DNA of 64,000 nucleotides from Limnochorda sp. LNt (GCF_035593265.1 NZ_CP141614.1:806001-870000), one strand, 5' to 3'. Counted from the first letter of the stretch, positions 1-64,000 are shown. Notes: generated from the letters alone by a model not told the origin. Program-made: numbers and translations.

Positions 1-93
1 CTGGTGAGCCATGCCACGCTTCCCCCTCCTGTGGGTGGTAGGTCCTACGCTTGAGAGCGCGCAGGATAGGATAGCCACGCCGCGCAGGCTTAG

Positions 94-744
94 TCAAGAA
101 AGCACGGTGCCAACCTTGTCGGACGCCCGCTCGGCCAGGATGGCGCGCACCTTGCTGGCCAGCACGTCGATGGCCACCTCGTTGAGGCCGCCCTCGGGGA
201 TGATGAGGTCGGCGTAGCGCCTGGTGGGCTCCACGAACTGCAGGTGCATGGGGCGCACCGTCTCCAGGTACTGGCGCACCACCGACTCCAGGGTGCGTCC
301 TCGCTGCTCGATGTCGCGCATCAGGCGCCGCAGGACCCGGACGTCGGCGTCGGTGTCGACGAAGATCTTGATGTCGAGCCGCTCGCGCACCCGGGGATCC
401 TCCAGCACCAGGATCCCCTCCACGATGATGATGTCGACGGGATCGACCCGGACGGTGCGCGCCGTGCGGGTGTAGGTGGCGAAGTCGTAGACGGGCTTGT
501 CGACGCTCTGGCCGGTCGCCAGGCGGTCGAGGTGGGCCACCAGGAGGTCGGTGTCGAAGGCCGAGGGGTGGTCGTAGTTGATGCGTCGGCGCTCCTCGAG
601 GGGCAGGTGGCCCTGGTCCTTGTAGTAGGCGTCCTGCTCGATGAGGGCGGCACGGGCCCGGGGCACCCGGCTCAGGATGGCCTGGGCCACCGTGGTCTTG
701 CCCGAGCCGCTGCCGCCGGCGATGCCGATGAAGACGGGCTGCAC
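94..744 (-). CDS. udk: Uridine kinase
   Basis: Phosphorylates uridine and cytidine to UMP/CMP in cytosolic pyrimidine salvage. The P-loop GGSGSGKT lies at residues 10-17, followed by the family's EQDAYYKD block, the [13 protein letters not shown] segment and the IIVEGIL strand. The 216-residue length fits the family. I chose GTG at 744 because AGGGAGG sits five bases upstream; an in-frame TTG at 786 would add 14 low-complexity residues. It diverges from the mutase genes. A TGGTAGACT extended -10 lies upstream at 811-820 on the minus strand. Confidence 0.95.
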
Positions 745-812
745 GCGGCCCTCCCTGTCCGGCGACGAGGAAGGCGAGGCGGCCAACGTCTACGGTGCAC
801 CTCCCGCGGAGC

Positions 813-818
813 AGTCTA
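813..818 (-). promoter_or_regulatory. Possible extended -10 of udk
   Basis: On the minus strand the sequence reads TGGTAGACT, an extended -10 with hexamer TAGACT. The same hexamer precedes the MFS gene start near 22830. I see no convincing -35. Transcription would start near 806, giving a leader of about 60 bases before the GTG at 744. Confidence 0.35.
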
Positions 819-868
819 CCATACCCACCGGCCCCCGTCGCCGCCAGCGCGGCATCGGCGGCGTATCG

Positions 869-874
869 TATAAT
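869..874 (+). promoter_or_regulatory. Possible -10 box (TATAAT) of the mutase operon
   Basis: A perfect TATAAT stands out in GC-rich surroundings in the divergent gap between udk and the acyl-CoA mutase. No good -35 is visible 16-18 bases upstream, so the assignment rests on the -10 alone. Confidence 0.4.
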
Positions 875-977
875 CGCAAACCGCAATCAGCTGCACGAGC
901 AGGTGAGCGAGGCCACAGGGGCGTACCCACCGGGTGCGCGGCTCGGCGAGATGCTGAGACGAGAGGGTGAGCGCATC

Positions 978-2599
<1,622 letters not shown>

Positions 2600-2603
<4 letters not shown>

Positions 2604-3043
2604 GCGTGCCCGTGCATCCGGCAGGCGCCGCGCCGGCGCGCCCCATCCGTGTGCTCGCGGCCAAGGTAGGGCTCGACGGCCACGATCGCGGCATCAAGGT
2701 CATCGCCCGGGCGCTTCGCGACGCGGGGATGGAGGTCATCTACTCGGGGCTCTTCCGCTTGCCCGAGGAGGTGGCCGGCATGGCCGTCGACGAGGACGTC
2801 GACGTGGTCGCCATCAGCATCCTGTCGGGGGCCCACAACACCCTGGTGCCCGACGTGCTCGACCACCTGCGGCGGCTCGGGGCGGGTGATCTCCCGGTGG
2901 TCGTGGGAGGTACGATCCCTTCGGAGGACGCCGAGCACCTGCGGCGCCAGGGAGTCCGTCAGGTCTTCGGCCCCGGCACGGACCTGTCGACCATCGTCGA
3001 CAGCATCCGGGAACTGGCGCGGGCGAGAGCGGCGGGCGCGTGA
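2600..3043 (+). CDS. Acyl-CoA mutase small subunit, cobalamin-binding
   Basis: A 147-residue B12-binding Rossmann-type domain that pairs with the preceding large subunit. The DxHxxG motif is DGHDRG at residues 26-31, so His28 should be the lower axial cobalt ligand. The downstream SILSGAH and VVGGTIP segments match the rest of the cobalamin pocket. The GTG start overlaps the large subunit stop (GTGA) and follows GGAGGAGG, so translation is probably coupled. A separate small subunit is the arrangement of classical isobutyryl-CoA mutase (IcmA/IcmB). Confidence 0.93.
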
Positions 3044-3084
3044 GCGGGAGCCGGCGTCCGGTCCGGGAAGGAGGCGACCGGCGG

Positions 3085-3423
3085 ATGGCTCCGGCCTATC
3101 TGGTCTACATCACCACCGCCGACGAGGAGCAGGCCCGTCGCATCGGTCGCGCCCTGGTCGAGCGCAAGCTGGCTGCGTGCGTCAATATCGTGCCCTCCAT
3201 CCGCTCCATCTACTGGTGGCAGGGGCAGATGGTGGATGAGGGCGAGGCGCTGCTGCTGGTGAAGACCCTGGAGGGCGCGCTCGACGGGATCGAGCAGACG
3301 GTGCAGGAGCTGCACAGCTATACGGTGCCCGCCATCTCCGCCGTGCCCGTGGAGCGCCTGCACGGGCCCTACCTGCGGTGGATGCACGAGGTGATGGGCT
3401 TCCACGACCTCCCCGGCGCCTGA
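3085..3423 (+). CDS. cutA: Divalent-cation tolerance protein CutA
   Basis: A 112-residue member of the CutA1 family, small trimeric cytosolic proteins linked to copper and other divalent metal tolerance; the biochemical role is not settled. Recognisable blocks are the first strand (YLVYITTADEEQA), LAACVNIVP, IYWWQG and EGEALLLVKT. ATG 3085 follows AAGGAGG at 3068-3074; an upstream in-frame GTG at 3040 overlaps the mutase stop and would add 15 untypical residues. It is probably the last gene of the mutase operon, since a strong hairpin follows. Confidence 0.93.
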   Translation: MAPAYLVYITTADEEQARRIGRALVERKLAACVNIVPSIRSIYWWQGQMVDEGEALLLVKTLEGALDGIEQTVQELHSYTVPAISAVPVERLHGPYLRWMHEVMGFHDLPGA

Positions 3424-3468
3424 GGTGACGGCGGGCCAGCGATGGCTCCGAGCCCGCGGCGAGCGACC

Positions 3469-3499
3469 GGGCCCCCGGTACGAGAGAGTCCGGGGGCCC
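3469..3499 (+). terminator. Hairpin after cutA
   Basis: A perfect 10-bp stem, GGGCCCCCGG at 3469-3478 with CCGGGGGCCC at 3490-3499, encloses an 11-base loop. No T-run follows, so it may be a weak or factor-assisted terminator. It sits between cutA and the promoter region of the efflux operon. Confidence 0.55.
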
Positions 3500-3507
3500 C
3501 GGCGCCG

Positions 3508-3544
3508 TTCACGGTCTTCACGGGAATGTCACACTTCCTTCATG
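3508..3544 (+). promoter_or_regulatory. TTCACG-type direct repeats upstream of the efflux operon
   Basis: Repeats TTCACG (3517), GTCACA (3528) and TTCATG (3539) occur at exact 11-bp steps, with a further TTCACG at 3508. Tandem sites with 11-bp period are typical of OmpR/PhoB-family response regulators. A TAGAGA at 3566-3571 could be the -10, placing the repeats over the -35 region. The same motif occurs at 9468-9484 before the Spy-like gene. Confidence 0.45.
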
Positions 3545-3607
3545 AATTCGCTTCGGCCTCTCTGGTAGAGATCGGGTGGGTCAACCGTCGAGTGGGGAGG
3601 GAACCAC

Positions 3608-4771
3608 GTGCCTGCCAACGTCTTCGCCACTTGCCAGCCCCCGCGGGGCATCGCCGGGGGGGTCGCCGCGCTGGCGGTGATCCTGTCGCTGGCAGCGCCC
3701 GGCATCCTCGCTCTGGCCCAGACGGCGTCGCCCGCCGGGGCCGTCAGCCTGGAGCAGGCCATCGCACTGGCCGTCACCGGGCCGGCCCTCGAGATCGCGC
3801 GCATCCAGCTGGCCGGGGCGAAGCTCGACTTCGAGCGAGCCATGGCCGACAACCTGCTCTCCGGATCCCCCCTGGCCGAGCAGATGGCGCGCAACGAGCT
3901 GCGCCGGGCCGAGCACGACTTCCGGGAGAGCCACTTCCAGGCGGTCTCCTCGGTGGTCGGCGCCTACCTGGGGGTGCTGACCGCGTCCAACGGGGTACGG
4001 GTGGCCGAGTTGCAGCAGCGCATCGCCGAGGCCGCCCTCGACGCCGCCCAGGAGAAGGCCCGGGCAGGCATGCTGGGCCCCCTCGACCTGGAAGATGCTC
4101 GCCATGCGGCGCGGACGGCGCAGCAGGACCTGGCCGAGGCCCGCATCTCGCTGGAGGAGGCAGTGGGGCAGCTGGCCGCGGCGCTGGGTTATCCCGAGAC
4201 CATGCCGTCGGTCGATGCGTTGCAGCTCCCCCAGGACCTGCCGCGCCTGCCGGTGCTCGACACCGACGAGGCCGTGGCCGCGGCCCTCACCCGCAGCGAC
4301 CTGATGACGTGGCACGACGAGGCCGTCGACATCGCCCGCAAGCAGCTCCAGCAGGCCCAGGCCGAGCAGGCGCCCGCCATGGACGTGACGGCGCGGGAGC
4401 AGGCCGTGCAGAGCGCCGAGCTGCAGCGGCGCCAGGCCCGGCTCGACCTGGAGCGTTCGGTGCGCAGCGCGCTGGCGCGTGCCGCGACGGCCGCCCGGCG
4501 GCTGGAGCTGGCCGAGGCGGCGGTGCGCCTCGAGCAGCAGCGTCTCGACGCCGTGCGCCAGCAGCAACAGGCCGGGCTCAAGACGGCGCAGGCCGTGATG
4601 CAGGCCGAGGTGGCCGCCCTGCAGGCTCACCGGGGATATCTGACGGCTGTCCAAGAGTACCTGACCCGTCTGGTGGAGCTGCGCCGCCTGCTGGGCGAGG
4701 AGCCCGGCCTGGGCCCGTCCACGGCCGAGGCCATGGGCGTGGCGACGGGGGAAGCTGGCTCGACGCGATGA
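3608..4771 (+). CDS. TolC-family outer membrane efflux protein (first of two)
   Basis: A 387-residue secreted protein with an N-terminal signal sequence (hydrophobic core about residues 15-36), then long alanine- and glutamine-rich helices typical of the TolC tunnel. The family acts as a trimeric exit duct through the outer membrane. It is shorter than usual (about 420-500 residues) and strand segments are hard to see. It starts with GTG and its stop overlaps the ATG of the second TolC-like gene (ATGA), so the two are co-translated. Family assignment rests on helical pattern and operon context. Confidence 0.75.
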   Translation: MPANVFATCQPPRGIAGGVAALAVILSLAAPGILALAQTASPAGAVSLEQAIALAVTGPALEIARIQLAGAKLDFERAMADNLLSGSPLAEQMARNELRRAEHDFRESHFQAVSSVVGAYLGVLTASNGVRVAELQQRIAEAALDAAQEKARAGMLGPLDLEDARHAARTAQQDLAEARISLEEAVGQLAAALGYPETMPSVDALQLPQDLPRLPVLDTDEAVAAALTRSDLMTWHDEAVDIARKQLQQAQAEQAPAMDVTAREQAVQSAELQRRQARLDLERSVRSALARAATAARRLELAEAAVRLEQQRLDAVRQQQQAGLKTAQAVMQAEVAALQAHRGYLTAVQEYLTRLVELRRLLGEEPGLGPSTAEAMGVATGEAGSTR

Positions 4772-6300
4772 AGACCCGATGGATGCCGCTGCTGGCCGTC
4801 GCCGGGCTGCTGGCAGCGGGCGGGCCGGGCGTGGCCGGGGCGCAGGAGCAGCCGGCGCTCTCGATGGAGGCCGTGGTGGAGGCGTACGTGGATTCGCACG
4901 CGTCCGTGCGAGAGGCCCGGACCCGGCTCGAGACGGCCCAGGCCGACTACGAGCGCAAGACGCGGGTGGCGTCGGCCCCCTCCCTGGGCGCGTCGGCCCT
5001 GACGAGGGCCACCGCTTACGGCGGGGTCCGCGAGCCGCCCTCGGTGGCCAACGGTGGGGTGACGCTGACGTGGGCCCCCGTGGCGCCGCTCTCGCTGCAG
5101 GCCGAAGCGTGGCACGGGAGCGGGAGGGAGGACCCGAGCACGGGCTCGTCTTCACGGGAGACGTCCACCGTTCTCTCGCTGGAAGCCTCCTGGACGCTGT
5201 GGCCGCCGCCGGGATCCCAGCCGCGCAACCTCGACGCCGAGCAGGCCCGACTGGCCCTGGACCAGGCCCGACGGGCCCTGGAGACGGCCATCGACCAGGC
5301 CCGGCTCGAGGGGGAGCGGCTCTACCAGCAGGCGAGGCTGGGCAGGGCCCGGCTCGAGATCGCACGCCAGCGCCTGGACGCCGCCGAGCGCGACCTGGCC
5401 CGCACCCTGGAGCAGCGCGCCGCGGGCCTGGTGAGCGAGGAGGCCGTGCTGGAGGCCCGCTCGGCCGCCCAGTCGGCGGCGCTGGCCGCGCACCAGGCCC
5501 TGGCGACGCTCTCGGGGATCGAGCGGCAGCTGGGGGTCACCGCCGACCGGCTGCCCGCGCTGCCTCGGGGCGACGAGCTCGTCGACCTAGCCCGACGCAC
5601 GGCTCGGACCATCCTGGACGACCTGACCGCTTCGGCCGGGACCGCAGGGCTGCCTGCGGTCGTGCCGGAGCAGGAGCCGTCCGGCGGGGTCATGAGGGGG
5701 ATCCCGCCGCTGCCCGAGGAGGTGCTGGAGCGGCTGGTGGCCGGCTCCGTCGAGGTGGCCCATGCACGCCAGCAGCTCGAGCTGGCGCGCCGTCGGCTGA
5801 ACGCGGTGAGGCAGCGCGTGGGAGGAGCCACCGTGGGGGCGGCCTGGTCCCGGACGACGCAGCGAGGATCGTCGGCGGAGCAGCTGACGCTCTCCCTGAC
5901 CGCCAGCCTCGACCCCTTCGACGGGGGAGCTCGGCGACTGGACGAGGCCGACGCGGCACGGGCGGTGCGCGACGCGGAGCAGGCCGTCGCGGACGCCGAG
6001 GCACAGGTGCGGCGCGAGGCCCTTGCCCGCTGGGACGAGGTGGGTAGCGCCATCCTCCAGCTGGCCTCGGCCCGGATGGAGCTGGAGCTGGCCGAGCTGA
6101 CGTGGGAGGCGGCACGAGGACGCTACGAGCGGGGTGTGGCTTCGGCCGCCCAGCTGGAGCAGGCCGACCTGGGGCGGTCGCAGGCGGCGCTCGACCTGCT
6201 CGAGGCGGCCGAGACGTTGCGACAGGCCTGGCAGCAGCTCCTGTCGGAGCTGACGCCCGGCTGGGGGCCCGGGTCCACGCCGGTAGAGGGAGGTCGGTGA
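4768..6300 (+). CDS. TolC-family outer membrane efflux protein (second of two)
   Basis: A 510-residue secreted TolC-like protein with a signal peptide ending near residue 23 (VAGAQE). Two related halves are visible, each with long coiled helices (about 145-230 and 400-490) and strand-rich stretches (about 70-130 and 350-375), as in TolC-type ducts. The second half contains the LTLSLTASLDPFDGG strand and the repeat RYERGVASAAQLEQAD. It overlaps the first TolC gene by four bases and is followed directly by the adaptor gene. The pair may form a mixed or alternative duct; that is speculation. Confidence 0.85.
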   Translation: MKTRWMPLLAVAGLLAAGGPGVAGAQEQPALSMEAVVEAYVDSHASVREARTRLETAQADYERKTRVASAPSLGASALTRATAYGGVREPPSVANGGVTLTWAPVAPLSLQAEAWHGSGREDPSTGSSSRETSTVLSLEASWTLWPPPGSQPRNLDAEQARLALDQARRALETAIDQARLEGERLYQQARLGRARLEIARQRLDAAERDLARTLEQRAAGLVSEEAVLEARSAAQSAALAAHQALATLSGIERQLGVTADRLPALPRGDELVDLARRTARTILDDLTASAGTAGLPAVVPEQEPSGGVMRGIPPLPEEVLERLVAGSVEVAHARQQLELARRRLNAVRQRVGGATVGAAWSRTTQRGSSAEQLTLSLTASLDPFDGGARRLDEADAARAVRDAEQAVADAEAQVRREALARWDEVGSAILQLASARMELELAELTWEAARGRYERGVASAAQLEQADLGRSQAALDLLEAAETLRQAWQQLLSELTPGWGPGSTPVEGGR

Positions 6301-6301
6301 C

Positions 6302-7465
6302 GTGGCGCAGCGACGCGTGTTGGGGCGGGCGCTCCACTGGTCCGTCATCGCCGCGGTCGTGCTGGCCGCAGGCGGCGTCGGCACCTGGTGGTGGCTGGCA
6401 GCTCGCCGGGCCGAGGGGAGTACGGCCGGCTCGGTACGACCGCCAGCCGGGGCGGCGGTCAGGGGCGAGGCCGAGGCCGTGGTGCAGCAGGAGGGACGTG
6501 CTCTCCTGAGACTCGCCTCGCAGGCGGGGGTGCAGGCCGTGCCCGTGCAGCGCGTGGACATCCGCCGCTACGTGGAGGCCACCGGCACCATCACCTCCGA
6601 ACGCGACGTGACCCTCTCCTTCGGGGTGGGAGGGCGCCTGGAGGCGGTCCACGTGGGGGTGGGCGACCGGGTCCAGCAGGGCGACCTCCTGGCCGAGCTC
6701 GACGACACGTCCCTGCGCCTGGCCTACGTGCGGGCCCGCAACGCCTACGAGCAGGCGCGTCTGGAGCAAGGCTCCGCCCAGGTGGAGGAGAGCCGTCTGG
6801 CCATGGAGGCGGCGCGCCAGGACCTGGAGGGCGCGCGGCTGGTGGCACCGTTCGACGGCGTCGTCGTCAGCGTCGACGCGCAGGCGGGCGAGCACGTCTC
6901 GGCGTCCCAGGCCGTGGTGCGGCTGGTCGACCTGTCGGCGCTGCGGGTCGAGGTGTCGGTGGACGAGGTGGACCTGCCCTACGTCCGGCAGGGGCAGGCG
7001 GCCGTCGTCACGGTACGCGGCTACCCTGATCTCGCCCTGGAGGGCGAGGTGGAGCGGCTCACGCCGGCCGGGCGCAGCCAGGGGGACCTGGTGCTCTTCG
7101 ACGTGGTGGTGCGGCTCCGTGAGGCGCGAGACGAGCTCTTGCCGGGCATGACCGCCACGGCCCGCATCGAGGTGGCGCGAGCCGACGGCGTGCTGGCCGT
7201 GCCCGAGGAGGCCGTGGTGGAGACGGGGGGTCGGGCCCTGGTGAGCCGGGTGGTGGACGGCTCCATCGTGCTGACCCCGGTGGAGCTGGGCGTCAGCGAC
7301 GGGCGATTCGTCGAGGTGCGCTCGGGCCTCCGCGAGGGCGACCGGGTGCTGGCGACCAACTACGAGGTGTACCGGCGGCTCGCGGGGAGCAACCCCAGCT
7401 CGGGCGGACCTCCGGGCGGGCCGGGGACCACGTTTCGCCTCGACGCCCGGCCGGTGGGGCGATGA
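6302..7465 (+). CDS. Efflux adaptor protein (HlyD/MacA-type membrane fusion)
   Basis: Periplasmic adaptor (387 residues) linking an inner-membrane ABC exporter to TolC. One membrane anchor lies at about residues 10-30. The VEATGTITSERDVTLSF strand begins the barrel domain, a biotinyl-lipoyl half motif (VGVGDRVQQGDLLAELD) follows at about 117-133, then a short helical hairpin (130-180), the second lipoyl half (LVAPFDGVV) and C-terminal beta domains. GTG start, with GGGAGG about nine bases upstream. It lies between tolC-like and macB-like genes. Confidence 0.92.
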   Translation: MAQRRVLGRALHWSVIAAVVLAAGGVGTWWWLAARRAEGSTAGSVRPPAGAAVRGEAEAVVQQEGRALLRLASQAGVQAVPVQRVDIRRYVEATGTITSERDVTLSFGVGGRLEAVHVGVGDRVQQGDLLAELDDTSLRLAYVRARNAYEQARLEQGSAQVEESRLAMEAARQDLEGARLVAPFDGVVVSVDAQAGEHVSASQAVVRLVDLSALRVEVSVDEVDLPYVRQGQAAVVTVRGYPDLALEGEVERLTPAGRSQGDLVLFDVVVRLREARDELLPGMTATARIEVARADGVLAVPEEAVVETGGRALVSRVVDGSIVLTPVELGVSDGRFVEVRSGLREGDRVLATNYEVYRRLAGSNPSSGGPPGGPGTTFRLDARPVGR

Positions 7466-7468
7466 CCG

Positions 7469-8227
7469 GTGACGGCGCGTCGAGCGGGCCTGGTGCCGGG
7501 CAACGGCGACGGCACGGCCGCCATCCGGCTGCAGGGCGTCAGCAAGGTCTACGGGCGCGGCGAGAGCGCCGTGGTGGCCCTGCGTGACGTCGATCTGACC
7601 GTCGCACCCGGCGAGTACGTCGCCATCACGGGGCCGTCCGGGTCGGGCAAGTCGACCCTGATGCACCTGCTGGGCTGCCTGGACCGCCCGACGTCGGGCA
7701 AGATCCTCATCGAGGGGCAGGACGTCACCCGGCTCAGCGAGCCGCGCCTGGCGGCCCTTCGCAACCGGCGCATCGGATTCGTCTTCCAGTCCTTCCATCT
7801 GATGCCGCGTGAGACGGTGCTGCGCAACGTCGAGTGGCCCCTCATCTATGCCGGCCTGCCACCGGCTCGGCGGCGGGAGCGTGCGCTCCAGGTGCTGAGC
7901 CAGGTCGGCATGGCGCACCGCGTGCGACACCGACCCCAGGAGCTCTCGGGCGGCGAGCGCCAGCGCGTCGCCATCGCCCGGGCACTGGTCAACGACCCGG
8001 CCTTCATCCTGGCCGACGAGCCCACCGGCAACCTGGACTCGGCCAACGGCGAGCAGGTGCTGGCCTTGCTCGAGGAGCTCAACGCCCAGGGGCGCACCGT
8101 GATCCTGGTGACGCACGACATGGGCATCGCGCACCGGGCTCGCCGGTTGATCCGGGTGCGTGACGGCCGGGTGGAGTACGACGGGGGCGCCTCCGCGCCG
8201 CCAGAGGGGAGGTGGGCCGTTCCGTGA
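7469..8227 (+). CDS. ABC transporter ATPase, MacB/LolD type
   Basis: Cytosolic ATPase of the exporter (252 residues). Walker A is GPSGSGKST at 55-63, the Q-loop lies in FVFQSFHLM, the signature is LSGGERQR, Walker B ends in ILADEPTGNLDS, and the switch is VTHD. These features are those of the MacB/LolD/FtsE group. GTG start three bases after the adaptor stop; its own stop overlaps the next gene's GTG (GTGA). It should power the permease encoded next. Confidence 0.95.
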   Translation: MTARRAGLVPGNGDGTAAIRLQGVSKVYGRGESAVVALRDVDLTVAPGEYVAITGPSGSGKSTLMHLLGCLDRPTSGKILIEGQDVTRLSEPRLAALRNRRIGFVFQSFHLMPRETVLRNVEWPLIYAGLPPARRRERALQVLSQVGMAHRVRHRPQELSGGERQRVAIARALVNDPAFILADEPTGNLDSANGEQVLALLEELNAQGRTVILVTHDMGIAHRARRLIRVRDGRVEYDGGASAPPEGRWAVP

Positions 8228-9438
8228 GGATGCGGGAGCTGATCGGGGTCGCCTTCGGCAGCATCCGGGCGGGCGGGCTCCGATCCTTCTTGTCGGTGCT
8301 GGGGATCGTCATCGGGGTGGCCGCGGTCATCGCGCTGGTCTCCGTGGGGCAGGGGGCGACGGCCCAGATCCAGTCACAACTGACGTCGCTCGGCTCCAAC
8401 CTGCTGACCATCATGCCCTCGGCCCGCACCGCCTCCGGCGGGCGGGTCTCGCAGGAGCAGCTGTCGGGGCTCACCATGGAGCTGGCCGACGAGCTGCCGC
8501 TCGCGGCGCCGGCCGTCTCGGCCGCCACGGGGCTCGTACAGAGCCGGGCCACGCTGGTGGTGGGGGCCAGCAACCTGTCGGTCAGCGTCATGGGTGTGGG
8601 GGAGGCGTACGCGTCGCTGCTCAACTACCGCCCCGTCGCGGGTCGATTCGTGCAGCCCCGGGACGGGCGCGAGCGCAGGATGGCCGTCGTGCTGGGCTTC
8701 GGCGTGGCCCAGGATCTCTTCGGCGGGGAGGTGCCGGTGGGGCGCGACATCACGCTGGTCTTCGGAGGCCGTCCCGTCGCGGGGGTCGTGGTGGGGGTCA
8801 TGGAGCCCAAGGGCGCCCTCTTCTTCTCCAACTTCGACCGGCAGATCTACGTCCCGGCCCAGACCCTGGTGGCCCGTGGGCTGGTGCCCAACCGGATGGG
8901 CTCCTACCTGGCCCAGACCAAGCCGGGGGTCGACGTCGACGACGCGGTGGCCCAGGTCACCTTCTTCTTCGACCGCCGGCTCGGCGAGGCCGGCATCGTC
9001 CAGGTGGCGAGCCAGCAGGCCCTCCTGGACGCGGTGAGTCAGGCCACCGGTACCATGACCCTGCTGCTGGGGGCCATCGCGGGCATCGCTCTGCTGGTGG
9101 GCGGCATCGGCATCATGAACGTGATGCTGGTGGCGGTCGCCGAGCGCACGCACGAGATCGGCGTCCGCATGGCCATCGGCGCGCGCCGCGCCGACATCCT
9201 GCGGCAGTTCCTGGCGGAGTCGACGGCCCTGAGCGTCGTCGGCGGCGTCGTGGGGCTGCTGGCCGGGTGGGCGGGCGGCTGGGCGCTGTCGCGGGCGCTG
9301 GGCTTCCCCTTCGTCGTCTCCAGCCAGTCCATCGTGCTCGCCATCGGCTTCTCCATGGCGGTGGGCATCTTCTTCGGCATCTACCCGGCCCGGCGAGCCT
9401 CACGGCTCGACCCGGTGGAGGCGCTGCGCTACGAGTGA
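8224..9438 (+). CDS. ABC transporter permease, MacB type
   Basis: A 404-residue inner membrane permease with one N-terminal membrane segment (about 20-45), a large periplasmic MacB-PCD domain, and three C-terminal segments in the FtsX fold. The blocks SVLGIVIGVAAVIALVSVG, GIGIMNVMLV, ERTHEIGVRMAIGARR and IYPARRASRLDPVEALRYE are diagnostic. MacB-type exporters are mechanotransmitters that expel substrates from the periplasm through TolC. GTG 8224 overlaps the ATPase stop; ATG 8230 is the alternative. Confidence 0.95.
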   Translation: MRMRELIGVAFGSIRAGGLRSFLSVLGIVIGVAAVIALVSVGQGATAQIQSQLTSLGSNLLTIMPSARTASGGRVSQEQLSGLTMELADELPLAAPAVSAATGLVQSRATLVVGASNLSVSVMGVGEAYASLLNYRPVAGRFVQPRDGRERRMAVVLGFGVAQDLFGGEVPVGRDITLVFGGRPVAGVVVGVMEPKGALFFSNFDRQIYVPAQTLVARGLVPNRMGSYLAQTKPGVDVDDAVAQVTFFFDRRLGEAGIVQVASQQALLDAVSQATGTMTLLLGAIAGIALLVGGIGIMNVMLVAVAERTHEIGVRMAIGARRADILRQFLAESTALSVVGGVVGLLAGWAGGWALSRALGFPFVVSSQSIVLAIGFSMAVGIFFGIYPARRASRLDPVEALRYE

Positions 9439-9467
9439 AGAGGCGGTGGTCACTCCTGCAGGAGATC

Positions 9468-9484
9468 TTCACGATTCCTTCACG
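9468..9484 (+). promoter_or_regulatory. TTCACG direct repeat upstream of the Spy-like gene
   Basis: Two TTCACG copies at 9468 and 9479 are 11 bp apart, matching the repeats at 3508-3544. A weak extended -10 (TGGCACAGT, about 9503-9511) lies roughly 20 bases downstream. This suggests the Spy-like gene has its own promoter, under the same response regulator as the efflux operon. Confidence 0.45.
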
Positions 9485-9584
9485 GCTTTTCGCGCACGGC
9501 CGTGGCACAGTGGGGGCGAGACGAGCCGTCCGCGAGACGGCCGCTCTCCCAACCAGGTGGTCTCTCGAAGGGGGTCGTGAGGAG

Positions 9585-10130
9585 ATGAGCGGCGAGCATC
9601 GAGCGAGGCGAGGGGGACGACGGTGGCTGGTGCCGGGGGTGACGCTGCTCGTGGCCGTGGTGGCGGCCTCCATGGTGGTGCTGGCCGAGTCGCCCGAGGC
9701 GTCGTCGGCCCCGAAGGCAGCCCCCGCGCTGGCCGCGCCGCGGGGTGGGCTGGCCGCCCTCGACCTCAGCGCCGAGCAGCTCCAGCGGATCGCCGAGATC
9801 CGGCAGGAGGCGTACCAGCAGGCCATCCCCATCCAGGGCGAACTCTACACGCTGCGCCAGCAGCTGGCGCTGGCCTTGCGGAGGGCCCAGATCGACGCCC
9901 AACAGGTAAAGGACCTGGCGGGGCGCATCCACGAGCTGCAGGGCAAGCTGCAGGAGATCCAGCTGCAGATGCTGCTGGACATCCACGGGGTGCTGACTGA
10001 CGAGCAGCGCAGCCAGCTGAGTGCGTACGGGGGCTTGGGCCTCGGCCCGCGGCGTGCCTGGGACGGCTGGGGCGTGGGCCCGCGGGGCGGCGCCGGAATG
10101 CACATGATGGGTCGCGGGTGGCGGCGCTGA
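9585..10130 (+). CDS. Spy/CpxP-like periplasmic protein
   Basis: A 181-residue exported helical protein. The membrane/signal segment covers about residues 15-34. The mature part starts with LDLSAEQLQRIAEIRQEAYQQ and later has GVLTDEQRSQLSAYG, resembling the LTxxQ repeats of Spy/CpxP proteins, which chaperone misfolded periplasmic proteins or sense metal and envelope stress. The tail is Gly, Trp, His and Met rich (MHMMGRGW), which could bind metal. ATG 9585 follows GTGAGGAG. The shared upstream repeats tie it to the efflux operon. Confidence 0.7.
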   Translation: MSGEHRARRGGRRWLVPGVTLLVAVVAASMVVLAESPEASSAPKAAPALAAPRGGLAALDLSAEQLQRIAEIRQEAYQQAIPIQGELYTLRQQLALALRRAQIDAQQVKDLAGRIHELQGKLQEIQLQMLLDIHGVLTDEQRSQLSAYGGLGLGPRRAWDGWGVGPRGGAGMHMMGRGWRR

Positions 10131-10173
10131 GAGACCGAGGCAGCGCATCGCCCAACGAAGCCGTGGAATGTGA

Positions 10174-10200
10174 AGGCGCCCGGCCAGAGGCCGGGCGCCT
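10174..10200 (+). terminator. Hairpin after the Spy-like gene
   Basis: A perfect 12-bp stem, AGGCGCCCGGCC at 10174-10185 with GGCCGGGCGCCT at 10189-10200, has a three-base AGA loop. It sits between convergent genes and could serve both strands. No T-run follows on the plus strand. Confidence 0.6.
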
Positions 10201-10207
10201 GTCGTCC

Positions 10208-10380
10208 TCACTTGGTCTTCTTCTCCGGAGCGGGCTTCTTGGTCTCCTTGGCCGGCTTCTTCTCCACGGCTGCCGCACCTCCTCCCCGGCGGGGGCCTCG
10301 CCCTTGACCGCCTCGTCGCTGTCGTGGCGCCGCCGCTCGTGGAATCTCGATTTCTGGCACCACTCTAGCACGCCGGGCAT
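10208..10380 (-). pseudogene. Short Lys-rich gene, apparently frameshifted
   Basis: On the minus strand a frame with strongly GC-biased third positions (segment SRFHERRRHDSDEAVKGE) runs to about 10280. The coding signal then moves to another frame ending in EKKPAKETKKPAPEKKTK and a TGA at 10208. One missing base near 10278-10282 would join them into a protein of about 55-58 charged residues. Alternatively only the last 19 codons are translated, from GTG at 10267, which has a good Shine-Dalgarno site (AGGAGGTG at 10276-10283). I do not recognise the product. ATG 10380 is one possible start of the longer form; GTG 10371 is another. Confidence 0.4.
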
Positions 10381-10389
10381 CCGCCGCAA
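10362..10389 (-). promoter_or_regulatory. Possible promoter of the Lys-rich gene
   Basis: On the minus strand TTGCGG (10389-10384) is followed after 16 bases by TAGAGT (10367-10362) with a TGC extension. If used, transcription starts near 10355, which would favour the 19-codon reading over the longer one. Confidence 0.35.
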
Positions 10390-10509
10390 TGCGGGCCCAG
10401 GGAGGCGGCGAATGGGGCCGTGAGGCGCCGTGAGCCGCAAGGTCACGGCGACCACCGGGCTCGTCCGATCGCGTTCGCGCTCGTTCGGGCTCGTTCGCAC
10501 GCGATGGAG

Positions 10510-10959
10510 TCACTCGACCCCCTCGAAGTCGGCCTCGTCCCGCTCGATGCGCGCCACGAGATGGGGAAGGTCCTCGACGTCGGGCAGGATGAAGTCGGGC
10601 GCCTCGTCGAGACCGTCCGACTGGGCTGGGGGGCCGTCGGCAGCCACGAGGGCGGTGCTCCATGAGCGAGCGTTGCCGAATCGCACGGAGGCGCGCGGAT
10701 GGGCTCCCACCACCAGGATGTCGGCACGCTCACCCGAGGCCAGGTCGGGCAGCGACGCCACATCCTGCAGATTCGAGGCCCGCTGGATGCGTGGCGCGAC
10801 CTCCGGCGGGAGAGGGAGGGGGGTCGCGCCCACCACCCAGACCCGGCACCACCCGGCGAGGGCGCCGACGGCCGCGGCCAGGCGGTCGGAGTGCGCGACG
10901 GGGCGATCCGGGGACAGGAGCTCATCGACGGCGATGATGACGGCACGGACCCTGGCCAT
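10510..10959 (-). CDS. Degenerate HAD-like hypothetical protein
   Basis: A 149-residue cytosolic protein. The order of elements resembles a small HAD-superfamily fold: an N-terminal strand (AVIIAVDELL), a mid strand followed by ADILVVGAHPRASVRFGNARSW (like the GD-x-D region), and FILPDVEDLPHLV at the end (like the usual 'DYVIDDLSELP' close). The catalytic DxDGT motif is missing (AVDELL instead), so phosphatase activity is unlikely. It diverges from the next hypothetical gene. Confidence 0.55.
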   Translation of the reverse strand: MARVRAVIIAVDELLSPDRPVAHSDRLAAAVGALAGWCRVWVVGATPLPLPPEVAPRIQRASNLQDVASLPDLASGERADILVVGAHPRASVRFGNARSWSTALVAADGPPAQSDGLDEAPDFILPDVEDLPHLVARIERDEADFEGVE

Positions 10960-10984
10960 GAGGCGTCGCTCCTCTACTTGGCCC

Positions 10985-10990
10985 TATAAT
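10985..10990 (+). promoter_or_regulatory. Possible -10 box (TATAAT)
   Basis: A perfect TATAAT in the divergent gap. It would start transcription near 10997, leaving a leader of about 48 bases before GTG 11045. No clear -35 is visible. Confidence 0.4.
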
Positions 10991-11044
10991 AACGGTAGTT
11001 GACGGGTGGCGCTGCGCGCCGCCCCGAGGAGGCATCGTGGCATC

Positions 11045-11632
11045 GTGCCCTCTCCCAAGGGCCCGGACTTCCCCGACAAGATCTGGCTCTCCTGGCGACA
11101 GGACGGAGCCTACCTGGTGCGTGACCAGCACCTGGTCACCCGGGACGACGAGCTGGTCGCGCTCTCGACGGTCCCCATCGGCCGCCAGATGAGGGGGCTT
11201 TGCAAGCTGACCCTGGAGGAGCTGTCGGCCGTGGTGCCTCCGCCGGTCCATACCATGGCCCGGCGGGTCGCACGGTCGCTGGTGGAGGGGCGCCCCCTGC
11301 GGCTCGTGGCGCGTGACGAGCAGCGCGCCGGACACGGCCCCCAAGAGGTGCTGGACGGCGCCCTGGCCCTCTGCCGTGCCGGTCTCGTGGTGGTCTTCCT
11401 GCGCAATCCCCGCCGGGCGAGCCCTCAGTGGGAGCTGCGCCACGCCGAGCTGACCAACTGGGGCAGGGCCGTGTTGGTCTCGCTGGACGCCGTCCACCTG
11501 ACAGGGGCGGGACGTCTGGTGCCCGTCTCCCGTCAGGCCGTCGCCGTGCCCGCCATCAACGGACGGGCGGGCAAGGGGACCGAGCCCACGGAGCGAGGCG
11601 ACGGCGACGCGGCCCGACCCACCCGGTCCTGA
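11045..11632 (+). CDS. Hypothetical protein
   Basis: A 195-residue soluble protein I do not recognise. Third-position GC is high throughout and the TATAAT at 10985 and GAGGAGG at 11026-11032 support expression. Possible strands are KIWLSWRQDGAYLVRDQHLV and GLVVVFLRNPRR; the last 25 residues are low-complexity. GTG 11045 is chosen as the first in-frame start after the ribosome site (12 bases away). It precedes the TRAP transporter but is separated from it by about 145 bases. Confidence 0.6.
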   Translation: MPSPKGPDFPDKIWLSWRQDGAYLVRDQHLVTRDDELVALSTVPIGRQMRGLCKLTLEELSAVVPPPVHTMARRVARSLVEGRPLRLVARDEQRAGHGPQEVLDGALALCRAGLVVVFLRNPRRASPQWELRHAELTNWGRAVLVSLDAVHLTGAGRLVPVSRQAVAVPAINGRAGKGTEPTERGDGDAARPTRS

Positions 11633-11778
11633 TGCCGTCCCCCCTGTGGATGCCGTTGCGAGCCCTCCGCGTCACTTTCCACAAGGAACGACCCCGTCAT
11701 CGATCGAAATCGGAGAGAGTCCTGCTTCTGTCTGGTTGGCCGGTCTCGTGCATCGCTCGGAAAGGGGATGAGAAAGCG

Positions 11779-12732
11779 GTGAGATCGCGGCTCGCACGCA
11801 TGGCATGGGGGATGGGCCTGCTGATGGCCTGCCTGGTGGGCAGCGGTGCCCAGGCCGCCGAGTTCGTCACGGTCGCCGCCGGAGGGACCGCGGGCGTCTA
11901 CTACCCGCTGGGCGGGGCACTGGCCGAGATCTTCAATCAGCACGTGCCGGGCGTCAACGCGTCGGTCCAGGCGACGGGCGCCTCGGTGGCCAACGTCAAC
12001 CTCCTGGTGCAGCGGCAGGCTGAGCTGGCCCTCATCCAAAACGACATCGCCTTCTACGCGGCCAACGGCACCGAGATGTTCCAGGGGCGCAAGGTCGACA
12101 GCCTGCGGGGGATCGCGACGCTGTATCCCGAGGTGATTCAGCTGGTGGCGTCGCGGGCGTCGGGGATCCGGTCGGTCGACGACCTGCGGGGCAAGCGGGT
12201 GGCCGTGGGCGACATCGGCAGCGGCACCGAGGCCAACGCTCGGCAGATCCTGGAGGCGGCGGGGCTCACCTATCGTGACATCGCGGCGCGCTACCTCTCC
12301 TTCGCGGAGGCGGCCGCCAACCTTCGCGACGGCCACATCGACGCCGCCTTCGTGACGGCCGGCATCCCCACTGCGGCCATCCAGGACATCGCCGTCCAGC
12401 GTGACGTGGTCATCGTGCCCATCGGCGGCGACCTGGCCCAGCGTCTGGCCCAGCGCTATCCGTTCTACACCCAGGTGACCATCCCAGCCGGCACGTACCG
12501 CGGCCAGGAGGAGGCCGTCGTGACGGTGGCGGTCAAGGCGATGCTGGTGGCGCGCACCGACCTGTCGGAGGAGCTGGTCTACCAGCTGACCCGCGCCATG
12601 TTCGGCAACCTGGCCCGCCTCGCGCAGGCGCACGCCCGAGGGGCCGATGTGAGCGTCGAGACCGCCCGGGACGGGATGTCCATCCCCCTGCATCCGGGCG
12701 CGGAGCGGTACTACCGGGAGGTGGCGCCGTAA
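11779..12732 (+). CDS. TAXI-family TRAP transporter substrate-binding protein
   Basis: A 317-residue periplasmic solute receptor with a signal peptide (about residues 1-24, GAQAAE). The mature start FVTVAAGGTAGVYYPLGGALAEIFNQ is the TAXI-family signature, and LIQNDIAFYAANG, GKRVAVGDIGSGTEANARQIL and FVTAGIPTAAIQD follow the family order. The family delivers small organic acids, such as glutamate or related compounds, to a fused TRAP permease; the ligand cannot be read here. GTG 11779 follows AAAGGGGATGAG. It opens a three-gene transporter operon. Confidence 0.93.
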   Translation: MRSRLARMAWGMGLLMACLVGSGAQAAEFVTVAAGGTAGVYYPLGGALAEIFNQHVPGVNASVQATGASVANVNLLVQRQAELALIQNDIAFYAANGTEMFQGRKVDSLRGIATLYPEVIQLVASRASGIRSVDDLRGKRVAVGDIGSGTEANARQILEAAGLTYRDIAARYLSFAEAAANLRDGHIDAAFVTAGIPTAAIQDIAVQRDVVIVPIGGDLAQRLAQRYPFYTQVTIPAGTYRGQEEAVVTVAVKAMLVARTDLSEELVYQLTRAMFGNLARLAQAHARGADVSVETARDGMSIPLHPGAERYYREVAP

Positions 12733-12779
12733 TCGGCGCCGCCCGGCGGGATCGGAGGCGCGCGCCGGGGTCGAACGGA

Positions 12780-13355
12780 GTGGCCCCGGCACGCGCCACG
12801 TGGCTGGCAGCGGCGGTGGCGTGCCTGCTCGTGGCCGCCGGGGCCTACGCCGATGGGTGGGGTGAGGCGAGCGCCGTAGCGGCGTCCCAGGGGCCTCCGT
12901 CCGGCGGGGGCCGGCCATCGTTGTCGGTGCGCCAGTATCCCGAGGGTCCGGTCCTGCTGCGCGTCGCCCTGACGGTCGGGGACGGTGCCTTTGCCCTGGT
13001 CTATCGCCACTCGGTCGAGCGCACGTGGGTCCTGGAGCGGTGGCGGGTGGCCTGCGGCACCGAGGGCGACAACGCCGGGGCGCCGGCGGGCGTGCTGGTG
13101 ATGGAGGGTATGGCGTACCGATCGCTGGGGGCCGGGTTGCCCGTCGAGGGCCAGATCGGGCAGGGAGTCGATGGCCCCGTGTTGACCGTCTCGTCGCAGC
13201 AGATCCTCGACAACCTCGTGCTCGGGGTGCTCCCTCTGACCGAGCATGCGTTGTGGTTGCCGGACGGCCGCCACATCCCCTTGCCCGCGGATCGAGGGGC
13301 GCTGATCCTGGCGCCCGGGTGCGGGGCCGAAACGGAGGAATCCCCGGATGGATGA
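12780..13355 (+). CDS. DUF1850 protein of the TRAP operon
   Basis: A 191-residue protein with an N-terminal membrane or signal segment (about 6-22), then a compact domain with ALVYRHSVERTWVLERWRV and GMAYRSLGAGLP, typical of DUF1850. Such proteins are found beside TAXI-type TRAP genes; the role is unknown, possibly an accessory periplasmic factor. It overlaps the permease start by eight bases. The GTG start is not well supported by a ribosome site. Confidence 0.8.
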   Translation: MAPARATWLAAAVACLLVAAGAYADGWGEASAVAASQGPPSGGGRPSLSVRQYPEGPVLLRVALTVGDGAFALVYRHSVERTWVLERWRVACGTEGDNAGAPAGVLVMEGMAYRSLGAGLPVEGQIGQGVDGPVLTVSSQQILDNLVLGVLPLTEHALWLPDGRHIPLPADRGALILAPGCGAETEESPDG

Positions 13356-15354
13356 GCGGGCGACCAGCCGGCGCCAGGAGCCGGACGCCCCGGCCGATCT
13401 CGAAGAGCTGCTGGCGCGCTACGACGTGGAGTCGGCCTACCGGCGGCTGGCCGGGTGGATCGGGCGCGCCATCGCCGCGTTGGCCATCGCCTTCTCCCTC
13501 TTTCAACTCTACACGGCCGCCTTCGGCGTGCTCGAGGCACGCCTGCAACGGGCCGTGCACCTCGCCTTCGGCATGAGCCTGGTCTTCCTGCTCTACCCGG
13601 CTCGGCGGCGAGGCGACCGCCGGAGCCTGCCCTGGTGGGACATGGTGCTGGCGGTGGCCGGGGCGGCCGCGCCGCTATACCTGGTGGTCTTCTACCAGGA
13701 GATCGTGTTGCGGGCGGCGATGCCCACCCCGACCGACGTCGCGGTGGCCATCGCCTCCGTCTTGCTGGTCCTGGAGGCGGCCCGGCGCGTGGTAGGCCTG
13801 CCCATCGTGCTGGTGGCCACGGCTTTCATCCTGTACGCCCTGCTGGGGCGCAGCCTGCCGGGCTTCCTGGCGCACCGGGGCTTCTCGCTCTCTCAGGTGG
13901 CCAACCACCTGTACTTCACCACCGAGGGCATCTTCGGCATCCCTCTGGGCGTCTCGTCCACCTTCATCTTCTTGTTCCTCCTGCTGGGCGCGTTCCTGGA
14001 GAAGACGGGCATCGGCAGGTTCTTCATCGATCTGGCCAACGCGGTGGCGGGCTTCGCATCGGGAGGCCCCGCCAAGGTGGCGGTCATCACCAGTGCCCTG
14101 GAGGGCACCATCTCAGGCAGCTCGGTGGCCAACACGGTGGGCTCCGGCAGCCTCACCATCCCCATGATGAAGCGCCTGGGCTACCGGCCCGAGTTCGCAG
14201 CGGCCGTGGAGGCTGCCGCCTCCACCGGAGGGCAGATCATGCCGCCCATCATGGGGGCCGCCGCCTTCCTGATGGCGGAGTTCACCGGCATCCCCTACAT
14301 CGAGGTGGCCAAGGCGGCCATCCTGCCGGCCATCCTCTACTTCACCGGCATCTTCATCGCGGTCCACTACGAGGCCAAGCGGATCGGGCTGCGCGGCATC
14401 GCCCGGGACCAGTTGCCGGGGCTGTGGAGCGTGGCCAAGAGCCGGGGCCATCTCATCCTGCCCCTGGTGGGGATCATCTGGCTGCTGATGGAGGGGAGCA
14501 CGCCGATGAAGGCGGCCTTCTACGGCATCCTCCTCTCCGTCGGGGTCGCCATGATCCATCCCTCGACCCGCATGAGCGGGCGCGAGATCCTCGCGGCCCT
14601 GGAGCAGGGCGCTCGGGGGGCGCTGGGGGTGGTGATGGCGACGGCCGTGGCCGGCATCGTCATCGGGGTCATCACGCTGACGGGTCTGGGGCTCAAGCTG
14701 GCGAGCGGGGTCGTGCAGCTCGCCCAGGGTAACCTGCTGCTGACCATGGTGGCCACCATGCTGACGTCGCTGGTGCTCGGCATGGGCGTGCCGACCACGG
14801 CCAACTACGTCATCACGTCCACCATCGCGGCGCCGGCGCTGCTGCAGCTGGGCGTGCCGCTGCTGGCGGCCCACATGTTCGTCTTCTACTTCGGGGTGGT
14901 AGCCGACATCACGCCCCCGGTCGCCCTGGCCGCGTACGCCGGGTCCGGGATCGCGGGCAGCAACCCCCTGCGCACGGGTGTGGTGGCGTCCCGACTCGCG
15001 ATCGGGGCGTTCCTCATCCCGTACATCTTCGTCTTCTCCCCGGTGCTGTTGTTGCAGGACGTCACGCTGGCCCACACTCTGCAGATCCTGGCCACCTCGG
15101 TCACGGGCATGTTCGCCGTCGCGGTGGCGCTGGGCGGCTATCTGCGGACGACGCTGGCGCTGTGGGAGCGGGTCCTGTTCCTGGTCGGGGGTCTGATGAT
15201 GATCGACCCCAAGTTGACCACGGATGCAGCGGGCTTCACCCTGCTGGCGGCAGCCGTAGCCACGCAGGTGTGGAGAGCCCGCCGGGCAGCCGCGGGCACT
15301 GGCGAGCTCTGCGCGGGCTCACCCGAGGCGGGGCGGAGCCGACCGTCGGGGTGA
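13348..15354 (+). CDS. TRAP transporter fused permease (TAXI type)
   Basis: A 668-residue inner membrane protein in which the small (DctQ-like) and large (DctM-like) TRAP subunits are fused. Hydrophobic segments begin near residue 38 and continue to about 640. Motifs include GALEGTISGSSVANTVGSGSL, the EAAASTGGQIMPPIMGAAAF block and MGVPTTANYV, all conserved in fused TAXI permeases. Transport is driven by an ion gradient using the receptor at 11779. ATG follows GGAGGA by eight bases and overlaps the DUF1850 gene. Confidence 0.95.
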   Translation: MDERATSRRQEPDAPADLEELLARYDVESAYRRLAGWIGRAIAALAIAFSLFQLYTAAFGVLEARLQRAVHLAFGMSLVFLLYPARRRGDRRSLPWWDMVLAVAGAAAPLYLVVFYQEIVLRAAMPTPTDVAVAIASVLLVLEAARRVVGLPIVLVATAFILYALLGRSLPGFLAHRGFSLSQVANHLYFTTEGIFGIPLGVSSTFIFLFLLLGAFLEKTGIGRFFIDLANAVAGFASGGPAKVAVITSALEGTISGSSVANTVGSGSLTIPMMKRLGYRPEFAAAVEAAASTGGQIMPPIMGAAAFLMAEFTGIPYIEVAKAAILPAILYFTGIFIAVHYEAKRIGLRGIARDQLPGLWSVAKSRGHLILPLVGIIWLLMEGSTPMKAAFYGILLSVGVAMIHPSTRMSGREILAALEQGARGALGVVMATAVAGIVIGVITLTGLGLKLASGVVQLAQGNLLLTMVATMLTSLVLGMGVPTTANYVITSTIAAPALLQLGVPLLAAHMFVFYFGVVADITPPVALAAYAGSGIAGSNPLRTGVVASRLAIGAFLIPYIFVFSPVLLLQDVTLAHTLQILATSVTGMFAVAVALGGYLRTTLALWERVLFLVGGLMMIDPKLTTDAAGFTLLAAAVATQVWRARRAAAGTGELCAGSPEAGRSRPSG

Positions 15355-15364
15355 GCGGCGGGAG

Positions 15365-16372
15365 GTGACGGGCGGCGCGGGTTGGCTCCGGCTGCTCCTG
15401 GGCGGGATGGCGGCCGCCGCGGCGGCGACGGTGGTCGCGGCTGCCCGGGAGGCCCGCCATCCGGTCGTCGAGCACCTGCGCGTGCGCTGGTCGGACGGGC
15501 GCCTCTCGATGGTGCCCGTGCCCATGCGTCGAGCCAGCCTCGCGGCCCGCATGCCACCTGCTGAGCCTCCACCTCCACAGGGCCTGCGGCTCGTGCACCT
15601 GTCGGACCTGCACCTGCACCGCCGTCCCGAGTCCGCTCACCGCGCCGCCCTCTCGCGGCTCGAGCAGCTGTCCCCTCAGCTGGTGCTGGTCACGGGCGAC
15701 GTGATCGATCGGGCGTCCCGTCCGGGTGTGGCTGCGGACTACCTCGTCGGTCTGGCCCGCCGCTGGCAGGTGGCCCTGGTCTGGGGCAACCACGACCACG
15801 AACTGCCCGGCGTGGTGCATGCCCTGACCCGCGCCCTGGCGCGTGCCGGGGCCTGGGTGCTGGTCAACCGCCGGGCCTGCCTGGTGACACCGGCAGGCCC
15901 GGTGGAGCTGGTCGGGGTCGACGCCCCCAACCTCGGCCTCGACCGGCTGGGGGAGGCGCTGGAGCAACCGCCGGTGGTGCGGGCTCGGTGGGATGCCAGG
16001 ACCCGACGGTGGCGGCCTGACGTGGATGGTGGGGCCCCCTCGCCGGCGGCCGAGGGGCCGGATGCCCGGCCCCGCCTGCGCGTGCTGGCGGCCCACAGCT
16101 ATCATGTACTCGAGCACGGGGTCGACCGCAGCGAGCCGAGCCTGGTCCTGGTGGGGGATACCCACGGCGGACAGGTGGACCTCCCGTTGCTGGGGCCGGT
16201 ATGGGCGCGCTGGGTCCACCGCCATCGGTACGTGCGGGGCCTGAGCCGGGTCGGCGGCCACTGGCTCTACGTCAACCGGGGCCTGGGTACCATCGGCGTG
16301 CCCCTGCGCCTGCGCTGCCCCCCGGAGCTTTTGGTGGTCGATCTGATCGCGGGAGGAGTCGACGCGACATGA
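15365..16372 (+). CDS. Metallophosphoesterase with N-terminal membrane anchor
   Basis: A 335-residue calcineurin-type phosphoesterase of the YaeI/YkuE-like group. A hydrophobic segment at about 8-26 likely anchors it, with the catalytic domain outside. Metal-binding blocks are in order: HLSDLHLH (about 79-86), VTGDVID, WGNHDHE, AAHSYH and GDTHGGQ. An insertion between NHDHE and AAHSYH is Pro and Arg rich. The substrate is unknown; relatives act on lipid or nucleotide phosphoesters. Its stop overlaps the start of the endonuclease gene (ATGA). Confidence 0.85.
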   Translation: MTGGAGWLRLLLGGMAAAAAATVVAAAREARHPVVEHLRVRWSDGRLSMVPVPMRRASLAARMPPAEPPPPQGLRLVHLSDLHLHRRPESAHRAALSRLEQLSPQLVLVTGDVIDRASRPGVAADYLVGLARRWQVALVWGNHDHELPGVVHALTRALARAGAWVLVNRRACLVTPAGPVELVGVDAPNLGLDRLGEALEQPPVVRARWDARTRRWRPDVDGGAPSPAAEGPDARPRLRVLAAHSYHVLEHGVDRSEPSLVLVGDTHGGQVDLPLLGPVWARWVHRHRYVRGLSRVGGHWLYVNRGLGTIGVPLRLRCPPELLVVDLIAGGVDAT

Positions 16373-17208
16373 TCATCGGCTGTCATCTCAGCACCGGACA
16401 GGGATTCGCCCGCGCCGTCCAAAACGCGGGTCGGCTGGGGGCCGACGCGTTCCAGTACTTTCCCAAGAACCCGCGCAGCTATCGGCTGAAGCCCGTCGAC
16501 CGGGAGGAGGCCGCCCGGGGGGCAGAGGCGGCCCGGGCCGCGGGGGTGGTCACCGTCGCCCACTCGGCGTACGTCACCAACCTCTCCACCGGCGACCCGA
16601 AGCTCCGGGAGACCACCATCGCCTCCATCGTCAACGAGCTGGAGCTATGCGAGGCCCTCGGGACCCGGTGGCTGATCGTGCACTGCGGCAAGCACCTGGG
16701 CGAGGGCGAGGCGGTCGGGGTACGACGGATGGTGGAGACCATCGACGAGGTGATGACGCGCTACCAGGGCCCCTGCCGCCTGCTGCTGGAGAACACGGCG
16801 GGCCAGGGCAGCGAGCTGGGCCGCACGGTGGACGAACTGCTGGCCATCCGCGAGGCCCTGGCGAGCCACCAGCGGGTGGGCTTCTGCCTGGACAGCTGCC
16901 ACGCCTTCGCCTCGGGGCTGCTCGAGCCCGGGGGCTGGGAACGGTTCATCCAAGAGGTGACGCGTCCCGAGTTCGCCCGGCAGCTCGAGGTGATTCACCT
17001 CAACGACTCCAAGGCTGGCCCGGGCGAGCACGTGGACCGTCACGCGCTGCTGGGCCGGGGGCAGATGGGCGAGTTGCTCCAGGAGCTGGTCCACCACCCG
17101 CTGCTGCAGGCGCGTCCCGTGATCATCGAGACGCCGGTGGAGCACGAGGACCAGTACGCCGACGAGATTCGCCTGGCGCGCCGGTGGGCCGCGCGAGCGG
17201 GCACGTAG
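16369..17208 (+). CDS. nfo: Endonuclease IV (AP endonuclease)
   Basis: A 279-residue zinc-dependent AP endonuclease that cleaves 5' of abasic sites in base excision repair. The opening IIGCHLSTGQGFARAVQNA, metal ligands in VAHSAYVTNL, IVHCGKH, LLLENTAGQGSELG, GFCLDSCHAFASG, VIHLNDSKAGPGEHVDRHALLGRG and IIETPVEHE cover the complete AP endonuclease 2 signature set. Length is typical. ATG overlaps the metallophosphoesterase stop by four bases. Confidence 0.96.
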   Translation: MIIGCHLSTGQGFARAVQNAGRLGADAFQYFPKNPRSYRLKPVDREEAARGAEAARAAGVVTVAHSAYVTNLSTGDPKLRETTIASIVNELELCEALGTRWLIVHCGKHLGEGEAVGVRRMVETIDEVMTRYQGPCRLLLENTAGQGSELGRTVDELLAIREALASHQRVGFCLDSCHAFASGLLEPGGWERFIQEVTRPEFARQLEVIHLNDSKAGPGEHVDRHALLGRGQMGELLQELVHHPLLQARPVIIETPVEHEDQYADEIRLARRWAARAGT

Positions 17209-17446
17209 GCGGCTGCACGGTCGAGCGTGCCTCAGCACGAGGCCGACCACCCCATCCAAACGAGCCCCAAGCGACTCTCCGAGCCGGCATCGGCCAGCCC
17301 GAGGGGCAGGGCCTCTCGTAGCGGGACGTGTATACGGGGTACAATGTTCGTGACGCACGGGGGATGGAAGGGCGGGGTACGCCTTGCGGGATGGCTTGGA
17401 GACGGCGGGCCGGACGCGCGGTCGGCTGGCGCGAGGCGACGGCCAG

Positions 17447-18724
17447 GTGACGTCGGCCGACGTCGGGTTGGTAGGCCTGGCGGAGGCGATGATCCGGCAG
17501 GCCGCCGAGCGCCTCGGGATCGACGAGGGCTTCGTCGCGCGCCTCTCGGTGCCGGACCGTGAGGTGACGGTCTCGGTGCCGGTGCAGATGGACAACGGCC
17601 GATGGCGGGTCTTCCGGGGCTATCGCGTCCAGCACTGCAACGCGCGCGGCCCTTGCAAGGGCGGCATCCGATTCCACCCCGACGTGGGGCTCGACGAGGT
17701 GCGCGCCCTGGCTGCCCTGATGACGTGGAAGTGCGCGGTGGTCGACATCCCCTTCGGTGGGGCCAAGGGGGGCGTCGAGGTCGATCCCTCCGAGCTGTCC
17801 AAGGCCGAGCTGGAGCGGCTGACACGTGCCTACACCCTGATGATGCTGCCCAACCTGGGGCCGAGGGTCGACATTCCGGCTCCCGACGTCAACACCAACG
17901 AGCAGGTCATGGCCTGGATCGCCGACGCGGCCTCGGCCGCGCTGGGCCATCCCGTGCCGGCCATCGTCACCGGCAAGCCCGTGGCGCTCGGCGGCATCGT
18001 GGGGAGGCGGGAGGCCACGGGCCGGGGCGTGGCCATCGTGACGTTGCGGATGCTGGAGCGCTTGGGGTGGGAGCGCCAGGGCATCCGGGTGGCCGTCCAG
18101 GGCTTCGGCAACGTGGGGCGCTGGGCGGCGCGGGGGCTGGCGGAGGCGGGCCTGGCCATCGAGGCCATCAGCGACATCTCGGGCGCGGTCTGGCGGCCGG
18201 GCGGGCTGGACCTCGACGACGTGGAGCGTCACCTCCGGGCCTCGGGCAACCTGCTGGCCACCTACTCGGCGCCGGGGGTGCGGCATCTGACCAACGCGGA
18301 GCTGTTGGAGCTCGGTGTCGACGTCCTCATCCCCGCGGCCATCGAAAACCAGATCACCTCGGCCAACGCGGACCGCATAAGGGCTCGCATGGTGGTGGAG
18401 GGGGCCAACGGACCCACGACCCTGGAGGCCCACCGCCGCCTGGTGGAGCGCGGCGTCGTGGTGGTGCCGGACATCCTGGCCAATGCGGGCGGGGTGGTCG
18501 TCTCTTACTTCGAGTGGCTGCAAAACCTCCGCGGCGAGCTGTGGCAGCTGGGGCAGGTGCACGACCGGCTGGAGGAGATCATGGTGCGGGCCATCGACGC
18601 GGTCTGGGCGACCGCTCGCCGACTCGGCGTGGACGCCCGGCTGGCCGCCTTCGCCCTGGCCCTGCAGCGTGTCGTCGACGCGATCCGCCATCGCCAGGCC
18701 GGCCACGCCGTCACCGCCGGCTGA
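17447..18724 (+). CDS. Glu/Leu/Phe/Val dehydrogenase (first paralogue)
   Basis: A 425-residue hexameric-type amino acid dehydrogenase, most likely glutamate dehydrogenase (2-oxoglutarate + ammonia to glutamate). The substrate domain has ARGPCKGGIRFHP (where Cys replaces the more usual Tyr or Ala), the catalytic segment CAVVDIPFGGAKGG, and DIPAPDVNTNEQVMAWI. The nucleotide domain has VQGFGNVGRWAA. The NAGGVVVSYFEW block closes the active site. GTG 17447 gives the usual spacing to the PVQMDNG strand; a TTG at 17384 would extend it. A TACAAT at 17340-17345 may be the -10. A second copy lies at 47486. Confidence 0.93.
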   Translation: MTSADVGLVGLAEAMIRQAAERLGIDEGFVARLSVPDREVTVSVPVQMDNGRWRVFRGYRVQHCNARGPCKGGIRFHPDVGLDEVRALAALMTWKCAVVDIPFGGAKGGVEVDPSELSKAELERLTRAYTLMMLPNLGPRVDIPAPDVNTNEQVMAWIADAASAALGHPVPAIVTGKPVALGGIVGRREATGRGVAIVTLRMLERLGWERQGIRVAVQGFGNVGRWAARGLAEAGLAIEAISDISGAVWRPGGLDLDDVERHLRASGNLLATYSAPGVRHLTNAELLELGVDVLIPAAIENQITSANADRIRARMVVEGANGPTTLEAHRRLVERGVVVVPDILANAGGVVVSYFEWLQNLRGELWQLGQVHDRLEEIMVRAIDAVWATARRLGVDARLAAFALALQRVVDAIRHRQAGHAVTAG

Positions 18725-18804
18725 GCACGTCCCGCCCTCCGGAGGGAAGCGGCCCGCAGGGGCGAAGATCGGCCCGCGTCCGACGGGCCCGGTGAGCGGG
18801 CAGG

Positions 18805-19965
18805 GTGTCCGCCACCGGGGGCGAGGAGGCGACGCGGTCAGTGTCTTCGACCCCGATCCCGAAGAGCGGGCTGGCCATCGAGACCCGCTCGCTGGGACGC
18901 CGTTTCACTGCTAGCGGTGGGGGCTGGCGGCCGTGGCCCCTGCGGCACCGCCGGCCGGAGGCCGATCGTGCCAGGCCGTCCGTCGTCGTCGCCCTCGACG
19001 ACGTGACGCTGCAGGTGCGGTCCGGCGAGATCTTCGGCCTGCTGGGCCCCAACGGCGCGGGCAAGACCACCCTCATCAAGATCCTGTCCACCTTGCTGCT
19101 GCCCACCTCGGGCCAGGCCTTCGTGTTGGGCCTGGATGTCGTCAACCAGCCGGGCGAAGTGCGGGAGCGCATCGGCATGGTCTCCGGGGGCGAGGTGTCG
19201 GGCTACGGGATCCTGACGGTGCGGGAGAACCTCTGGCTCTTCTCGCAGCTGTACGGCATCCCGTCGGCCGAGGCCCACCGGCGGGCCGACCGTCTGATGC
19301 AGGCCTTCGGCTTGTGGCCCTATCGCGACGCCCGGATGAACCGCCTCTCCACCGGCTATCGCCAGCGGCTCAACGTCGCGCGGGGCTTCATCAGCGACCC
19401 GGCCGTGCTCTTCCTGGACGAGCCCACGCTGGGGCTCGACGTGAATGTGGCGCGCACCATCCGGGGCTTCGTCAGGGAGTGGGTGGGCGAGCGGCCCGGT
19501 CAGCGGACGGTGCTGCTCACCACCCACTACATGCTCGAGGCGGAGCAGCTGTGCGAACGGGTGGCCGTCATCGATCGCGGGCGGATCGTGGCCTGCGACA
19601 CTCCGGCCACCCTCAAGCGGATGATGGGTGCGGAGGTGGTGCTGCGGCTGCGCGCCACGCCGCCTCGCCTCGAGACGGGCGTCGACGGGGCGCAGGGCCG
19701 AGACGGGGCAGGCATGCTGGAGCGGCTGCTGGCCGGCCATCCCGCCGTACGACGGGTGGCGACCCGGCACCGGCCCTCGGACGGGTCCCTGGAGGTGACG
19801 GTGCAGCTCGGCGACGACTCGGGGGTGGGCCGCGTCCTGGCGGCCATGGAGGAGGCGGGTTGCCGGGTGCTGGAGCTCCACAAGCCCGAGCCCACCCTGG
19901 AGGACGTCTTCTTGAAGCTGGTGGGCCGGCCGCTGGATGGCGACGGGGAGGCGGTCGCGTCGTGA
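18805..19965 (+). CDS. ABC-2 exporter ATPase
   Basis: A 386-residue ATPase of the DrrA/ABC-2 exporter class. Walker A is GPNGAGKTT near residue 80; the signature region is RLSTGYRQRLNVAR (STGYRQ instead of LSGGQ), Walker B is VLFLDEPTLGLD, and the switch is TTHYMLEAEQ. An unusually long N-terminus (about 45 residues, Arg and Pro rich) precedes the domain, so GTG 18805 may be too early. The C-terminal ACT-like region ends with PTLEDVFLKL. Four-base coupling to the first permease. Substrate unknown (drug, lipid or polysaccharide). Confidence 0.92.
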   Translation: MSATGGEEATRSVSSTPIPKSGLAIETRSLGRRFTASGGGWRPWPLRHRRPEADRARPSVVVALDDVTLQVRSGEIFGLLGPNGAGKTTLIKILSTLLLPTSGQAFVLGLDVVNQPGEVRERIGMVSGGEVSGYGILTVRENLWLFSQLYGIPSAEAHRRADRLMQAFGLWPYRDARMNRLSTGYRQRLNVARGFISDPAVLFLDEPTLGLDVNVARTIRGFVREWVGERPGQRTVLLTTHYMLEAEQLCERVAVIDRGRIVACDTPATLKRMMGAEVVLRLRATPPRLETGVDGAQGRDGAGMLERLLAGHPAVRRVATRHRPSDGSLEVTVQLGDDSGVGRVLAAMEEAGCRVLELHKPEPTLEDVFLKLVGRPLDGDGEAVAS

Positions 19966-20771
19966 CCCGACGTGCGCTGCGGGCCGCGTGGGCTCGGGCC
20001 TACGTGCGGGCGGTGGCCGCCAACCGCGAGCTCTCCTGGCTCTTCTTCGACGTGGCGTTGCCGGTGCTGGCGTCGGCGGGCTACGTCTACGTCTACCGGG
20101 CCCTGGGCGCGCCGGAGACGTACGTGGCCTTCGTCGCGCTGGGCGGTGCCATGACCGCCTACTGGCTCAACGTCCTGTGGAACATGGCCAGCCAGCTCTT
20201 CTGGGAGAAGCAAAGCGGCAACCTGGAGGCCTACATCGTCGCTCCCGCTCCTCTCATGGCCATCCTGGTGGGGATGGCGACGGGGGCCCTCATCCAGACG
20301 ACGTTGCGAGCCGTGGCCATCGTGGCGGCGGCTGTCCTCTGGTTCGACGTGCCGCTCGCCGTGCAGGACCCCGTGGGGCTGGCGGGGGCCTTCCTCGTCA
20401 CCATGGTGGCGCTGTACGGACTGGGCATGGTGATGGCCTCGCTCTTCCTGGTGCATGGGCGAGAGGCCTGGCACCTGTCGCTGATGCTGCAGGAGCCCGT
20501 CTATCTGGCCTCGGGCTTCTACTTCCCCGTGCGGGCGCTGGGCTTCTGGCTCACCGCGGCTGCCTCCGTCATCCCGCTGACCCTGGGGCTGGATGCGATG
20601 CGGCAGAGCCTCTACGGCCCGGAGGTGGCCATGGCCGTGCTGCCGGTGCGGGTGGAGGTGGCCATCCTGGCAGGGCTGGCGGCGCTTTTCACATGGGCTG
20701 CGTGGAGGGTGCTGGCCTGGATGGAGCGGCGGGCCCGAGCGGAGGGGCGGTTGACCCTGAGGTGGCAATGA
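19962..20771 (+). CDS. ABC-2 type permease subunit 1
   Basis: A 269-residue membrane protein with about six segments, starting at residue 20 and ending near 255. The pattern (LFFDVALPVLASAGYVYVYRALG, EKQSGNLEAYIVAPAP, YLASGFYFPVRALG) is that of ABC-2 exporters, in which the GNLE..APA region contacts the ATPase. GTG overlaps the ATPase stop and its own stop overlaps the next permease (ATGA). The three genes form one operon for a heteromeric exporter. Confidence 0.88.
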   Translation: MTRRALRAAWARAYVRAVAANRELSWLFFDVALPVLASAGYVYVYRALGAPETYVAFVALGGAMTAYWLNVLWNMASQLFWEKQSGNLEAYIVAPAPLMAILVGMATGALIQTTLRAVAIVAAAVLWFDVPLAVQDPVGLAGAFLVTMVALYGLGMVMASLFLVHGREAWHLSLMLQEPVYLASGFYFPVRALGFWLTAAASVIPLTLGLDAMRQSLYGPEVAMAVLPVRVEVAILAGLAALFTWAAWRVLAWMERRARAEGRLTLRWQ

Positions 20772-21616
20772 TGCCGCGGCCGCTGCGGGGGCTCAAGGGC
20801 GGAGCGTGGCTCGGCTGGATGGTGGAGAGCAACTGGACCGAGCCCTTTCTCTTCGCGGGCTACGTGCTCGTCAAGCCACTGGCCCAGAGCCTCATCCTGG
20901 CGGTCATCTACCTGGTGGTGCAGCGGCGGGCCGACACGCCCTTCTTCGCCGCGATGATGGTGGGCAACGCCTTCTTCCTGGCCATTGGCCAGGTCCTGGC
21001 CGGCACCAGCTGGTGCGTCATCGAGGACCGGGAGTTCTACGGCACCATCCGTTACGTCTACCTGGCGGGGCGCAGCATGGTCTGGTACCTGCTGGGGCGT
21101 GCCGTGGCCAGGCTGGTGCTCGCCGCGCTCTCCATCGTCGTGCTCCTCGCGTTCGCCCGATGGGCCATGGGGGCGCCCCTGGCCGTCGAGCCCCGATGGG
21201 TGGGGCCCGGTCTGGTCGCACTGGGCCTGGGGCTCGGCGCGACGGCGGGCATGGGGCTGGGGCTGGCGGGCGTGGCGATGCTCGCCACCCGCAACGGCCA
21301 GTTCTACTCCGAGGCCGTCGGCGGTGCCATGCTGCTGTTGAGCGGCGCCATCTTCCCCCTCGACGTGCTGCCGCCGGCTTTGCAGGCCGTCGCCCGATGG
21401 CTACCCCAGAGCTACTGGCTCGAGGCGATGCGGCGGCTGTTGAGCCCGTCGGCTTCCGACTTCAGCGCCTCGCTGGGTGCGCTATCGGACGGTGCGCTGC
21501 TGGCCAGGCTCGGACTGGCCGCAGCCGTCTGGACATCGGCGGGCCTGGCCTGGCTCTGGCTGGCCCAGCGGCGGGTCCGACGGACCGGCACGCTGGACGC
21601 CCGCACCGAGTCGTGA
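20768..21616 (+). CDS. ABC-2 type permease subunit 2
   Basis: A 282-residue six-segment membrane protein that is the likely partner of subunit 1. Conserved features are EDREFYGTIRYVYLAG (coupling region), LGATAGMGLGLAGVAMLATRNG and [34 protein letters not shown], the last typical of the ABC-2 C-terminus. ATG overlaps the stop of subunit 1. Its last 205 bases are antisense to the end of the convergent MFS gene. Confidence 0.88.
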   Translation: MMPRPLRGLKGGAWLGWMVESNWTEPFLFAGYVLVKPLAQSLILAVIYLVVQRRADTPFFAAMMVGNAFFLAIGQVLAGTSWCVIEDREFYGTIRYVYLAGRSMVWYLLGRAVARLVLAALSIVVLLAFARWAMGAPLAVEPRWVGPGLVALGLGLGATAGMGLGLAGVAMLATRNGQFYSEAVGGAMLLLSGAIFPLDVLPPALQAVARWLPQSYWLEAMRRLLSPSASDFSASLGALSDGALLARLGLAAAVWTSAGLAWLWLAQRRVRRTGTLDARTES

Positions 21617-22821
21617 TGGACGCCGCCGGGAGCCTGCGGCACCGTTGAAGCCGCCGGCGCAAGGGTCAGCACGAAGCCGGCCGGCAGGAGCAACCCCAGG
21701 GCGGCGATGACGACCCCCAGGTCTGCCCAACCGGCCGCGGTGCCCGCCAGGGCCGGCAAGGTCATGTTGCCGGCGGAAGCGGCCAGCAGCATGACGGCCG
21801 TCGCTGCAGCGGTCGCCTCATCGGCCGGGGGGACGCGCGTGCTGGCCAGCGCCATGAGGGTGGGAAAGATGATGCTCATGGCGAGGCCGCACAAGCCGAG
21901 CAGGGCCACCGCCGCCACCGGCCCGACCGGCAGTACCGCCGCCAGCAGGCTCGCACCGGCCACGCCGGCCCCTACCACGAGCGACGCACGGTAGCCGGCG
22001 CGCTCGACCGCAGGCCCCAGCGCGAGACGTCCGGCCGCGAGCCCTGCCCAAAAGACCGAGACCCCGGCCCCTGCTAGCACGGGTGGCGCCTGGGCCTCCT
22101 GGGCCAGGAAGGAGTAGACCCAGCCGCTCACCGTCACCTCGACGCCCACGTAGAGCGCCATGGCCACCGCGGGGGCGAGCACCGCACCCAACCATCGCCA
22201 GGCGGCCGTCGCGCGAGCCGGCTCGCCCTGCCGGAGGGCGGGTGCCACCGGACAGGTGACGTAGAGGGCGGGCGCCAGCACCAGCCCCGCGGCCGCCAGG
22301 GTCGCGTAGGTGGCCCTCCAGCCCACCACGGGCAGGACCAGGGCCATGGTGACGGGCGCCACCGCCGCTCCGATGGCAAAGAAGAGATGCACCAGGTTGA
22401 GCGCCACGGCCCGAGCTCCCGGGAAGAGGCGCACGTAAAGGTGATTGATGCCCGAGTCGAGCGCGCCGAAACCCGCGCCCGCCGCCACGAACCCCGCCAG
22501 CAGCATCGCCGGGCTCACCGCCGCCGCGGCGGCTCCCAGACCCAGGCCGAAGAGGGCCGCGCCGGCCACCAGGACCGTGCGAAGCCCGTGGCGGGCCACG
22601 GCGGGCGCGTACCCGAGCGTCGCGGCCATGGCCCCCACCGAGGAGGTGCTGAAGACCAGGCCGATGGTGGCGGGTCCCGTAGCGAACGCCTGCATCCACT
22701 CGGCGATGGCCGGCCCGAAGGCGCCCAGCTCGAGCCCCATCACGACATAGGCGATGGCAGAGACCGCGGCGGGTGCGACGACGCCTCGCCCCGTAGGTGA
22801 GCCCCCCTCTCCCCTCCACAC
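21412..22821 (-). CDS. MFS transporter
   Basis: A 469-residue major facilitator with about 12 membrane segments between residues 15 and 400. The first half has [29 protein letters not shown], which fits the loop 2-3 motif A region, and [18 protein letters not shown]; the second half repeats [16 protein letters not shown]. The group resembles FucP-like or sugar/efflux carriers; the substrate is unknown. The last 65 residues (after LTLAPAAST) are non-hydrophobic and lie antisense to the ABC permease, so they may be a read-on tail. The GTG start has no ribosome site but sits eight bases after a -10 box, suggesting a leaderless mRNA. Confidence 0.85.
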
Positions 22822-22828
22822 AAGGGGC

Positions 22829-22855
22829 AGTCTATCACGGTGTCACCACGGGCAA
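22829..22855 (-). promoter_or_regulatory. Promoter of the MFS gene, possibly leaderless
   Basis: On the minus strand TTGCCC/TTTGCC (22856-22850) and TAGACT (22834-22829) are 15-16 bases apart. The GTG at 22821 begins eight bases after the -10, about where transcription should start. No Shine-Dalgarno site precedes the GTG. Confidence 0.45.
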
Positions 22856-22991
22856 AAGGTCGCCGACCGCCTCTCCCCGCCGCTGGCCAGGAGCGAGACC
22901 GGCGGCGGCGAAGGTAGATTGTGGACAGCGCGCTGCGCGCTGCACGCACGCGCGGGGTGGATCGGTCCAGAGACGGAGGGTGGGACGCAGC

Positions 22992-25286
22992 ATGATCCGG
23001 GTCACGGTCGAAGAGGCCCTCGCCTATCACGAGCGAGGGCGTCCCGGCAAGATCGAGGTGGTCGTCACCAAGCCTTGCGCCACCCAGCGGGACCTCTCGA
23101 TGGCCTACACGCCGGGAGTGGCCGAGCCGGTGCGGGCCATCGCCCGCCATCCCGACGACGCCTACCGCTACACGGCCAAGGGCAACCTGGTGGCCGTCAT
23201 CTCCAACGGCACCGCGGTGCTGGGGCTGGGCGACGTGGGAGCGCTGGCGGGCAAGCCCGTCATGGAGGGCAAGGGGGTGCTCTTCAAGCGCTTCGCGGAC
23301 ATCGACGTCTTCGACCTGGAGATCGATGCCACCGACCCCGACGAGGTCGTCCGGGTGGTCAAGTCCCTGGAGCCCACCTTCGGAGGGATCAACCTCGAGG
23401 ACATCAAGGCCCCCGAGTGCTTCTACATCGAGGAGCGCCTGCGCTCCATCATGAGCATCCCCGTCTTCCACGACGACCAGCACGGGACGGCCATCATCTC
23501 CGGGGCCGCCCTGCTCAACGCCCTGGAGCTGGCGGGCAAGGCCATCGACGAGGTCAAGGTGGTCATCAGCGGGGCCGGCGCCTCGGGCATCGCCTGCGGC
23601 GAGTTCTGGATCGCCCTGGGGGTACGCCGTGAAAACATCCTGATGGTCGACAGCAAGGGCGTCATCTACGAGGGCCGGACCGAGGGGATCAACCCTTACA
23701 AGGCTCGCTTCGCCCGACCCACCTCGCGTCGGACCCTGGCCGAGGCCATGGAGGGCGCCGACGTCTTCTTGGGTCTCTCCGCCGCCGGGCTGGTGACGCC
23801 CGACATGGTCCGGGCCATGGGCGACCGGCCCATCATCTTCGCACTGGCCAACCCGGATCCCGAGATCCCCTATGATGAGGCCAAGGCGGCCCGGCCCGAC
23901 GCCATCGTCGCCACGGGCCGCTCCGACTACCCCAACCAGGTCAACAACGTCCTGGGCTTCCCCTTCATCTTTCGGGGCGCCCTCGACGTGCGGGCCCGCG
24001 CCATCAACGAGCCCATGAAGATCGCGGCCTGCCGAGCGCTGGCCGACCTGGCCCGCCAGGACGTGCCCGACTCGGTGCTACGGGCGTACGGGCTCGACTC
24101 GCTGCACTTCGGGCCGGAGTACCTCATCCCCAAGCCCCTCGATCCTCGGGTGCTGACGTGGGTCGCCCCGGCCGTGGCCCGCGCCGCGATGGAGAGCGGG
24201 GTGGCGCGGGTCCAGATCGACATCGAGGAGTACCGGGAGAGCCTGGCCCGACGCATGGGCAAGGGGCGGGAGCTGCGCCGCAGCATCCTGGTCAAGGCGG
24301 CCCGAGAGCCCAAGCGGGTCGTCTTCAGCGAGGGCGAGGAGCCCAAGATCATCCGGGCGGCGGCCATCCTGCGCGACGAGGGGATCGCCCGCCCCATCCT
24401 GGTGGGGCGCGAGGAGTCCGTCCGCTCGCGGATGGAGCAGCTGGGCCTGCGGCCAAACGGCATCGAGGTCGTCTGGCCCTCCACGCACCCGCGCCTGGGG
24501 GCGTACGTGCAGCGACTGTATGAGCTGCGCCAGCGCCGGGGGGTGACGCTGCGGGAGGCCGAGGAGCTGGTGCGCCAGCCCAACTACTTCGGCGTGCTGA
24601 TGGTGGAGACGGGCGACGCGGACGCGTTCGTGGCGGGGCTCACCTATCACTACCCCGACGTGCTGCGACCGGCCTTGCAGGTGATTCGACCCATCGAGGG
24701 CGTCCACCGGGTGGCGGGCTGCTACGTCATGATCGTGCGGGACCAGGTCTACTTCTTCACCGACGCGACCGTCAACATCGAGCCGTCCGCCGAAGATCTC
24801 GCCGAGATCGCCATCCTGACGGCCGACCGGGCGAGATCCCTGGGCATCGAGCCCCGCATCGCCATGCTCTCCTTCTCCAACTTCGGATCGACCCGCCACC
24901 CCCTGGCCGAGAAGGTGCGGCTGGCAGCGGAGCTGGTGCGGAGCCGGCGCCCGGACCTGGTGGTCGACGGCGAGATGCAGGCCGACACGGCCGTGGTGCC
25001 GGAGATCCTGCAACAGTCCTATCCCTTCTCGGCCCTGGCCCCGTACGGGAGCGCCAACGTGCTGGTCTTCCCCGACCTGGAGGCGGCCAACGTGGCCTAC
25101 AAGCTCCTGGCGCGGCTCGGCGGCGCGGAGGCCATCGGCCCGATCCTGATGGGCTCGGAGCGTCCCGTGCACGTCCTGCAGCGGGGAGACGACGTGGAGG
25201 ACATCGTCAACATCGCGGCCGTGGCGGTCATCGACGCGCAGGAGGCGGCCCGGCGGGCTATCCTGCGGGACGGCGCGAGGAAATGA
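22992..25286 (+). CDS. maeB: Malic enzyme with C-terminal phosphotransacetylase-like domain (MaeB type)
   Basis: A 764-residue two-domain enzyme converting malate to pyruvate and CO2 with NAD(P). Residues about 1-420 are the malic enzyme: [57 protein letters not shown] and the nucleotide loop [11 protein letters not shown]. Residues about 430-764 resemble phosphate acetyltransferase ([46 protein letters not shown]). In known MaeB proteins this domain is regulatory, sensing acetyl-CoA, rather than catalytic. ATG 22992 follows GGAGGG. Length matches the family. Confidence 0.95.
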
Positions 25287-25302
25287 AAGGTTAGGGTCCC
25301 AG

Positions 25303-25328
25303 GTCCTGGAGGGGAGGCCCTCCTGGAC
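25303..25328 (+). terminator. Hairpin after maeB
   Basis: GTCCTGGAGGG (25303-25313) pairs with CCCTCCTGGAC (25318-25328) with one mismatch and a four-base loop. It starts 17 bases after the maeB stop, a normal place for a terminator, but there is no T-run. Confidence 0.5.
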
Positions 25329-25438
25329 GTCGAAGCAGGCCCCGGGTCCTGGATGCGTGGTGCGGTCGCTGGGGGAGACCGGTCGGGCGGTACTCCCGGC
25401 GACCCTTTTGTTAGTCGGGGAGAGGGGGACCGCAGGAG

Positions 25439-26218
25439 GTGGCGGAGGCGGCACGGGGCGCCTTCCGGGGCTCGGTCGACGACGAGCAGGAGCGGCTGCA
25501 GGCGAGGGACGGTCATCACGGCTTCGTTGACGTGGTGCGCCTGCTCGCGCAGGCCGCCGGGCCCGAGTTGGCGGAGGGGTGGGCCGGGGTGCCCGAGCGC
25601 CTGGCCCCTCTCCTCGACCGGGATGCAGCCGTGGCCCGTCAGCTGATGCAGGATCCGGACCGGGGGGTGCGGCGCCTCGCGGTCATGGCCCTGGCGGGCG
25701 TCTCCAGCCCCTGGGTGCTGGATCTGCTGAGCCTCGGGATGGAGGATCCCGTGCCGGAGATACGGGCGCTGGCCGCCGAGAGCGCGGACCGCTGGCTGAG
25801 CTCGCACCCGGGGGCGGGCACACCCCCGGCGCAACTCGTCGAGCGGGTGCTGGCGCTCGTCGAGGATCCCTGCGAGGATGTGCGGCTCAGCGTGGTGGGC
25901 CCGGTCGTGCGCCTGGGGCGGGAGGAGGGCGTGCGGAGCCTGCTGGCGGTCTTCGAGCGCACGGACGACGAGCTGATGCGCGGCGAGATCCTGGGGGCGC
26001 TAGCGGCGGCCGGGTATAATGCCGAGGTGGCGCGTCTGGCCGGTGCCATCCGGAGCGGCGAGCTCGCCAGCCCCTACTTGCGGCGCATCCTGGCGCGGCT
26101 CGACGGCCAGGCGACGCCAGCGCTCTATCCGCATGGACAGGACGGGGCCGACGGCACGTGGGGCGACGGCTGGGCAGCGGAGGGCGTCGACGGCGTGGCA
26201 GGCGACGGGGGCCCCTGA
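25439..26218 (+). CDS. HEAT-repeat protein
   Basis: A 259-residue soluble helical protein. Repeats of the HEAT/PBS-lyase type are visible at about residues 60-90 (DPDRGVRRLAVMALAGV), 100-125 (DPVPEIRALAAESAD), 140-170 (DPCEDVRLSVVGPVVRLG) and 175-200. Such proteins are scaffolds; no catalytic residues are seen. GTG 25439 follows GAGAGGGGGA by about nine bases. The last 35 residues are Gly and Asp rich. The next gene begins about 95 bases later. Confidence 0.75.
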   Translation: MAEAARGAFRGSVDDEQERLQARDGHHGFVDVVRLLAQAAGPELAEGWAGVPERLAPLLDRDAAVARQLMQDPDRGVRRLAVMALAGVSSPWVLDLLSLGMEDPVPEIRALAAESADRWLSSHPGAGTPPAQLVERVLALVEDPCEDVRLSVVGPVVRLGREEGVRSLLAVFERTDDELMRGEILGALAAAGYNAEVARLAGAIRSGELASPYLRRILARLDGQATPALYPHGQDGADGTWGDGWAAEGVDGVAGDGGP

Positions 26219-26312
26219 GCGGGGCCCGCAGGCGACCAGCGGGGGGCATGCCGCGGTGCGCACCTGGCGATGGCCCTGGAGGCGACATGACCGCACGAGC
26301 CGAGACGAGCCG

Positions 26313-27314
26313 GTGACCCCGATCGCGCCCGTTGCCGACGGCCCGACGGCACCGGTCGTCTCGCCACGATGGGTGGAGCTGCCGCCGGATGGCCTGGAGC
26401 GGCAGGTGCGGTGGCTCTACCGGCGGCTGGTCCAGCGCTGGGGGTCCTCCCGGGATCCGCTGCGGCTCGTCTCGCTGCCGACCCTGTTGTGGCTCACGCC
26501 CCGTGTGGCGCTGGCGAGCGAGCAGCGGGTCGTGCTGCTGGCGAGGGCCCGGCCCGATCGCCGGGTGCAGCTCGACCACGCCAATCGGGAGCAGTCCATC
26601 GTCTTCGCGGCAGGGCGGCTGGAGGGCGACCCGCTCGCGCCCTGGTCGGAGCCCCTGAGGGCCCTGCTCTTCGAAAACCTGAGGACGGGCCTGGCCTCGA
26701 CCGGGATCGACGCCGCCATGCTGTGCACCGGACCTGCCCGGTGGCACGACCCCGCGGCGCAGGCCCTGGCGTGCGCACTGGCGTGCCACGCCGAGACGTG
26801 GCCCGACGCGGCCGGCCCCGACGGCCCCTCGCGGTGGCCTGGCCGGCGTCGCTGCCGTGGCCGGCGTCGTGGGCGGCCTGGGGCAGGCCTACGCCGCCCT
26901 GGCGGCGGCGTCCGGCGCCGGGAGGGTCCCGGGGCCACGTGGGTGGTGCTGGGCGACGGGGACGCGACGGTGGTGACCCTGCCGTGCCGGGTGCAGCTGG
27001 CACGAGCGGAGACCCCCGGCAGTCACGAGCCCTGGCCGCCAGGGGCGTTGCCCTTGTGGAGCCGGCCTCCGGCAGGGGAGGATGGCTCGCCCGAGGCGCG
27101 AGTCCACGAGCGGCTGGCGGCAGCCGTCGTGGCGGCGGACCCCGCCGCCCTCGGTCGGGGGGCCGATGCGTGGCGCGCCGGGGCCGGCCGGGTGCAGATT
27201 CAGGATGTCGCGGCCTGGGTCGGTTGGGGCCAGGGTGCCTCGCCCTCCGGGGAGTCCCGGGCAGCTGGGCCGGTCTTGTGCCGCATCCAGAGGAGGCGCC
27301 TGAGGCCCACCTGA
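26313..27314 (+). pseudogene. Unknown gene with two compensating frameshifts
   Basis: Coding bias is good from GTG 26313 to about 26815 and from about 26930 to the stop at 27314, in one frame. Between them that frame gives an Arg/Gly run, while the +1 frame reads GGLAGVAAVAGVVGGLGQAY with normal codon use. An extra base near 26815-26838 and a missing base near 26920-26935 would restore one protein of about 333 residues. The mid segment resembles the glycine-rich helix of GHMP kinases, and the gene might be a galactokinase-like relative, but the usual N- and C-terminal motifs are not found. Function open. Confidence 0.45.
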
Positions 27315-27321
27315 CCCCATC

Positions 27322-28656
27322 TCAGGCCGCCCGTGCCACGTCGGCCATGGCCCGATCGATAGCCTGCAGGGTCTTGTCGATCTCCTCTTCGCCGTGCGCG
27401 GCCGACACGTACCAGACCTCGTAGGGCGACGGCGGCAGCAGGATGCCCCGGGCCAGCATGCTGCGGAAGAACGTCGCGAAAGCCCGGGCGTCCGAGCGCT
27501 GCACCCCCCCGAAGTCGCGCACCTCCGGCTCTCGCGTGAAGAAGGCGCAGACCGCACCACCGCGCTGGTGCACCACCACCGGCACCCCGTGACGGGCGGC
27601 CAGGTCCCGCACCCCTTGCGCCAGTGCCTGGCCCAGGCGACCCAGGCGCGGGTAGAGGTCCGTCTCGGCGGTCAGGATCTCCAGGGTGGCCAGGGCTGAG
27701 GCCATGGAGAGGGGGTGCCCCGCCCACGTGCCGTCCTGGTAGACCGGCCCCACGGGTGCCACCTGCTCCATGATGGCACGCCGCCCGCCGTAGCCGCCGA
27801 TGGGCAGCCCGCCGCCCAGGATCTTGCCGAAGGTGATGAGGTCGGGCTCCACCCCCAGCTGGGGATAGACGGGCCCCGGCCCGAACCGGAAGGCCGTGAT
27901 CACCTCGTCGAAGATGACCAGGGCACCGGCCCGACGGGCGGCTCGCGCCAGTCGCTGGAGGAAGCCCGGCTCGGGCTCGACCAGGCCGAAGTTGCCCACG
28001 ATGGGCTCCACCAGCACGCAGGCCACCTCGTCGCCCCGCTCACGAAGGAAGCGCTCGGCGGTTTCGGCGTCGTTGTAGGGGAGGGTGGCCACGTCGGCCT
28101 TGACGCCGTCGGGGATGCCGGCGCTCTCGTCGAGGCCCAGCGTCGAGGCCCCCGATCCGGCTCCCACGAGGACGGCGTCGAAGTGACCGTGATAGCTGCC
28201 AGCGAACTTGACCAGGAGCCTCCGGCCGGTGGCTGCCCGGGCCAGGCGTACGGCGGTCATGACGGCCTCGGTGCCGGAGGCGGTGAAGCGCACCCGCTCG
28301 CACATCGCACCCATCACGACCTGGAGGCGCTCGGCGAGGCGCACCTCCATCTCGTGGCACGCCCCGAAGAGCACACCCCGCTCCAGGGCTCGCACGACGG
28401 CCTCGCGCAGGTCGGGGCGGGCGTGTCCCAGGATGAGCGCGCCGAAGGCCTGCACGTAATCGACGTAGGCACGGCCGTCCACGTCGAACAGGTAGGCTCC
28501 GTCGGCCCGCGCGATGTAGGGCGGGGCGCCTCCACCCACGGCCTCCAGTCCCCTGGAGGGGCTGTTGACGCCGCCCACCAGGGCCTGGATCGCTCGCCGG
28601 TGCAGCGACCACGAGCCTGGCCCCACGATACCATCGGATGGCCGCGTCTCGGTCAT
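27322..28656 (-). CDS. hemL: Glutamate-1-semialdehyde 2,1-aminomutase
   Basis: PLP enzyme of the C5 tetrapyrrole pathway that converts glutamate-1-semialdehyde to 5-aminolevulinate (444 residues). Features in order: GGVNSPSRGLEAVGG, VRFTASGTEAVMTAVRLAR (PLP phosphate site), FAGSYHGHFDAVL, LIFDEV region as LVIFDEVITAFRFG, and the lysine in TFGKILGGGLPIGGYGG. This combination is diagnostic. ATG 28656 has only a weak ribosome site (AAAGGCAGG). It is convergent with the preceding frameshifted gene, with seven bases between stops. It would feed haem for the cytochromes encoded here and B12 for the mutase. Confidence 0.95.
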   Translation of the reverse strand: MTETRPSDGIVGPGSWSLHRRAIQALVGGVNSPSRGLEAVGGGAPPYIARADGAYLFDVDGRAYVDYVQAFGALILGHARPDLREAVVRALERGVLFGACHEMEVRLAERLQVVMGAMCERVRFTASGTEAVMTAVRLARAATGRRLLVKFAGSYHGHFDAVLVGAGSGASTLGLDESAGIPDGVKADVATLPYNDAETAERFLRERGDEVACVLVEPIVGNFGLVEPEPGFLQRLARAARRAGALVIFDEVITAFRFGPGPVYPQLGVEPDLITFGKILGGGLPIGGYGGRRAIMEQVAPVGPVYQDGTWAGHPLSMASALATLEILTAETDLYPRLGRLGQALAQGVRDLAARHGVPVVVHQRGGAVCAFFTREPEVRDFGGVQRSDARAFATFFRSMLARGILLPPSPYEVWYVSAAHGEEEIDKTLQAIDRAMADVARAA

Positions 28657-28700
28657 GCTACGCAAGCCTGCCTTTCGCCCGTCGCACCATGCGTGCAGGA

Positions 28701-28752
28701 GGTGGGACCCCGTCCGGGTCGAAAGCCACCCACCTTGGAGGACTCGCCTCCA
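28701..28752 (+). other. Two adjacent hairpins in the hemL-peptidase gap
   Basis: GGTGG (28701-28705) and CCACC (28730-28734) enclose an inner GACCC/GGGTC stem (28706-28710 with 28716-28720). Next to it TGGAGG (28736-28741) pairs with CCTCCA (28747-28752). The stems could form in a leader of either the plus-strand peptidase mRNA or the minus-strand hemL mRNA. I cannot assign a known riboswitch class. Confidence 0.35.
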
Positions 28753-28818
28753 GGGGGCGGTTACTTTGCGGGGCGGGTCCATCTTCCTTCCGGTAGGCCG
28801 GAGAGGGGCAAGCGGACG

Positions 28819-29901
28819 ATGGAGGACGGCATGGCCCGCACGACCACGGCCTTGCTCACCCGCCTGTCGCAGGCCGTGGGCGTCTCGGGTCACGAGCGTG
28901 AGGTCGCCGACCTGGTGGCCCAGGAGCTGGGGCCTTTCGTCGACGAGGTGCGCACGGACCGGCTGGGCAACTGCGTGGGGCTCCGTCGAAGCCGGACGGG
29001 GGCCGCGGGGGCTCCGCGGGTTATGTTGGCCGCCCATCTGGACGAGATCGGCATGGTGGTGAGCCGCATCGAGCGAGGCGGCTTCCTGCGGGTGCAGCCC
29101 ATCGGTGGCGTCAACGTGCAGACACTGCTGGGGCGGCAGGTCGTGGTGCACGCCGCGGAGGGCCCGCTTCCCGGCATCATCGGCCATCCACCGCCTCACC
29201 TGACGGCCGACGGGAGCAGGGCCAGGCTGCCCCGGTGGGAGGAGCTCTTCGTCGACTGCGGGCTGTCCCAGGACGAGGCCGAGCGGCGCATCGCGGTGGG
29301 CGACCTGGTGACGGTGGCCCAGGCGCCGCTGCAGCTGCTGGGCGACCGCCTGGCCGGCAAGGCCCTCGACAACCGCGCCAGCGTGGCCGCCGTGGTGGAG
29401 GCCATGCGCCGCCTGCAGGAGCTGCGGCACGAGGCCGACGTCTACGCCGTGGCGACGGTGCAAGAGGAGGTGGGCCTGCGAGGCGCCGCCGTCAGCGCCT
29501 TCCACGTGGAGCCCGACGTGGCCATCGTCGTGGATGTCACCTTCGCCCGCCAGCGGCTGGTGAGCGAGCCGGACGTGGTCGAGCTGGGCAGGGGGCCCGC
29601 CATCGCCATCGGGGCCAACATGCACCCGCGCGTGGTGGAGGCGCTGACGGAGACGGCTCGCGAGCACGGGGTCCCGCACCAGGTGGAGGCCATCCCGGGG
29701 CGCTCCGGGACCGACGCCTGGGCCATCCAGGTGAGCCGGCAGGGCGTGCCGACGGGCCTCGTCTCGGTCCCCTTGCGCTACATGCACGGCCCCACCGAGG
29801 TGGTCCAGGTCTCCGACGTGCAGCAGACGGCGAGGCTCCTCGCGCACTTCGTGGCACGGGTGCACGCGGGCTGGGTCGAGCAGCTCGCCAGGTGGGAGTG
29901 A
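28819..29901 (+). CDS. M42-family aminopeptidase (first of three)
   Basis: A 360-residue metallo-aminopeptidase of the M42 (FrvX/glutamyl-aminopeptidase-like) family, which forms large tetrahedral assemblies that degrade peptides. Metal ligands lie in AAHLDEIG, GKALDNRAS (bridging Asp), VQEEVGLRGA (catalytic Glu pair), AIVVDVT and RYMHGPTEVV. The start could also be ATG 28831, which has GGAGGA close upstream. Seven bases separate it from the next gene. Substrate preference cannot be read. Confidence 0.92.
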   Translation: MEDGMARTTTALLTRLSQAVGVSGHEREVADLVAQELGPFVDEVRTDRLGNCVGLRRSRTGAAGAPRVMLAAHLDEIGMVVSRIERGGFLRVQPIGGVNVQTLLGRQVVVHAAEGPLPGIIGHPPPHLTADGSRARLPRWEELFVDCGLSQDEAERRIAVGDLVTVAQAPLQLLGDRLAGKALDNRASVAAVVEAMRRLQELRHEADVYAVATVQEEVGLRGAAVSAFHVEPDVAIVVDVTFARQRLVSEPDVVELGRGPAIAIGANMHPRVVEALTETAREHGVPHQVEAIPGRSGTDAWAIQVSRQGVPTGLVSVPLRYMHGPTEVVQVSDVQQTARLLAHFVARVHAGWVEQLARWE

Positions 29902-29908
29902 GGGGACG

Positions 29909-31030
29909 ATGACCTTGCAGGACTCCCGATCCGCGCGACTCCTGGCCGACCTGGAGCACCTGTCGCGGGCGGCGGGGGTGTCGGGGGCCGAGGACGAGGT
30001 GCGCCGTCGCATCCTGGAGAAGCTGCGCGCCTCGGTCCCAGCCGACCGCGTCGAGACCGATACGATGGGCAACGTGATGGTGACGCGAAGGCCCCGCGCC
30101 GGCGACGACGGGCCCGTGGTGATGCTGGCGGCCCACATGGACGAAGTGGGGCTGATGGTCTCGTTCATCGAGAGCGACGGCACCCTTCGCTTCAAGAAGG
30201 TGGGGGGCATCGACGACCGGCTGCTGCCCGGCAAGGCGGTCCGGATCGGGCCCGAGGGCGTACCCGGCGTCATCGGCGTCAAGCCCGTCCACCTGCAGGG
30301 GGAGGACGAGCGAGGCCGCGTGGAGGAGGCCTCCCAGCTCTTCATCGACATCGGGGCCGAGAGCCGGGAGCAGGCCGAGCGGGTGGTCCGCGTCGGCGAC
30401 CGGGCGGTCTTCGAGGCGCAGTGGTGCACCGTGGGAGCCGACGGGGTCTGCGGCAAGGCGCTCGACGACCGGGTCGGCTGCACGGCGCTGCTGGAGCTCT
30501 TGCGGGGTGACTACCCGGTCACGGTGGTGGGCGTCTTCACGGTCCAGGAGGAGGTGGGCCTGCGAGGTGCCCGCGTCGCGGCCTATCGGGTCGCCCCCTC
30601 GATGGCCCTCGTGCTGGAGGGCACGGTCTGCGCGGATCTGCCCGGCCGCGAACCCCACGAGGAGGCCACCCGTCTCGGGGAGGGCGCCGTGCTCAGCGTC
30701 ATGGACCGCAGCTCCATCGCCCACCCGGAGCTGGTGCGAGCGCTGAGCGGCCTGGCCGAGCGGCATGGCATCCCCTATCAGTGGCGTCGCACGGCCATGG
30801 GCGCCAACGACGCCGGGGAGATCCATACCAGTCGCCGCGGCGTGCCCTCGGCCTCCGTCTCGGTGCCGTGCCGCTACATCCACGGGCCCGTGGCGCTGGC
30901 CCGCCTGCGGGACCTGGAGGCGGTGGTGCGGCTGGTGGAGACCTTCTTGCGAGAGCTGCCCGGGACCGGGTTGCTGCAGCGGCTGCAGGAAGAAAGGCGG
31001 TGCGAGGACGAGCCATGGAGCAGGAGTTGA
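29909..31030 (+). CDS. M42-family aminopeptidase (second of three)
   Basis: A 373-residue M42 peptidase. Ligand blocks are AAHMDEVG, GKALDDRVG, VQEEVGLRGA, LVLEGTVCAD and CRYIHGP. The usual GGTDAG-like loop is GANDAGEIHTSRRG. The Glu in VLEGT, where the first copy has Asp (VVDVT), suggests a different metal or substrate preference, as in the two subgroups known within M42. Overlaps the third copy by 16 bases. Confidence 0.93.
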   Translation: MTLQDSRSARLLADLEHLSRAAGVSGAEDEVRRRILEKLRASVPADRVETDTMGNVMVTRRPRAGDDGPVVMLAAHMDEVGLMVSFIESDGTLRFKKVGGIDDRLLPGKAVRIGPEGVPGVIGVKPVHLQGEDERGRVEEASQLFIDIGAESREQAERVVRVGDRAVFEAQWCTVGADGVCGKALDDRVGCTALLELLRGDYPVTVVGVFTVQEEVGLRGARVAAYRVAPSMALVLEGTVCADLPGREPHEEATRLGEGAVLSVMDRSSIAHPELVRALSGLAERHGIPYQWRRTAMGANDAGEIHTSRRGVPSASVSVPCRYIHGPVALARLRDLEAVVRLVETFLRELPGTGLLQRLQEERRCEDEPWSRS

Positions 31031-32037
31031 GCCTGGAGGGGCGGATCGCGCGCCTGAGCGAGATGGTGGGGCCCTCCGGCCACGAAGAGGCGGTGCGTCA
31101 GGAGATCCGCCGGCAGGTGGCGCCCTTCGTGGACCAGGTCGTGGAGGACCCCATGGGCAACCTCTACGCGGTGCGACGGCCACGAGGGGCCGGCTCGGGC
31201 CTCAAGGTGATGCTGGCGGCTCACATGGACGAGGTGGGCATCATCGTGACCCACGTGGACGACGAGGGCTTCGTGCGCTTCGCGCCCGTGGGAGGGCTGT
31301 CGGCCTCGGTCCTGGTGGGCCAGCAGGTGGCCTTCGCCAACGGCACCGTCGGCGTCATCGGCGTGGAGCCGCTGGACGACCCCAAGGATCTCAAGGTCGA
31401 GCGGCTCTTCGTCGACATCGGGGCGACGAGCCGCCAGGACGCCCTGCAGCGGGTGCAGATCGGCGACATGGCCGTCTACCGGCGGGGCGCCTCCGTCGTC
31501 GGGCGTCGCATGGTCGGCAAGGCCCTGGACGACCGCGTCGGCTGCGCGGTCGTGGTGGAGGCGCTGGCCCGGCTGGGTGACTCGTCGCCTCACGAGGTGT
31601 ACGGCGTCTTCACGGTGCAGGAGGAGGTGGGGGCCCGGGGCGCACGCCCGGCCGCCTACCGGGTCGCCCCCGACGTCGGCATCGCGGTCGACGTCACCGC
31701 CAGCGCCGACACCCCCAAGGCGAGGCCGCTGCCCATGGCGCTCGGCAAGGGCGCGGCCATCAAGGTCAAGGACAGCTCGGTCATCAGCCACCCGGGTCTG
31801 CGGCGCTTGCTGGTCCAGCGGGCCCGGCAGCGGGGGATCCCGTTTCAGATGGAGGTCCTCGACCGGGGCGGGACCGATGCCGGGCCCATTCACACCAGCC
31901 GGGAGGGCATCCCCTCGGCCGTCGTCTCCATCCCGACCCGCTACCTGCACACCCCGGGCGAGGTCATCGACCTGGACGACGCCCGGGCAGCGGTCGATCT
32001 GCTGGTGGCGGTGCTGCAGGACGAGATACGACTGTAG
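31015..32037 (+). CDS. M42-family aminopeptidase (third of three)
   Basis: A 340-residue M42 peptidase. Blocks: AAHMDEVGIIVTHVD, GKALDDRVGCAVVVEAL, VQEEVGARGARPAAYR, IAVDVTASAD, DRGGTDAGPIHTSREG and TRYLHTPGEVI. It is the most canonical copy. ATG 31015 overlaps the end of the second gene, so the three are translated as one operon. Different subunits may co-assemble, as reported for archaeal TET peptidases; that is inference. Confidence 0.94.
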   Translation: MEQELSLEGRIARLSEMVGPSGHEEAVRQEIRRQVAPFVDQVVEDPMGNLYAVRRPRGAGSGLKVMLAAHMDEVGIIVTHVDDEGFVRFAPVGGLSASVLVGQQVAFANGTVGVIGVEPLDDPKDLKVERLFVDIGATSRQDALQRVQIGDMAVYRRGASVVGRRMVGKALDDRVGCAVVVEALARLGDSSPHEVYGVFTVQEEVGARGARPAAYRVAPDVGIAVDVTASADTPKARPLPMALGKGAAIKVKDSSVISHPGLRRLLVQRARQRGIPFQMEVLDRGGTDAGPIHTSREGIPSAVVSIPTRYLHTPGEVIDLDDARAAVDLLVAVLQDEIRL

Positions 32038-32048
32038 GGGACGACCCC

Positions 32049-32189
32049 TCAGAGGTTGACGAGGGTCAACAGCCGGCGGGCCATCCGGACGCGGTTGGGC
32101 TGCTCTCGCCGATCCCGTCCGGTCGCCCGCATCCACAGCCCGACGGCGCCGGCAACCAGGGCGAGGGCCGCGGCACGACGCCACCACAT
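32049..32189 (-). CDS. Small membrane protein, 46 residues
   Basis: A short gene with a good ribosome site (GAGGGGGTG, about eight bases before ATG 32189). The peptide starts MWWRR, has one hydrophobic segment (about residues 6-20, ALALVAGAVGLWM) and a basic Arg-rich tail ending in RLLTLVNL. That pattern fits a single-pass membrane peptide with the tail in the cytosol. Third positions are GC-biased in this frame. It is convergent with the third M42 gene. No function known to me. Confidence 0.6.
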   Translation of the reverse strand: MWWRRAAALALVAGAVGLWMRATGRDRREQPNRVRMARRLLTLVNL

Positions 32190-32281
32190 GGCACGCACCC
32201 CCTCGCCGCAGAGCTTGCCCCGGGCCGGGCTCCCTCATGCCCCTGGCCCCGGGCGCTACCGGAAGGAGGCTCCCGTGCGGG

Positions 32282-33052
32282 ATGGATCTCGAGCTGAAGG
32301 GTAAGGTCGCGGTCGTGGTGGGCGCGAGCCGGGGCATCGGCCTGGCCATCGCCTCGGCCCTGGGGCGGGAAGGCTGCCGGCTGGCCCTCATCGCCCGGGG
32401 GGAAGGGGGCCTGCAGGAGGCCGCCGGCGAGTTGCGGGCCAGAGGCGCCGACGTGATGGATGTGGCGGCCGACGCCACTGACGCCGTCGCCATGGAGCGA
32501 GCCCTGGGCCGAGTGGGCGAGCGTCTCGGCGGCGTCGACGTGCTGGTCTACAACGCGGGCGGGGCCAGCGGGGAGCGGCTCTGGGACACCACCGACGAGC
32601 AGTGGCGGGCCGCCTTCGAGCTCAACGCGGTGGCCGCCGCCAGAGCCGTGCGCCTGGTCGCCCCCTCGATGAAGGCCCGAGGAGGCGGCTCCGTCGTCCT
32701 GATCGCCTCCATCTGGGGGCGGGAGAGCGGCGGGCGCATCGCCTACAATGCGGCCAAGGCGGCGGAGATCAGCCTCGCCAAGCAGCTGGCGCGCGAGCTG
32801 GTCCGGGACGGCATCCGGGTCAATTGCGTGGCACCGGGCTCCATCCTCTTCCCCGGTGGCTCGTGGGACCGCCGCCGCAAGGCGGACCCCGAGGGGATCC
32901 GGCGCTTCGTGGAGCAGGAGATCCCAGCGGGCCGTTTCGGCACGCCGGAGGAGGTGGCCGACGTCGTGGCCTTCCTCGTCTCGCCCCGGGCCCGCTGGGT
33001 CGTCGGCGCCTGCGTCCCCGTCGACGGGGGGCAGTCGCGCTCCAACATTTGA
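32282..33052 (+). CDS. SDR-family oxidoreductase
   Basis: A 256-residue short-chain dehydrogenase using NAD(P). The cofactor motif GASRGIG is at about 13-19, NAGG at about 90-93, catalytic Ser in LIASIWG and the YNAAK pair (YxxxK) at about 158-162. The ending GACVPVDGGQSR is typical. It resembles 3-oxoacyl-ACP reductase-like proteins, but the substrate is undetermined. ATG 32282 is 13 bases from GGAAGGAGG, a rather long spacing. Confidence 0.92.
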   Translation: MDLELKGKVAVVVGASRGIGLAIASALGREGCRLALIARGEGGLQEAAGELRARGADVMDVAADATDAVAMERALGRVGERLGGVDVLVYNAGGASGERLWDTTDEQWRAAFELNAVAAARAVRLVAPSMKARGGGSVVLIASIWGRESGGRIAYNAAKAAEISLAKQLARELVRDGIRVNCVAPGSILFPGGSWDRRRKADPEGIRRFVEQEIPAGRFGTPEEVADVVAFLVSPRARWVVGACVPVDGGQSRSNI

Positions 33053-33068
33053 CGTGCAGCCCGCGGGG

Positions 33069-33554
33069 TCAGGCCGGCGTCTGCCGGGAGCCCGGCGAGA
33101 CGGGTGTGGCCGCTGCGGGTGCCTGGGCGGATGCCGCGGCGATGCGCTCCCGGCGTGCCGGGAGCACCAGCAGTGCCCCCACGGTGGCGAAGCCGACGGT
33201 AGTGGCGACCCACAGCCCGATGCGCACCGCTCCGGCCAGCGGGATGGCCGCGATGGCGTACATGAACAGGACGTACATCGCCACCAGCCCCACGGCTACC
33301 AGGATCCCCGTGACGGTCCAGGCTACTTGCTGGCGCCGCAGTCGCCGGTCGGAGGAGGGCTCTCCTACCACGAAGGCCCGTCGGAAGTCGAGGAATCCCG
33401 TCGTGCACCCGTTGGGGCAGCTGTACTGGACGACCCCCTCCCAACGGCGCGGCCGACCTTCGGCGTCGGGCGCCGAATAGGCCACGGTCTCCCGCGTCAT
33501 GTCCGCGCCGCAGATCCGGCAGACCGGGCGGCGCTGCCATGGCCACTGCACCAT
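33069..33554 (-). CDS. Zinc-ribbon membrane protein
   Basis: A 161-residue protein with an N-terminal zinc-ribbon-like module: CRICG at about residues 12-16 and SCPNGC at about 45-50. Two hydrophobic segments follow (about 80-105 and 110-130), then an Ala/Pro-rich tail. ATG 33554 has a GGGGGG run about six bases upstream; the open frame extends nine codons further. It follows the HTH-TPR gene in the same direction, separated by 33 bases, so they may be co-transcribed. Unrecognised family. Confidence 0.65.
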   Translation of the reverse strand: MVQWPWQRRPVCRICGADMTRETVAYSAPDAEGRPRRWEGVVQYSCPNGCTTGFLDFRRAFVVGEPSSDRRLRRQQVAWTVTGILVAVGLVAMYVLFMYAIAAIPLAGAVRIGLWVATTVGFATVGALLVLPARRERIAAASAQAPAAATPVSPGSRQTPA

Positions 33555-33587
33555 CGAGTCCCCCCCACGTGGTCGATCCACGCTCGA

Positions 33588-34895
33588 TCAATGCAGCGTC
33601 TGTTCGTAGACGTCCAGTGCCCGGGCCAGGTACTCGCTGGCACGGTCGTGCTGGCCCTGCTCGCGCAAGAGCCGCCCCAGCTCCGAGCAGGCGGCGGCCA
33701 GCTCCCGCCCCAGCCGCTCGGCCTGGGCGAGCTCGGCGGCGCGCTCGAGGCGCTCGATGGCCTCGGCGACGCGCCCCATCCGGGCCAGGCTCTGACCCGA
33801 CACCAGCAAGAGCCGGGCCCGGTGCTGGGCAGGCGTGGCGGGATCGTCCATCAGGGCCGCGGCGCGAGCCAGGGCTCGTTCCCCCTGCCCCTGCTCGAAG
33901 AGCATCCTCACCAGCTCCACCTCGAGCCGGGCGGCCTCCTGCGCCTGTCCCGTCTGCCGCAGGACCGCACAGGCGCGCTCCATCGTCTCCAGCGCGCGGG
34001 CGCCCTCGCCTCGCTCTCTCAGGGAGGCGGCCTGCAGGGCCAGGGCAGAGGCCTCGAGGTGCGCCGACCCCAGCAGGTGCCCCAGGCCCGCCGCCCGCTC
34101 CCATGCCTCGAGCGCCCTCGCCTCGTCGCCCCTGGCGGCGTAGCAGAGCCCGAGGGCCATCAGCACGTCACCCGGCCAGATATACTGGTGCTGCTGGCCG
34201 GCCTGCTGCCAGAGGGACTCCAGCAGGGGCAGGGCCTCCTCGGTGCGGCCCGCATGGGCGTAGGCGACCGCCAGCCAGGTCTCGAGACGTCGGCCCAGGC
34301 AGGCCTCCTCCACGGAGCCGTCCGGGAGCAGCCGTCGCGCCTCCTCCAGGGCCTCCACGGCCTCCGGCCATCGCTGCAGGCGGGCGAGCTGGCTGCCCTC
34401 GACGGCCAGCACCAGCGCCAGCAGGCGCGATGGCCCGCTGGCCCTGAGGGCTCGCACGGCCGGTGCCAGCCGGCGGCTGCCCTCGTCGGGGCGACCCTCG
34501 ACCAGCGCGAGCAGGCCCGCCAGGATGTCGAGGGCCGGGAAGCCGTCGTCCGCACGGGCGAGGCCATCCGCCGCCCCGCTGGCCAGGCGGGAGGCCAGCT
34601 CCTGGACCGGGCGTGCCTCGCCGTCGAGGAGCTGCCACAATGCCCGCTCCAGTACGAGCCATCGCTGGGTGTCGGGCGTCGACTCCCCCAGGCTGTCCTC
34701 CAGGAAGTAGGCCACGGGCTTGTAAAGGCGGGAGGCGATCAGTTCCAGCGACTTGAGCGAGGGCATGACGATGCCCTTCTCCAGCTGGCTGATGAAGCCC
34801 CGGGTCAGTTCGCGGCCCGCGAGCTCCTGTTGCGTCATGCCCAGCTCTTCCCGGCGCCGCCGGATGCGTTGACCGATGCGGGCCTGCAGCTCCAA
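33588..34895 (-). CDS. HTH-TPR transcriptional regulator
   Basis: A 435-residue protein with an XRE/Cro helix-turn-helix at about residues 7-62 (IRRRREELGMTQQELAG, RGFISQLEKGIVMPSLKSLELIA) followed by eight or so TPR-like helix pairs to the end. This layout is shared with RRNPP-type and related HTH-TPR regulators, where the TPR part binds a peptide or partner; no signal peptide gene is evident nearby. TTG 34895 is supported by GGGAGGAGGACCGCG directly upstream. It diverges from the small helical protein at 34991. Confidence 0.88.
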   Translation of the reverse strand: MELQARIGQRIRRRREELGMTQQELAGRELTRGFISQLEKGIVMPSLKSLELIASRLYKPVAYFLEDSLGESTPDTQRWLVLERALWQLLDGEARPVQELASRLASGAADGLARADDGFPALDILAGLLALVEGRPDEGSRRLAPAVRALRASGPSRLLALVLAVEGSQLARLQRWPEAVEALEEARRLLPDGSVEEACLGRRLETWLAVAYAHAGRTEEALPLLESLWQQAGQQHQYIWPGDVLMALGLCYAARGDEARALEAWERAAGLGHLLGSAHLEASALALQAASLRERGEGARALETMERACAVLRQTGQAQEAARLEVELVRMLFEQGQGERALARAAALMDDPATPAQHRARLLLVSGQSLARMGRVAEAIERLERAAELAQAERLGRELAAACSELGRLLREQGQHDRASEYLARALDVYEQTLH

Positions 34896-34990
34896 CGCGG
34901 TCCTCCTCCCGGGCGCGTCGCCACCCGTTCGTTATACTACCACTATCCCGACGGCGAAGGGTACGGTAAACCGGGAGGCGGTGCACAGCC

Positions 34991-35314
34991 GTGACGGTCG
35001 ACGAGTTGTGGGAGCGGTACAACGAGCTCGCCTCGGAGCAGCCCCTGTCGCTGGAGGAGTTCGTGGAGATGGCGGTCTCGGGCCAGCTGGGCGAGGATGC
35101 GGTGGATCCCGAGACGCTGGAGCGGTTCTTGCGCAGGGTGGAGGGGATGATGCTGGCCAACATCGAGACCAAGCTCGAGGAGGCCCCTCACTTCCATGCC
35201 ATGCGGGAGGAGGCCATCGAGCGCACCCAGGCCATGATCGCCGACCTCATCGCCCGGTACGCTACGAGTCGAGGCCCCCGCCCGGACCGCGACCAGGGCC
35301 CTCCTGTCGGTTGA
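34991..35314 (+). CDS. Small acidic helical hypothetical protein
   Basis: A 107-residue protein, predicted mostly helical and acidic (VDELWERYNELASEQPLSLEEF, VDPETLERFLRRVEGMM). No motif I recognise. GTG start with GGGAGGCGGTG about 11 bases upstream, and TATACT at 34933-34938 as a possible -10. Its last 53 bases overlap, antisense, the end of the TPR gene on the other strand. It diverges from the HTH-TPR regulator and might be linked to it. Confidence 0.65.
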   Translation: MTVDELWERYNELASEQPLSLEEFVEMAVSGQLGEDAVDPETLERFLRRVEGMMLANIETKLEEAPHFHAMREEAIERTQAMIADLIARYATSRGPRPDRDQGPPVG

Positions 35315-37030
35315 GGGCATCGAGGGCGACTCGCAGCAACCGGCGGGCCGACAGGTCCCGCGGGTCCCGTCGCAGGGCGCGCTCCAGGAGCTCGGCTGCC
35401 AGGTGCGGGCTGCCTCGTTTGAGGTGGCAGGCCCCCATCACCCGCAGCACCCCCGGGTGCTCGGGCGCCATCACCAAGGCCCGCCGGGCGATCCGCAGCG
35501 CCTCCCGGAGTCGCCCCTGACGGAGCAAGACACCGCTGAGGCCCACCAGCCCCTCGACGTAGCCTGGCAGGCGCGTCACCGCGGCGCGGTAGGCGCCTTC
35601 GGCCTCCTTGAGCCGGTGCGCCCTCGCGTAGAGGCGGCCTACCTCGGCCCACAGCTTGGGTTGACCCAGGCCCAGGCGCAAGGCCGTGAGGAGCGCCGCG
35701 GCGGCCGCCAGGGGCTGCCCCTCCCGCGCCAGGCATCGCCCCAGCCCGTGCCAGGCCGAGGCCCGCGCCTCGCGGGTCGGTGCCTGGGTGGCGGCCCGCT
35801 CGAAGAAGGCCCGGGCCTCTGGTGCATGGCCCGCCTCGAGCAGGTCCCAACCCACCTCCAGTGCTGCCTCGGCCGCCGCAGCCGAAGCCGCGGCCCGGGA
35901 CCGGCCCGGCCGTGCTCCGCCGCCTGCTCGACGCAGCGCTCGAACCATCGCACCGCCTCGGCGCGGCGGCCGCGGCGCAGCGCGATGCGCCCCAGGGTGG
36001 CCAGGTCATCGGGCCGGGCGCGCCCCCGGCGCTCGAGGCGCAGCAGGAGCCGGGACGCCTCGACGGAGGCGCCACGAGCCGCCAGCAACCGCCCCAGCCC
36101 GCTGAGGGCGACGGGATGGTCCGGGTGCTCGGCCAGGACCGACCGGAAGGCGCGCTCGGCCGCCCCGATCCGTCCCTGGCCCACGCGCACCTGGGCCACG
36201 CCGAGGCGTGCCTCCACGTCTCGGGGGTCGTCCACCAGCACCCGCCAGTAGCGCTGTAGCGCCAGGCGAAGATTGGAGCGTTGCAGCAGGGATCGGGCCT
36301 CCATCAGGTAATACCGACGCTCGGTCGCGGTCAGCGGGATGGCGTCGGGCGGGGCCACCGGCTGGCCGTCGTCGGAGTCGGCCACCAGGTCCCGGAAGAA
36401 CTGGGGCTGAAGGCGCCCCATCAGCAGCCGCCAGGCGCCATCCGACATGCGGGCCCTCAGCCGCGCCAGCGGCCTCAACACGTCGTGGGCGCTGGGTGGC
36501 AGGACGAAGCAGCACGTCGCCAGATGCCAGCGCCCCTTCCACCTCAGCAGGCGTGTCCAGATGACGTCACCGCGGGCCAGTCGCCGGGCGGCCGCGGGCT
36601 CCTCGACCCAGATGGAGTCGGCGCCCGCCTCGCCGGTGCCGCGTCGACCCGGGGCGGGGAAGAAGGTGAGCCACATCCCTCCGGGGCCGAAGCCCACCAC
36701 CTCGAAGAAGCCGGGCACGGTCTCCGCCAGGTCGAAGAAGGCCCGCCGCTGGTGGGCCGACAGCGCCCGCGAGGCCATCGCGTACTCGCGTGCCGGCGTC
36801 TCGCCCGAGCTGGTGGGGCGGTCGAACAAGAACCACTCGACGAAAAGAGCTCCGGTGGAGCCGCCCGGGATCTCGTGAGTCTCCACGTCGGGGCCGAAGA
36901 ACTCGCTGAAGGCCTGCGGCAGCTCCCGGGCCGGCGGCCCGACCTGCGCGTAGCGCACCAGCTGCTGCACCGCTTGGCGCGGCGAGGAGCCGGCGTCGGG
37001 CGCCTCTTCGACCATGCGCGACCAGGACAT
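35262..37030 (-). CDS. TPR-repeat protein interrupted by an apparent frameshift
   Basis: Codons read in one frame from ATG 37030 to about 35920, then the coding signal moves to the -1 frame, which runs to a stop at 35262. One missing base near 35895-35930 (in a GGCCGGGCC stretch) would give a single protein of about 589 residues. The N-terminal 190 residues (with EFFGPDVETHEIPGG and RWKGRWHLATCCFVLPPSAHD) are unfamiliar; TPR repeats fill the rest and continue smoothly across the break (AVRWFERCVEQA, then AALEVGWDLLEAGHAPEARAFFERA). Role unknown. It diverges from the kinase-like fusion gene. Confidence 0.55.
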
Positions 37031-37162
37031 GTGACGATGCCACACCCCTACGGTGGCCCGGGCCGTCCGGTCGGGCCTCGTGCCGTTTCATTCTAACAAA
37101 GCCCGGTCGCCCCTGCCGTCGACGGCTCCCTCCCTCGAGGAGGGCCGGCTCCCCCGGTGTGC

Positions 37163-37168
37163 TATGAT
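37163..37168 (+). promoter_or_regulatory. Extended -10 upstream of the kinase-like fusion gene
   Basis: The sequence TGCTATGAT is an extended -10 with hexamer TATGAT. Transcription would start about 37175, leaving only a short leader before GTG 37188. This argues against the ATG codons at 37164 and 37167 being the start. Confidence 0.4.
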
Positions 37169-37187
37169 GAGGCCAGTGGAGGGGCGC

Positions 37188-38039
37188 GTGGCTTCCAGGA
37201 TCATCCTCTCCGGGCTTCGCGGTACGCTGCGGGAGCAGACGGCCGCAGTGGTCGCGGCGCTGACGGGCTGGCGTGTCCTGCCGGAGGCGCCGGACCACCG
37301 GGCCTCGGCCCGCCCCGATCCGGCCATCGTGCTGGCGTGGCCCTTCGTCGTGAGCCGGGAGGGAGCGGATGGGGCCGACGGGCTACGGGTCCTGCTCTGT
37401 GCCCCGTGGGTCACCCGCATCCGCCGCATCGCCGCCGAGGACGGGCTGGGCGAGACCGAGGCTGCAGGGCTCGCCATCGCCCAGCAGCGGGAGCTGGACG
37501 AGCAGGCGCGCCGGGCCGGCTGGGCCGGTGCGGAGGATGCGGAGCGGTTCGACTTGGTGATCAACACGGACCGCCTCGCACCTTCGGCGGCGGCCGGGCT
37601 GATCGTCGCCGCCTGGCGCGGCCGGGAGTCGACCCGCCTCGCCGCAGGCGAGGCCCCGGTGCGTCCCGCCGCCCGGGCGTCGGAGGGGGCGCCCCCTCCG
37701 GTCCATCACCCGGCGCCGCCCGACGGTCGGGTCAGCTTCGCGCACCCGAGCGAGGAGGAGTTCGCGCGGGTGCTGGACTTCTACCGGGTCCGGTGGCAGT
37801 ACGAGCCCACGACGTTTCCGCTGGAGTGGGACGAGCAGGGCCGGGTGACGTCGGCCTTCACGCCCGACTTCTACCTGCCCGATCTGGACCTCTACGTGGA
37901 GCTGACCACCATGAAGCAGGGGCTGGTCAGCCGCAAGAACCGCAAGATCCGCCGGCTGAAGGAGCTGTACCCCGACCTCCACATCAAGGTCTTCTACGGC
38001 AGGGACTACGAAAAACTCCTGCGCAAGTTTGGCCTTTAA
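37188..38039 (+). CDS. Cytidylate-kinase-like domain fused to a PD-(D/E)XK-like domain
   Basis: A 283-residue protein. The first part (about 1-165) follows the layout of cytidylate-kinase-like proteins: ILSGLRGTLREQ replaces the P-loop and lacks the GxxGxGK lysine, and ERFDLVINTDRLAP is the usual later block. After a Pro-rich linker, about 185-283 resemble a PD-(D/E)XK nuclease fold: TPDFYLPDLDLYVELTTMKQ, with Asp and Glu present and Thr where the catalytic Lys is normal. GTG 37188 has GGAGGGG close by; 37176 is an alternative. The stop overlaps the earliest possible hpt start. Catalysis by either part is doubtful; a role with hpt is inference. Confidence 0.65.
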   Translation: MASRIILSGLRGTLREQTAAVVAALTGWRVLPEAPDHRASARPDPAIVLAWPFVVSREGADGADGLRVLLCAPWVTRIRRIAAEDGLGETEAAGLAIAQQRELDEQARRAGWAGAEDAERFDLVINTDRLAPSAAAGLIVAAWRGRESTRLAAGEAPVRPAARASEGAPPPVHHPAPPDGRVSFAHPSEEEFARVLDFYRVRWQYEPTTFPLEWDEQGRVTSAFTPDFYLPDLDLYVELTTMKQGLVSRKNRKIRRLKELYPDLHIKVFYGRDYEKLLRKFGL

Positions 38040-38076
38040 GCCGGGGGCAGCTGAGGCGAAGGCGAGGTCGTCACCC

Positions 38077-38625
38077 TTGGCGGAGGACGCGACGAGACCG
38101 GGCGGTCCGGTCGGACGGATCGTCTACGACGAGCCGACCATCCGCCGGCGCGTGCAGCAGCTCGGGGAGGCCATCAGCAAGGACTACCGGGATCTGCATC
38201 CCGTGCTCGTCAGCGTGCTGAAGGGCGCCATCTACTTCCTGGCCGACCTGAGCCGTGCCCTCCAGATCCCCCACCAGCTCGACTTCCTGGCCATCTCGCG
38301 CTACGGCCGCAGCTCCGACGAGACCGGCGTGGTGCGTATCACCAAGGACCTGGACATCCCCATCACGGGACGTCACGTGCTGATGGTCGAGGACATCATC
38401 GACACGGGGCTGACGCTGCGCTACCTGTTGCGCATCCTGGAGGGGCGGCGTCCTGCCAGCCTCCACGTCTGCACCCTGCTCGACAACCGCACCCGGCGGC
38501 TGGTGGATCTGCCCATCCGGTACCGCGGCTTCGCGGGGCCCGACGAGTTTCTCATCGGGTACGGGCTCGACTGGCGGGAGGACTGGCGCCATCTGCCGTA
38601 CCTGGCCGTCCTGGCCAGGCCGTGA
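38077..38625 (+). CDS. hpt: Hypoxanthine phosphoribosyltransferase
   Basis: Purine salvage enzyme making IMP/GMP from hypoxanthine/guanine and PRPP (182 residues). The PRPP motif is VLMVEDIIDTGLTLRYLL; LVSVLKGAIYFLADLSRAL forms the pyrophosphate loop and the end has DEFLIGYGLDWREDWRHLPYLAVL, typical of bacterial Hpt. TTG 38077 follows GCGAAGGCGAGG; another TTG at 38029 would overlap the previous gene and add 16 residues. Confidence 0.94.
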   Translation: MAEDATRPGGPVGRIVYDEPTIRRRVQQLGEAISKDYRDLHPVLVSVLKGAIYFLADLSRALQIPHQLDFLAISRYGRSSDETGVVRITKDLDIPITGRHVLMVEDIIDTGLTLRYLLRILEGRRPASLHVCTLLDNRTRRLVDLPIRYRGFAGPDEFLIGYGLDWREDWRHLPYLAVLARP

Positions 38626-39216
38626 CCCGAAAGAGAATCGCAGGGTCCCCGTCGGTCGGCCAACTCCGGCTGGTCCGGACGAGCCGCCGTACGTCCGACG
38701 CCCCCGGCCGGCGACCCGGCGCCGGAGGGGCCACCTGCGGGCGGCTGGCTGGCATCGCCGGCCGTGCGGGTCGGTCTTCTCGCTGGTGCCCCCGCTCCGG
38801 TCTCCCGGAGGGGCGGAATCGCCCTCGAGGAGGGGCCGACCGCCGTCGCCGGCGCCGCCACGGCGTCCGCGTCCGAGGCCTCGTCTCCGCTCGCCGGCTC
38901 GACCGGTGCCATGTGCGTCGCCGGTGGGCGGCCTTGCCGGCTCCGGAGCAGCCTGTGCCGTCGGGGCCCTGCACCTGCACCCTACCATACGGCGGGAGGA
39001 CCGTCGACGGACCGGTTTCCTCGAGAGGGACGCCAGGTCCCCTTGTGCGCACGCGGACGGGCTGACGCGTGCAATGGCGCACGAAATCGCTGTTTTAAGC
39101 GATTACAAGTAGAAGACTCCCGGACGCCGGGGAAGGGGGCGGGCTGCTCTGTGCGGAATCCCATCCGGCCGAAGCCGAGCAGGGTGACGGGCGCGGCGGA
39201 GAGGGTGAATCGTCCC
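38626..39216. other. Gap of about 590 bases without a recognised gene
   Basis: Between hpt and the dipeptidase gene I find no convincing coding region. A minus-strand open frame at 38421-38912 is rich in Ala, Pro, Gly and Arg and runs into hpt antisense, so I do not accept it. The gap holds GC-rich dyads near 38700-38760 and an AT-rich stretch at 39081-39115 with a clear inverted repeat, likely the control region of the dipeptidase gene. Confidence 0.5.
39085..39104 (+). promoter_or_regulatory. Inverted repeat, possible operator
   Basis: AATCGCT at 39085-39091 and AGCGATT at 39098-39104 form a perfect 7-bp dyad with a six-base AT-rich centre (GTTTTA). In this GC-rich genome it stands out. 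It lies about 115 bases upstream of the dipeptidase start and has operator-like symmetry for a dimeric regulator; no match to a known box is claimed. Confidence 0.4.
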
Positions 39217-40239
39217 ATGACGGACCCGGTGCAGTCGCATGCGCGTCGACTCCACTTCGACTCGCTCGTCTTCGATGCGCATGCGGACACCATCGCCATC
39301 GACGTCGTGGAGGGACGCCGGCACCTGGACGAGACGGGCCGGGGCGGGCACGTGGACCTGCAGCGCCTGGCGGCGGGAGGCGTCGGGGTGCAGATCTTCT
39401 CCCTCTACGTCCCTCCGACGGTGCCCACACCGCACAACGCCCTGCGGGCCCTGACCATCCTCGACGCCCTGGCGGCCGAAGTGCAGCGGTCCCCCGACCG
39501 CATCGTCTGGATCCGCCGGGCCCAGGACCTCGAGGAGGCTCGCCGCAGCCGCAAGCTCGGCGTCATCGCCAGCCTCGAGGGATGCGAGGTGCTGGCGGGC
39601 AGCCTCGCCGTGCTGCGGACGCTGTACCGCCTGGGCGTGCGGGCCGCCGGCCTCACCTGGAACGTCCGCAACGAGGTGGCCGACGGCGTCGGCGAGCCAC
39701 GGGCCGCGGGCCTGACCGCCTTCGGCAAGGAGGTCGTGGCGGAGATGGACCGCCTGGGGATGGTGGTGGACGTCTCCCACCTGTCGGAGGCGGGCTTCTG
39801 GGAGGTGATGGAGATCGGCCGCCATCCGGTCATCGCCTCCCACTCCAACGCCCGGGCCATCTGCGACCACGTCCGCAACCTGACCGACGACCAGATCCGG
39901 GCCCTGGCGCGCAAGGGCGGTGTGATGGGGATCAACTTCTTCCCGGGCTTCCTGAGGAAGGAGGGCCCGGCCACCCTCGACGACGTGGTGCGCCACATCG
40001 AGCACGTCGTGGAGCTGGTGGGGCCCGACCACGTGGGGCTGGGCTCGGACTTCGACGGCATCTCCCGGGTGCCGCAGGGCCTGGAGGATCCCTCGCATCT
40101 GCCGGCGCTGACCGAGGCGCTGGTGCGGCGCGGCTACGACGACCTCGCCATCCGCAAGATCCTGGGCGAGAACTTCGCGCGGGTCTTCACGGCGGTGCTC
40201 GGCGCATCGGCCGCACCGCTCGCCCCGCCGCAGGGGTAG
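39217..40239 (+). CDS. Membrane-dipeptidase-family protein (M19)
   Basis: A 340-residue zinc dipeptidase of the renal dipeptidase family, hydrolysing dipeptides, sometimes of D-configuration. Key blocks are FDAHADTI (first metal His/Asp; most members have DGHND or similar), GGVGVQIFSLYV, VIASLEGCEVL (Glu ligand), VDVSHLSEAGFWEV, VIASHSNARAICDHVRN and HVGLGSDFDGI. Length is typical. ATG 39217 follows GAGAGGG; GTG 39205 is in frame just upstream. It precedes galU by 42 bases. Confidence 0.93.
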   Translation: MTDPVQSHARRLHFDSLVFDAHADTIAIDVVEGRRHLDETGRGGHVDLQRLAAGGVGVQIFSLYVPPTVPTPHNALRALTILDALAAEVQRSPDRIVWIRRAQDLEEARRSRKLGVIASLEGCEVLAGSLAVLRTLYRLGVRAAGLTWNVRNEVADGVGEPRAAGLTAFGKEVVAEMDRLGMVVDVSHLSEAGFWEVMEIGRHPVIASHSNARAICDHVRNLTDDQIRALARKGGVMGINFFPGFLRKEGPATLDDVVRHIEHVVELVGPDHVGLGSDFDGISRVPQGLEDPSHLPALTEALVRRGYDDLAIRKILGENFARVFTAVLGASAAPLAPPQG

Positions 40240-40281
40240 ACTGCCAACGGAGGGTCGCTGAAGAGGAGGAGAGGTCCCGCC

Positions 40282-41184
40282 ATGGAGATCCGCAAGGCGG
40301 TCATCCCGGCTGCGGGCCTGGGGACGCGGTTCTTGCCGGCCACCAAGGCCCAGCCCAAGGAGATGCTGCCCCTGGTGGACAAGCCCACCATCCAGTACAT
40401 CGTCGAAGAGGCGGTGGCCTCGGGCATCGAGGACATCCTCATCATCACCGGCCGCAACAAGCGCGCCATCGAGGATCACTTCGACCGCTCCATCGAGCTG
40501 GAGCTGGCCCTGGACGGCAGCCACAAGGAGGAGCTGCTCAAGCTGGTCCAGGACGTCTCCGAGCTCGTCGACATCCACTACGTCCGGCAGAAGGAGCCCA
40601 AGGGGCTGGGGCACGCCGTCTGGTGCGCGCGCAAGTTCATCGGCGACGAGCCCTTCGCGGTGCTCCTGGGCGACGACGTGGTGCGGGCCGAGGTCCCCGC
40701 CCTCAAGCAGCTCATCGAGGTTTACCGGCGGAGGGGCGGCTCGGTGCTGGGGGTCCAGGAGGTGCCCGCGGACGAGGTGAGCCGCTACGGCATCGTCCGG
40801 CCGCGGCCGGTCGAGCCGCGGCTGTACGCGGTGGAGGACTTCGTGGAGAAGCCCGCGCCCGAGCGGGCTCCGTCGCGGCTGGCCGTCCTCGGGCGATACA
40901 TCCTGGAGCCCGAGATCTTCCGGATCCTGGAGCGCACCCCCCCGGGCGCAGGGGGCGAGATCCAGCTCACCGACGCGATCCGGGAGTTGGGGCGCCATCG
41001 CCCCATCTGGGCGTACGTCTTCGAGGGCAGGCGTTACGATGTGGGCGACAAGCTGGGCTTCCTGCAGGCGACGGTCGAGCTGGCTCTGGAGCGGCCCGAC
41101 CTGGGGCCGGCCTTCCGGCGCTACCTCCTGGCCATGATGCCGCGTCTGGCCGAGCAGGAGCCGAGGGCCGCCCACCGTCGCTGA
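40282..41184 (+). CDS. galU: UTP-glucose-1-phosphate uridylyltransferase
   Basis: Makes UDP-glucose from UTP and glucose-1-phosphate for envelope and capsule polysaccharides (300 residues). Diagnostic segments: [31 protein letters not shown] (nucleotide-binding start), [51 protein letters not shown] and [21 protein letters not shown] has GGAGGAGAGG upstream. Confidence 0.96.
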
Positions 41185-41198
41185 AGGGAGAGGGTCGG

Positions 41199-41408
41199 AT
41201 GCAGACCGAGGTCTTCACGGTGCCGGGCATCTCGTGCGACCACTGCCGGCGCGCCATCACCGACTCGGTGCGGCGGCTGGCGGGCATCGTCTCCGTCCAG
41301 GTCGACCTGGAGGCCAAGAAGGTAGCGGTCACCTTCGATCCATCGTCGACGGGGGCAGACCGGATCCGGGTGGCCATCGAGGATGCGGGCTATGACGTCG
41401 TCGCGTGA
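41199..41408 (+). CDS. HMA-domain metal-binding protein (CopZ-like)
   Basis: A 69-residue heavy-metal-associated domain, probably a cytosolic copper chaperone. The metal site is SCDHC (CxxC) at about residues 12-16, with the ferredoxin-like strand VSVQVDLEAKKVAVTF and the end IEDAGYDV. ATG follows AAGGGAGAGGG. There is no copper ATPase in the window. It overlaps the ECF gene by 17 bases and follows galU by 14 bases. Confidence 0.88.
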   Translation: MQTEVFTVPGISCDHCRRAITDSVRRLAGIVSVQVDLEAKKVAVTFDPSSTGADRIRVAIEDAGYDVVA

Positions 41409-41970
41409 GGAGCCGCCGGCGGCTCGATCGCGGCCGGGCAGGCGCGCAAGCCCCTCCCTGGCACGGTGGGCCTACGCTGCGGCCATCGCGGGGCTGACGC
41501 TGGCCGCCACCCTCTACGTGCGCGTGCCGGGACCCGGGGCGGGCCAGTACTTCAACCTGGGCGAGGCCGTCATCTACTCGGCGGCGCTGCTGGCCGGGCC
41601 CTGGATGGGAGCGGCAGGGGCCGTCGGCGCAGCCCTGGCCGACCTGCTGGTGGGTGCAGCGGTCTGGGCGCCGTGGACCCTGGTCGTCAAGGCCGTCGAA
41701 GGCGCACTGGTGGGCTGGATGGCCTCTCGCTCCCGGGGGGCCCGGCGCTGGTGGCGCGATCTCCTGGCCATCGTACCCGGAGCCCTCTGGATGATGGCGG
41801 GCTATGCGCTGGCGGCCTGGGTGCTGCTGGGGCCCGGCGCCGTGCCTGCCGAGCTCGTCATCGACGGGCTGCAGACCTCGAGCTCCGCGGCCGTGGCTCT
41901 GGCCGTCGCGCCGGCGCTGCGGGCGGCGCTCGGGCGCGCAGGTCGAGACGTCAGCGTGCGGCCGGGATGA
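41392..41970 (+). CDS. ECF transporter S-component
   Basis: A 192-residue membrane protein with five or six segments and the ECF S-component pattern: YFNLGEAVIYSAALLAGPWMGAAGAVGAALADLL and a charged N-terminus (about 30 residues) before the first segment. S-components bind a vitamin or metal substrate and dock onto a shared energising module, which is not in this window. The ligand cannot be told from sequence. ATG 41392 is used; the stop overlaps the convergent regulator gene by 20 bases. Confidence 0.8.
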   Translation: MTSSREEPPAARSRPGRRASPSLARWAYAAAIAGLTLAATLYVRVPGPGAGQYFNLGEAVIYSAALLAGPWMGAAGAVGAALADLLVGAAVWAPWTLVVKAVEGALVGWMASRSRGARRWWRDLLAIVPGALWMMAGYALAAWVLLGPGAVPAELVIDGLQTSSSAAVALAVAPALRAALGRAGRDVSVRPG

Positions 41971-42673
41971 CTACGTAGTCGCACGTGGCCTGCCCGTTGC
42001 CCATGCTGCTCTGCTGATGGAGCTCGATCGGGCCGACGGCGCCCTCCAGCACACCCCGCAGCATGGCCCGGTGGATGGCGCAGACGCTGGGGCCGTGGTC
42101 GGCGAGCAGCTCCCGGAAGACGCAGGTGGCGAAGCGCAGGCCGATGGATCCGTCCTGCCGGCGCCATGCCTGCTGGACCGAGGCCACCTCCGACAGGGCC
42201 GAGACCAGGCGCTCGTCACGGGCGCCGTCGGCCCAGCCGTTGACGGAGGCCCCGCCCGGCGGTGGGGCGGCCTGGCCCTGCAACCGGCGGCCCAGCCGCA
42301 CGCCCTCGCGGTGGGCGGCCTCCTCGGCGGCCTGCAGGGCGTCCGGCCCGAGCCGCTCGACGGTCTCCACCAGCAGGCGTGCCAGCGTGAGCCACTCGCG
42401 GCGGGGGAACTGCAGCGTCACCGCCTCGTCGGAAGCCGAGTAGCGCTTGCCGGGGCGCCCGCCGCGCCCGCTCTTCTCCAGGACCGACTCCACCAGCCCG
42501 ATCTCCTCGAGCCTCGCCAGGTGGGTGCGAGCCACGTTGGGGTGCAGGGAGAAGGCCTCAGCCACCTCCTGGACCGTGAAGCTGCGAGGCCGGCTCTGGA
42601 CCAGCCGCTCGTAGATGGCGAACCGCGTCGGGTCCGCCAGGACCGCCGCCACGTCGGTGGGCTGTGCAGGCAT
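41951..42673 (-). CDS. SufR-like HTH transcriptional regulator
   Basis: A 240-residue regulator with an ArsR/DeoR-type winged helix at about 5-85 (DPTRFAIYERLV, FTVQEVAEAFSLHPNVARTHLARLEEIGLVE). The C-terminal half has Cys residues in TCVFRELLADHGPSVCAIHRAML and ATCDYVV, like the cluster-binding region of SufR-type proteins, so it may sense an Fe-S cluster or redox state. ATG 42673 follows AAGGAAG by about six bases; ATG 42679 is next to the site. It diverges from the ParA-like gene. Confidence 0.85.
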   Translation of the reverse strand: MPAQPTDVAAVLADPTRFAIYERLVQSRPRSFTVQEVAEAFSLHPNVARTHLARLEEIGLVESVLEKSGRGGRPGKRYSASDEAVTLQFPRREWLTLARLLVETVERLGPDALQAAEEAAHREGVRLGRRLQGQAAPPPGGASVNGWADGARDERLVSALSEVASVQQAWRRQDGSIGLRFATCVFRELLADHGPSVCAIHRAMLRGVLEGAVGPIELHQQSSMGNGQATCDYVVIPAAR

Positions 42674-42839
42674 GGCCATCTTCCTTCCCGTCGCGGCTCC
42701 AGCATAGGGGTCGGGTTTCAAACGTGTCAACGTGACGAATGCCCTCGACCCTGGGGACGTTGGACATGGCCGCACCCGACGGGCAGGGGAGCGGCTCGCC
42801 AGCCCAGAAGACCGCTGCATCCAGGGAGGGACGTGGGCG

Positions 42840-43655
42840 GTGGGCCGTCTCATCGCGGTGGTCAACCAGAAGGGCGGGGTGGCCAAGACCACCTCCATCT
42901 ACCACCTGGGCGTAGGGCTGGCGCGCCTGGGCCGCCGGGTGCTCTGGGTCGACCTGGACCCGCAGGCGGCCCTCTCGGCCTGGTGCGGGGTCTCGACCGG
43001 CGACGACGGGCAGCCCGGCACCTATCACGGTCTGTTGAGCCGGATGCCCGTCGAGCGGCTGCTGGTGGAGGATCGTCACGGCCCTCACCTGGTGCCGGCG
43101 GGGCTGGAGCTCTCCCTGGCCGAGCTGGAGCTGGTGGGGCAGATCGCGCCCGAGCGCCGGCTGGCGCGCCTGTTGGGCCCGGTGCGGGACCGCTACGACT
43201 ACATCCTGGTCGACACCCAGCCCTCGCTGGGGCTCTTGACGCAAAATGCGCTGGTGGCGGCCGACGAGGTGCTCATCCCCGTGGCCTGCGAGTACCTGGC
43301 GGTGCGGGTCCTCTCGGTGGTGATGCGGGCCCTGGCGCGGGTACGGGTGCAGGCCAACAGCCAGCTCAGGGTGGCCGGCATCCTGCCCACCCTCTACGAC
43401 GGCCGCACCCGGCATGCGCGGGAGGCCCTGGAGCAGATCAGGAGCCGCTTCGGCCAGCGGAGCTCGGTCTTCGAGTGGCCGGTGGTGCGCTCGGTGCGCT
43501 TCGCGGAGGCCGCTGCCCGGGGGCTCTCCATCTGGGAGATCGCACCCGACCACCCCGGCGGCCGTGCCTACGAGTCCGTCGCCATGGCCCTCGACGGCCG
43601 CCAGGTGGCACCGGTCGCCATCCCCGAGTGGGAGGAAGACGAGGCGCCTCAATGA
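42840..43655 (+). CDS. ParA/Soj-like ATPase, orphan
   Basis: A 271-residue P-loop ATPase of the ParA/MinD group. The deviant Walker A is KGGVAKTTS at about residues 10-18 (signature Lys at the start), followed by VLWVDLDPQAALS (Walker A' region) and DYILVDTQPSLGLLTQNAL (Walker B). ParA proteins move cargo on the nucleoid or pole; no ParB or parS site is visible nearby. GTG 42840 is ten bases from GGGAGGG. It is followed after 28 bases by the Lon-like gene. Confidence 0.88.
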   Translation: MGRLIAVVNQKGGVAKTTSIYHLGVGLARLGRRVLWVDLDPQAALSAWCGVSTGDDGQPGTYHGLLSRMPVERLLVEDRHGPHLVPAGLELSLAELELVGQIAPERRLARLLGPVRDRYDYILVDTQPSLGLLTQNALVAADEVLIPVACEYLAVRVLSVVMRALARVRVQANSQLRVAGILPTLYDGRTRHAREALEQIRSRFGQRSSVFEWPVVRSVRFAEAAARGLSIWEIAPDHPGGRAYESVAMALDGRQVAPVAIPEWEEDEAPQ

Positions 43656-43683
43656 ACCCATCCCGCGGAAGGAGCGTGGACGC

Positions 43684-46296
43684 TTGCAGCCCGACGCCGC
43701 ACCCTGGCAGCATCTGGAGCTGACGCCCGAGCAGCTGTCGTTGCGCTTCCCTCCCGAGCGTCTGGCGGGTGAGACTACCGACGAGATCGAGCCGCTCGAG
43801 GGGATCATCGGCCAGGAGCGGGCCGTGAGGGCCATGGAGTTCGGGCTGCGGGTCAAGCATCCCGGCTACAACATCTACATGGCCGGCCCTACCGGCACGG
43901 GCAAGAACACCTACGCCCGTCGCATCGTCCAGGAGTTCGCACGTCAGGAGCCGGTCCCGGACGACTGGGTCTACGTCTACAACTTCGCCGCGCCCGACGA
44001 GCCCATCGCGCTGTCGCTCCCTCCCGGCATGGGCTCGCAGCTGGCGCGTGACATGGACGAGCTGGTGGAGGAGCTCAAGGCTGCCGTCCCCCGCCACTTC
44101 GAGTCCGACGACTACGAGAAGCAGCGGGATGCCATCGTCCGGGAGTTTCAGGAGCAGAGCCAGGCCCTCATCGACCAGGCGGAGAAGGTGGCTCAGGAGC
44201 ACGGCTTCGCGCTGCGCCGCACCAGCACCGGCTTCGCCACGGTGCCGCTGGTCGACGGGCGGCCCATCACCCAGGAGGAGTTCGAGACGCTGCCGGAGGA
44301 GCAGCGCCGGGCACTGGAGGCGGCCAACAAGGAGATCCACACCCACGTGGCGGAGGCCACCCGGCGGATCCGGGCGCTGGAGAAGCAGGCGCGCGAGCGG
44401 GTCCGGGATCTGGAGCGGGAGGTGGCGCGCTCGGCCGTCAGCCAGCCCATGGCCGAGCTGAAGGAGAAATACCAGGCGCTGCCCCGGGTGGTGGCCTACC
44501 TGGAGGCCGTGGAGCGCGACATCGTCGAGAGCATCGACGAGTTCAAGGACGAAGAGGAGGACGAGCCGCCCATGCCGTGGGTGCGCCGGCGCGGCCGTCG
44601 CTCCTTCGTGCGCTACCGCGTCAACCTCCTGGTCGACAACCAAAGCGCCCAGGGCGCCCCGGTCGTCATCGAGGCCAACCCCACCTTCGCCAACCTCTTC
44701 GGCAAGCTCGAGTACCGTCACGAGCTGGGTGCCATGGTGACCGACTTCACCATGATCAAGGCCGGCGCGCTGCACCGGGCCAACGGCGGTTACCTCATCG
44801 TGCAGGTCCAGGATCTCCTCAAGAACCCGTGGGCGTGGGACGGTCTCAAGCGGGCCCTCAAGAGCGGCGAGGTGCGCATCGAGAGCGTGGGTGAGCAGAT
44901 GGGCGTGCTGCCCGTCTCGGCGCTCAAGCCGCAGCCCATCCCGGTACGGGTCAAGATCGTCATGGTGGGCAGCCCTTACCTCTATCACCTGCTGCTGTAC
45001 GCCGACGAGGAGTTCCGCAAGTACTTCAAGGTGCTGGCCGACTTCGACGTGGAGATGCCCATCTCCGACGAGCATGCCAACGCTTACGCTCGCTTCGTGG
45101 CGGCTGTCTGCCGGCGCGACGGCCTCAAGCCCTTCCATCGGGAGGCCGTCGCGCGCATCATCGAGCACTCGGCCCGGCTGGCCGAGCACAAGGGGCGGCT
45201 CTCCACGCGGTTCAACGAGATCGTCGAGGTGGTCTACGAGGCCTCGGCGTGGGCCGGGGCGGAAGGGGCTGCCCTGGTGCAGGCCTCGCACGTCCGCCGC
45301 GCCATCCAGGAGCAGGAGTACCGCTCCAGCCGGGTGGAGGAGAAGTTCCTGGAGCTCCTGGCCGAGGGGCAGATCCTGGTCGACGTCGATGGCGAGCGCA
45401 TCGGCCAGATCAACGGGCTGTCCATCGTGGAGCTGGGCGACTACGCCTTCGCCAAGCCGACCCGCATCACCGCCTCGGTGGCCGTGGGCGACCGGGGCGT
45501 CGTCAACATCGAGCGCGAGGTGGAGATGTCGGGGCGCATCCACGACAAGGGGGTCCTGATCCTCTCGGGCTACCTGGCCGAGAAGTACCCCATCGGCATG
45601 CCCCTGGCGCTGTCGGCCAGCCTCTGCTTCGAGCAGCTGTACGAGGAGATCGAGGGCGACTCGGCCTCCAGTGCCGAGCTGTACGCGTTGTTGTCGGCCC
45701 TCTCGGGGCTTCCCATCCGCCAGGGCATCGCGGTGACGGGCTCCGTCAACCAGAAGGGCGAGATCCAGGCGGTGGGCGGCGTCAACCGCAAGATCGAGGG
45801 CTTCTTCGCCCTGTGCAAGCTCAAGGGGCTGACGGGGCAGCAGGGCGTCATCGTGCCGCAAGCCAACGTGGTCAACCTGGTCCTGCGTGACGAGGTGGTG
45901 GAGGCGGTGCGGGCCGGACGCTTCCACATCTGGGCGGTGCGCACCGCCGACGAGGGCATCTCCATCCTGACGGGCGTGCCGGCCGGCGAGCCGGGCCCCG
46001 ACGGCTTCTATCCCGACGACACCGTCAACGGTCGGGTCTGGCGGACGCTGGAGGAGATGTCGCGGCGGATGGCCGAGTACGGCAAAGGCTCGCCGCTCGA
46101 CGATCCGCCCAGCGCGCCGGCGGACGAGGCGCCGCCAGCGCCCACGCCGATGCCTCTCGCACCAGCGGAGAGGGATGCGAGGCGGCCAACCGGGCTAGGG
46201 CCTCGACGAGGGCCCGGTACGTGGACCTCTCGCCGGCGCCTGTGCCGCTGGCTCGCTCGCTGGCGGGCCGTGCTGCGGCGTGCCGTCGGAGCCTGA
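43684..46296 (+). CDS. Lon-like ATP-dependent protease
   Basis: An 870-residue AAA+ protease of the Lon-like (LonB/LonC-type) group. An N-terminal part leads to Walker A MAGPTGTGKNTYARR at about 63-77, a long coiled-coil insertion (about 125-290), the ATPase second half with HRANGGYLIVQ and NPWAWDGLKRALKSGEVRIE, a lid, then the protease domain. The catalytic pair is probably Ser662 (in GDSASS) and Lys703 (in VNRKIEGFF). TTG 43684 follows GGAAGGAG by nine bases. The last 112 residues after TLEEMSRRMAEYG are low-complexity and antisense to queG. Confidence 0.88.
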   Translation: MQPDAAPWQHLELTPEQLSLRFPPERLAGETTDEIEPLEGIIGQERAVRAMEFGLRVKHPGYNIYMAGPTGTGKNTYARRIVQEFARQEPVPDDWVYVYNFAAPDEPIALSLPPGMGSQLARDMDELVEELKAAVPRHFESDDYEKQRDAIVREFQEQSQALIDQAEKVAQEHGFALRRTSTGFATVPLVDGRPITQEEFETLPEEQRRALEAANKEIHTHVAEATRRIRALEKQARERVRDLEREVARSAVSQPMAELKEKYQALPRVVAYLEAVERDIVESIDEFKDEEEDEPPMPWVRRRGRRSFVRYRVNLLVDNQSAQGAPVVIEANPTFANLFGKLEYRHELGAMVTDFTMIKAGALHRANGGYLIVQVQDLLKNPWAWDGLKRALKSGEVRIESVGEQMGVLPVSALKPQPIPVRVKIVMVGSPYLYHLLLYADEEFRKYFKVLADFDVEMPISDEHANAYARFVAAVCRRDGLKPFHREAVARIIEHSARLAEHKGRLSTRFNEIVEVVYEASAWAGAEGAALVQASHVRRAIQEQEYRSSRVEEKFLELLAEGQILVDVDGERIGQINGLSIVELGDYAFAKPTRITASVAVGDRGVVNIEREVEMSGRIHDKGVLILSGYLAEKYPIGMPLALSASLCFEQLYEEIEGDSASSAELYALLSALSGLPIRQGIAVTGSVNQKGEIQAVGGVNRKIEGFFALCKLKGLTGQQGVIVPQANVVNLVLRDEVVEAVRAGRFHIWAVRTADEGISILTGVPAGEPGPDGFYPDDTVNGRVWRTLEEMSRRMAEYGKGSPLDDPPSAPADEAPPAPTPMPLAPAERDARRPTGLGPRRGPGTWTSRRRLCRWLARWRAVLRRAVGA

Positions 46297-47302
46297 CGCC
46301 GGCCGCGTAGGCGGCATTGCGCTGGAGATGGGAGAGCCCTCGCCAGGCCACGGCGCCCCGGCCGAGTCCCGCACGGAAGGCCGGGGGCTCCATCGTCAGG
46401 ATGTCGACCAGCGGCACCTCCGGCGACGTGCCCCGCACCGGCCGTAGCGCCGCGCCCGCCCCGAAGGCCAGCGGCGCCTGTGCCTCCTGGTTGTAAGGGC
46501 AAGCCATCTGGCAGAGGTCGCATCCGAAGAGCCAGTGCACCAGCGACGCCCGCTCCGCCTCGCTCAGAGCGCCTCGGCGCTGTGACAGCTGCGCGATGCA
46601 CCGCTCGGGCTGCATCCGGTAGGGGGCCAGCGCGCCCGTGGGGCAGGCCCGGATGCACCGGTCGCACTCCCTGCACGGATCCACCGGCACCGGCGGAGCC
46701 GTGCCCAGGTCCCGCTCCCAGGGCAGGGGCACGGCTCCCTCCGGCAGCGGCAGCCGGGTCGCCACCACGCCGAGCACGATCCAGGAGCCCGCGCCGGGGG
46801 CGTAGGCGCACGTGTTCTTGCCGATCCAGCCGGCGCCGGCTCGCCGCCACAGATCCCGCTCGACCGGCGGGCCGGTGTCGACGAAGACCCGGAAGTCGGC
46901 CCGTCTCCGTCCGCTGTGGCGGGCGGCCCAACGGGCCAGCCAGCGCAGGCGCCGGTGGAGATGGCGGTGATACTCCTCGGGCAGGGCGTAGGCGGCCAGG
47001 CGTCCACGGGGCCCCTGCTGGTCCGGGCGACGGCGGCTCGTGATCGCCCCGGGCGGCGCGTAGGCGAAGGCCGCCACCCAGACGCTGCGACACCCGGGCA
47101 GCCAGCGCTCGGGATCCGTGCGGCTCACGACGTCCCGCTGGCAGAAGAGGGGGTACGTCCCATCCTGCTGGCGCTGGACCAGCAGGGCACGTAGCTCGTC
47201 GAAGGGGCGAGCCGCGACGATGCCCAGAGCCACGGCGCCGATGCCTCGTGCCGCGCGGCCCAGCCGTTTCAGGAAGTCAGGGGGGATGTCCCCGGTGTTC
47301 AT
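46025..47302 (-). CDS. queG: Epoxyqueuosine reductase
   Basis: Performs the last step of queuosine tRNA modification, a B12-dependent reduction of epoxyqueuosine (425 residues). Features: GAGWIGKNTCAYAPGAGSWIVLGVV, the two ferredoxin-like clusters CRECDRCIRACPTGAL and CDLCQMACPYNQ, and a C-terminal HEAT-like helix region (SPLVREASAWAL). ATG 47302 has AGGGGTAGGGCG upstream. The final 30-odd residues (after AWALA) look like read-on, and the last 272 bases overlap antisense with the Lon-like gene. Confidence 0.94.
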   Translation of the reverse strand: MNTGDIPPDFLKRLGRAARGIGAVALGIVAARPFDELRALLVQRQQDGTYPLFCQRDVVSRTDPERWLPGCRSVWVAAFAYAPPGAITSRRRPDQQGPRGRLAAYALPEEYHRHLHRRLRWLARWAARHSGRRRADFRVFVDTGPPVERDLWRRAGAGWIGKNTCAYAPGAGSWIVLGVVATRLPLPEGAVPLPWERDLGTAPPVPVDPCRECDRCIRACPTGALAPYRMQPERCIAQLSQRRGALSEAERASLVHWLFGCDLCQMACPYNQEAQAPLAFGAGAALRPVRGTSPEVPLVDILTMEPPAFRAGLGRGAVAWRGLSHLQRNAAYAAGVRLRRHAAARPASERASGTGAGERSTYRALVEALARLAASHPSPLVREASAWALAAPRPPARWADRRAASLCRTRPSAATSPPASARPDR

Positions 47303-47485
47303 CGCCCTACCCCTGTCGCGCACATGCTAGGTCGTGAGATCGTGCAGCACGGCCGTATACAGCGTACCGCATGCTCTTTGCGGATGCTTGCCATCTCCTC
47401 ATTTGACGGCAGGAGCCGGGGCCCCCTGCATCGTACAGACGTGGCTATATATTCATCCAGCCCCAGCCTGTGAGGAGCGATGACC

Positions 47486-48814
47486 ATGGAGACCACCTCA
47501 TCGGACCCGACCTTGCGCTCGGTGGCGACCAACGGCGCGGCCGACGGCGCCGAGCGCACGTCCGGCGCCCGCGTCCCCTCGGCTCTCGAGATGGCGGTGA
47601 CGCAGCTGCGGCGGGCGGCTTCGCTGCTCGGGCTCGACGCCGGGCTCGTCAAGTACCTGGAGACTCCCAAGCGCGTCTTGACGGTCTCCATCCCGGTCCG
47701 GATGGACGACGGCCGGCTGGAGGTGTTCACCGGCTACCGGGTGCAGCACAGCCTGGCGAGGGGGCCGGCCAAGGGCGGCATCCGCTACCATCCCGCGGTG
47801 ACGCTGGACGAGGTGACGGCGCTGGCCATGTGGATGACGTGGAAGTGCGCCGTGCTCAACCTGCCGTTCGGAGGCGGCAAGGGCGGGGTGGTCTGCGACC
47901 CCCGTGCGCTCAGCCCCCGGGAGCTGGAGCAGCTGACCCGGCGGTTCACCGCGGAGATCAGCGTCATCATCGGTCCGGACCGCGACATCCCCGCCCCGGA
48001 CGTCTACACCAACCCTCAGGTGATGGCCTGGATCATGGACACCTACAGCATGCAGCAGGGCCACCCGGTGCCGGCCGTCGTGACGGGCAAGCCCGTGGAG
48101 GTGGGGGGCTCGCTGGGCCGCGAGCAGGCCACGGGCCGCGGCTGCGCCATCTGCGCGGAGGAGGCGGCCCGCCGGCTCGGTCTGGACCTGCGGGGCGCCC
48201 GCGTGGTGGTGCAGGGATTCGGAAACGTGGGGCGGTACGCCGCCCTCCACCTGGAGCGCATGGGGGCCCGGGTCGTCGCGGTCAGCGACTCCCGGGTGGG
48301 GCTGCTCGACGAGCGCGGCCTCTCGGTGAGCGAGCTCATCGCCTACAAGAAGGCCCAGGGCAGCCTGCGCGGCTTTGACGCGGCCTCGACCCTGGCGCCC
48401 GAGGCGGTGCTGCAGGTACCGTGCGACGTGCTGGTGCCGGCCGCGCTGGAGGGGGCCATCACCGCCGACAACGCCGAGCGCATCCGGGCCCGGATCGTGG
48501 TCGAGGGAGCCAACGGCCCCGTCACGCCCGAGGCCGACGAGATCCTGGCTCGACGCGGCGTGACCGTGATCCCCGACATCCTCGCCAATGCCGGGGGCGT
48601 CACCGTCTCGTATTTCGAGTGGGTCCAGGGCCTTCAGGAGTTCTTCTGGCCCGAGGAGCAAGTCGACCGGGAGCTGAGCCGGCGGATGCGGCAGAGCTTC
48701 GATGACGTCTGGGCCACGGCCCGGCGGCTGGAGACGGACCTGCGCACGGGCGCGATGGCCCTGGCCGTCTCACGGGTGGCGGAGGCAGTGCGCCTCCGGG
48801 GGATCTACCCCTGA
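47486..48814 (+). CDS. Glu/Leu/Phe/Val dehydrogenase (second paralogue)
   Basis: A 442-residue glutamate dehydrogenase homologue. Blocks: ARGPAKGGIRYHP, CAVLNLPFGGGKGG, DIPAPDVYTNPQVMAWIMDTYS, VQGFGNVGRYAA, VEGANGPVTPEAD and NAGGVTVSYFEWVQ. It differs from the copy at 17447 in the substrate loop (Ala versus Cys), in FGGGKGG versus FGGAKGG, and by a longer N-terminal tail (about 40 residues). ATG 47486 is about nine bases from GAGGAG; ATG 47480 is too close to it. Likely a catabolic or anabolic partner of the first copy; direction not readable. Confidence 0.93.
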   Translation: METTSSDPTLRSVATNGAADGAERTSGARVPSALEMAVTQLRRAASLLGLDAGLVKYLETPKRVLTVSIPVRMDDGRLEVFTGYRVQHSLARGPAKGGIRYHPAVTLDEVTALAMWMTWKCAVLNLPFGGGKGGVVCDPRALSPRELEQLTRRFTAEISVIIGPDRDIPAPDVYTNPQVMAWIMDTYSMQQGHPVPAVVTGKPVEVGGSLGREQATGRGCAICAEEAARRLGLDLRGARVVVQGFGNVGRYAALHLERMGARVVAVSDSRVGLLDERGLSVSELIAYKKAQGSLRGFDAASTLAPEAVLQVPCDVLVPAALEGAITADNAERIRARIVVEGANGPVTPEADEILARRGVTVIPDILANAGGVTVSYFEWVQGLQEFFWPEEQVDRELSRRMRQSFDDVWATARRLETDLRTGAMALAVSRVAEAVRLRGIYP

Positions 48815-49068
48815 GGCGCCCCCTCCCACGGGTCGAAGGGCTGGCTCGACCGGCAGACGTCGGACATGCCGCAAAGGTCGAATGCGACGATGTGCCGGCG
48901 CAGCACCTGCTCCACGTTGGCCCGCACCCGGGCCATGTACTGGCGGCGCTCGGGCTCGGGGAGGGGGAGAAGGGCCTGCTCGGCCAGGACGTCGACCAGC
49001 TCGGGGAGGGTGAGGCCGCTCAGCTCGACGTGGAGCTGATGCACGCTCCGGGTACGCACCGCGGACAT
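48805..49068 (-). CDS. Small hypothetical protein
   Basis: An 87-residue soluble protein, unrecognised. It begins RTRSVHQLHVELSGLTLPELVDVLAEQALLPL and has two Cys near the end (DLCGMSDVCRSSQPFD), which may bind metal or form a disulphide. ATG 49068 has GAAGGGGCG about seven bases before. It overlaps the dehydrogenase stop by ten bases in convergent orientation. Confidence 0.6.
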   Translation of the reverse strand: MSAVRTRSVHQLHVELSGLTLPELVDVLAEQALLPLPEPERRQYMARVRANVEQVLRRHIVAFDLCGMSDVCRSSQPFDPWEGAPQG

Positions 49069-49164
49069 CCTACCACGCCCCTTCTCAGGCGGCGGCGAGG
49101 TGCGCCCTCGTCCTGGACCTGAGCCTAGACGCTTTCGCCCCGGAGCGACAAGGGACGGTTGCCC

Positions 49165-49473
49165 CTAATCCCTGGCCTCCGGCGGCCCTGAGGCGTCGGC
49201 CGCGTGGGGGTCGTGCCTGCCCGCGAGGGCCCTCCCCAGCAGCCAGCCACCACCGGCCACCGCCACGACGGCGGCCAGGGCCCCCAGCCACAGGGGCCAC
49301 GACATGGCCACCAGGGTGGCGGGGCCCAGCCCGTGCCGTGCGAACCAGAGGAAGTTGAGCGCGACCGCCGCGAGGGTGATGGCGAGCGCCACGATGCCGC
49401 CCCAGCGTCGAGCGGCGACCGAGCCCTCTCCGTCTCGGGACGTGCGCTGGCGCACCCCGGTCGTCCCCCTCAC
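49165..49473 (-). CDS. Small membrane protein, two segments
   Basis: A 102-residue protein with two hydrophobic segments (about 25-47 and 53-77) and a polar tail. GTG start overlaps the stop of the previous minus-strand gene (GTGA), so they are co-translated. No family recognised. Confidence 0.6.
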   Translation of the reverse strand: MRGTTGVRQRTSRDGEGSVAARRWGGIVALAITLAAVALNFLWFARHGLGPATLVAMSWPLWLGALAAVVAVAGGGWLLGRALAGRHDPHAADASGPPEARD

Positions 49474-50273
49474 GCCCGCACCTGGTGGTGGCGCAGGGCG
49501 CCGGTCGCCGGACCGAGCTCCGCGGCCGCGGGGGCGAGCACGTCGGCATCCAAGCGCTGCGCCAGTGCCGCCGCCAGTGCCCGCCACTCCTGCTCCTGCA
49601 GCGGTCGCACCGCCTCGGCGGGAGGTCGCAGCAGAGGTCCGAGCACCTCGGGCACGTGCTCCACGTTGGCCAGCCCCACGCCGAGGACCCGCATCCGCTG
49701 GCGCTCGTCGGGGTGGACGCGGCGCCGCAGGAGCACGATCAGCCCGTATCCCGGCACCCGCGCCGGTGCCCGGGCGTCGGGCTGGACAGGAGCGGCGCGG
49801 TGAGGTGCCTCCTGCTCGCCCGACTGGACCTGCGCCTTGAGCTGGCGGACGGCCTCTCTCAGACCGGCCGCGGCGCGCTGCAGCCGCCGCGCGGCTCCAC
49901 CCCTGCGGGTGGACTCGGCCATCGAGAGGGCCGCCGCCACCATGACCCCACCGGGACCGACCAGGAGATAGCCCCGGCTCCAGCCGCGACGCCGGCTCCA
50001 GGCAGGGGGGAGCCGCAGCACGGCCAGCCCGCTCGAGGCCCCGGCCAGCCGCCGCTCGAGCTCCTGGAGCGCCCGGCCGATCTGGTAGGACTCGGCGGCC
50101 GCGGCGAGCGCCCAACCCGTCAGCACCAGGAGCAGGGTGGCGGCCATGCGGTACCCGGGCACACCCGTGGTGACCGTGGCCCGAAAGGCTGCCCCGGAGA
50201 CCAGGGCCGCCAGCAGGGCGGTCCCCAGCCATGCGCGTACCGCTCGTCCCGTCACCTGATCGTCGCCACCCAT
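49470..50273 (-). CDS. Membrane-anchored hypothetical protein
   Basis: A 267-residue protein. Two N-terminal membrane segments (about 12-32 and 42-60) precede a cytosolic part with RGYLLVGPGGVMVAAALSMAEST, which may be a NERD-like or related fold; LIVLLRRRV and GLANVEHVPEVLGPLL follow. An ATG at 50273 is used; GTG 50255 is a possible later start. It precedes the small membrane gene with overlapping codons and lies just downstream of the bc complex cluster. Confidence 0.6.
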   Translation of the reverse strand: MGGDDQVTGRAVRAWLGTALLAALVSGAAFRATVTTGVPGYRMAATLLLVLTGWALAAAAESYQIGRALQELERRLAGASSGLAVLRLPPAWSRRRGWSRGYLLVGPGGVMVAAALSMAESTRRGGAARRLQRAAAGLREAVRQLKAQVQSGEQEAPHRAAPVQPDARAPARVPGYGLIVLLRRRVHPDERQRMRVLGVGLANVEHVPEVLGPLLRPPAEAVRPLQEQEWRALAAALAQRLDADVLAPAAAELGPATGALRHHQVRA

Positions 50274-50307
50274 CCGGCGGGCGCGGCCCGGCCGCCCGCG
50301 GGCCCCT

Positions 50308-51147
50308 TCACTTGAGGCCCATCAGATAGCGGGCCACGATGTCGGCCTCCTCGTCGGTGAGGCCCAGATCGGGCATCTGGGTCGGCCCGTAGTCGATGCG
50401 CGTCCCGGACGGCTGGCCGTCGGGGCCGATGCCCGCGAAGTTGGAGAAGTAGACCGGCGCCCGGTTGGCCGTCGTCTGCGGGTCCTGGATCCAGCCCACC
50501 AGGAAGTCATGGTCCAGCCCCCACGACCCCACGTCGCTCAGGTTGGGGCCGATGTAGCCGCCGACGCTGCCGATGGTGTGGCAGACGAGGCAGCCCTTCT
50601 GCGCGATGATGGCCTGAGCCTGCTGCTGTACATCCTGGGGCACGCCCCGGGCAGGCGGGAGCTCACCCTCGAGCCGGGCCGCGGGGATGTAGCGGCTGAC
50701 CCGTTGCCACTCGCCGGACATCAGGAAGTAGACGACCTCACGCAGGGCCTGCTCGTTGAGCGGGCCGCCCGCCTCGACGCTCCACGCTGGCATCGCCGTG
50801 AAGGAGGCCCACTCCCCGGTCGGCAGGCGCACCCAGCGCGGCGTGGTGGAGCCCGGTCGGCCGCGGGCCACCGTGTTGTAGAGGAAGTCGTAGGTCTCCC
50901 GATCGGTCTCGGGGTCGCCCTGGAGGGCCTCCCGGTCCAGGGCCGGGCCCACGACGCCCTCCCCCGCGGGCCCGTGGCAGATGACGCAGTTTTGCGCGTA
51001 GAGCTGGGCACCCCGCTCGACCATCTCGGCCCGAAAGGCCGCCTGCGTCGCGGCCATCCGGTTGCCCTCGCGGGCCCAGTAGACGCCCCAGACGACGACC
51101 AGAGCCCAGCTCAGGATCGTGACGATGACGTAGGTTCTGCCCTTCAC
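50308..51147 (-). CDS. Membrane-anchored diheme cytochrome c
   Basis: A 279-residue c-type cytochrome with one N-terminal membrane anchor (about 5-25) and two heme sites, CVICH (about 54-58) and CLVCH (about 183-187). Met ligands are available in SFTAMPAWS and TQMPDLGL. It is the last gene of the respiratory cluster and should take electrons from the Rieske protein, as a fused diheme equivalent of cytochrome c1. GTG start with AGAGGAG 11 bases away. The terminal oxidase is not in the window. Confidence 0.9.
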   Translation of the reverse strand: MKGRTYVIVTILSWALVVVWGVYWAREGNRMAATQAAFRAEMVERGAQLYAQNCVICHGPAGEGVVGPALDREALQGDPETDRETYDFLYNTVARGRPGSTTPRWVRLPTGEWASFTAMPAWSVEAGGPLNEQALREVVYFLMSGEWQRVSRYIPAARLEGELPPARGVPQDVQQQAQAIIAQKGCLVCHTIGSVGGYIGPNLSDVGSWGLDHDFLVGWIQDPQTTANRAPVYFSNFAGIGPDGQPSGTRIDYGPTQMPDLGLTDEEADIVARYLMGLK

Positions 51148-51165
51148 GCGTCGAGCGGCTCCTCT

Positions 51166-51267
51166 CTACTCGTCCCGGATGGCCCGGTCGATGAAGTACA
51201 GGGCGGCCAGACCCACCACGACCAGGAGGAAGACCAGCAACAGCTCGACGGATTCGGAGACTTCCAC
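51166..51267 (-). CDS. 33-residue single-pass membrane peptide of the bc cluster
   Basis: A short reading frame between the Rieske and cytochrome c genes. It has an acidic start (VEVSESVE), a hydrophobic core of about 18 residues (LLLVFLLVVVGLAALYFI) and a charged end (DRAIRDE). Codon bias is that of the neighbours and GAGAGGAG lies 11 bases before the GTG. The position and size recall the tiny PetG/PetL/PetN/CcoQ-type subunits that stabilise respiratory complexes. Homology is not claimed. Confidence 0.6.
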   Translation of the reverse strand: MEVSESVELLLVFLLVVVGLAALYFIDRAIRDE

Positions 51268-51294
51268 CGCTCGCTCGACTCCTCTCGCCCTGCC

Positions 51295-51912
51295 TCAGAC
51301 GGGCGTCACGTGCTCCGGGAGGTGGACGGAGCGCTCGTGGATCTCCCGGGTGTTGACGATGACCCGACCGTTGACGATCTCCACCGTCATGTAGTCCAGC
51401 GGCCGGGGCGCCGGGCCGGCGATGTTCTGGCCCGTGCGCTCGTAGATGGAGCCGTGGCAGGGGCAGTGGAAGAGGTTCTCCTCCTCCCGCCACGGCACGG
51501 TGCAGCCCAGGTGCGTGCAGCGCCAGTACAGCGCGATGATGCCGTCCTCCAGGCGGCTCAGGTAGAACTTGCCCTCCCGAAACGGCGTCACCGAGCCGAC
51601 GGGGAAGTTGGCCAGGGGACCGGCGTCGATGCGGGAGCCGAAGCCCGTGACCCGACGGGGCCAGAACATGGCCAGGCCCGCCAGGGCACTCTGCACGAAG
51701 AAGACGATGGCAGAGCCCCACATGAGCCAGCGCAAGACGTAGCGGCGCTTGAAGTCGGGATCGTTGGGATCCACCTCGGTGCCCCGAGCGGCGCTGCGGG
51801 CAGGACGAGCCGCAGCGGCCGAGGACGGGCCGGCGGCGGTCCGGGCCGCGACCGACGGGCGCGGCGAGGCAGCCGCGGCAGGCTTCTCAGGCGTGGTCGG
51901 CTGCGACTCCAT
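51295..51912 (-). CDS. Rieske [2Fe-2S] protein
   Basis: A 205-residue Rieske subunit with a long Ala/Pro-rich N-terminus (about 45 residues), one membrane anchor (about 63-85) and a periplasmic Rieske fold. Cluster ligands are CTHLGC and CPCHGS, both intact. It transfers electrons from quinol in the bc complex to cytochrome c. ATG 51912 has GGAGAG about seven bases before. Confidence 0.95.
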   Translation of the reverse strand: MESQPTTPEKPAAAASPRPSVAARTAAGPSSAAAARPARSAARGTEVDPNDPDFKRRYVLRWLMWGSAIVFFVQSALAGLAMFWPRRVTGFGSRIDAGPLANFPVGSVTPFREGKFYLSRLEDGIIALYWRCTHLGCTVPWREEENLFHCPCHGSIYERTGQNIAGPAPRPLDYMTVEIVNGRVIVNTREIHERSVHLPEHVTPV

Positions 51913-51939
51913 CGTGACTCTCTCCTCACCTCTCCGGGT

Positions 51940-52764
51940 TCAGTGGTTGGCCGGGGGGATCTCCCACGGCCACATCAGCGCCATGCCGGGTCCGCGAAAC
52001 GCGGTGCCCACGATGGTCAGCACCAGGAACGAGGCGACGAAGAACGTGAACAGGCCGATGGCCTGCTCCCGGGTGTCGGCGTGCCACCGGCGCCGGAGGA
52101 TGAGCACCAGGGAGGCCGGGATCAGCAGCATGATGAAGCTGGGCACCAGCCAGCCCGCCACCACGCTGATCAGTTGGTCGCTCAGCGGCCACCCGGCCGC
52201 CTGGAGGTTGTGCAGCCAGTACCGGATGATGGGCCCGATGCCGTGAGCGCCGGCTTCGCCGGGCACCGGCAGGTACTCGTCGATGAGGATCAGGGCGATG
52301 TTCCAGATCGAGGTGTAGACGAAACTGAGGACGGTGATGGCCACGCCGCGCGGGCTGTAGAACCAGACGCCTGTGCCCTTGCGGCGCACGTCGATGTAGG
52401 GCAGGGCTGCGAGCCCCAGCAGCACGGCGCCCGGCACGATGACGCCGGCCAGCGCCTTGTCCATGTGCAGCAACAGCTCTTGCAGCCCCAGGAAGTACCA
52501 GGGCGCCTTGGCCGGGTTGGGGGTCACGTCGGGATTGGCCAGCGGCGCCAGGGGCGCGTCGATGAAGACCGCCATCACGGAGAGGAGCAACAAGAAGAGC
52601 AGGGCGGCGATGAACTCGATGCGCACCAGGTACGGCCAGACCAGCACCTTCTCCATGGGGTTGGGTGCGCCGGCCGTCGACGGGGCACCGGCACCGGCGG
52701 CCCGTGCCGGTCGCGTGGCGGGCCGGGCCTGCGTCTGCGTCTCGGGGGTCGCCATCGCCACCAT
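51940..52764 (-). CDS. Cytochrome b C-terminal subunit (subunit IV-like)
   Basis: A 274-residue membrane protein equivalent to subunit IV of b6f-like complexes. About seven hydrophobic segments are visible, more than the three of PetD. The quinol-oxidation motif is KAPWYFLGLQELL in place of PEWY, a form seen in menaquinol-type bc complexes. An Ala/Pro-rich N-terminal tail precedes the first segment at about 45. ATG 52764 shares one base with the stop of the cytochrome b6 gene and has GGAGG seven bases away. Confidence 0.92.
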   Translation of the reverse strand: MVAMATPETQTQARPATRPARAAGAGAPSTAGAPNPMEKVLVWPYLVRIEFIAALLFLLLLSVMAVFIDAPLAPLANPDVTPNPAKAPWYFLGLQELLLHMDKALAGVIVPGAVLLGLAALPYIDVRRKGTGVWFYSPRGVAITVLSFVYTSIWNIALILIDEYLPVPGEAGAHGIGPIIRYWLHNLQAAGWPLSDQLISVVAGWLVPSFIMLLIPASLVLILRRRWHADTREQAIGLFTFFVASFLVLTIVGTAFRGPGMALMWPWEIPPANH

Positions 52765-53531
52765 CACCCTTCCTCCATGGCCGGCGGCACGCCCGGCCCC
52801 TCGGCCTCGTCCTCCAGCACGGGCGTGGAGATCCCGCCGTCCTTGCGCACACGCCAGAAGTGCAGCGACATCAGGCCGATGACGGCCAGGGGCAGGAAGA
52901 TGACGTGGAGCGTGTACCAGCGGATGAGTGTCGCCTGGCCGATCTCGTACCCGCCCAAGAGCAAGAAGTTGATCTGATCCCCGATGAACGGCGTCGCCCC
53001 GCCGATGTTGGTGCCGACCGTGATGGCCCAGTAGGCCAGCTGATCCCACGGCAGCAGGTAGCCCGTGAAGCTCATCAGGAAGGTGAGCGTCAGGAGCGCG
53101 ACGCCGATGACCCAGTTGAACTCACGGGGGGGCTTGTAGGCCCCGGTGTAGAAGACCCGGCACATGTGCAGGAAGACCAGGATCACCATGGCGTGGGCGG
53201 CCCAGCGGTGCAGGTTGCGCATGAACTGGCCGAAGACGACCTCGCTCTCGATGGCCCGGATGGACCAGTAGGCGTCCTGGACGTTGGGGATGTAGTACCA
53301 CATCAAGAAGACCCCGGTCACGGTCAGGATGACGAACATCCAGGCCGACAGCCCGCCCAGCCCCCACGTGTACGTGACCCACGTGCCGCGCCGGACGATA
53401 CGGGCGGGATGCAGGTGCAGCACCAGGCTGTCCACCATGACGGCCAGCCGTGACCTGGTGGTGCTGGGGTAGGGGTTGCGATAGATGGAGCGAAAGACCC
53501 GGGTCGACTTGACCCACTCGAGCACCGACAT
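52764..53531 (-). CDS. Cytochrome b6-like N-terminal subunit
   Basis: A 255-residue four-helix subunit that holds both b hemes. The ligand pairs are His-x13-His (in NLHRWAAHAMVILVFLHM) and His-x14-His (in TLHVIFLPLAVIGLMSLHF), as in b6-type proteins. At the site where Firmicute and b6f proteins have Cys for a covalent heme c(i), this one has TYTWGLGG with no Cys. ATG 53531 follows GGGAGGG. It precedes subunit IV with a TGATG junction. Confidence 0.94.
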   Translation of the reverse strand: MSVLEWVKSTRVFRSIYRNPYPSTTRSRLAVMVDSLVLHLHPARIVRRGTWVTYTWGLGGLSAWMFVILTVTGVFLMWYYIPNVQDAYWSIRAIESEVVFGQFMRNLHRWAAHAMVILVFLHMCRVFYTGAYKPPREFNWVIGVALLTLTFLMSFTGYLLPWDQLAYWAITVGTNIGGATPFIGDQINFLLLGGYEIGQATLIRWYTLHVIFLPLAVIGLMSLHFWRVRKDGGISTPVLEDEAEGPGVPPAMEEG

Positions 53532-53562
53532 CGGGTACCCTCCCTGCGATGCAAGGCCACCG

Positions 53563-53605
53563 CGGCGGCGCCCCGTGCCTCACCGGGGGCGAGGCGGCGC
53601 CGCCG
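53563..53605 (-). terminator. Hairpin between cupredoxin and cytochrome b6 genes
   Basis: CGGCGGCGCC at 53563-53572 pairs perfectly with GGCGCCGCCG at 53596-53605, with a 23-base loop. It could end the cupredoxin transcript or reduce read-through into the bc genes. Confidence 0.45.
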
Positions 53606-53631
53606 TGGGGCCTGGCGGAGTGGTAGTCGGC

Positions 53632-54144
53632 CTACCGCTGGACCACCAGCGTGCCGCGCATCCCCAACTGCTCGTGGCCCGGGATGGTGCAGATGAACCG
53701 GTACTGACCGGGCGTGGACGGAGCCGTCAGGGTCAGGGTCGCCTCCTGGCCCGGGTCGATCTGGCCCGTCTCGACGCCCAGGTCCGGTACCGCCAGATCG
53801 TGGGCGCTGGCGCCCTGGTTGACCACCCGCAAGGAGATCGTCTGGCCAGGCCTCACCTCGATGCGGTCGGGGACGAACCGGAACTGGCCGGCCTCATCGG
53901 TGGCGATGATCTCGATCTCGCCCGAGGCGCTGGTCTGGGAGCCGGACGAGCCGGAGGAGGCCGAAGGTCCGGTCGAGGTCGACGGGGCCGGAGCCGACGC
54001 CGACGAGGACGGGCCCGACGTGGAGCTGGTGGAGGAGGGCTGCGAGCTGCCGCCGCAGGCCGCCACCACCACCATCAGTCCCAGCAGTGACGCGACGAGA
54101 GCCCACCTTCGGGACCGTGCGGACCGTGAACCGCGGGGTTCCAT
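53632..54144 (-). CDS. Lipoprotein with cupredoxin (blue copper) domain
   Basis: A 170-residue exported lipoprotein: signal segment with lipobox VAAC (Cys about residue 30), a Ser/Thr-rich linker of about 45 residues, then a cupredoxin domain. Type 1 copper ligands are His in GASAHDLAV, then Cys, His and Met in FICTIPGHEQLGM. Likely carries electrons outside the cytoplasmic membrane, and its position suggests it accepts from or donates to the bc complex. ATG 54144 is chosen to give a normal signal peptide; GTG 54171 is upstream. Confidence 0.88.
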   Translation of the reverse strand: MEPRGSRSARSRRWALVASLLGLMVVVAACGGSSQPSSTSSTSGPSSSASAPAPSTSTGPSASSGSSGSQTSASGEIEIIATDEAGQFRFVPDRIEVRPGQTISLRVVNQGASAHDLAVPDLGVETGQIDPGQEATLTLTAPSTPGQYRFICTIPGHEQLGMRGTLVVQR

Positions 54145-54366
54145 GGCGACGCGTGCGTCCCCACCTTTCACGTCTGCCGAGTGCCGTTCCCCCGTTGACG
54201 CCGTCTACCCCGTCCGGCGATCCGCGCGAAGTATATGGGGGGTGGGGGGGCAGGTCAAGACGAATAGCCATTATTAACATCTTCCTGCCGTCCATTTCCG
54301 TCCGCCTCGGTGCGGGGGCGTTGCCGCAACGTGGCGTGGTACCATGAGACGAGGTCGGGGTGAGCG

Positions 54367-54921
54367 ATGACGACACGATGGCTTCCGGGCAGTGCGCGTG
54401 CCCTCCTGGCGATGCGCGGGGTCGATCTGGGCCCCATCGTGCGCCTGGTCTATCGGATGCAAAAACCCTACGTGCCCGATCTGACCGAAGAGATGTGTCG
54501 CCAGAGCGTGGACCACGTCGTGGAGAAGCGAGAGGTGCAGTACGCCATCCTCACCGGCGTGACACTGGACGTCATGGCGGAGGAGGGGCGCCTGGACGAG
54601 CCGCTGGCCGGGGTGCTCCGGCAGAGCCCGGATCTCTACGGCATCGACGAGGTCCTGGCGCTGAGCATCGTCAACGTGTACGGCAGCATCGGGCTGTCCA
54701 ACTTCGGCTACCTGGACCAGGAGCAGCCGCCCGAGCTCGCGCAGGCGCTTCCCGCCGGGCCGGGAAGGGTGCATACTTTCCTCGACGACATCCTGGCCGC
54801 CATCGTAGCCGCGGCGTGCGCCCGCATCGCCCATCAGGCGGCGGACGTCCGGGAGGGTCGGGTGGTCGCCGGGACGGGCGAGGCGGCCTCGCATCCATCC
54901 CAGCCCAAGAGCGGCGGATAG
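54367..54921 (+). CDS. pgpA: Phosphatidylglycerophosphatase A (YutG type)
   Basis: A 184-residue protein of the PgpA family, in the group lacking membrane segments found in Bacillota (YutG). The family removes phosphate from phosphatidylglycerophosphate in phospholipid synthesis. Conserved portions include QYAILTGVTLDVMAEEGRL and DLYGIDEVLALSIVNVYGSIGLSNFGYLD. ATG 54367 has GGTCGGGGTGAG upstream and TGGTACCAT (54337-54345) as a possible extended -10. The last 30 residues are non-conserved. Confidence 0.82.
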   Translation: MTTRWLPGSARALLAMRGVDLGPIVRLVYRMQKPYVPDLTEEMCRQSVDHVVEKREVQYAILTGVTLDVMAEEGRLDEPLAGVLRQSPDLYGIDEVLALSIVNVYGSIGLSNFGYLDQEQPPELAQALPAGPGRVHTFLDDILAAIVAAACARIAHQAADVREGRVVAGTGEAASHPSQPKSGG

Positions 54922-54930
54922 ACGGACGAG

Positions 54931-57066
54931 ATGCAAGAGCACCAGACGTCCCCACCCACGTCGTTGCTGGAGCAGGCACCCGAGACCTATCGGGGCTTCA
55001 AATTGGACCCCTTCCAGCAGGAGGCGATGGCTTCGCTGGCCGCGGGTCGCTCGACCCTGGTGGTGGCGCCCACGGGGACGGGCAAGACCCTGGTGGCCGA
55101 CTACCTCATCGAGCGCACCTACCGCCAGGGGCGGCGAGTGGTCTACACCGCCCCCATCAAGGCGCTCTCCAACCAGAAGTTCAAGGAGTTCAAGCGGCTG
55201 CTGGGCCCCGAGTCGGTCGGCATCCTGACGGGCGACGTCGTCATCAATCCCGACGCCCCGGTAGCCATCATGACCACCGAGGTCTTCCGCAACCTCCTGC
55301 ACCTGGAGGCCCGCCGGCTGGAGGGCGTGGCGTGGGTCGTCTTCGACGAGATCCACTACATCGATGACCCCGAGCGGGGCTCCGTCTGGGAGGAGAGCCT
55401 GCTGTTCCTGCCGCCCGAGGTGCAGTTCCTGGGGCTGTCGGCCACCATCCCCAATGCCGACGAGCTGGCGGACTGGCTCGAGGCCGTGCAAGGGCGCAAG
55501 GTGCACGTGGTGGTCTCCCGGGAGCGGGCCGTGCCCCTCGAGCACCACCTCTACGAGCCCACCTTGGGGGTGACGTCCCGGCCTCGGCTGGAGCGGCATG
55601 CCCGGCGGCTGGAGGCCAAGGGCGGCCTTTGGCCACGGGGTCGGCGGATCGAGGGCTACGGCCGCCGGCTCCACTACCCGCCGGTCGATCCCCTGGCCCT
55701 GCTGGGCGAGGTGGGGGAGGATCGGCTCCCGGCCCTGTACTTCTTCTTCAGCCGGCGCCTGACGGAGGCCTACGCCCGCGAGCTGGCCGCCAGCCGCGAC
55801 TACCTGCCTGCCGAGGCCAAGGAGGAGGTCCGGCGGGTGGTGGCCGAGGTGTTGGCGCCCTACCCGCCGGGCGCGGCGGCCCGGGCGGAGCAGCTGCTGG
55901 CCCTGTGGGAGCGCGGGGTGGCCTTTCACCACGCCGGCCTGCTGCCGGCGGTCAAGGATGCCGTCGAGGAGCTGTTCGAGCGGCGGCTGCTGCGCGTGCT
56001 GTTCTGCACGGAGACCTTCGCGGTGGGGGTCAACTTCCCGTGCCGGACGGTCCTGTTCGGCACGCTGCGCAAGTACGACGGCGTCGAGTACCGGCCCCTC
56101 ACCAACCGCGAGTACTTCCAGATGGCCGGGCGGGCCGGGCGTCGGGGCATCGACGAGCGGGGGTACGTCTACGCGGCCGTCGACCTCAACGAGATCCGCA
56201 TCGACGAGCTGCCGTCCCTCGAGGAGGCCGACGTCGAGCCGCTGCGCAGCCAGTTCGTGCTCAGCTACAACACGGTGCTCAATCTGCTCAGCCGCTTCAC
56301 CCCCGACGAGGCCCGAGAGGTGATCCGCCGCAACTTCGCGGCGTTTCAGGCCCGCGCCAGCCGCGCGCGGCTCGAGCGCGAGATCGGGGTGCTGGAGCGG
56401 CGGCTGGCGGAGCTGTCGGGGGACGGCCGTTCCGTCAAGGCCCTTCGCAAGACGCGGCGGGCGCTGGCACGCCTTCGGGACGAGCTGGCGGTGCACCCCG
56501 GCCCCGAGCAGTTCGCGCAGGCCTTCGACCGCCGACGGCGGGTGCTGGCCGACCTCGACTACCTTCGCGATGGCGGGGCGCTGCTCACCTCCCGGGGCGA
56601 GCTGGCCCGCCACATCCACGTGCAGGAGCTGCTGGTGACGGAGCTCTTGGCCGACGGCTTCTTGCGGCGGCTGGATCCCGCGCAGCTGCTGGCCCTGGCC
56701 GTGGCTGTCGACTACGAGCCCCGGCGGGCCGAGTACCTGCCCCGGGGGATCCCCTTTCCCATGGAGCCCGTGATGCGGGCGGCCCGGGCCATCGGCGAGA
56801 CCGAGCTGCGCCACCTCGGCTACGCGACGGTGCGGTTCGGCCCGCACCTGTCGCGGGCCGTGGTGGCATGGGCCCACGGGGAGGGCCTGGACCAGTGCCT
56901 GAGCCTTACCGCCGTCGACGAAGGCGACTTCGTCTTCGCGATCCGCAGGGGCATCGACCTCCTGCGCCAGGTGCGCACGGCTGCCGCCGGCGATCCCTTC
57001 CTGGACGCCACCATCGGGGAGGCCATCCGGGCCGCCGACCGGGACGAGGTGGCCATCGTGCTGTGA
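54931..57066 (+). CDS. Ski2-like DEAD/DEAH-box helicase
   Basis: A 711-residue superfamily 2 helicase of the Ski2/Mtr4 type. Motifs: Walker A APTGTGKT at about 45-52, Ia TAPIKALSNQK, II FDEIHYI (DEIH), III LSATIPN, then GVAFHHAGLLPAVK, VLFCTETFAVGVNFP and QMAGRAGRRGID (motif VI). The C-terminal part is helical (DSHCT-like). In bacteria such proteins are thought to unwind RNA or DNA; the specific role is unknown. The ribosome site is weak. It follows pgpA by nine bases. Confidence 0.9.
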   Translation: MQEHQTSPPTSLLEQAPETYRGFKLDPFQQEAMASLAAGRSTLVVAPTGTGKTLVADYLIERTYRQGRRVVYTAPIKALSNQKFKEFKRLLGPESVGILTGDVVINPDAPVAIMTTEVFRNLLHLEARRLEGVAWVVFDEIHYIDDPERGSVWEESLLFLPPEVQFLGLSATIPNADELADWLEAVQGRKVHVVVSRERAVPLEHHLYEPTLGVTSRPRLERHARRLEAKGGLWPRGRRIEGYGRRLHYPPVDPLALLGEVGEDRLPALYFFFSRRLTEAYARELAASRDYLPAEAKEEVRRVVAEVLAPYPPGAAARAEQLLALWERGVAFHHAGLLPAVKDAVEELFERRLLRVLFCTETFAVGVNFPCRTVLFGTLRKYDGVEYRPLTNREYFQMAGRAGRRGIDERGYVYAAVDLNEIRIDELPSLEEADVEPLRSQFVLSYNTVLNLLSRFTPDEAREVIRRNFAAFQARASRARLEREIGVLERRLAELSGDGRSVKALRKTRRALARLRDELAVHPGPEQFAQAFDRRRRVLADLDYLRDGGALLTSRGELARHIHVQELLVTELLADGFLRRLDPAQLLALAVAVDYEPRRAEYLPRGIPFPMEPVMRAARAIGETELRHLGYATVRFGPHLSRAVVAWAHGEGLDQCLSLTAVDEGDFVFAIRRGIDLLRQVRTAAAGDPFLDATIGEAIRAADRDEVAIVL

Positions 57067-57162
57067 CGCCGGGTGGATCGCCCCGCATCCATCGTCGTCG
57101 AAGGTATCCGGGGGACGCCGGCGAAACAGACTGGAGCTGATAGGCGAACGCATCGCCGGGTC

Positions 57163-57184
57163 GTGCCGGCCGGGGGGCCGGCAC
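57163..57184 (+). terminator. Hairpin after the helicase gene
   Basis: GTGCCGGCC (57163-57171) and GGCCGGCAC (57176-57184) form a perfect 9-bp stem with a GGGG loop. It lies in the 165-base gap between the helicase and the M16 gene; no T-run. Confidence 0.5.
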
Positions 57185-57231
57185 GCCCGTTCCATGCGGC
57201 CCGGGAGCCGGGCCGCCCCGGCGAGCAGGGG

Positions 57232-58644
57232 ATGGTGCCGGCATTGACGGAGAAGGAGGCCCCCGAGGCCGGCTACGGGTGGTTCGAGACCAGGGAGCTG
57301 GCGGGGCTGCGGCTGCATGTCCTGACGACGCGCAAGTTCAAGCTCGAGACGGCACGGGTGGCCATCCGGCTGCCGCTGGTGCGGGAGCACGTGACCGCCA
57401 ACGCGCTGGTGCCCATGGTGCTGCGTCGAGGCACCCGGCGACTCCCCACGCTGCAGGCCATCGCCCGTCATCTGGAGTCGCTGTACGGGGCGCGGCTCTC
57501 CGTCGACGTGGGCAAGGTGGGCGACACCCACGTGATCGAGCTGCGGGGCGAGACGGTGGCCGACGCCCATCTGCCGGGGTGGCGTCCCGGCACCCGGCAG
57601 CTGGAGGCCCTGCTGCGCCTGCTCTTCGAGATGTGGCTCGACCCTGCCCGGGGGCCCGAGGGGCGACTGCGAGACGAGTACGTCGTCCAGGAGAGGGAGA
57701 TCCTGCGGCGCCGCATCGAGGGCATCATCAACAACAAGCGCCAGTACGCCGTCCACCGGCTGATGGAGGAGATGTTCGCGGGCCGACCCTTCGCGCTGCA
57801 CCGGCTCGGGCGGCTGGAGGACCTGCCCGCCCTGGACGGGCGGGCCCTGGACGAGGCCTATCGCTCCCGCATCCTGGGCGCGCGGGCGGACCTGCTGGTG
57901 GTCTCGTCGGCGCCGGCCGACGACGTGGCCGCACTGGCCCGCCGCGTGCTGGACGAGGTGGGGTGGCGGCCCGCCGACGGGCGGCTCGACGAGATCGCGC
58001 AGGCCGGGCCGGCGCAGGACGGAGCCCCTCCCGAGAGGGGCGACCCTCGGGTGGTGACGGAGACCCAGCCGGTGCGGCAGGCCGTGCTGGCCCTGGGCTA
58101 CCGGACGCCGGTGCGATTCGCGTCGCCCGATTATCCGGCGCTGGTCGTCTGCAACGGAGTGCTGGGGGGCTTCCCGCACTCCAAGCTGTTCGTCCACGTG
58201 CGCGAGCGCAACTCGCTGGCCTACTTCGTCTACAGCCGACTCGAGTCGAGCCATGGCGCGCTGCTGGTCAGTGCCGGGGTCGACCCGGGCCTCAAGGACC
58301 GGGCGGTGGCCATCATCGGCGAGCAGCTGGAGGCGGTCCGCCGTGGCGAGATCGAGCCCGACGAGATGGAGGCGACGCGCCGGGCCCTGGTGCGCCGCTG
58401 GCGTGTCGACGAGGACGATCCCAACGCCCTCATCGACCACTACCTGGTAGGCCTGGTCAACGGCCGCCAGCGCCCGCTGGGCGAGCTCATCGACCAGGTC
58501 GCACGGGTGGGCCGTGACGAGATCGTGGCCGTCGCCCGCACCGTTCGGGCCGACACCTTCTACTTCCTGACCGCGTCGGAGCCGGCGGCCCCCGACGCCT
58601 CGGAGGGGCAGCCGGTGGCCAGCCGCGGGGAAGGGGCATCGTGA
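57232..58644 (+). CDS. M16-family peptidase-like protein (YmfF type)
   Basis: A 470-residue M16 family member that lacks the HxxEH zinc motif, as in Bacillus YmfF. M16 proteins form clam-like pairs; the inactive partner supplies substrate binding. The N-terminal domain starts with GLRLHVLTTRKFKLETARVAIRLPLVREHVTANALVPMVLRRGTR. Late segments include FPHSKLFVHVRERNSLAYFVYSRLES. ATG 57232 has CAGGGG close by. It is followed after seven bases by the active YmfH-type gene. Confidence 0.88.
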   Translation: MVPALTEKEAPEAGYGWFETRELAGLRLHVLTTRKFKLETARVAIRLPLVREHVTANALVPMVLRRGTRRLPTLQAIARHLESLYGARLSVDVGKVGDTHVIELRGETVADAHLPGWRPGTRQLEALLRLLFEMWLDPARGPEGRLRDEYVVQEREILRRRIEGIINNKRQYAVHRLMEEMFAGRPFALHRLGRLEDLPALDGRALDEAYRSRILGARADLLVVSSAPADDVAALARRVLDEVGWRPADGRLDEIAQAGPAQDGAPPERGDPRVVTETQPVRQAVLALGYRTPVRFASPDYPALVVCNGVLGGFPHSKLFVHVRERNSLAYFVYSRLESSHGALLVSAGVDPGLKDRAVAIIGEQLEAVRRGEIEPDEMEATRRALVRRWRVDEDDPNALIDHYLVGLVNGRQRPLGELIDQVARVGRDEIVAVARTVRADTFYFLTASEPAAPDASEGQPVASRGEGAS

Positions 58645-58651
58645 GGCGAGG

Positions 58652-60022
58652 ATGGCGCAGCAGCAGGCCCAACTGGTCACGATGGAGCGGCGGGAGGTGG
58701 CCGGGGATCCCCTCCTGATGGGCCGGTACGCCTCGGGGCTGGCGGCCTACGTGCTGCCCAAGGCCCACTTCCGGCAGAAGTACGCGGTGGTGGCCGTGCG
58801 CTACGGCTCCGTCGACAGCCGGTTTCGGGGGGCCGATCACGCCCGGCCGCTGGAGGTGCCGGCGGGCATCGCCCACTTCCTCGAGCACAAGATGTTCGAG
58901 AAGGAGGACGGGGATCTCTTCACTCGCTTCGCTCGCCTGGGCGCCTCGGCCAACGCCTACACGTCGTACACCGCCACCGCCTACCTCTTCTCGACGGTGG
59001 AGCACTTCGAGGAGGCGCTGGAGCTGCTGATACGGCTGGTGAGGGAGCCGTACTTCACCGAGGCGTCGGTGCGCAAGGAACAGGGCATCATCGAACAGGA
59101 GATCCGGATGTACGAGGACGACCCCGGGCGCTGCCTGGTGGTCAACCTGATGCAGGCCCTCTACCACGTCCATCCGGTGCGCCTGGAGATCGGCGGCACC
59201 GTCGAGTCCATCCGCCAGATCGACGCCTCGTTGCTCTACACGTGCCATCGGACCTTCTACCATCCGGCCAACGCGACCCTGGCCGTCGCCGGCGACGTGG
59301 ACCCCCAGCGGGTCTGGGAGCTGGCCGGCCGGCTGGCCGCGGACGGCGACGGCCACGTCGTGGAGCGCTGGGACCCCGAGGAGCCCGAGCCGGTGCGGGA
59401 GGCCCGGGTGGAGACGCGGTTGCCCGTCTCGCGGCCACGGCTGGCCCTGGGCATCAAGGACCCGCGCCGAGGCCTGCAGGGGGTCGATCTGGTGCGCCGC
59501 GAGCTGGCCGTCAACCTGGCCCTCGACGCGGTGCTGGGCCGCAGCTCCGACACCTTCCAGGCGCTTTACGAGGAGGGGCTCATCGACGACGGCTTCGGCG
59601 GGCGGTACGCGTGCGACACCCGCTTCGCCCACACCGTCATCGGTGGCGAGACGCCGGACCCCGACCGTCTGGAGCGCCGCCTCAAGGAGGTCTTGCTCCG
59701 GGCGGCGGAGCGCGGGGTCGATCCCGAGACGTTCGAGCGGCTGCGCCGGCGGGAGGTGGGGGAGTTCGTGGCCGCCATGGACAATCCGGAGATGGTGGCC
59801 AACTCCCTGGCCATCCTGCATTTCCGCGGCGTGACGGTCACCGACTACCTGGACGTCCTGCAGCGCCTCGATCATCGCGACGCCAGCGAGGCCTTGCGGG
59901 ATCACGTGGCCGAGGCGCGCATGGCCGTTTCGGTGGTGCTCCCCGATGGCAGGGCGCGGGCCGACGGAGTGGGGGCGCCGGGCCGGCCCGGCGGCGCGGC
60001 CCGGTCGGATGCGCCTCGCTGA
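58652..60022 (+). CDS. M16-family zinc peptidase (YmfH type)
   Basis: A 456-residue peptidase with the active zinc motif HFLEHKMFEKEDGD (HxxEH) and the downstream Glu in IIEQEIRMYEDDP. Segments ASANAYTSYTATAYLFST and FYHPANATLAVAGDVDP are standard. Together with the preceding gene it forms the YmfF/YmfH pair widespread in Bacillota. Its end overlaps the start of the permease gene at 60009. Confidence 0.94.
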   Translation: MAQQQAQLVTMERREVAGDPLLMGRYASGLAAYVLPKAHFRQKYAVVAVRYGSVDSRFRGADHARPLEVPAGIAHFLEHKMFEKEDGDLFTRFARLGASANAYTSYTATAYLFSTVEHFEEALELLIRLVREPYFTEASVRKEQGIIEQEIRMYEDDPGRCLVVNLMQALYHVHPVRLEIGGTVESIRQIDASLLYTCHRTFYHPANATLAVAGDVDPQRVWELAGRLAADGDGHVVERWDPEEPEPVREARVETRLPVSRPRLALGIKDPRRGLQGVDLVRRELAVNLALDAVLGRSSDTFQALYEEGLIDDGFGGRYACDTRFAHTVIGGETPDPDRLERRLKEVLLRAAERGVDPETFERLRRREVGEFVAAMDNPEMVANSLAILHFRGVTVTDYLDVLQRLDHRDASEALRDHVAEARMAVSVVLPDGRARADGVGAPGRPGGAARSDAPR

Positions 60023-60966
60023 AGGTCGCCCTCACCTGATCCTGGCCGTCGGGGTGCTGGCCGTCTCCTCGGCCGCCATCTGGGTCCGGCTGTCGGAGCT
60101 GCCGTCGTCGGTGCTGGCCTTCTACCGGCTGGGCTTCTCGGCCGTCGGCACGGCAGGGGCGGCCTGGTGGCCGGCGTGCGCCGGCGGCAGCGGCCCGACC
60201 GCCGGCGGCGCCGACGGGACGGGCATGGGCGTGGTGGGCCGCGCTGGCGGGCGTCAGCCTCGCAGCTCACTGGAGCTTGTGGTTCGCCTCGCTGGACCTC
60301 ACCTCGGTCCTCAGCTCGACGGTGCTGGTCACCACGCAGCCCCTGTGGGTCGTGCTGTTGGGCTGGCTCTTGTGGCGGCAGCGGCTGGGGAGGGCTCGCG
60401 CCGCCGGCCTGGCGGTGGCCCTGGCGGGCGGTCTGCTGGTGGCGGTGGCCGATGGGCTGCGGGCGGCGTCGGAGCCGGGCGCGGCCGGAGCGAGTCACAG
60501 CCTCTACGGGGACGCCCTGGCGCTGCTGGCGGCGGTGCTGGTGAGCGTCTACCTGCTGGTGGGCCAGCGGCTGCGGGCGACGGTGCCGCTGGTGGAGTAC
60601 CTGGCCGTGGTCTACACCGCGGGCGCCGTCTCGCTGGGGCTGGCCAACGTGCTGCTGGGCCAGCCCGTCTGGGGCTGGCCGTCTCACGAGGTGGGCATCG
60701 GGCTGGGTCTGGCGGTGGTGCCGACCCTCATCGGTCATTCGGCGCTCAACATGGTGGTGGCGCGCCTGGGGGCCGCGACGGTGGCGACTGCCGTGCTGGG
60801 AGAGCCCGTGGGCGCGTCGTTGCTGGCCCTGCTGCTCTTCGGCGAGGCGCCGGGAGCCCTGCACTGGCTGGGCGCCGCGCTGGTGCTGGCCGGCATCTAC
60901 CTGTTCGCCGCGCCGCCGCGCCAGCCCCAGGACAGGGGGGAACGGGTGCATGCTCCGTCCCGATGA
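60009..60966 (+). CDS. DMT/EamA-family permease with an apparent frameshift
   Basis: Frame 1 from ATG 60009 gives the start of an EamA domain (GVLAVSSAAIWVRLSELPSSVLAFYRLGFSAVGTAG). The downstream part is in the +1 frame, from about 60230 to 60966: AWWAALAGVSLAAHWSLWFASLDLTSVLSS and two further repeats with about eight segments. One extra base near 60160-60230 would join them into a ten-segment drug/metabolite transporter of about 318 residues. The stop overlaps deoC by 17 bases. Substrate unknown. Confidence 0.6.
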
Positions 60967-61621
60967 GCTGGCCTCCCGGATCGATCACACGCTGCTCAAG
61001 CCGCAGGCGTCGCCGGCGGACGTGGAGCGGCTGTGCCGGGAGGCGGTCGAGTGGCGCTTCTGCGCGGTCTGCGTCAACCCGGTCTACGTGCCTCTGGCGG
61101 TACGGGAGCTGGCGGGCACGGGCATCCGGGTCGCCTCGGTGGTGGGCTTTCCGCTGGGGGCCACGACGAGCCTGGCCAAAGCCGTGGAGGCGGCCGAGGC
61201 CGTGGCGGCGGGCGCCGCGGAGATCGACATGGTGGGCCCGCTGGGCCTGCTGCTGGGCGGAGACGAGAGGGCCTGGGCGGAGCACGTCCGGGCCGTGCGC
61301 CGGGCCATCGGGCCGTCGGCGGTGCTCAAGGTGATCCTGGAGACGGGCCTGCTCGACGAGCGGCTCAAGCGGACCGCCGCGCGCCTCGCCGTGGATGAGG
61401 GGGCGCACTTCGTCAAGACGTCGACGGGCTTCGGCCCCGGTGGAGCCACCGTCGAGGACGTGCGTCTGCTGGCGGAGACGGTGGCGGGACGGGCCCGGGT
61501 CAAGGCATCCGGCGGCATCCGCACCGCCGAGGACGCCCTGCGCCTGCTCGAGGCCGGGGCGGACCGGCTGGGGACCAGCTCCGGGGTGGCCATCGTGCAG
61601 GCCGTGGCCAGCCGCTCGTGA
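60950..61621 (+). CDS. deoC: Deoxyribose-phosphate aldolase
   Basis: A 223-residue class I aldolase splitting 2-deoxyribose-5-phosphate into glyceraldehyde-3-phosphate and acetaldehyde, for deoxynucleoside use. DHTLLKP, CVNPVYVPLA, VVGFPLGATTSLAKAVEA, AAEIDMV and the Schiff-base Lys in KASGGIRT are all present. Also KVILETGLL and FVKTSTGFGPGGA. ATG overlaps the permease stop and its stop overlaps the next gene (GTGA). Confidence 0.96.
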   Translation: MLRPDELASRIDHTLLKPQASPADVERLCREAVEWRFCAVCVNPVYVPLAVRELAGTGIRVASVVGFPLGATTSLAKAVEAAEAVAAGAAEIDMVGPLGLLLGGDERAWAEHVRAVRRAIGPSAVLKVILETGLLDERLKRTAARLAVDEGAHFVKTSTGFGPGGATVEDVRLLAETVAGRARVKASGGIRTAEDALRLLEAGADRLGTSSGVAIVQAVASRS

Positions 61622-62304
61622 GCGGGGGCTTCGTGGCGCGGGCCGGTCTGGACGAGTCGGGAAAGGGCGACTACTTCGGCCCGCTGGTCGCGGTGGCCGC
61701 CGCCGTGACCGAGGCCGGCGCCGAGCGGGAGATGGCGGAGCTGGGCGTGACCGACTCCAAGCGGCTGTCGGACCGGCGGTGCCTGGAGCTGGCCGAGACC
61801 CTGGCCCGGCGGGTCCCCTTCGAGACGGTCGTCATCGGCCCGGCCCGCTACAACCAGCTCTGGGATCGCCTGGGCAACGTCAACCGCATCCTGGCCTGGG
61901 CCCACGCCCGTGCGCTGGAGAACCTGCTGGCTCGGGTCGACGTCACGGTGGTGTTGGCCGACCAGTTCGCCCGGGATCCCGACCGGCTGGGCGGGGCGTT
62001 GATGGCCAGGGGACGGCGGGTCGAGTTGCGCCAGCGGCCCAGGGCCGAGACGGCGGACATGGCGGTGGCGGCCGCCTCGGTGCTGGCGAGGGCGAGATTC
62101 CTGCGGGAGCTGGAGCGCCTCTCCCGCACGGCCGGCATCCTGCTCCCCAAGGGCGCCACCCACGTGGAGGGACCGGCGCGGGAGCTGTGGCGGCGGGGAG
62201 GGCGGGAGCTCCTGGGGCAGTTCGCGAAGCTGCACTTCGCCATCACGGAGAGGGTGGCGGCCCTGGAGGCAGGAGGCCCTCGACCGGGCGGCGAAGGGCG
62301 GTAG
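61618..62304 (+). CDS. rnhC: Ribonuclease HIII, without the N-terminal domain
   Basis: A 228-residue type 2 RNase H that removes RNA from RNA/DNA hybrids. The start GLDESGKGDYFGPLV is the HIII signature, followed by LGVTDSKRLSDRR and MAVAAASVLARARFL. The usual HIII N-terminal TBP-like substrate-binding domain (about 80 residues, total about 300) is absent, so the protein begins nearly at the catalytic core. GTG overlaps the deoC stop. Confidence 0.9.
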   Translation: MSGGFVARAGLDESGKGDYFGPLVAVAAAVTEAGAEREMAELGVTDSKRLSDRRCLELAETLARRVPFETVVIGPARYNQLWDRLGNVNRILAWAHARALENLLARVDVTVVLADQFARDPDRLGGALMARGRRVELRQRPRAETADMAVAAASVLARARFLRELERLSRTAGILLPKGATHVEGPARELWRRGGRELLGQFAKLHFAITERVAALEAGGPRPGGEGR

Positions 62305-62334
62305 CGAACAGATGCGCGGGAGGGGGCGACGGAC

Positions 62335-63777
62335 GTGCGGCGGCTGGCAGTCTGGGCCGCGTTGACGGTGGCCCTGGCCGCGGGCCCGGCCATGGCGGGC
62401 GCCGCCGAGGCCCAACGGAGCGTGGCGCCAGGCACCCTGGCCCTGCGCATGTCGGAGAGCATGGGGTGGCCGGACCGCTTCAGCGCCGTGGTGCGGGTGG
62501 AGCCGGTCGCGGCCGCGGCGGGGAGCGGCGCGGTTTCCTTCCGGGTCGAGTCCTTCACCCCCGACACGTTTCGGTGGACGCCCATGGACCCGCGAGGGGT
62601 GGGCGGGACGGCCTGGCGGGGCTACCTCCACCTGGAGACCGGGGGGCCGGGTCCTCGCTTCACCTACGGATACGACGGCTTCCCCTTCCTGAGGGCGCTC
62701 GAGGTCTACTTCGGTATCTTCCGGCCACTGCCGGAGGGATCCCGGCTGGTCCTGGGGCAGGGCGTACGCCTGCTCAACCGCTCGGCCGTGGAGGCGGTGC
62801 TGTACGATAGCGGCGCCGGGCAGCAGGCTCACCTGGTGGTCGATGCCGAGACGGGGCTGGTGCTGCGGGCCTCCGTCCTGGCACCCGGGCGCAGCCAGGG
62901 CGAGAGCACCCCGCTGGTGAGCGCCGTGCGCTTCGACGTGGGTGCTGCGGTGGCCACGGTGGAGTACGAGGCACCGGTGCTGGGCGATGGGGGCCGGATG
63001 GTCCTGAGCCGGCGAGGCCGGGTCTGGTTTCTGTCGGAGGCGGTGGTGCACGATGGCGCCCAGGCGCACCGGGTGCGGCTCGAACAGGTGCGGCTGGGCG
63101 ACGAGGCCGGCCCGATGACCCGGCCCGACGTCTCGACCCTCCAGCGGCTGGCGGGGGCCCTCGAGCGAGCCCAGCAGGCCGTCCAGGAGCGGCGGTGGGA
63201 GGCCGCCGCGGCCGCGGCCCGCGAGGCGCTGGGTGTGGACCCGTACAACATCCGGGCCCACAACCTCCTGGGCTACGCGGCCATGGAGCGCGGCGACTGG
63301 GTGACGGCCGCCGGCGCCTTCGACCAGATCATCCATCTCGCGCCCGACTCGCCGCTGGGCTACAACAACCTGGCGTACCTCTACGCGGACAAGGGCTTCA
63401 ACCTGTCGCGGGCGTTGTCGCTGGCCCGGCGGGCTATGGACCTCTCCGGTGACGAGCCCGACGCCTCGGTGCTCGACACCTACGGGTGGGCCCTGTATCG
63501 CAACGGGCGGATCGACGAGGCCCGTCAGGTGCTGGAGCAGGCCGTGGCCGCCTCGGGCGACGACCCGCGCTCGCAGGCCGAAATCCTCTACCACCTGGGC
63601 GTGGTCCTGATCCGCATGGAGCGCCTCGACGAGGCGCGGCGCCTGCTGGGGCGGGCGATCGAGCTCGATCCGGACCTGGAGGAGGCGCGGGAGGCCCTCG
63701 GCCTGCTCGAGAGGGGAGAGCCGGGCATGATCGGGCTTCCGGCCGCCCGGGCCGGAGGGAGGGGCGCCGCGGCGTGA
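62335..63777 (+). CDS. Secreted protein with sigma-E/LolA-like and TPR domains
   Basis: A 480-residue exported protein. Signal peptide about 1-25 (AMAGAAEA). Residues about 35-255 resemble a MucB/RseB- or LolA-like beta fold (VSFRVESFTPDTFRW, VVDAETGLVLRASVL), followed by TPR repeats at about 275-470 (NIRAHNLLGYAAMERGDW, LGYNNLAYLYADKGFNLSRAL, DTYGWALYRNGRIDEARQVLEQ). A role in the envelope is likely, function unknown. GTG 62335 is used. Confidence 0.7.
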   Translation: MRRLAVWAALTVALAAGPAMAGAAEAQRSVAPGTLALRMSESMGWPDRFSAVVRVEPVAAAAGSGAVSFRVESFTPDTFRWTPMDPRGVGGTAWRGYLHLETGGPGPRFTYGYDGFPFLRALEVYFGIFRPLPEGSRLVLGQGVRLLNRSAVEAVLYDSGAGQQAHLVVDAETGLVLRASVLAPGRSQGESTPLVSAVRFDVGAAVATVEYEAPVLGDGGRMVLSRRGRVWFLSEAVVHDGAQAHRVRLEQVRLGDEAGPMTRPDVSTLQRLAGALERAQQAVQERRWEAAAAAAREALGVDPYNIRAHNLLGYAAMERGDWVTAAGAFDQIIHLAPDSPLGYNNLAYLYADKGFNLSRALSLARRAMDLSGDEPDASVLDTYGWALYRNGRIDEARQVLEQAVAASGDDPRSQAEILYHLGVVLIRMERLDEARRLLGRAIELDPDLEEAREALGLLERGEPGMIGLPAARAGGRGAAA

Positions 63778-64000
63778 CCCTCCGGTACGGCCAGGGCCGG
63801 GAGTGGCAGCCGTCGGGGGGCGCCGGCCCGATATGGCGCATCGACGGGCTCATCGAGCCGCAGGATGCTGGCTTACGCGCGCCCGAGGAGTCGGGGACGG
63901 AGCGTCTGGGAGCGTGGGTACGCCGGCTCCGCCTGGTCAGGGGGGTCGGACCGGTCCGCCAGCGCCGCCTGCAGGCGAGCGGCTACCAGGATCTCGTCGC
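63774..64000 (+). CDS. Partial gene, start of a helix-hairpin-helix protein
   Basis: The open frame starts with GTG 63774 overlapping the TPR gene stop (GTGA) and runs off the window edge. Only 75 residues are visible. The segment LVRGVGPVRQRRLQASGYQDLV resembles a helix-hairpin-helix (GxGP..R.L...GY), as in the YprB-type RNase H-like proteins of Bacillota. The identity stays open without the rest of the gene. Confidence 0.5.
   Translation, partial: MTLRYGQGREWQPSGGAGPIWRIDGLIEPQDAGLRAPEESGTERLGAWVRRLRLVRGVGPVRQRRLQASGYQDLV

What the first reader, a model, noticed from the sequence alone, without database searches (positions are those of the whole stretch)
50308..54144. Split cytochrome b complex without the covalent-heme Cys, with altered PEWY
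Cytochrome b is divided as in b6f, with His spacings 13 and 14, yet the Cys that holds heme c(i) in b6f and Bacillus-type proteins is replaced in TYTWGLGG. The Qo motif is KAPWYF. Electrons would leave through a diheme cytochrome c and perhaps a lipid-anchored cupredoxin encoded upstream. The mosaic of b6f-like and bc1-like traits is worth placing in a tree.
Basis: partly seen in the sequence, partly recalled or inferred. Interest (0 to 1): 0.6.

Follow-up and report, generated by a model that had tools for sequence, protein, structure and literature searches.

The report
Respiratory complex III lacking heme-anchoring cysteine
This is the bacterium's ordinary respiratory complex III, from a large and widespread branch with a split cytochrome b; the unusual point is that the cysteine that normally anchors an extra heme has been lost several times in this branch while the rest of that heme's pocket is kept, and the operon also carries a tiny unannotated membrane protein that tracks with the complex.

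Summary
The "mosaic of b6f and bc1" reading is only partly right. KAPWYF marks a large clade (support 100/99) found in Chloroflexota, Acidimicrobiia, Thermaerobacter, Acidobacteriota, Ignavibacteria and others, so the motif is ordinary there. Within that clade the cysteine comes and goes: seven changes on the whole tree, and a single Gly clade is rejected (p = 0.0018). The window's Bacillota group lost it on its stem. All 14 Gly members keep Arg229 (at b6f Arg207) and a subunit IV Glu58, reported elsewhere as an axial ligand of this heme. The heme pocket therefore looks preserved without its thioether. Whether a non-covalent heme or a quinone sits there cannot be decided here. Beyond the finding, I found a 33-45 aa one-helix protein with no known family. 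It occurs in the 7 Bacillota genomes with the long-form complex and in none of the 191 others sampled. I call this a new variant of a known kind, not a new system.

The parts
52764..53531 (-). cytochrome b6-like subunit (P0001, 255 aa), helices A-D, two b-heme sites formed by His108, His122, His209 and His224
   Evidence: (PF00033 8e-49); closest solved structures are cytochrome b6
53361..53363 (-). codon of Gly57, the position of the heme c(i) cysteine (Cys35 of b6f)
   Evidence: alignment to 7r0w and 6rqf; multiple alignment of 60 relatives
52845..52847 (-). codon of Arg229 of P0001, aligned with b6f Arg207
   Evidence: invariant in the 38 KAPWYF-clade rows examined
51940..52764 (-). subunit IV-like subunit (P0008, 274 aa), with a long two-helix insert between helices F and G
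   Evidence: (PF00032 5.5e-6); helices of the insert at pLDDT about 87-95
52591..52593 (-). codon of Glu58 of P0008, candidate axial ligand of heme c(i) or quinone-binding residue
   Evidence: aligned with Glu of Bacillus-type subunit IV and with mitochondrial Asp of 'IKDALG'
52492..52509 (-). Qo motif KAPWYF (PEWY equivalent is APWY)
51295..51912 (-). Rieske iron-sulfur subunit (P0003), CTHLGC ... CPCHGSIY
51166..51267 (-). 33-aa single-helix protein, candidate small subunit (P0006)
   Evidence: conserved in the Bacillota loci of the clade and in Chloroflexota relatives
50308..51147 (-). N-terminally anchored diheme cytochrome c (P0004), two CxxCH
53632..54171 (-). cupredoxin lipoprotein (P0005), possible electron carrier; association with the complex inferred only
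   Evidence: conserved upstream only in sister genome G190

Best explanation
The operon encodes the cell's only detected Rieske/cytochrome b complex, a respiratory menaquinol:cytochrome c reductase (complex III) of the split-cytochrome-b, KAPWYF branch. Menaquinol is oxidised at the Qo site. One electron goes to the Rieske cluster, then to the membrane-anchored diheme cytochrome c, and on to a cytochrome c oxidase, perhaps with help from the neighbouring cupredoxin. The other crosses the membrane through the two b hemes to the Qi site (standard Q cycle, inferred by homology). The ancestor of this Bacillota group lost the cysteine that would attach heme c(i). Arg229 and subunit IV Glu58, which belong to the same pocket, were kept. 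I think the thioether is absent. I give about 0.55 that menaquinone binds directly in the pocket, with Glu58 in the role of bc1 Asp228, and about 0.4 that a heme is still held there non-covalently. Shown by sequence: the gene set, the clade, the cysteine loss and the retained Arg and Glu. Inferred: quinone type, direction of electron flow, the Q cycle, and what occupies the pocket.
For: Families of all subunits; closest folds and sequences are cytochrome b6. It is the only PF00032 and only P0001-like locus found in the genome. Classical menaquinone gene menD is present at 448 bits, above cut-off, and no futalosine MqnA/D was found. Three strong COX1-family loci. CcmF- and CcmC-like proteins for c-heme maturation, judged by frame size. 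Tree: KAPWYF clade 100/99, window inside a 29-row clade with 22 Cys rows, its own 6-row group all Gly at 100/100. In every weighting tried, Cys to Gly falls on that group's stem. One clade for all Gly rows is rejected, p-AU 0.0018. All 14 Gly rows keep Arg229 and the subunit IV Glu; three non-Cys rows outside the clade (L104, L111, L128) have lost both. PMC11456536 reports aerobic growth, complex III and two cytochrome c oxidases in Limnochordia isolates that this genome may belong with.
Against: No biochemistry. The quinone is inferred from genes. The Rieske protein has both the Ser and the Tyr that raise the redox potential (CHGSIY), which fits a menaquinol chain less well than the Gly/Ala forms seen in many other Bacillota; PMC12954380 notes that low-potential quinones usually pair with lower-potential Rieske proteins. 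Arg and Glu could be kept for reasons unrelated to a heme.
Confidence: 0.85

Rival explanations
1. The pocket still holds a heme, attached without a thioether: a c(i)-like high-spin heme ligated by Glu58 of subunit IV and bound through Arg229.
For: All 14 Gly rows, spread over several separate losses, keep both Arg and Glu; three lineages without the cysteine outside the clade have neither. Literature summarised in PMC12954380 gives Glu as the second axial ligand of the menaquinone-type c(N) heme, and PMC9162462 links Arg207 to a proton path controlled by a propionate of haem c(i). The replacement is Gly in all 14 rows.
Against: Glu58 aligns with mitochondrial Asp228, a quinone-binding residue (its role from general knowledge), so its conservation does not need a heme. 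Two Cys rows lack the Glu (L014, L071). Two other non-Cys rows, L141 with Arg and Glu and L129 with Glu, blur the contrast.
Confidence: 0.4
2. The complex is a b6f/bc1 mosaic, or an early intermediate that never had heme c(i).
For: Split cytochrome b with b6f His spacing, a cysteine-less c(i) site and a diheme cytochrome c.
Against: Nested among Cys-bearing relatives; the loss maps to the stem of its own group in every reconstruction. No long-chain bc-type row is near it.
Confidence: 0.06
3. It is an ExtP/ExtQ-type complex for selenite/tellurite reduction, as the NCBIfam equivalog hit would label it.
For: P0001 scores 306 bits against NF040969 (ExtP), above its cut-off of 290.
Against: P0008 scores 50 against ExtQ's cut-off of 150. 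The Geobacter ext cluster has multiheme cytochromes and a porin (PMC5877670); nothing of the kind was seen among the neighbouring frames here, and the downstream partner is a diheme c. The ExtP model seems to catch the wider clade.
Confidence: 0.04

Closest known systems
Split Rieske/cytochrome b complexes with KAPWYF in Chloroflexota and Acidimicrobiia (known from genomes; I found no biochemical description)
   Same: Same clade; gene order b6, subunit IV, Rieske, c-type cytochrome; same Qo motif; same Arg and Glu.
   Different: Most carry the c(i) cysteine. Acidimicrobiia and part of the Chloroflexota have a short subunit IV and no detectable small one-helix protein.
Cytochrome b6f complex of cyanobacteria and chloroplasts
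   Same: Split cytochrome b, His spacing 13/14, Arg at position 207, Rieske partner.
   Different: No c(i) cysteine, APWY instead of PEWY, no cytochrome f, five-helix subunit IV, diheme c.
Bacillus-type QcrABC menaquinol:cytochrome c reductase
   Same: Split cytochrome b in Bacillota, probably menaquinol as donor, subunit IV Glu.
   Different: Bacillus-type rows have the cysteine, PDWY, Rieske gene upstream of b6, and fall elsewhere on the tree. From general knowledge QcrC is fused to its cytochrome c; here the two are separate genes.
Actinobacterial cytochrome bcc (QcrABC)
   Same: Diheme cytochrome c with N-terminal anchor (weak QcrC similarity).
   Different: Cytochrome b is one long chain there; related long-chain rows (L111, L128) serve as the outgroup.
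Geobacter ExtO/ExtP/ExtQ
   Same: ExtP profile matches P0001 above cut-off; Rieske and split cytochrome b.
   Different: ExtQ below cut-off; no ext-type multiheme cytochromes or porin seen beside it.

Membership tests
Rieske/cytochrome b (cytochrome bc) superfamily | Cytochrome b with two bis-His b-heme sites | tested here: met
   His108/122/209/224 aligned in all 60 rows
Rieske/cytochrome b (cytochrome bc) superfamily | Rieske protein with two Cys-x-His-type boxes and disulfide cysteines | tested here: met
   CTHLGC ... CPCHGS, PF00355
Rieske/cytochrome b (cytochrome bc) superfamily | Qo motif of the PxWY kind | tested here: inconclusive
   APWY in KAPWYF, aligned at the PEWY site: Trp-Tyr kept, Pro replaced by Ala and Glu by Pro; shared by the whole clade
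Cytochrome b6f complex | Split cytochrome b with His spacing 13/14 | tested here: met
Cytochrome b6f complex | Covalent heme c(i) cysteine | tested here: not met
   Gly57
Cytochrome b6f complex | Cytochrome f as c-type subunit | tested here: not met
   P0004 matches only Cytochrom_C and CBB3-type families, two CxxCH
Bacillus-type QcrABC | Covalent heme cysteine and PDWY motif | tested here: not met
bc1 complex (mitochondrial/alphaproteobacterial) | Single-chain cytochrome b | tested here: not met
   two genes
ExtP (NF040969) | Score above the curated equivalog cut-off | tested here: met
   306.4 against 290 bits
ExtP (NF040969) | Partner ExtQ and ext multiheme cytochrome/porin cluster | tested here: not met
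   ExtQ 50 bits against 150; neighbours differ
Heme c(i)-containing complexes (any) | A heme present in the Qi pocket | not testable with these tools
   needs spectroscopy or a structure; only pocket residues were examined

The most novel reading that the evidence does not exclude
The cysteine-less KAPWYF complexes bind a c(i)-like heme at the Qi site without any covalent bond, held by subunit IV Glu58 and Arg229, and have lost the thioether repeatedly. In addition, part of this clade carries a previously undescribed 33-45 aa one-helix subunit that goes with the enlarged, two-helix-inserted subunit IV.
Probability: 0.3. Interest if true: 0.65.

Novelty: new variant of a known kind. Interest (0 to 1): 0.4.

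Why it matters
Why b6f and related complexes carry heme c(i), and why it is covalently bound, is an old open question. A clade in which the anchoring cysteine has been lost several times while the rest of the pocket is kept gives natural controls: close relatives with and without the thioether, some of them probably in culture. The small one-helix protein would add a subunit to a respiratory complex that has been annotated only as three or four proteins.

Tried and rejected
Mosaic or primitive state: rejected by the tree and parsimony. ExtP function: rejected on ExtQ score and context. KAPWYF as an oddity of this genome: rejected, it is the norm of a large clade. Structure of subunit IV: the AlphaFold model is weak in its first half (mean pLDDT 69.8), and Foldseek gave no meaningful match; it was used only for helix count. 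Residues covarying with the cysteine (positions 33, 64, 220) were listed but are confounded by relatedness, so no claim is built on them. A test of the window clade plus L164 as one Gly group did not reject it (p 0.097), so the loss in L164 may not be separate; a third test did not finish. The Qo-motif and Rieske/cytochrome b phylogeny papers (Kao and Hunte 2014; Baymann et al. 2012) were not held, so published motif classes and published statements on the c(i) cysteine could not be checked. Pfam found no credible family for the small protein even at E = 10.

Full report
What was checked. The five genes of the finding are real and collinear on the minus strand: cupredoxin lipoprotein 54171-53632, b6-like cytochrome b 53531-52764, subunit IV 52764-51940, Rieske 51912-51295, diheme cytochrome c 51147-50308. 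Pfam and NCBIfam support each assignment. Heme ligands are His108/122 and His209/224, spacing 13 and 14. Aligned with solved cytochrome b6, the c(i) cysteine falls on Gly57. The Qo motif is KAPWYF, that is APWY at the PEWY site.

Which organism. The window lies in a 3,019,339-base single-contig genome. Its sister genome G190 has the same operon at 80% identity for cytochrome b. PMC11456536 describes aerobic Limnochordia isolates with complex III and two cytochrome c oxidases. G055 has the length I remember for Thermaerobacter marianensis; that is recalled, not tested.

Place in the family. In sampled whole genomes a relative was found in 31 of 199 Bacillota and 103 of 151 genomes of the phylum of G199, recorded as Chloroflexi. 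A tree of 60 cytochrome b6 rows, built without the cysteine columns, puts the window in a clade with 100/99 support whose readable members nearly all have KAPWYF, inside a subclade of 29 rows of which 22 have the cysteine. Its own group of six Bacillota rows (100/100) is all Gly. The label Cys/non-Cys needs seven changes. One clade for all Gly rows is rejected at p-AU 0.0018. With three cost settings, the stem of the window's group is always a loss. The Bacillus-type complexes of other Bacillota lie elsewhere, with the cysteine and with PDWY or PEWY. A transfer from a Chloroflexota-like source is a likely explanation (inference).

The heme pocket without its cysteine. Across the rows I read two further pocket residues: Arg229 of the b6 subunit (b6f Arg207) and a Glu in the first helix of subunit IV (Glu58). 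All 14 Gly rows keep both. All Cys rows keep the Arg, and all Cys rows in which subunit IV could be read keep the Glu except L014 and L071. Three rows outside the clade without the cysteine (L104, L111, L128) have neither. PMC12954380 summarises evidence that Glu is the second axial ligand of this heme in menaquinone-type complexes. But Glu58 also aligns with Asp228 of mitochondrial cytochrome b, which from general knowledge binds quinone at Qi, and in an ungapped alignment it falls next to, not on, b6f Phe40 (from the match ranges and the b6f sequence as I know it). So the retained residues show constraint on the pocket, not a heme in it.

Other features. Subunit IV carries an insert between helices F and G with two extra helices. 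Clade members fall into long forms (148-229 residues after the motif) and short forms (83-104). The Rieske protein has both Ser and Tyr after the second box (CHGSIY), a high-potential signature, while most Bacillus-type rows here have Gly or Ala. The genome has menD but no futalosine enzyme, CcmC/CcmF-like proteins but no ResB, and three strong COX1-family loci.

A small protein. Between the Rieske and cytochrome c genes is a 33-codon reading frame with one predicted helix (51267-51166). Homologues, most with a clear ribosome-binding site, stand at the same place in all nine Bacillota loci of the clade read in full, after cytochrome c in Chloroflexota L004 and L178, and before b6 in L183. Substitutions between near pairs favour third codon positions (8, 7, 21; p = 0.006). 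A profile made from these rows finds it at E below 1e-14 in 7 of 198 Bacillota genomes, exactly those with the long-form complex, and with confidence in no other; these rows partly built the profile, so the informative part is its absence elsewhere. In Chloroflexota a hit was found in the 9 tested genomes with the long form of the window's subclade (4 weak, E 1e-4 to 0.01) and not credibly in the short-form genomes tested. In four (G308, G340, G356, G276) it is an orphan gene away from the operon, such as MVVSEGMELIIVLAVMIANLVALVLIQRWTGLT. Three long-form rows of another branch (L008, L024, L060) gave no credible hit. I propose a small subunit packing on the inserted helices (inference, about 0.65).

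Verdict. It is a normal respiratory complex III of an under-described but widespread clade, with a repeatedly lost heme anchor as its one real surprise.

Noticed in passing
window 51166-51267 (minus): Unannotated 33-aa one-helix protein (consensus E-S-V-E-L-L) conserved with the long-form complex in Bacillota and Chloroflexota, sometimes as an orphan gene elsewhere in the genome.
   Followed up: yes
window 51940-52764 (minus): Subunit IV has an insert with two extra helices between F and G; clade members split cleanly into long and short forms.
   Followed up: partly
window 51295-51912 (minus): Rieske protein has both Ser and Tyr (CHGSIY), a high-potential signature, although the genome encodes a menaquinone pathway.
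   Followed up: partly
window 49470-50273 (minus): Membrane protein of unknown family just downstream of the cytochrome c gene, also next to the operon in G190, L002, L003 and L135 (28-43% identity).
   Followed up: no
window 52764-53531 (minus): NCBIfam equivalog ExtP (selenite/tellurite operon) scores above cut-off on this ordinary complex III subunit; the model probably mislabels many members of the clade.
   Followed up: partly
L005 473-1648, L039 2569-3981: In Vicinamibacteria and Verrucomicrobiota relatives the two halves of cytochrome b are fused in one frame within the same clade.
   Followed up: no
L014, L071: Two relatives have the c(i) cysteine but lack the subunit IV glutamate (Met and Val instead), the reverse of the window's situation.
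   Followed up: no
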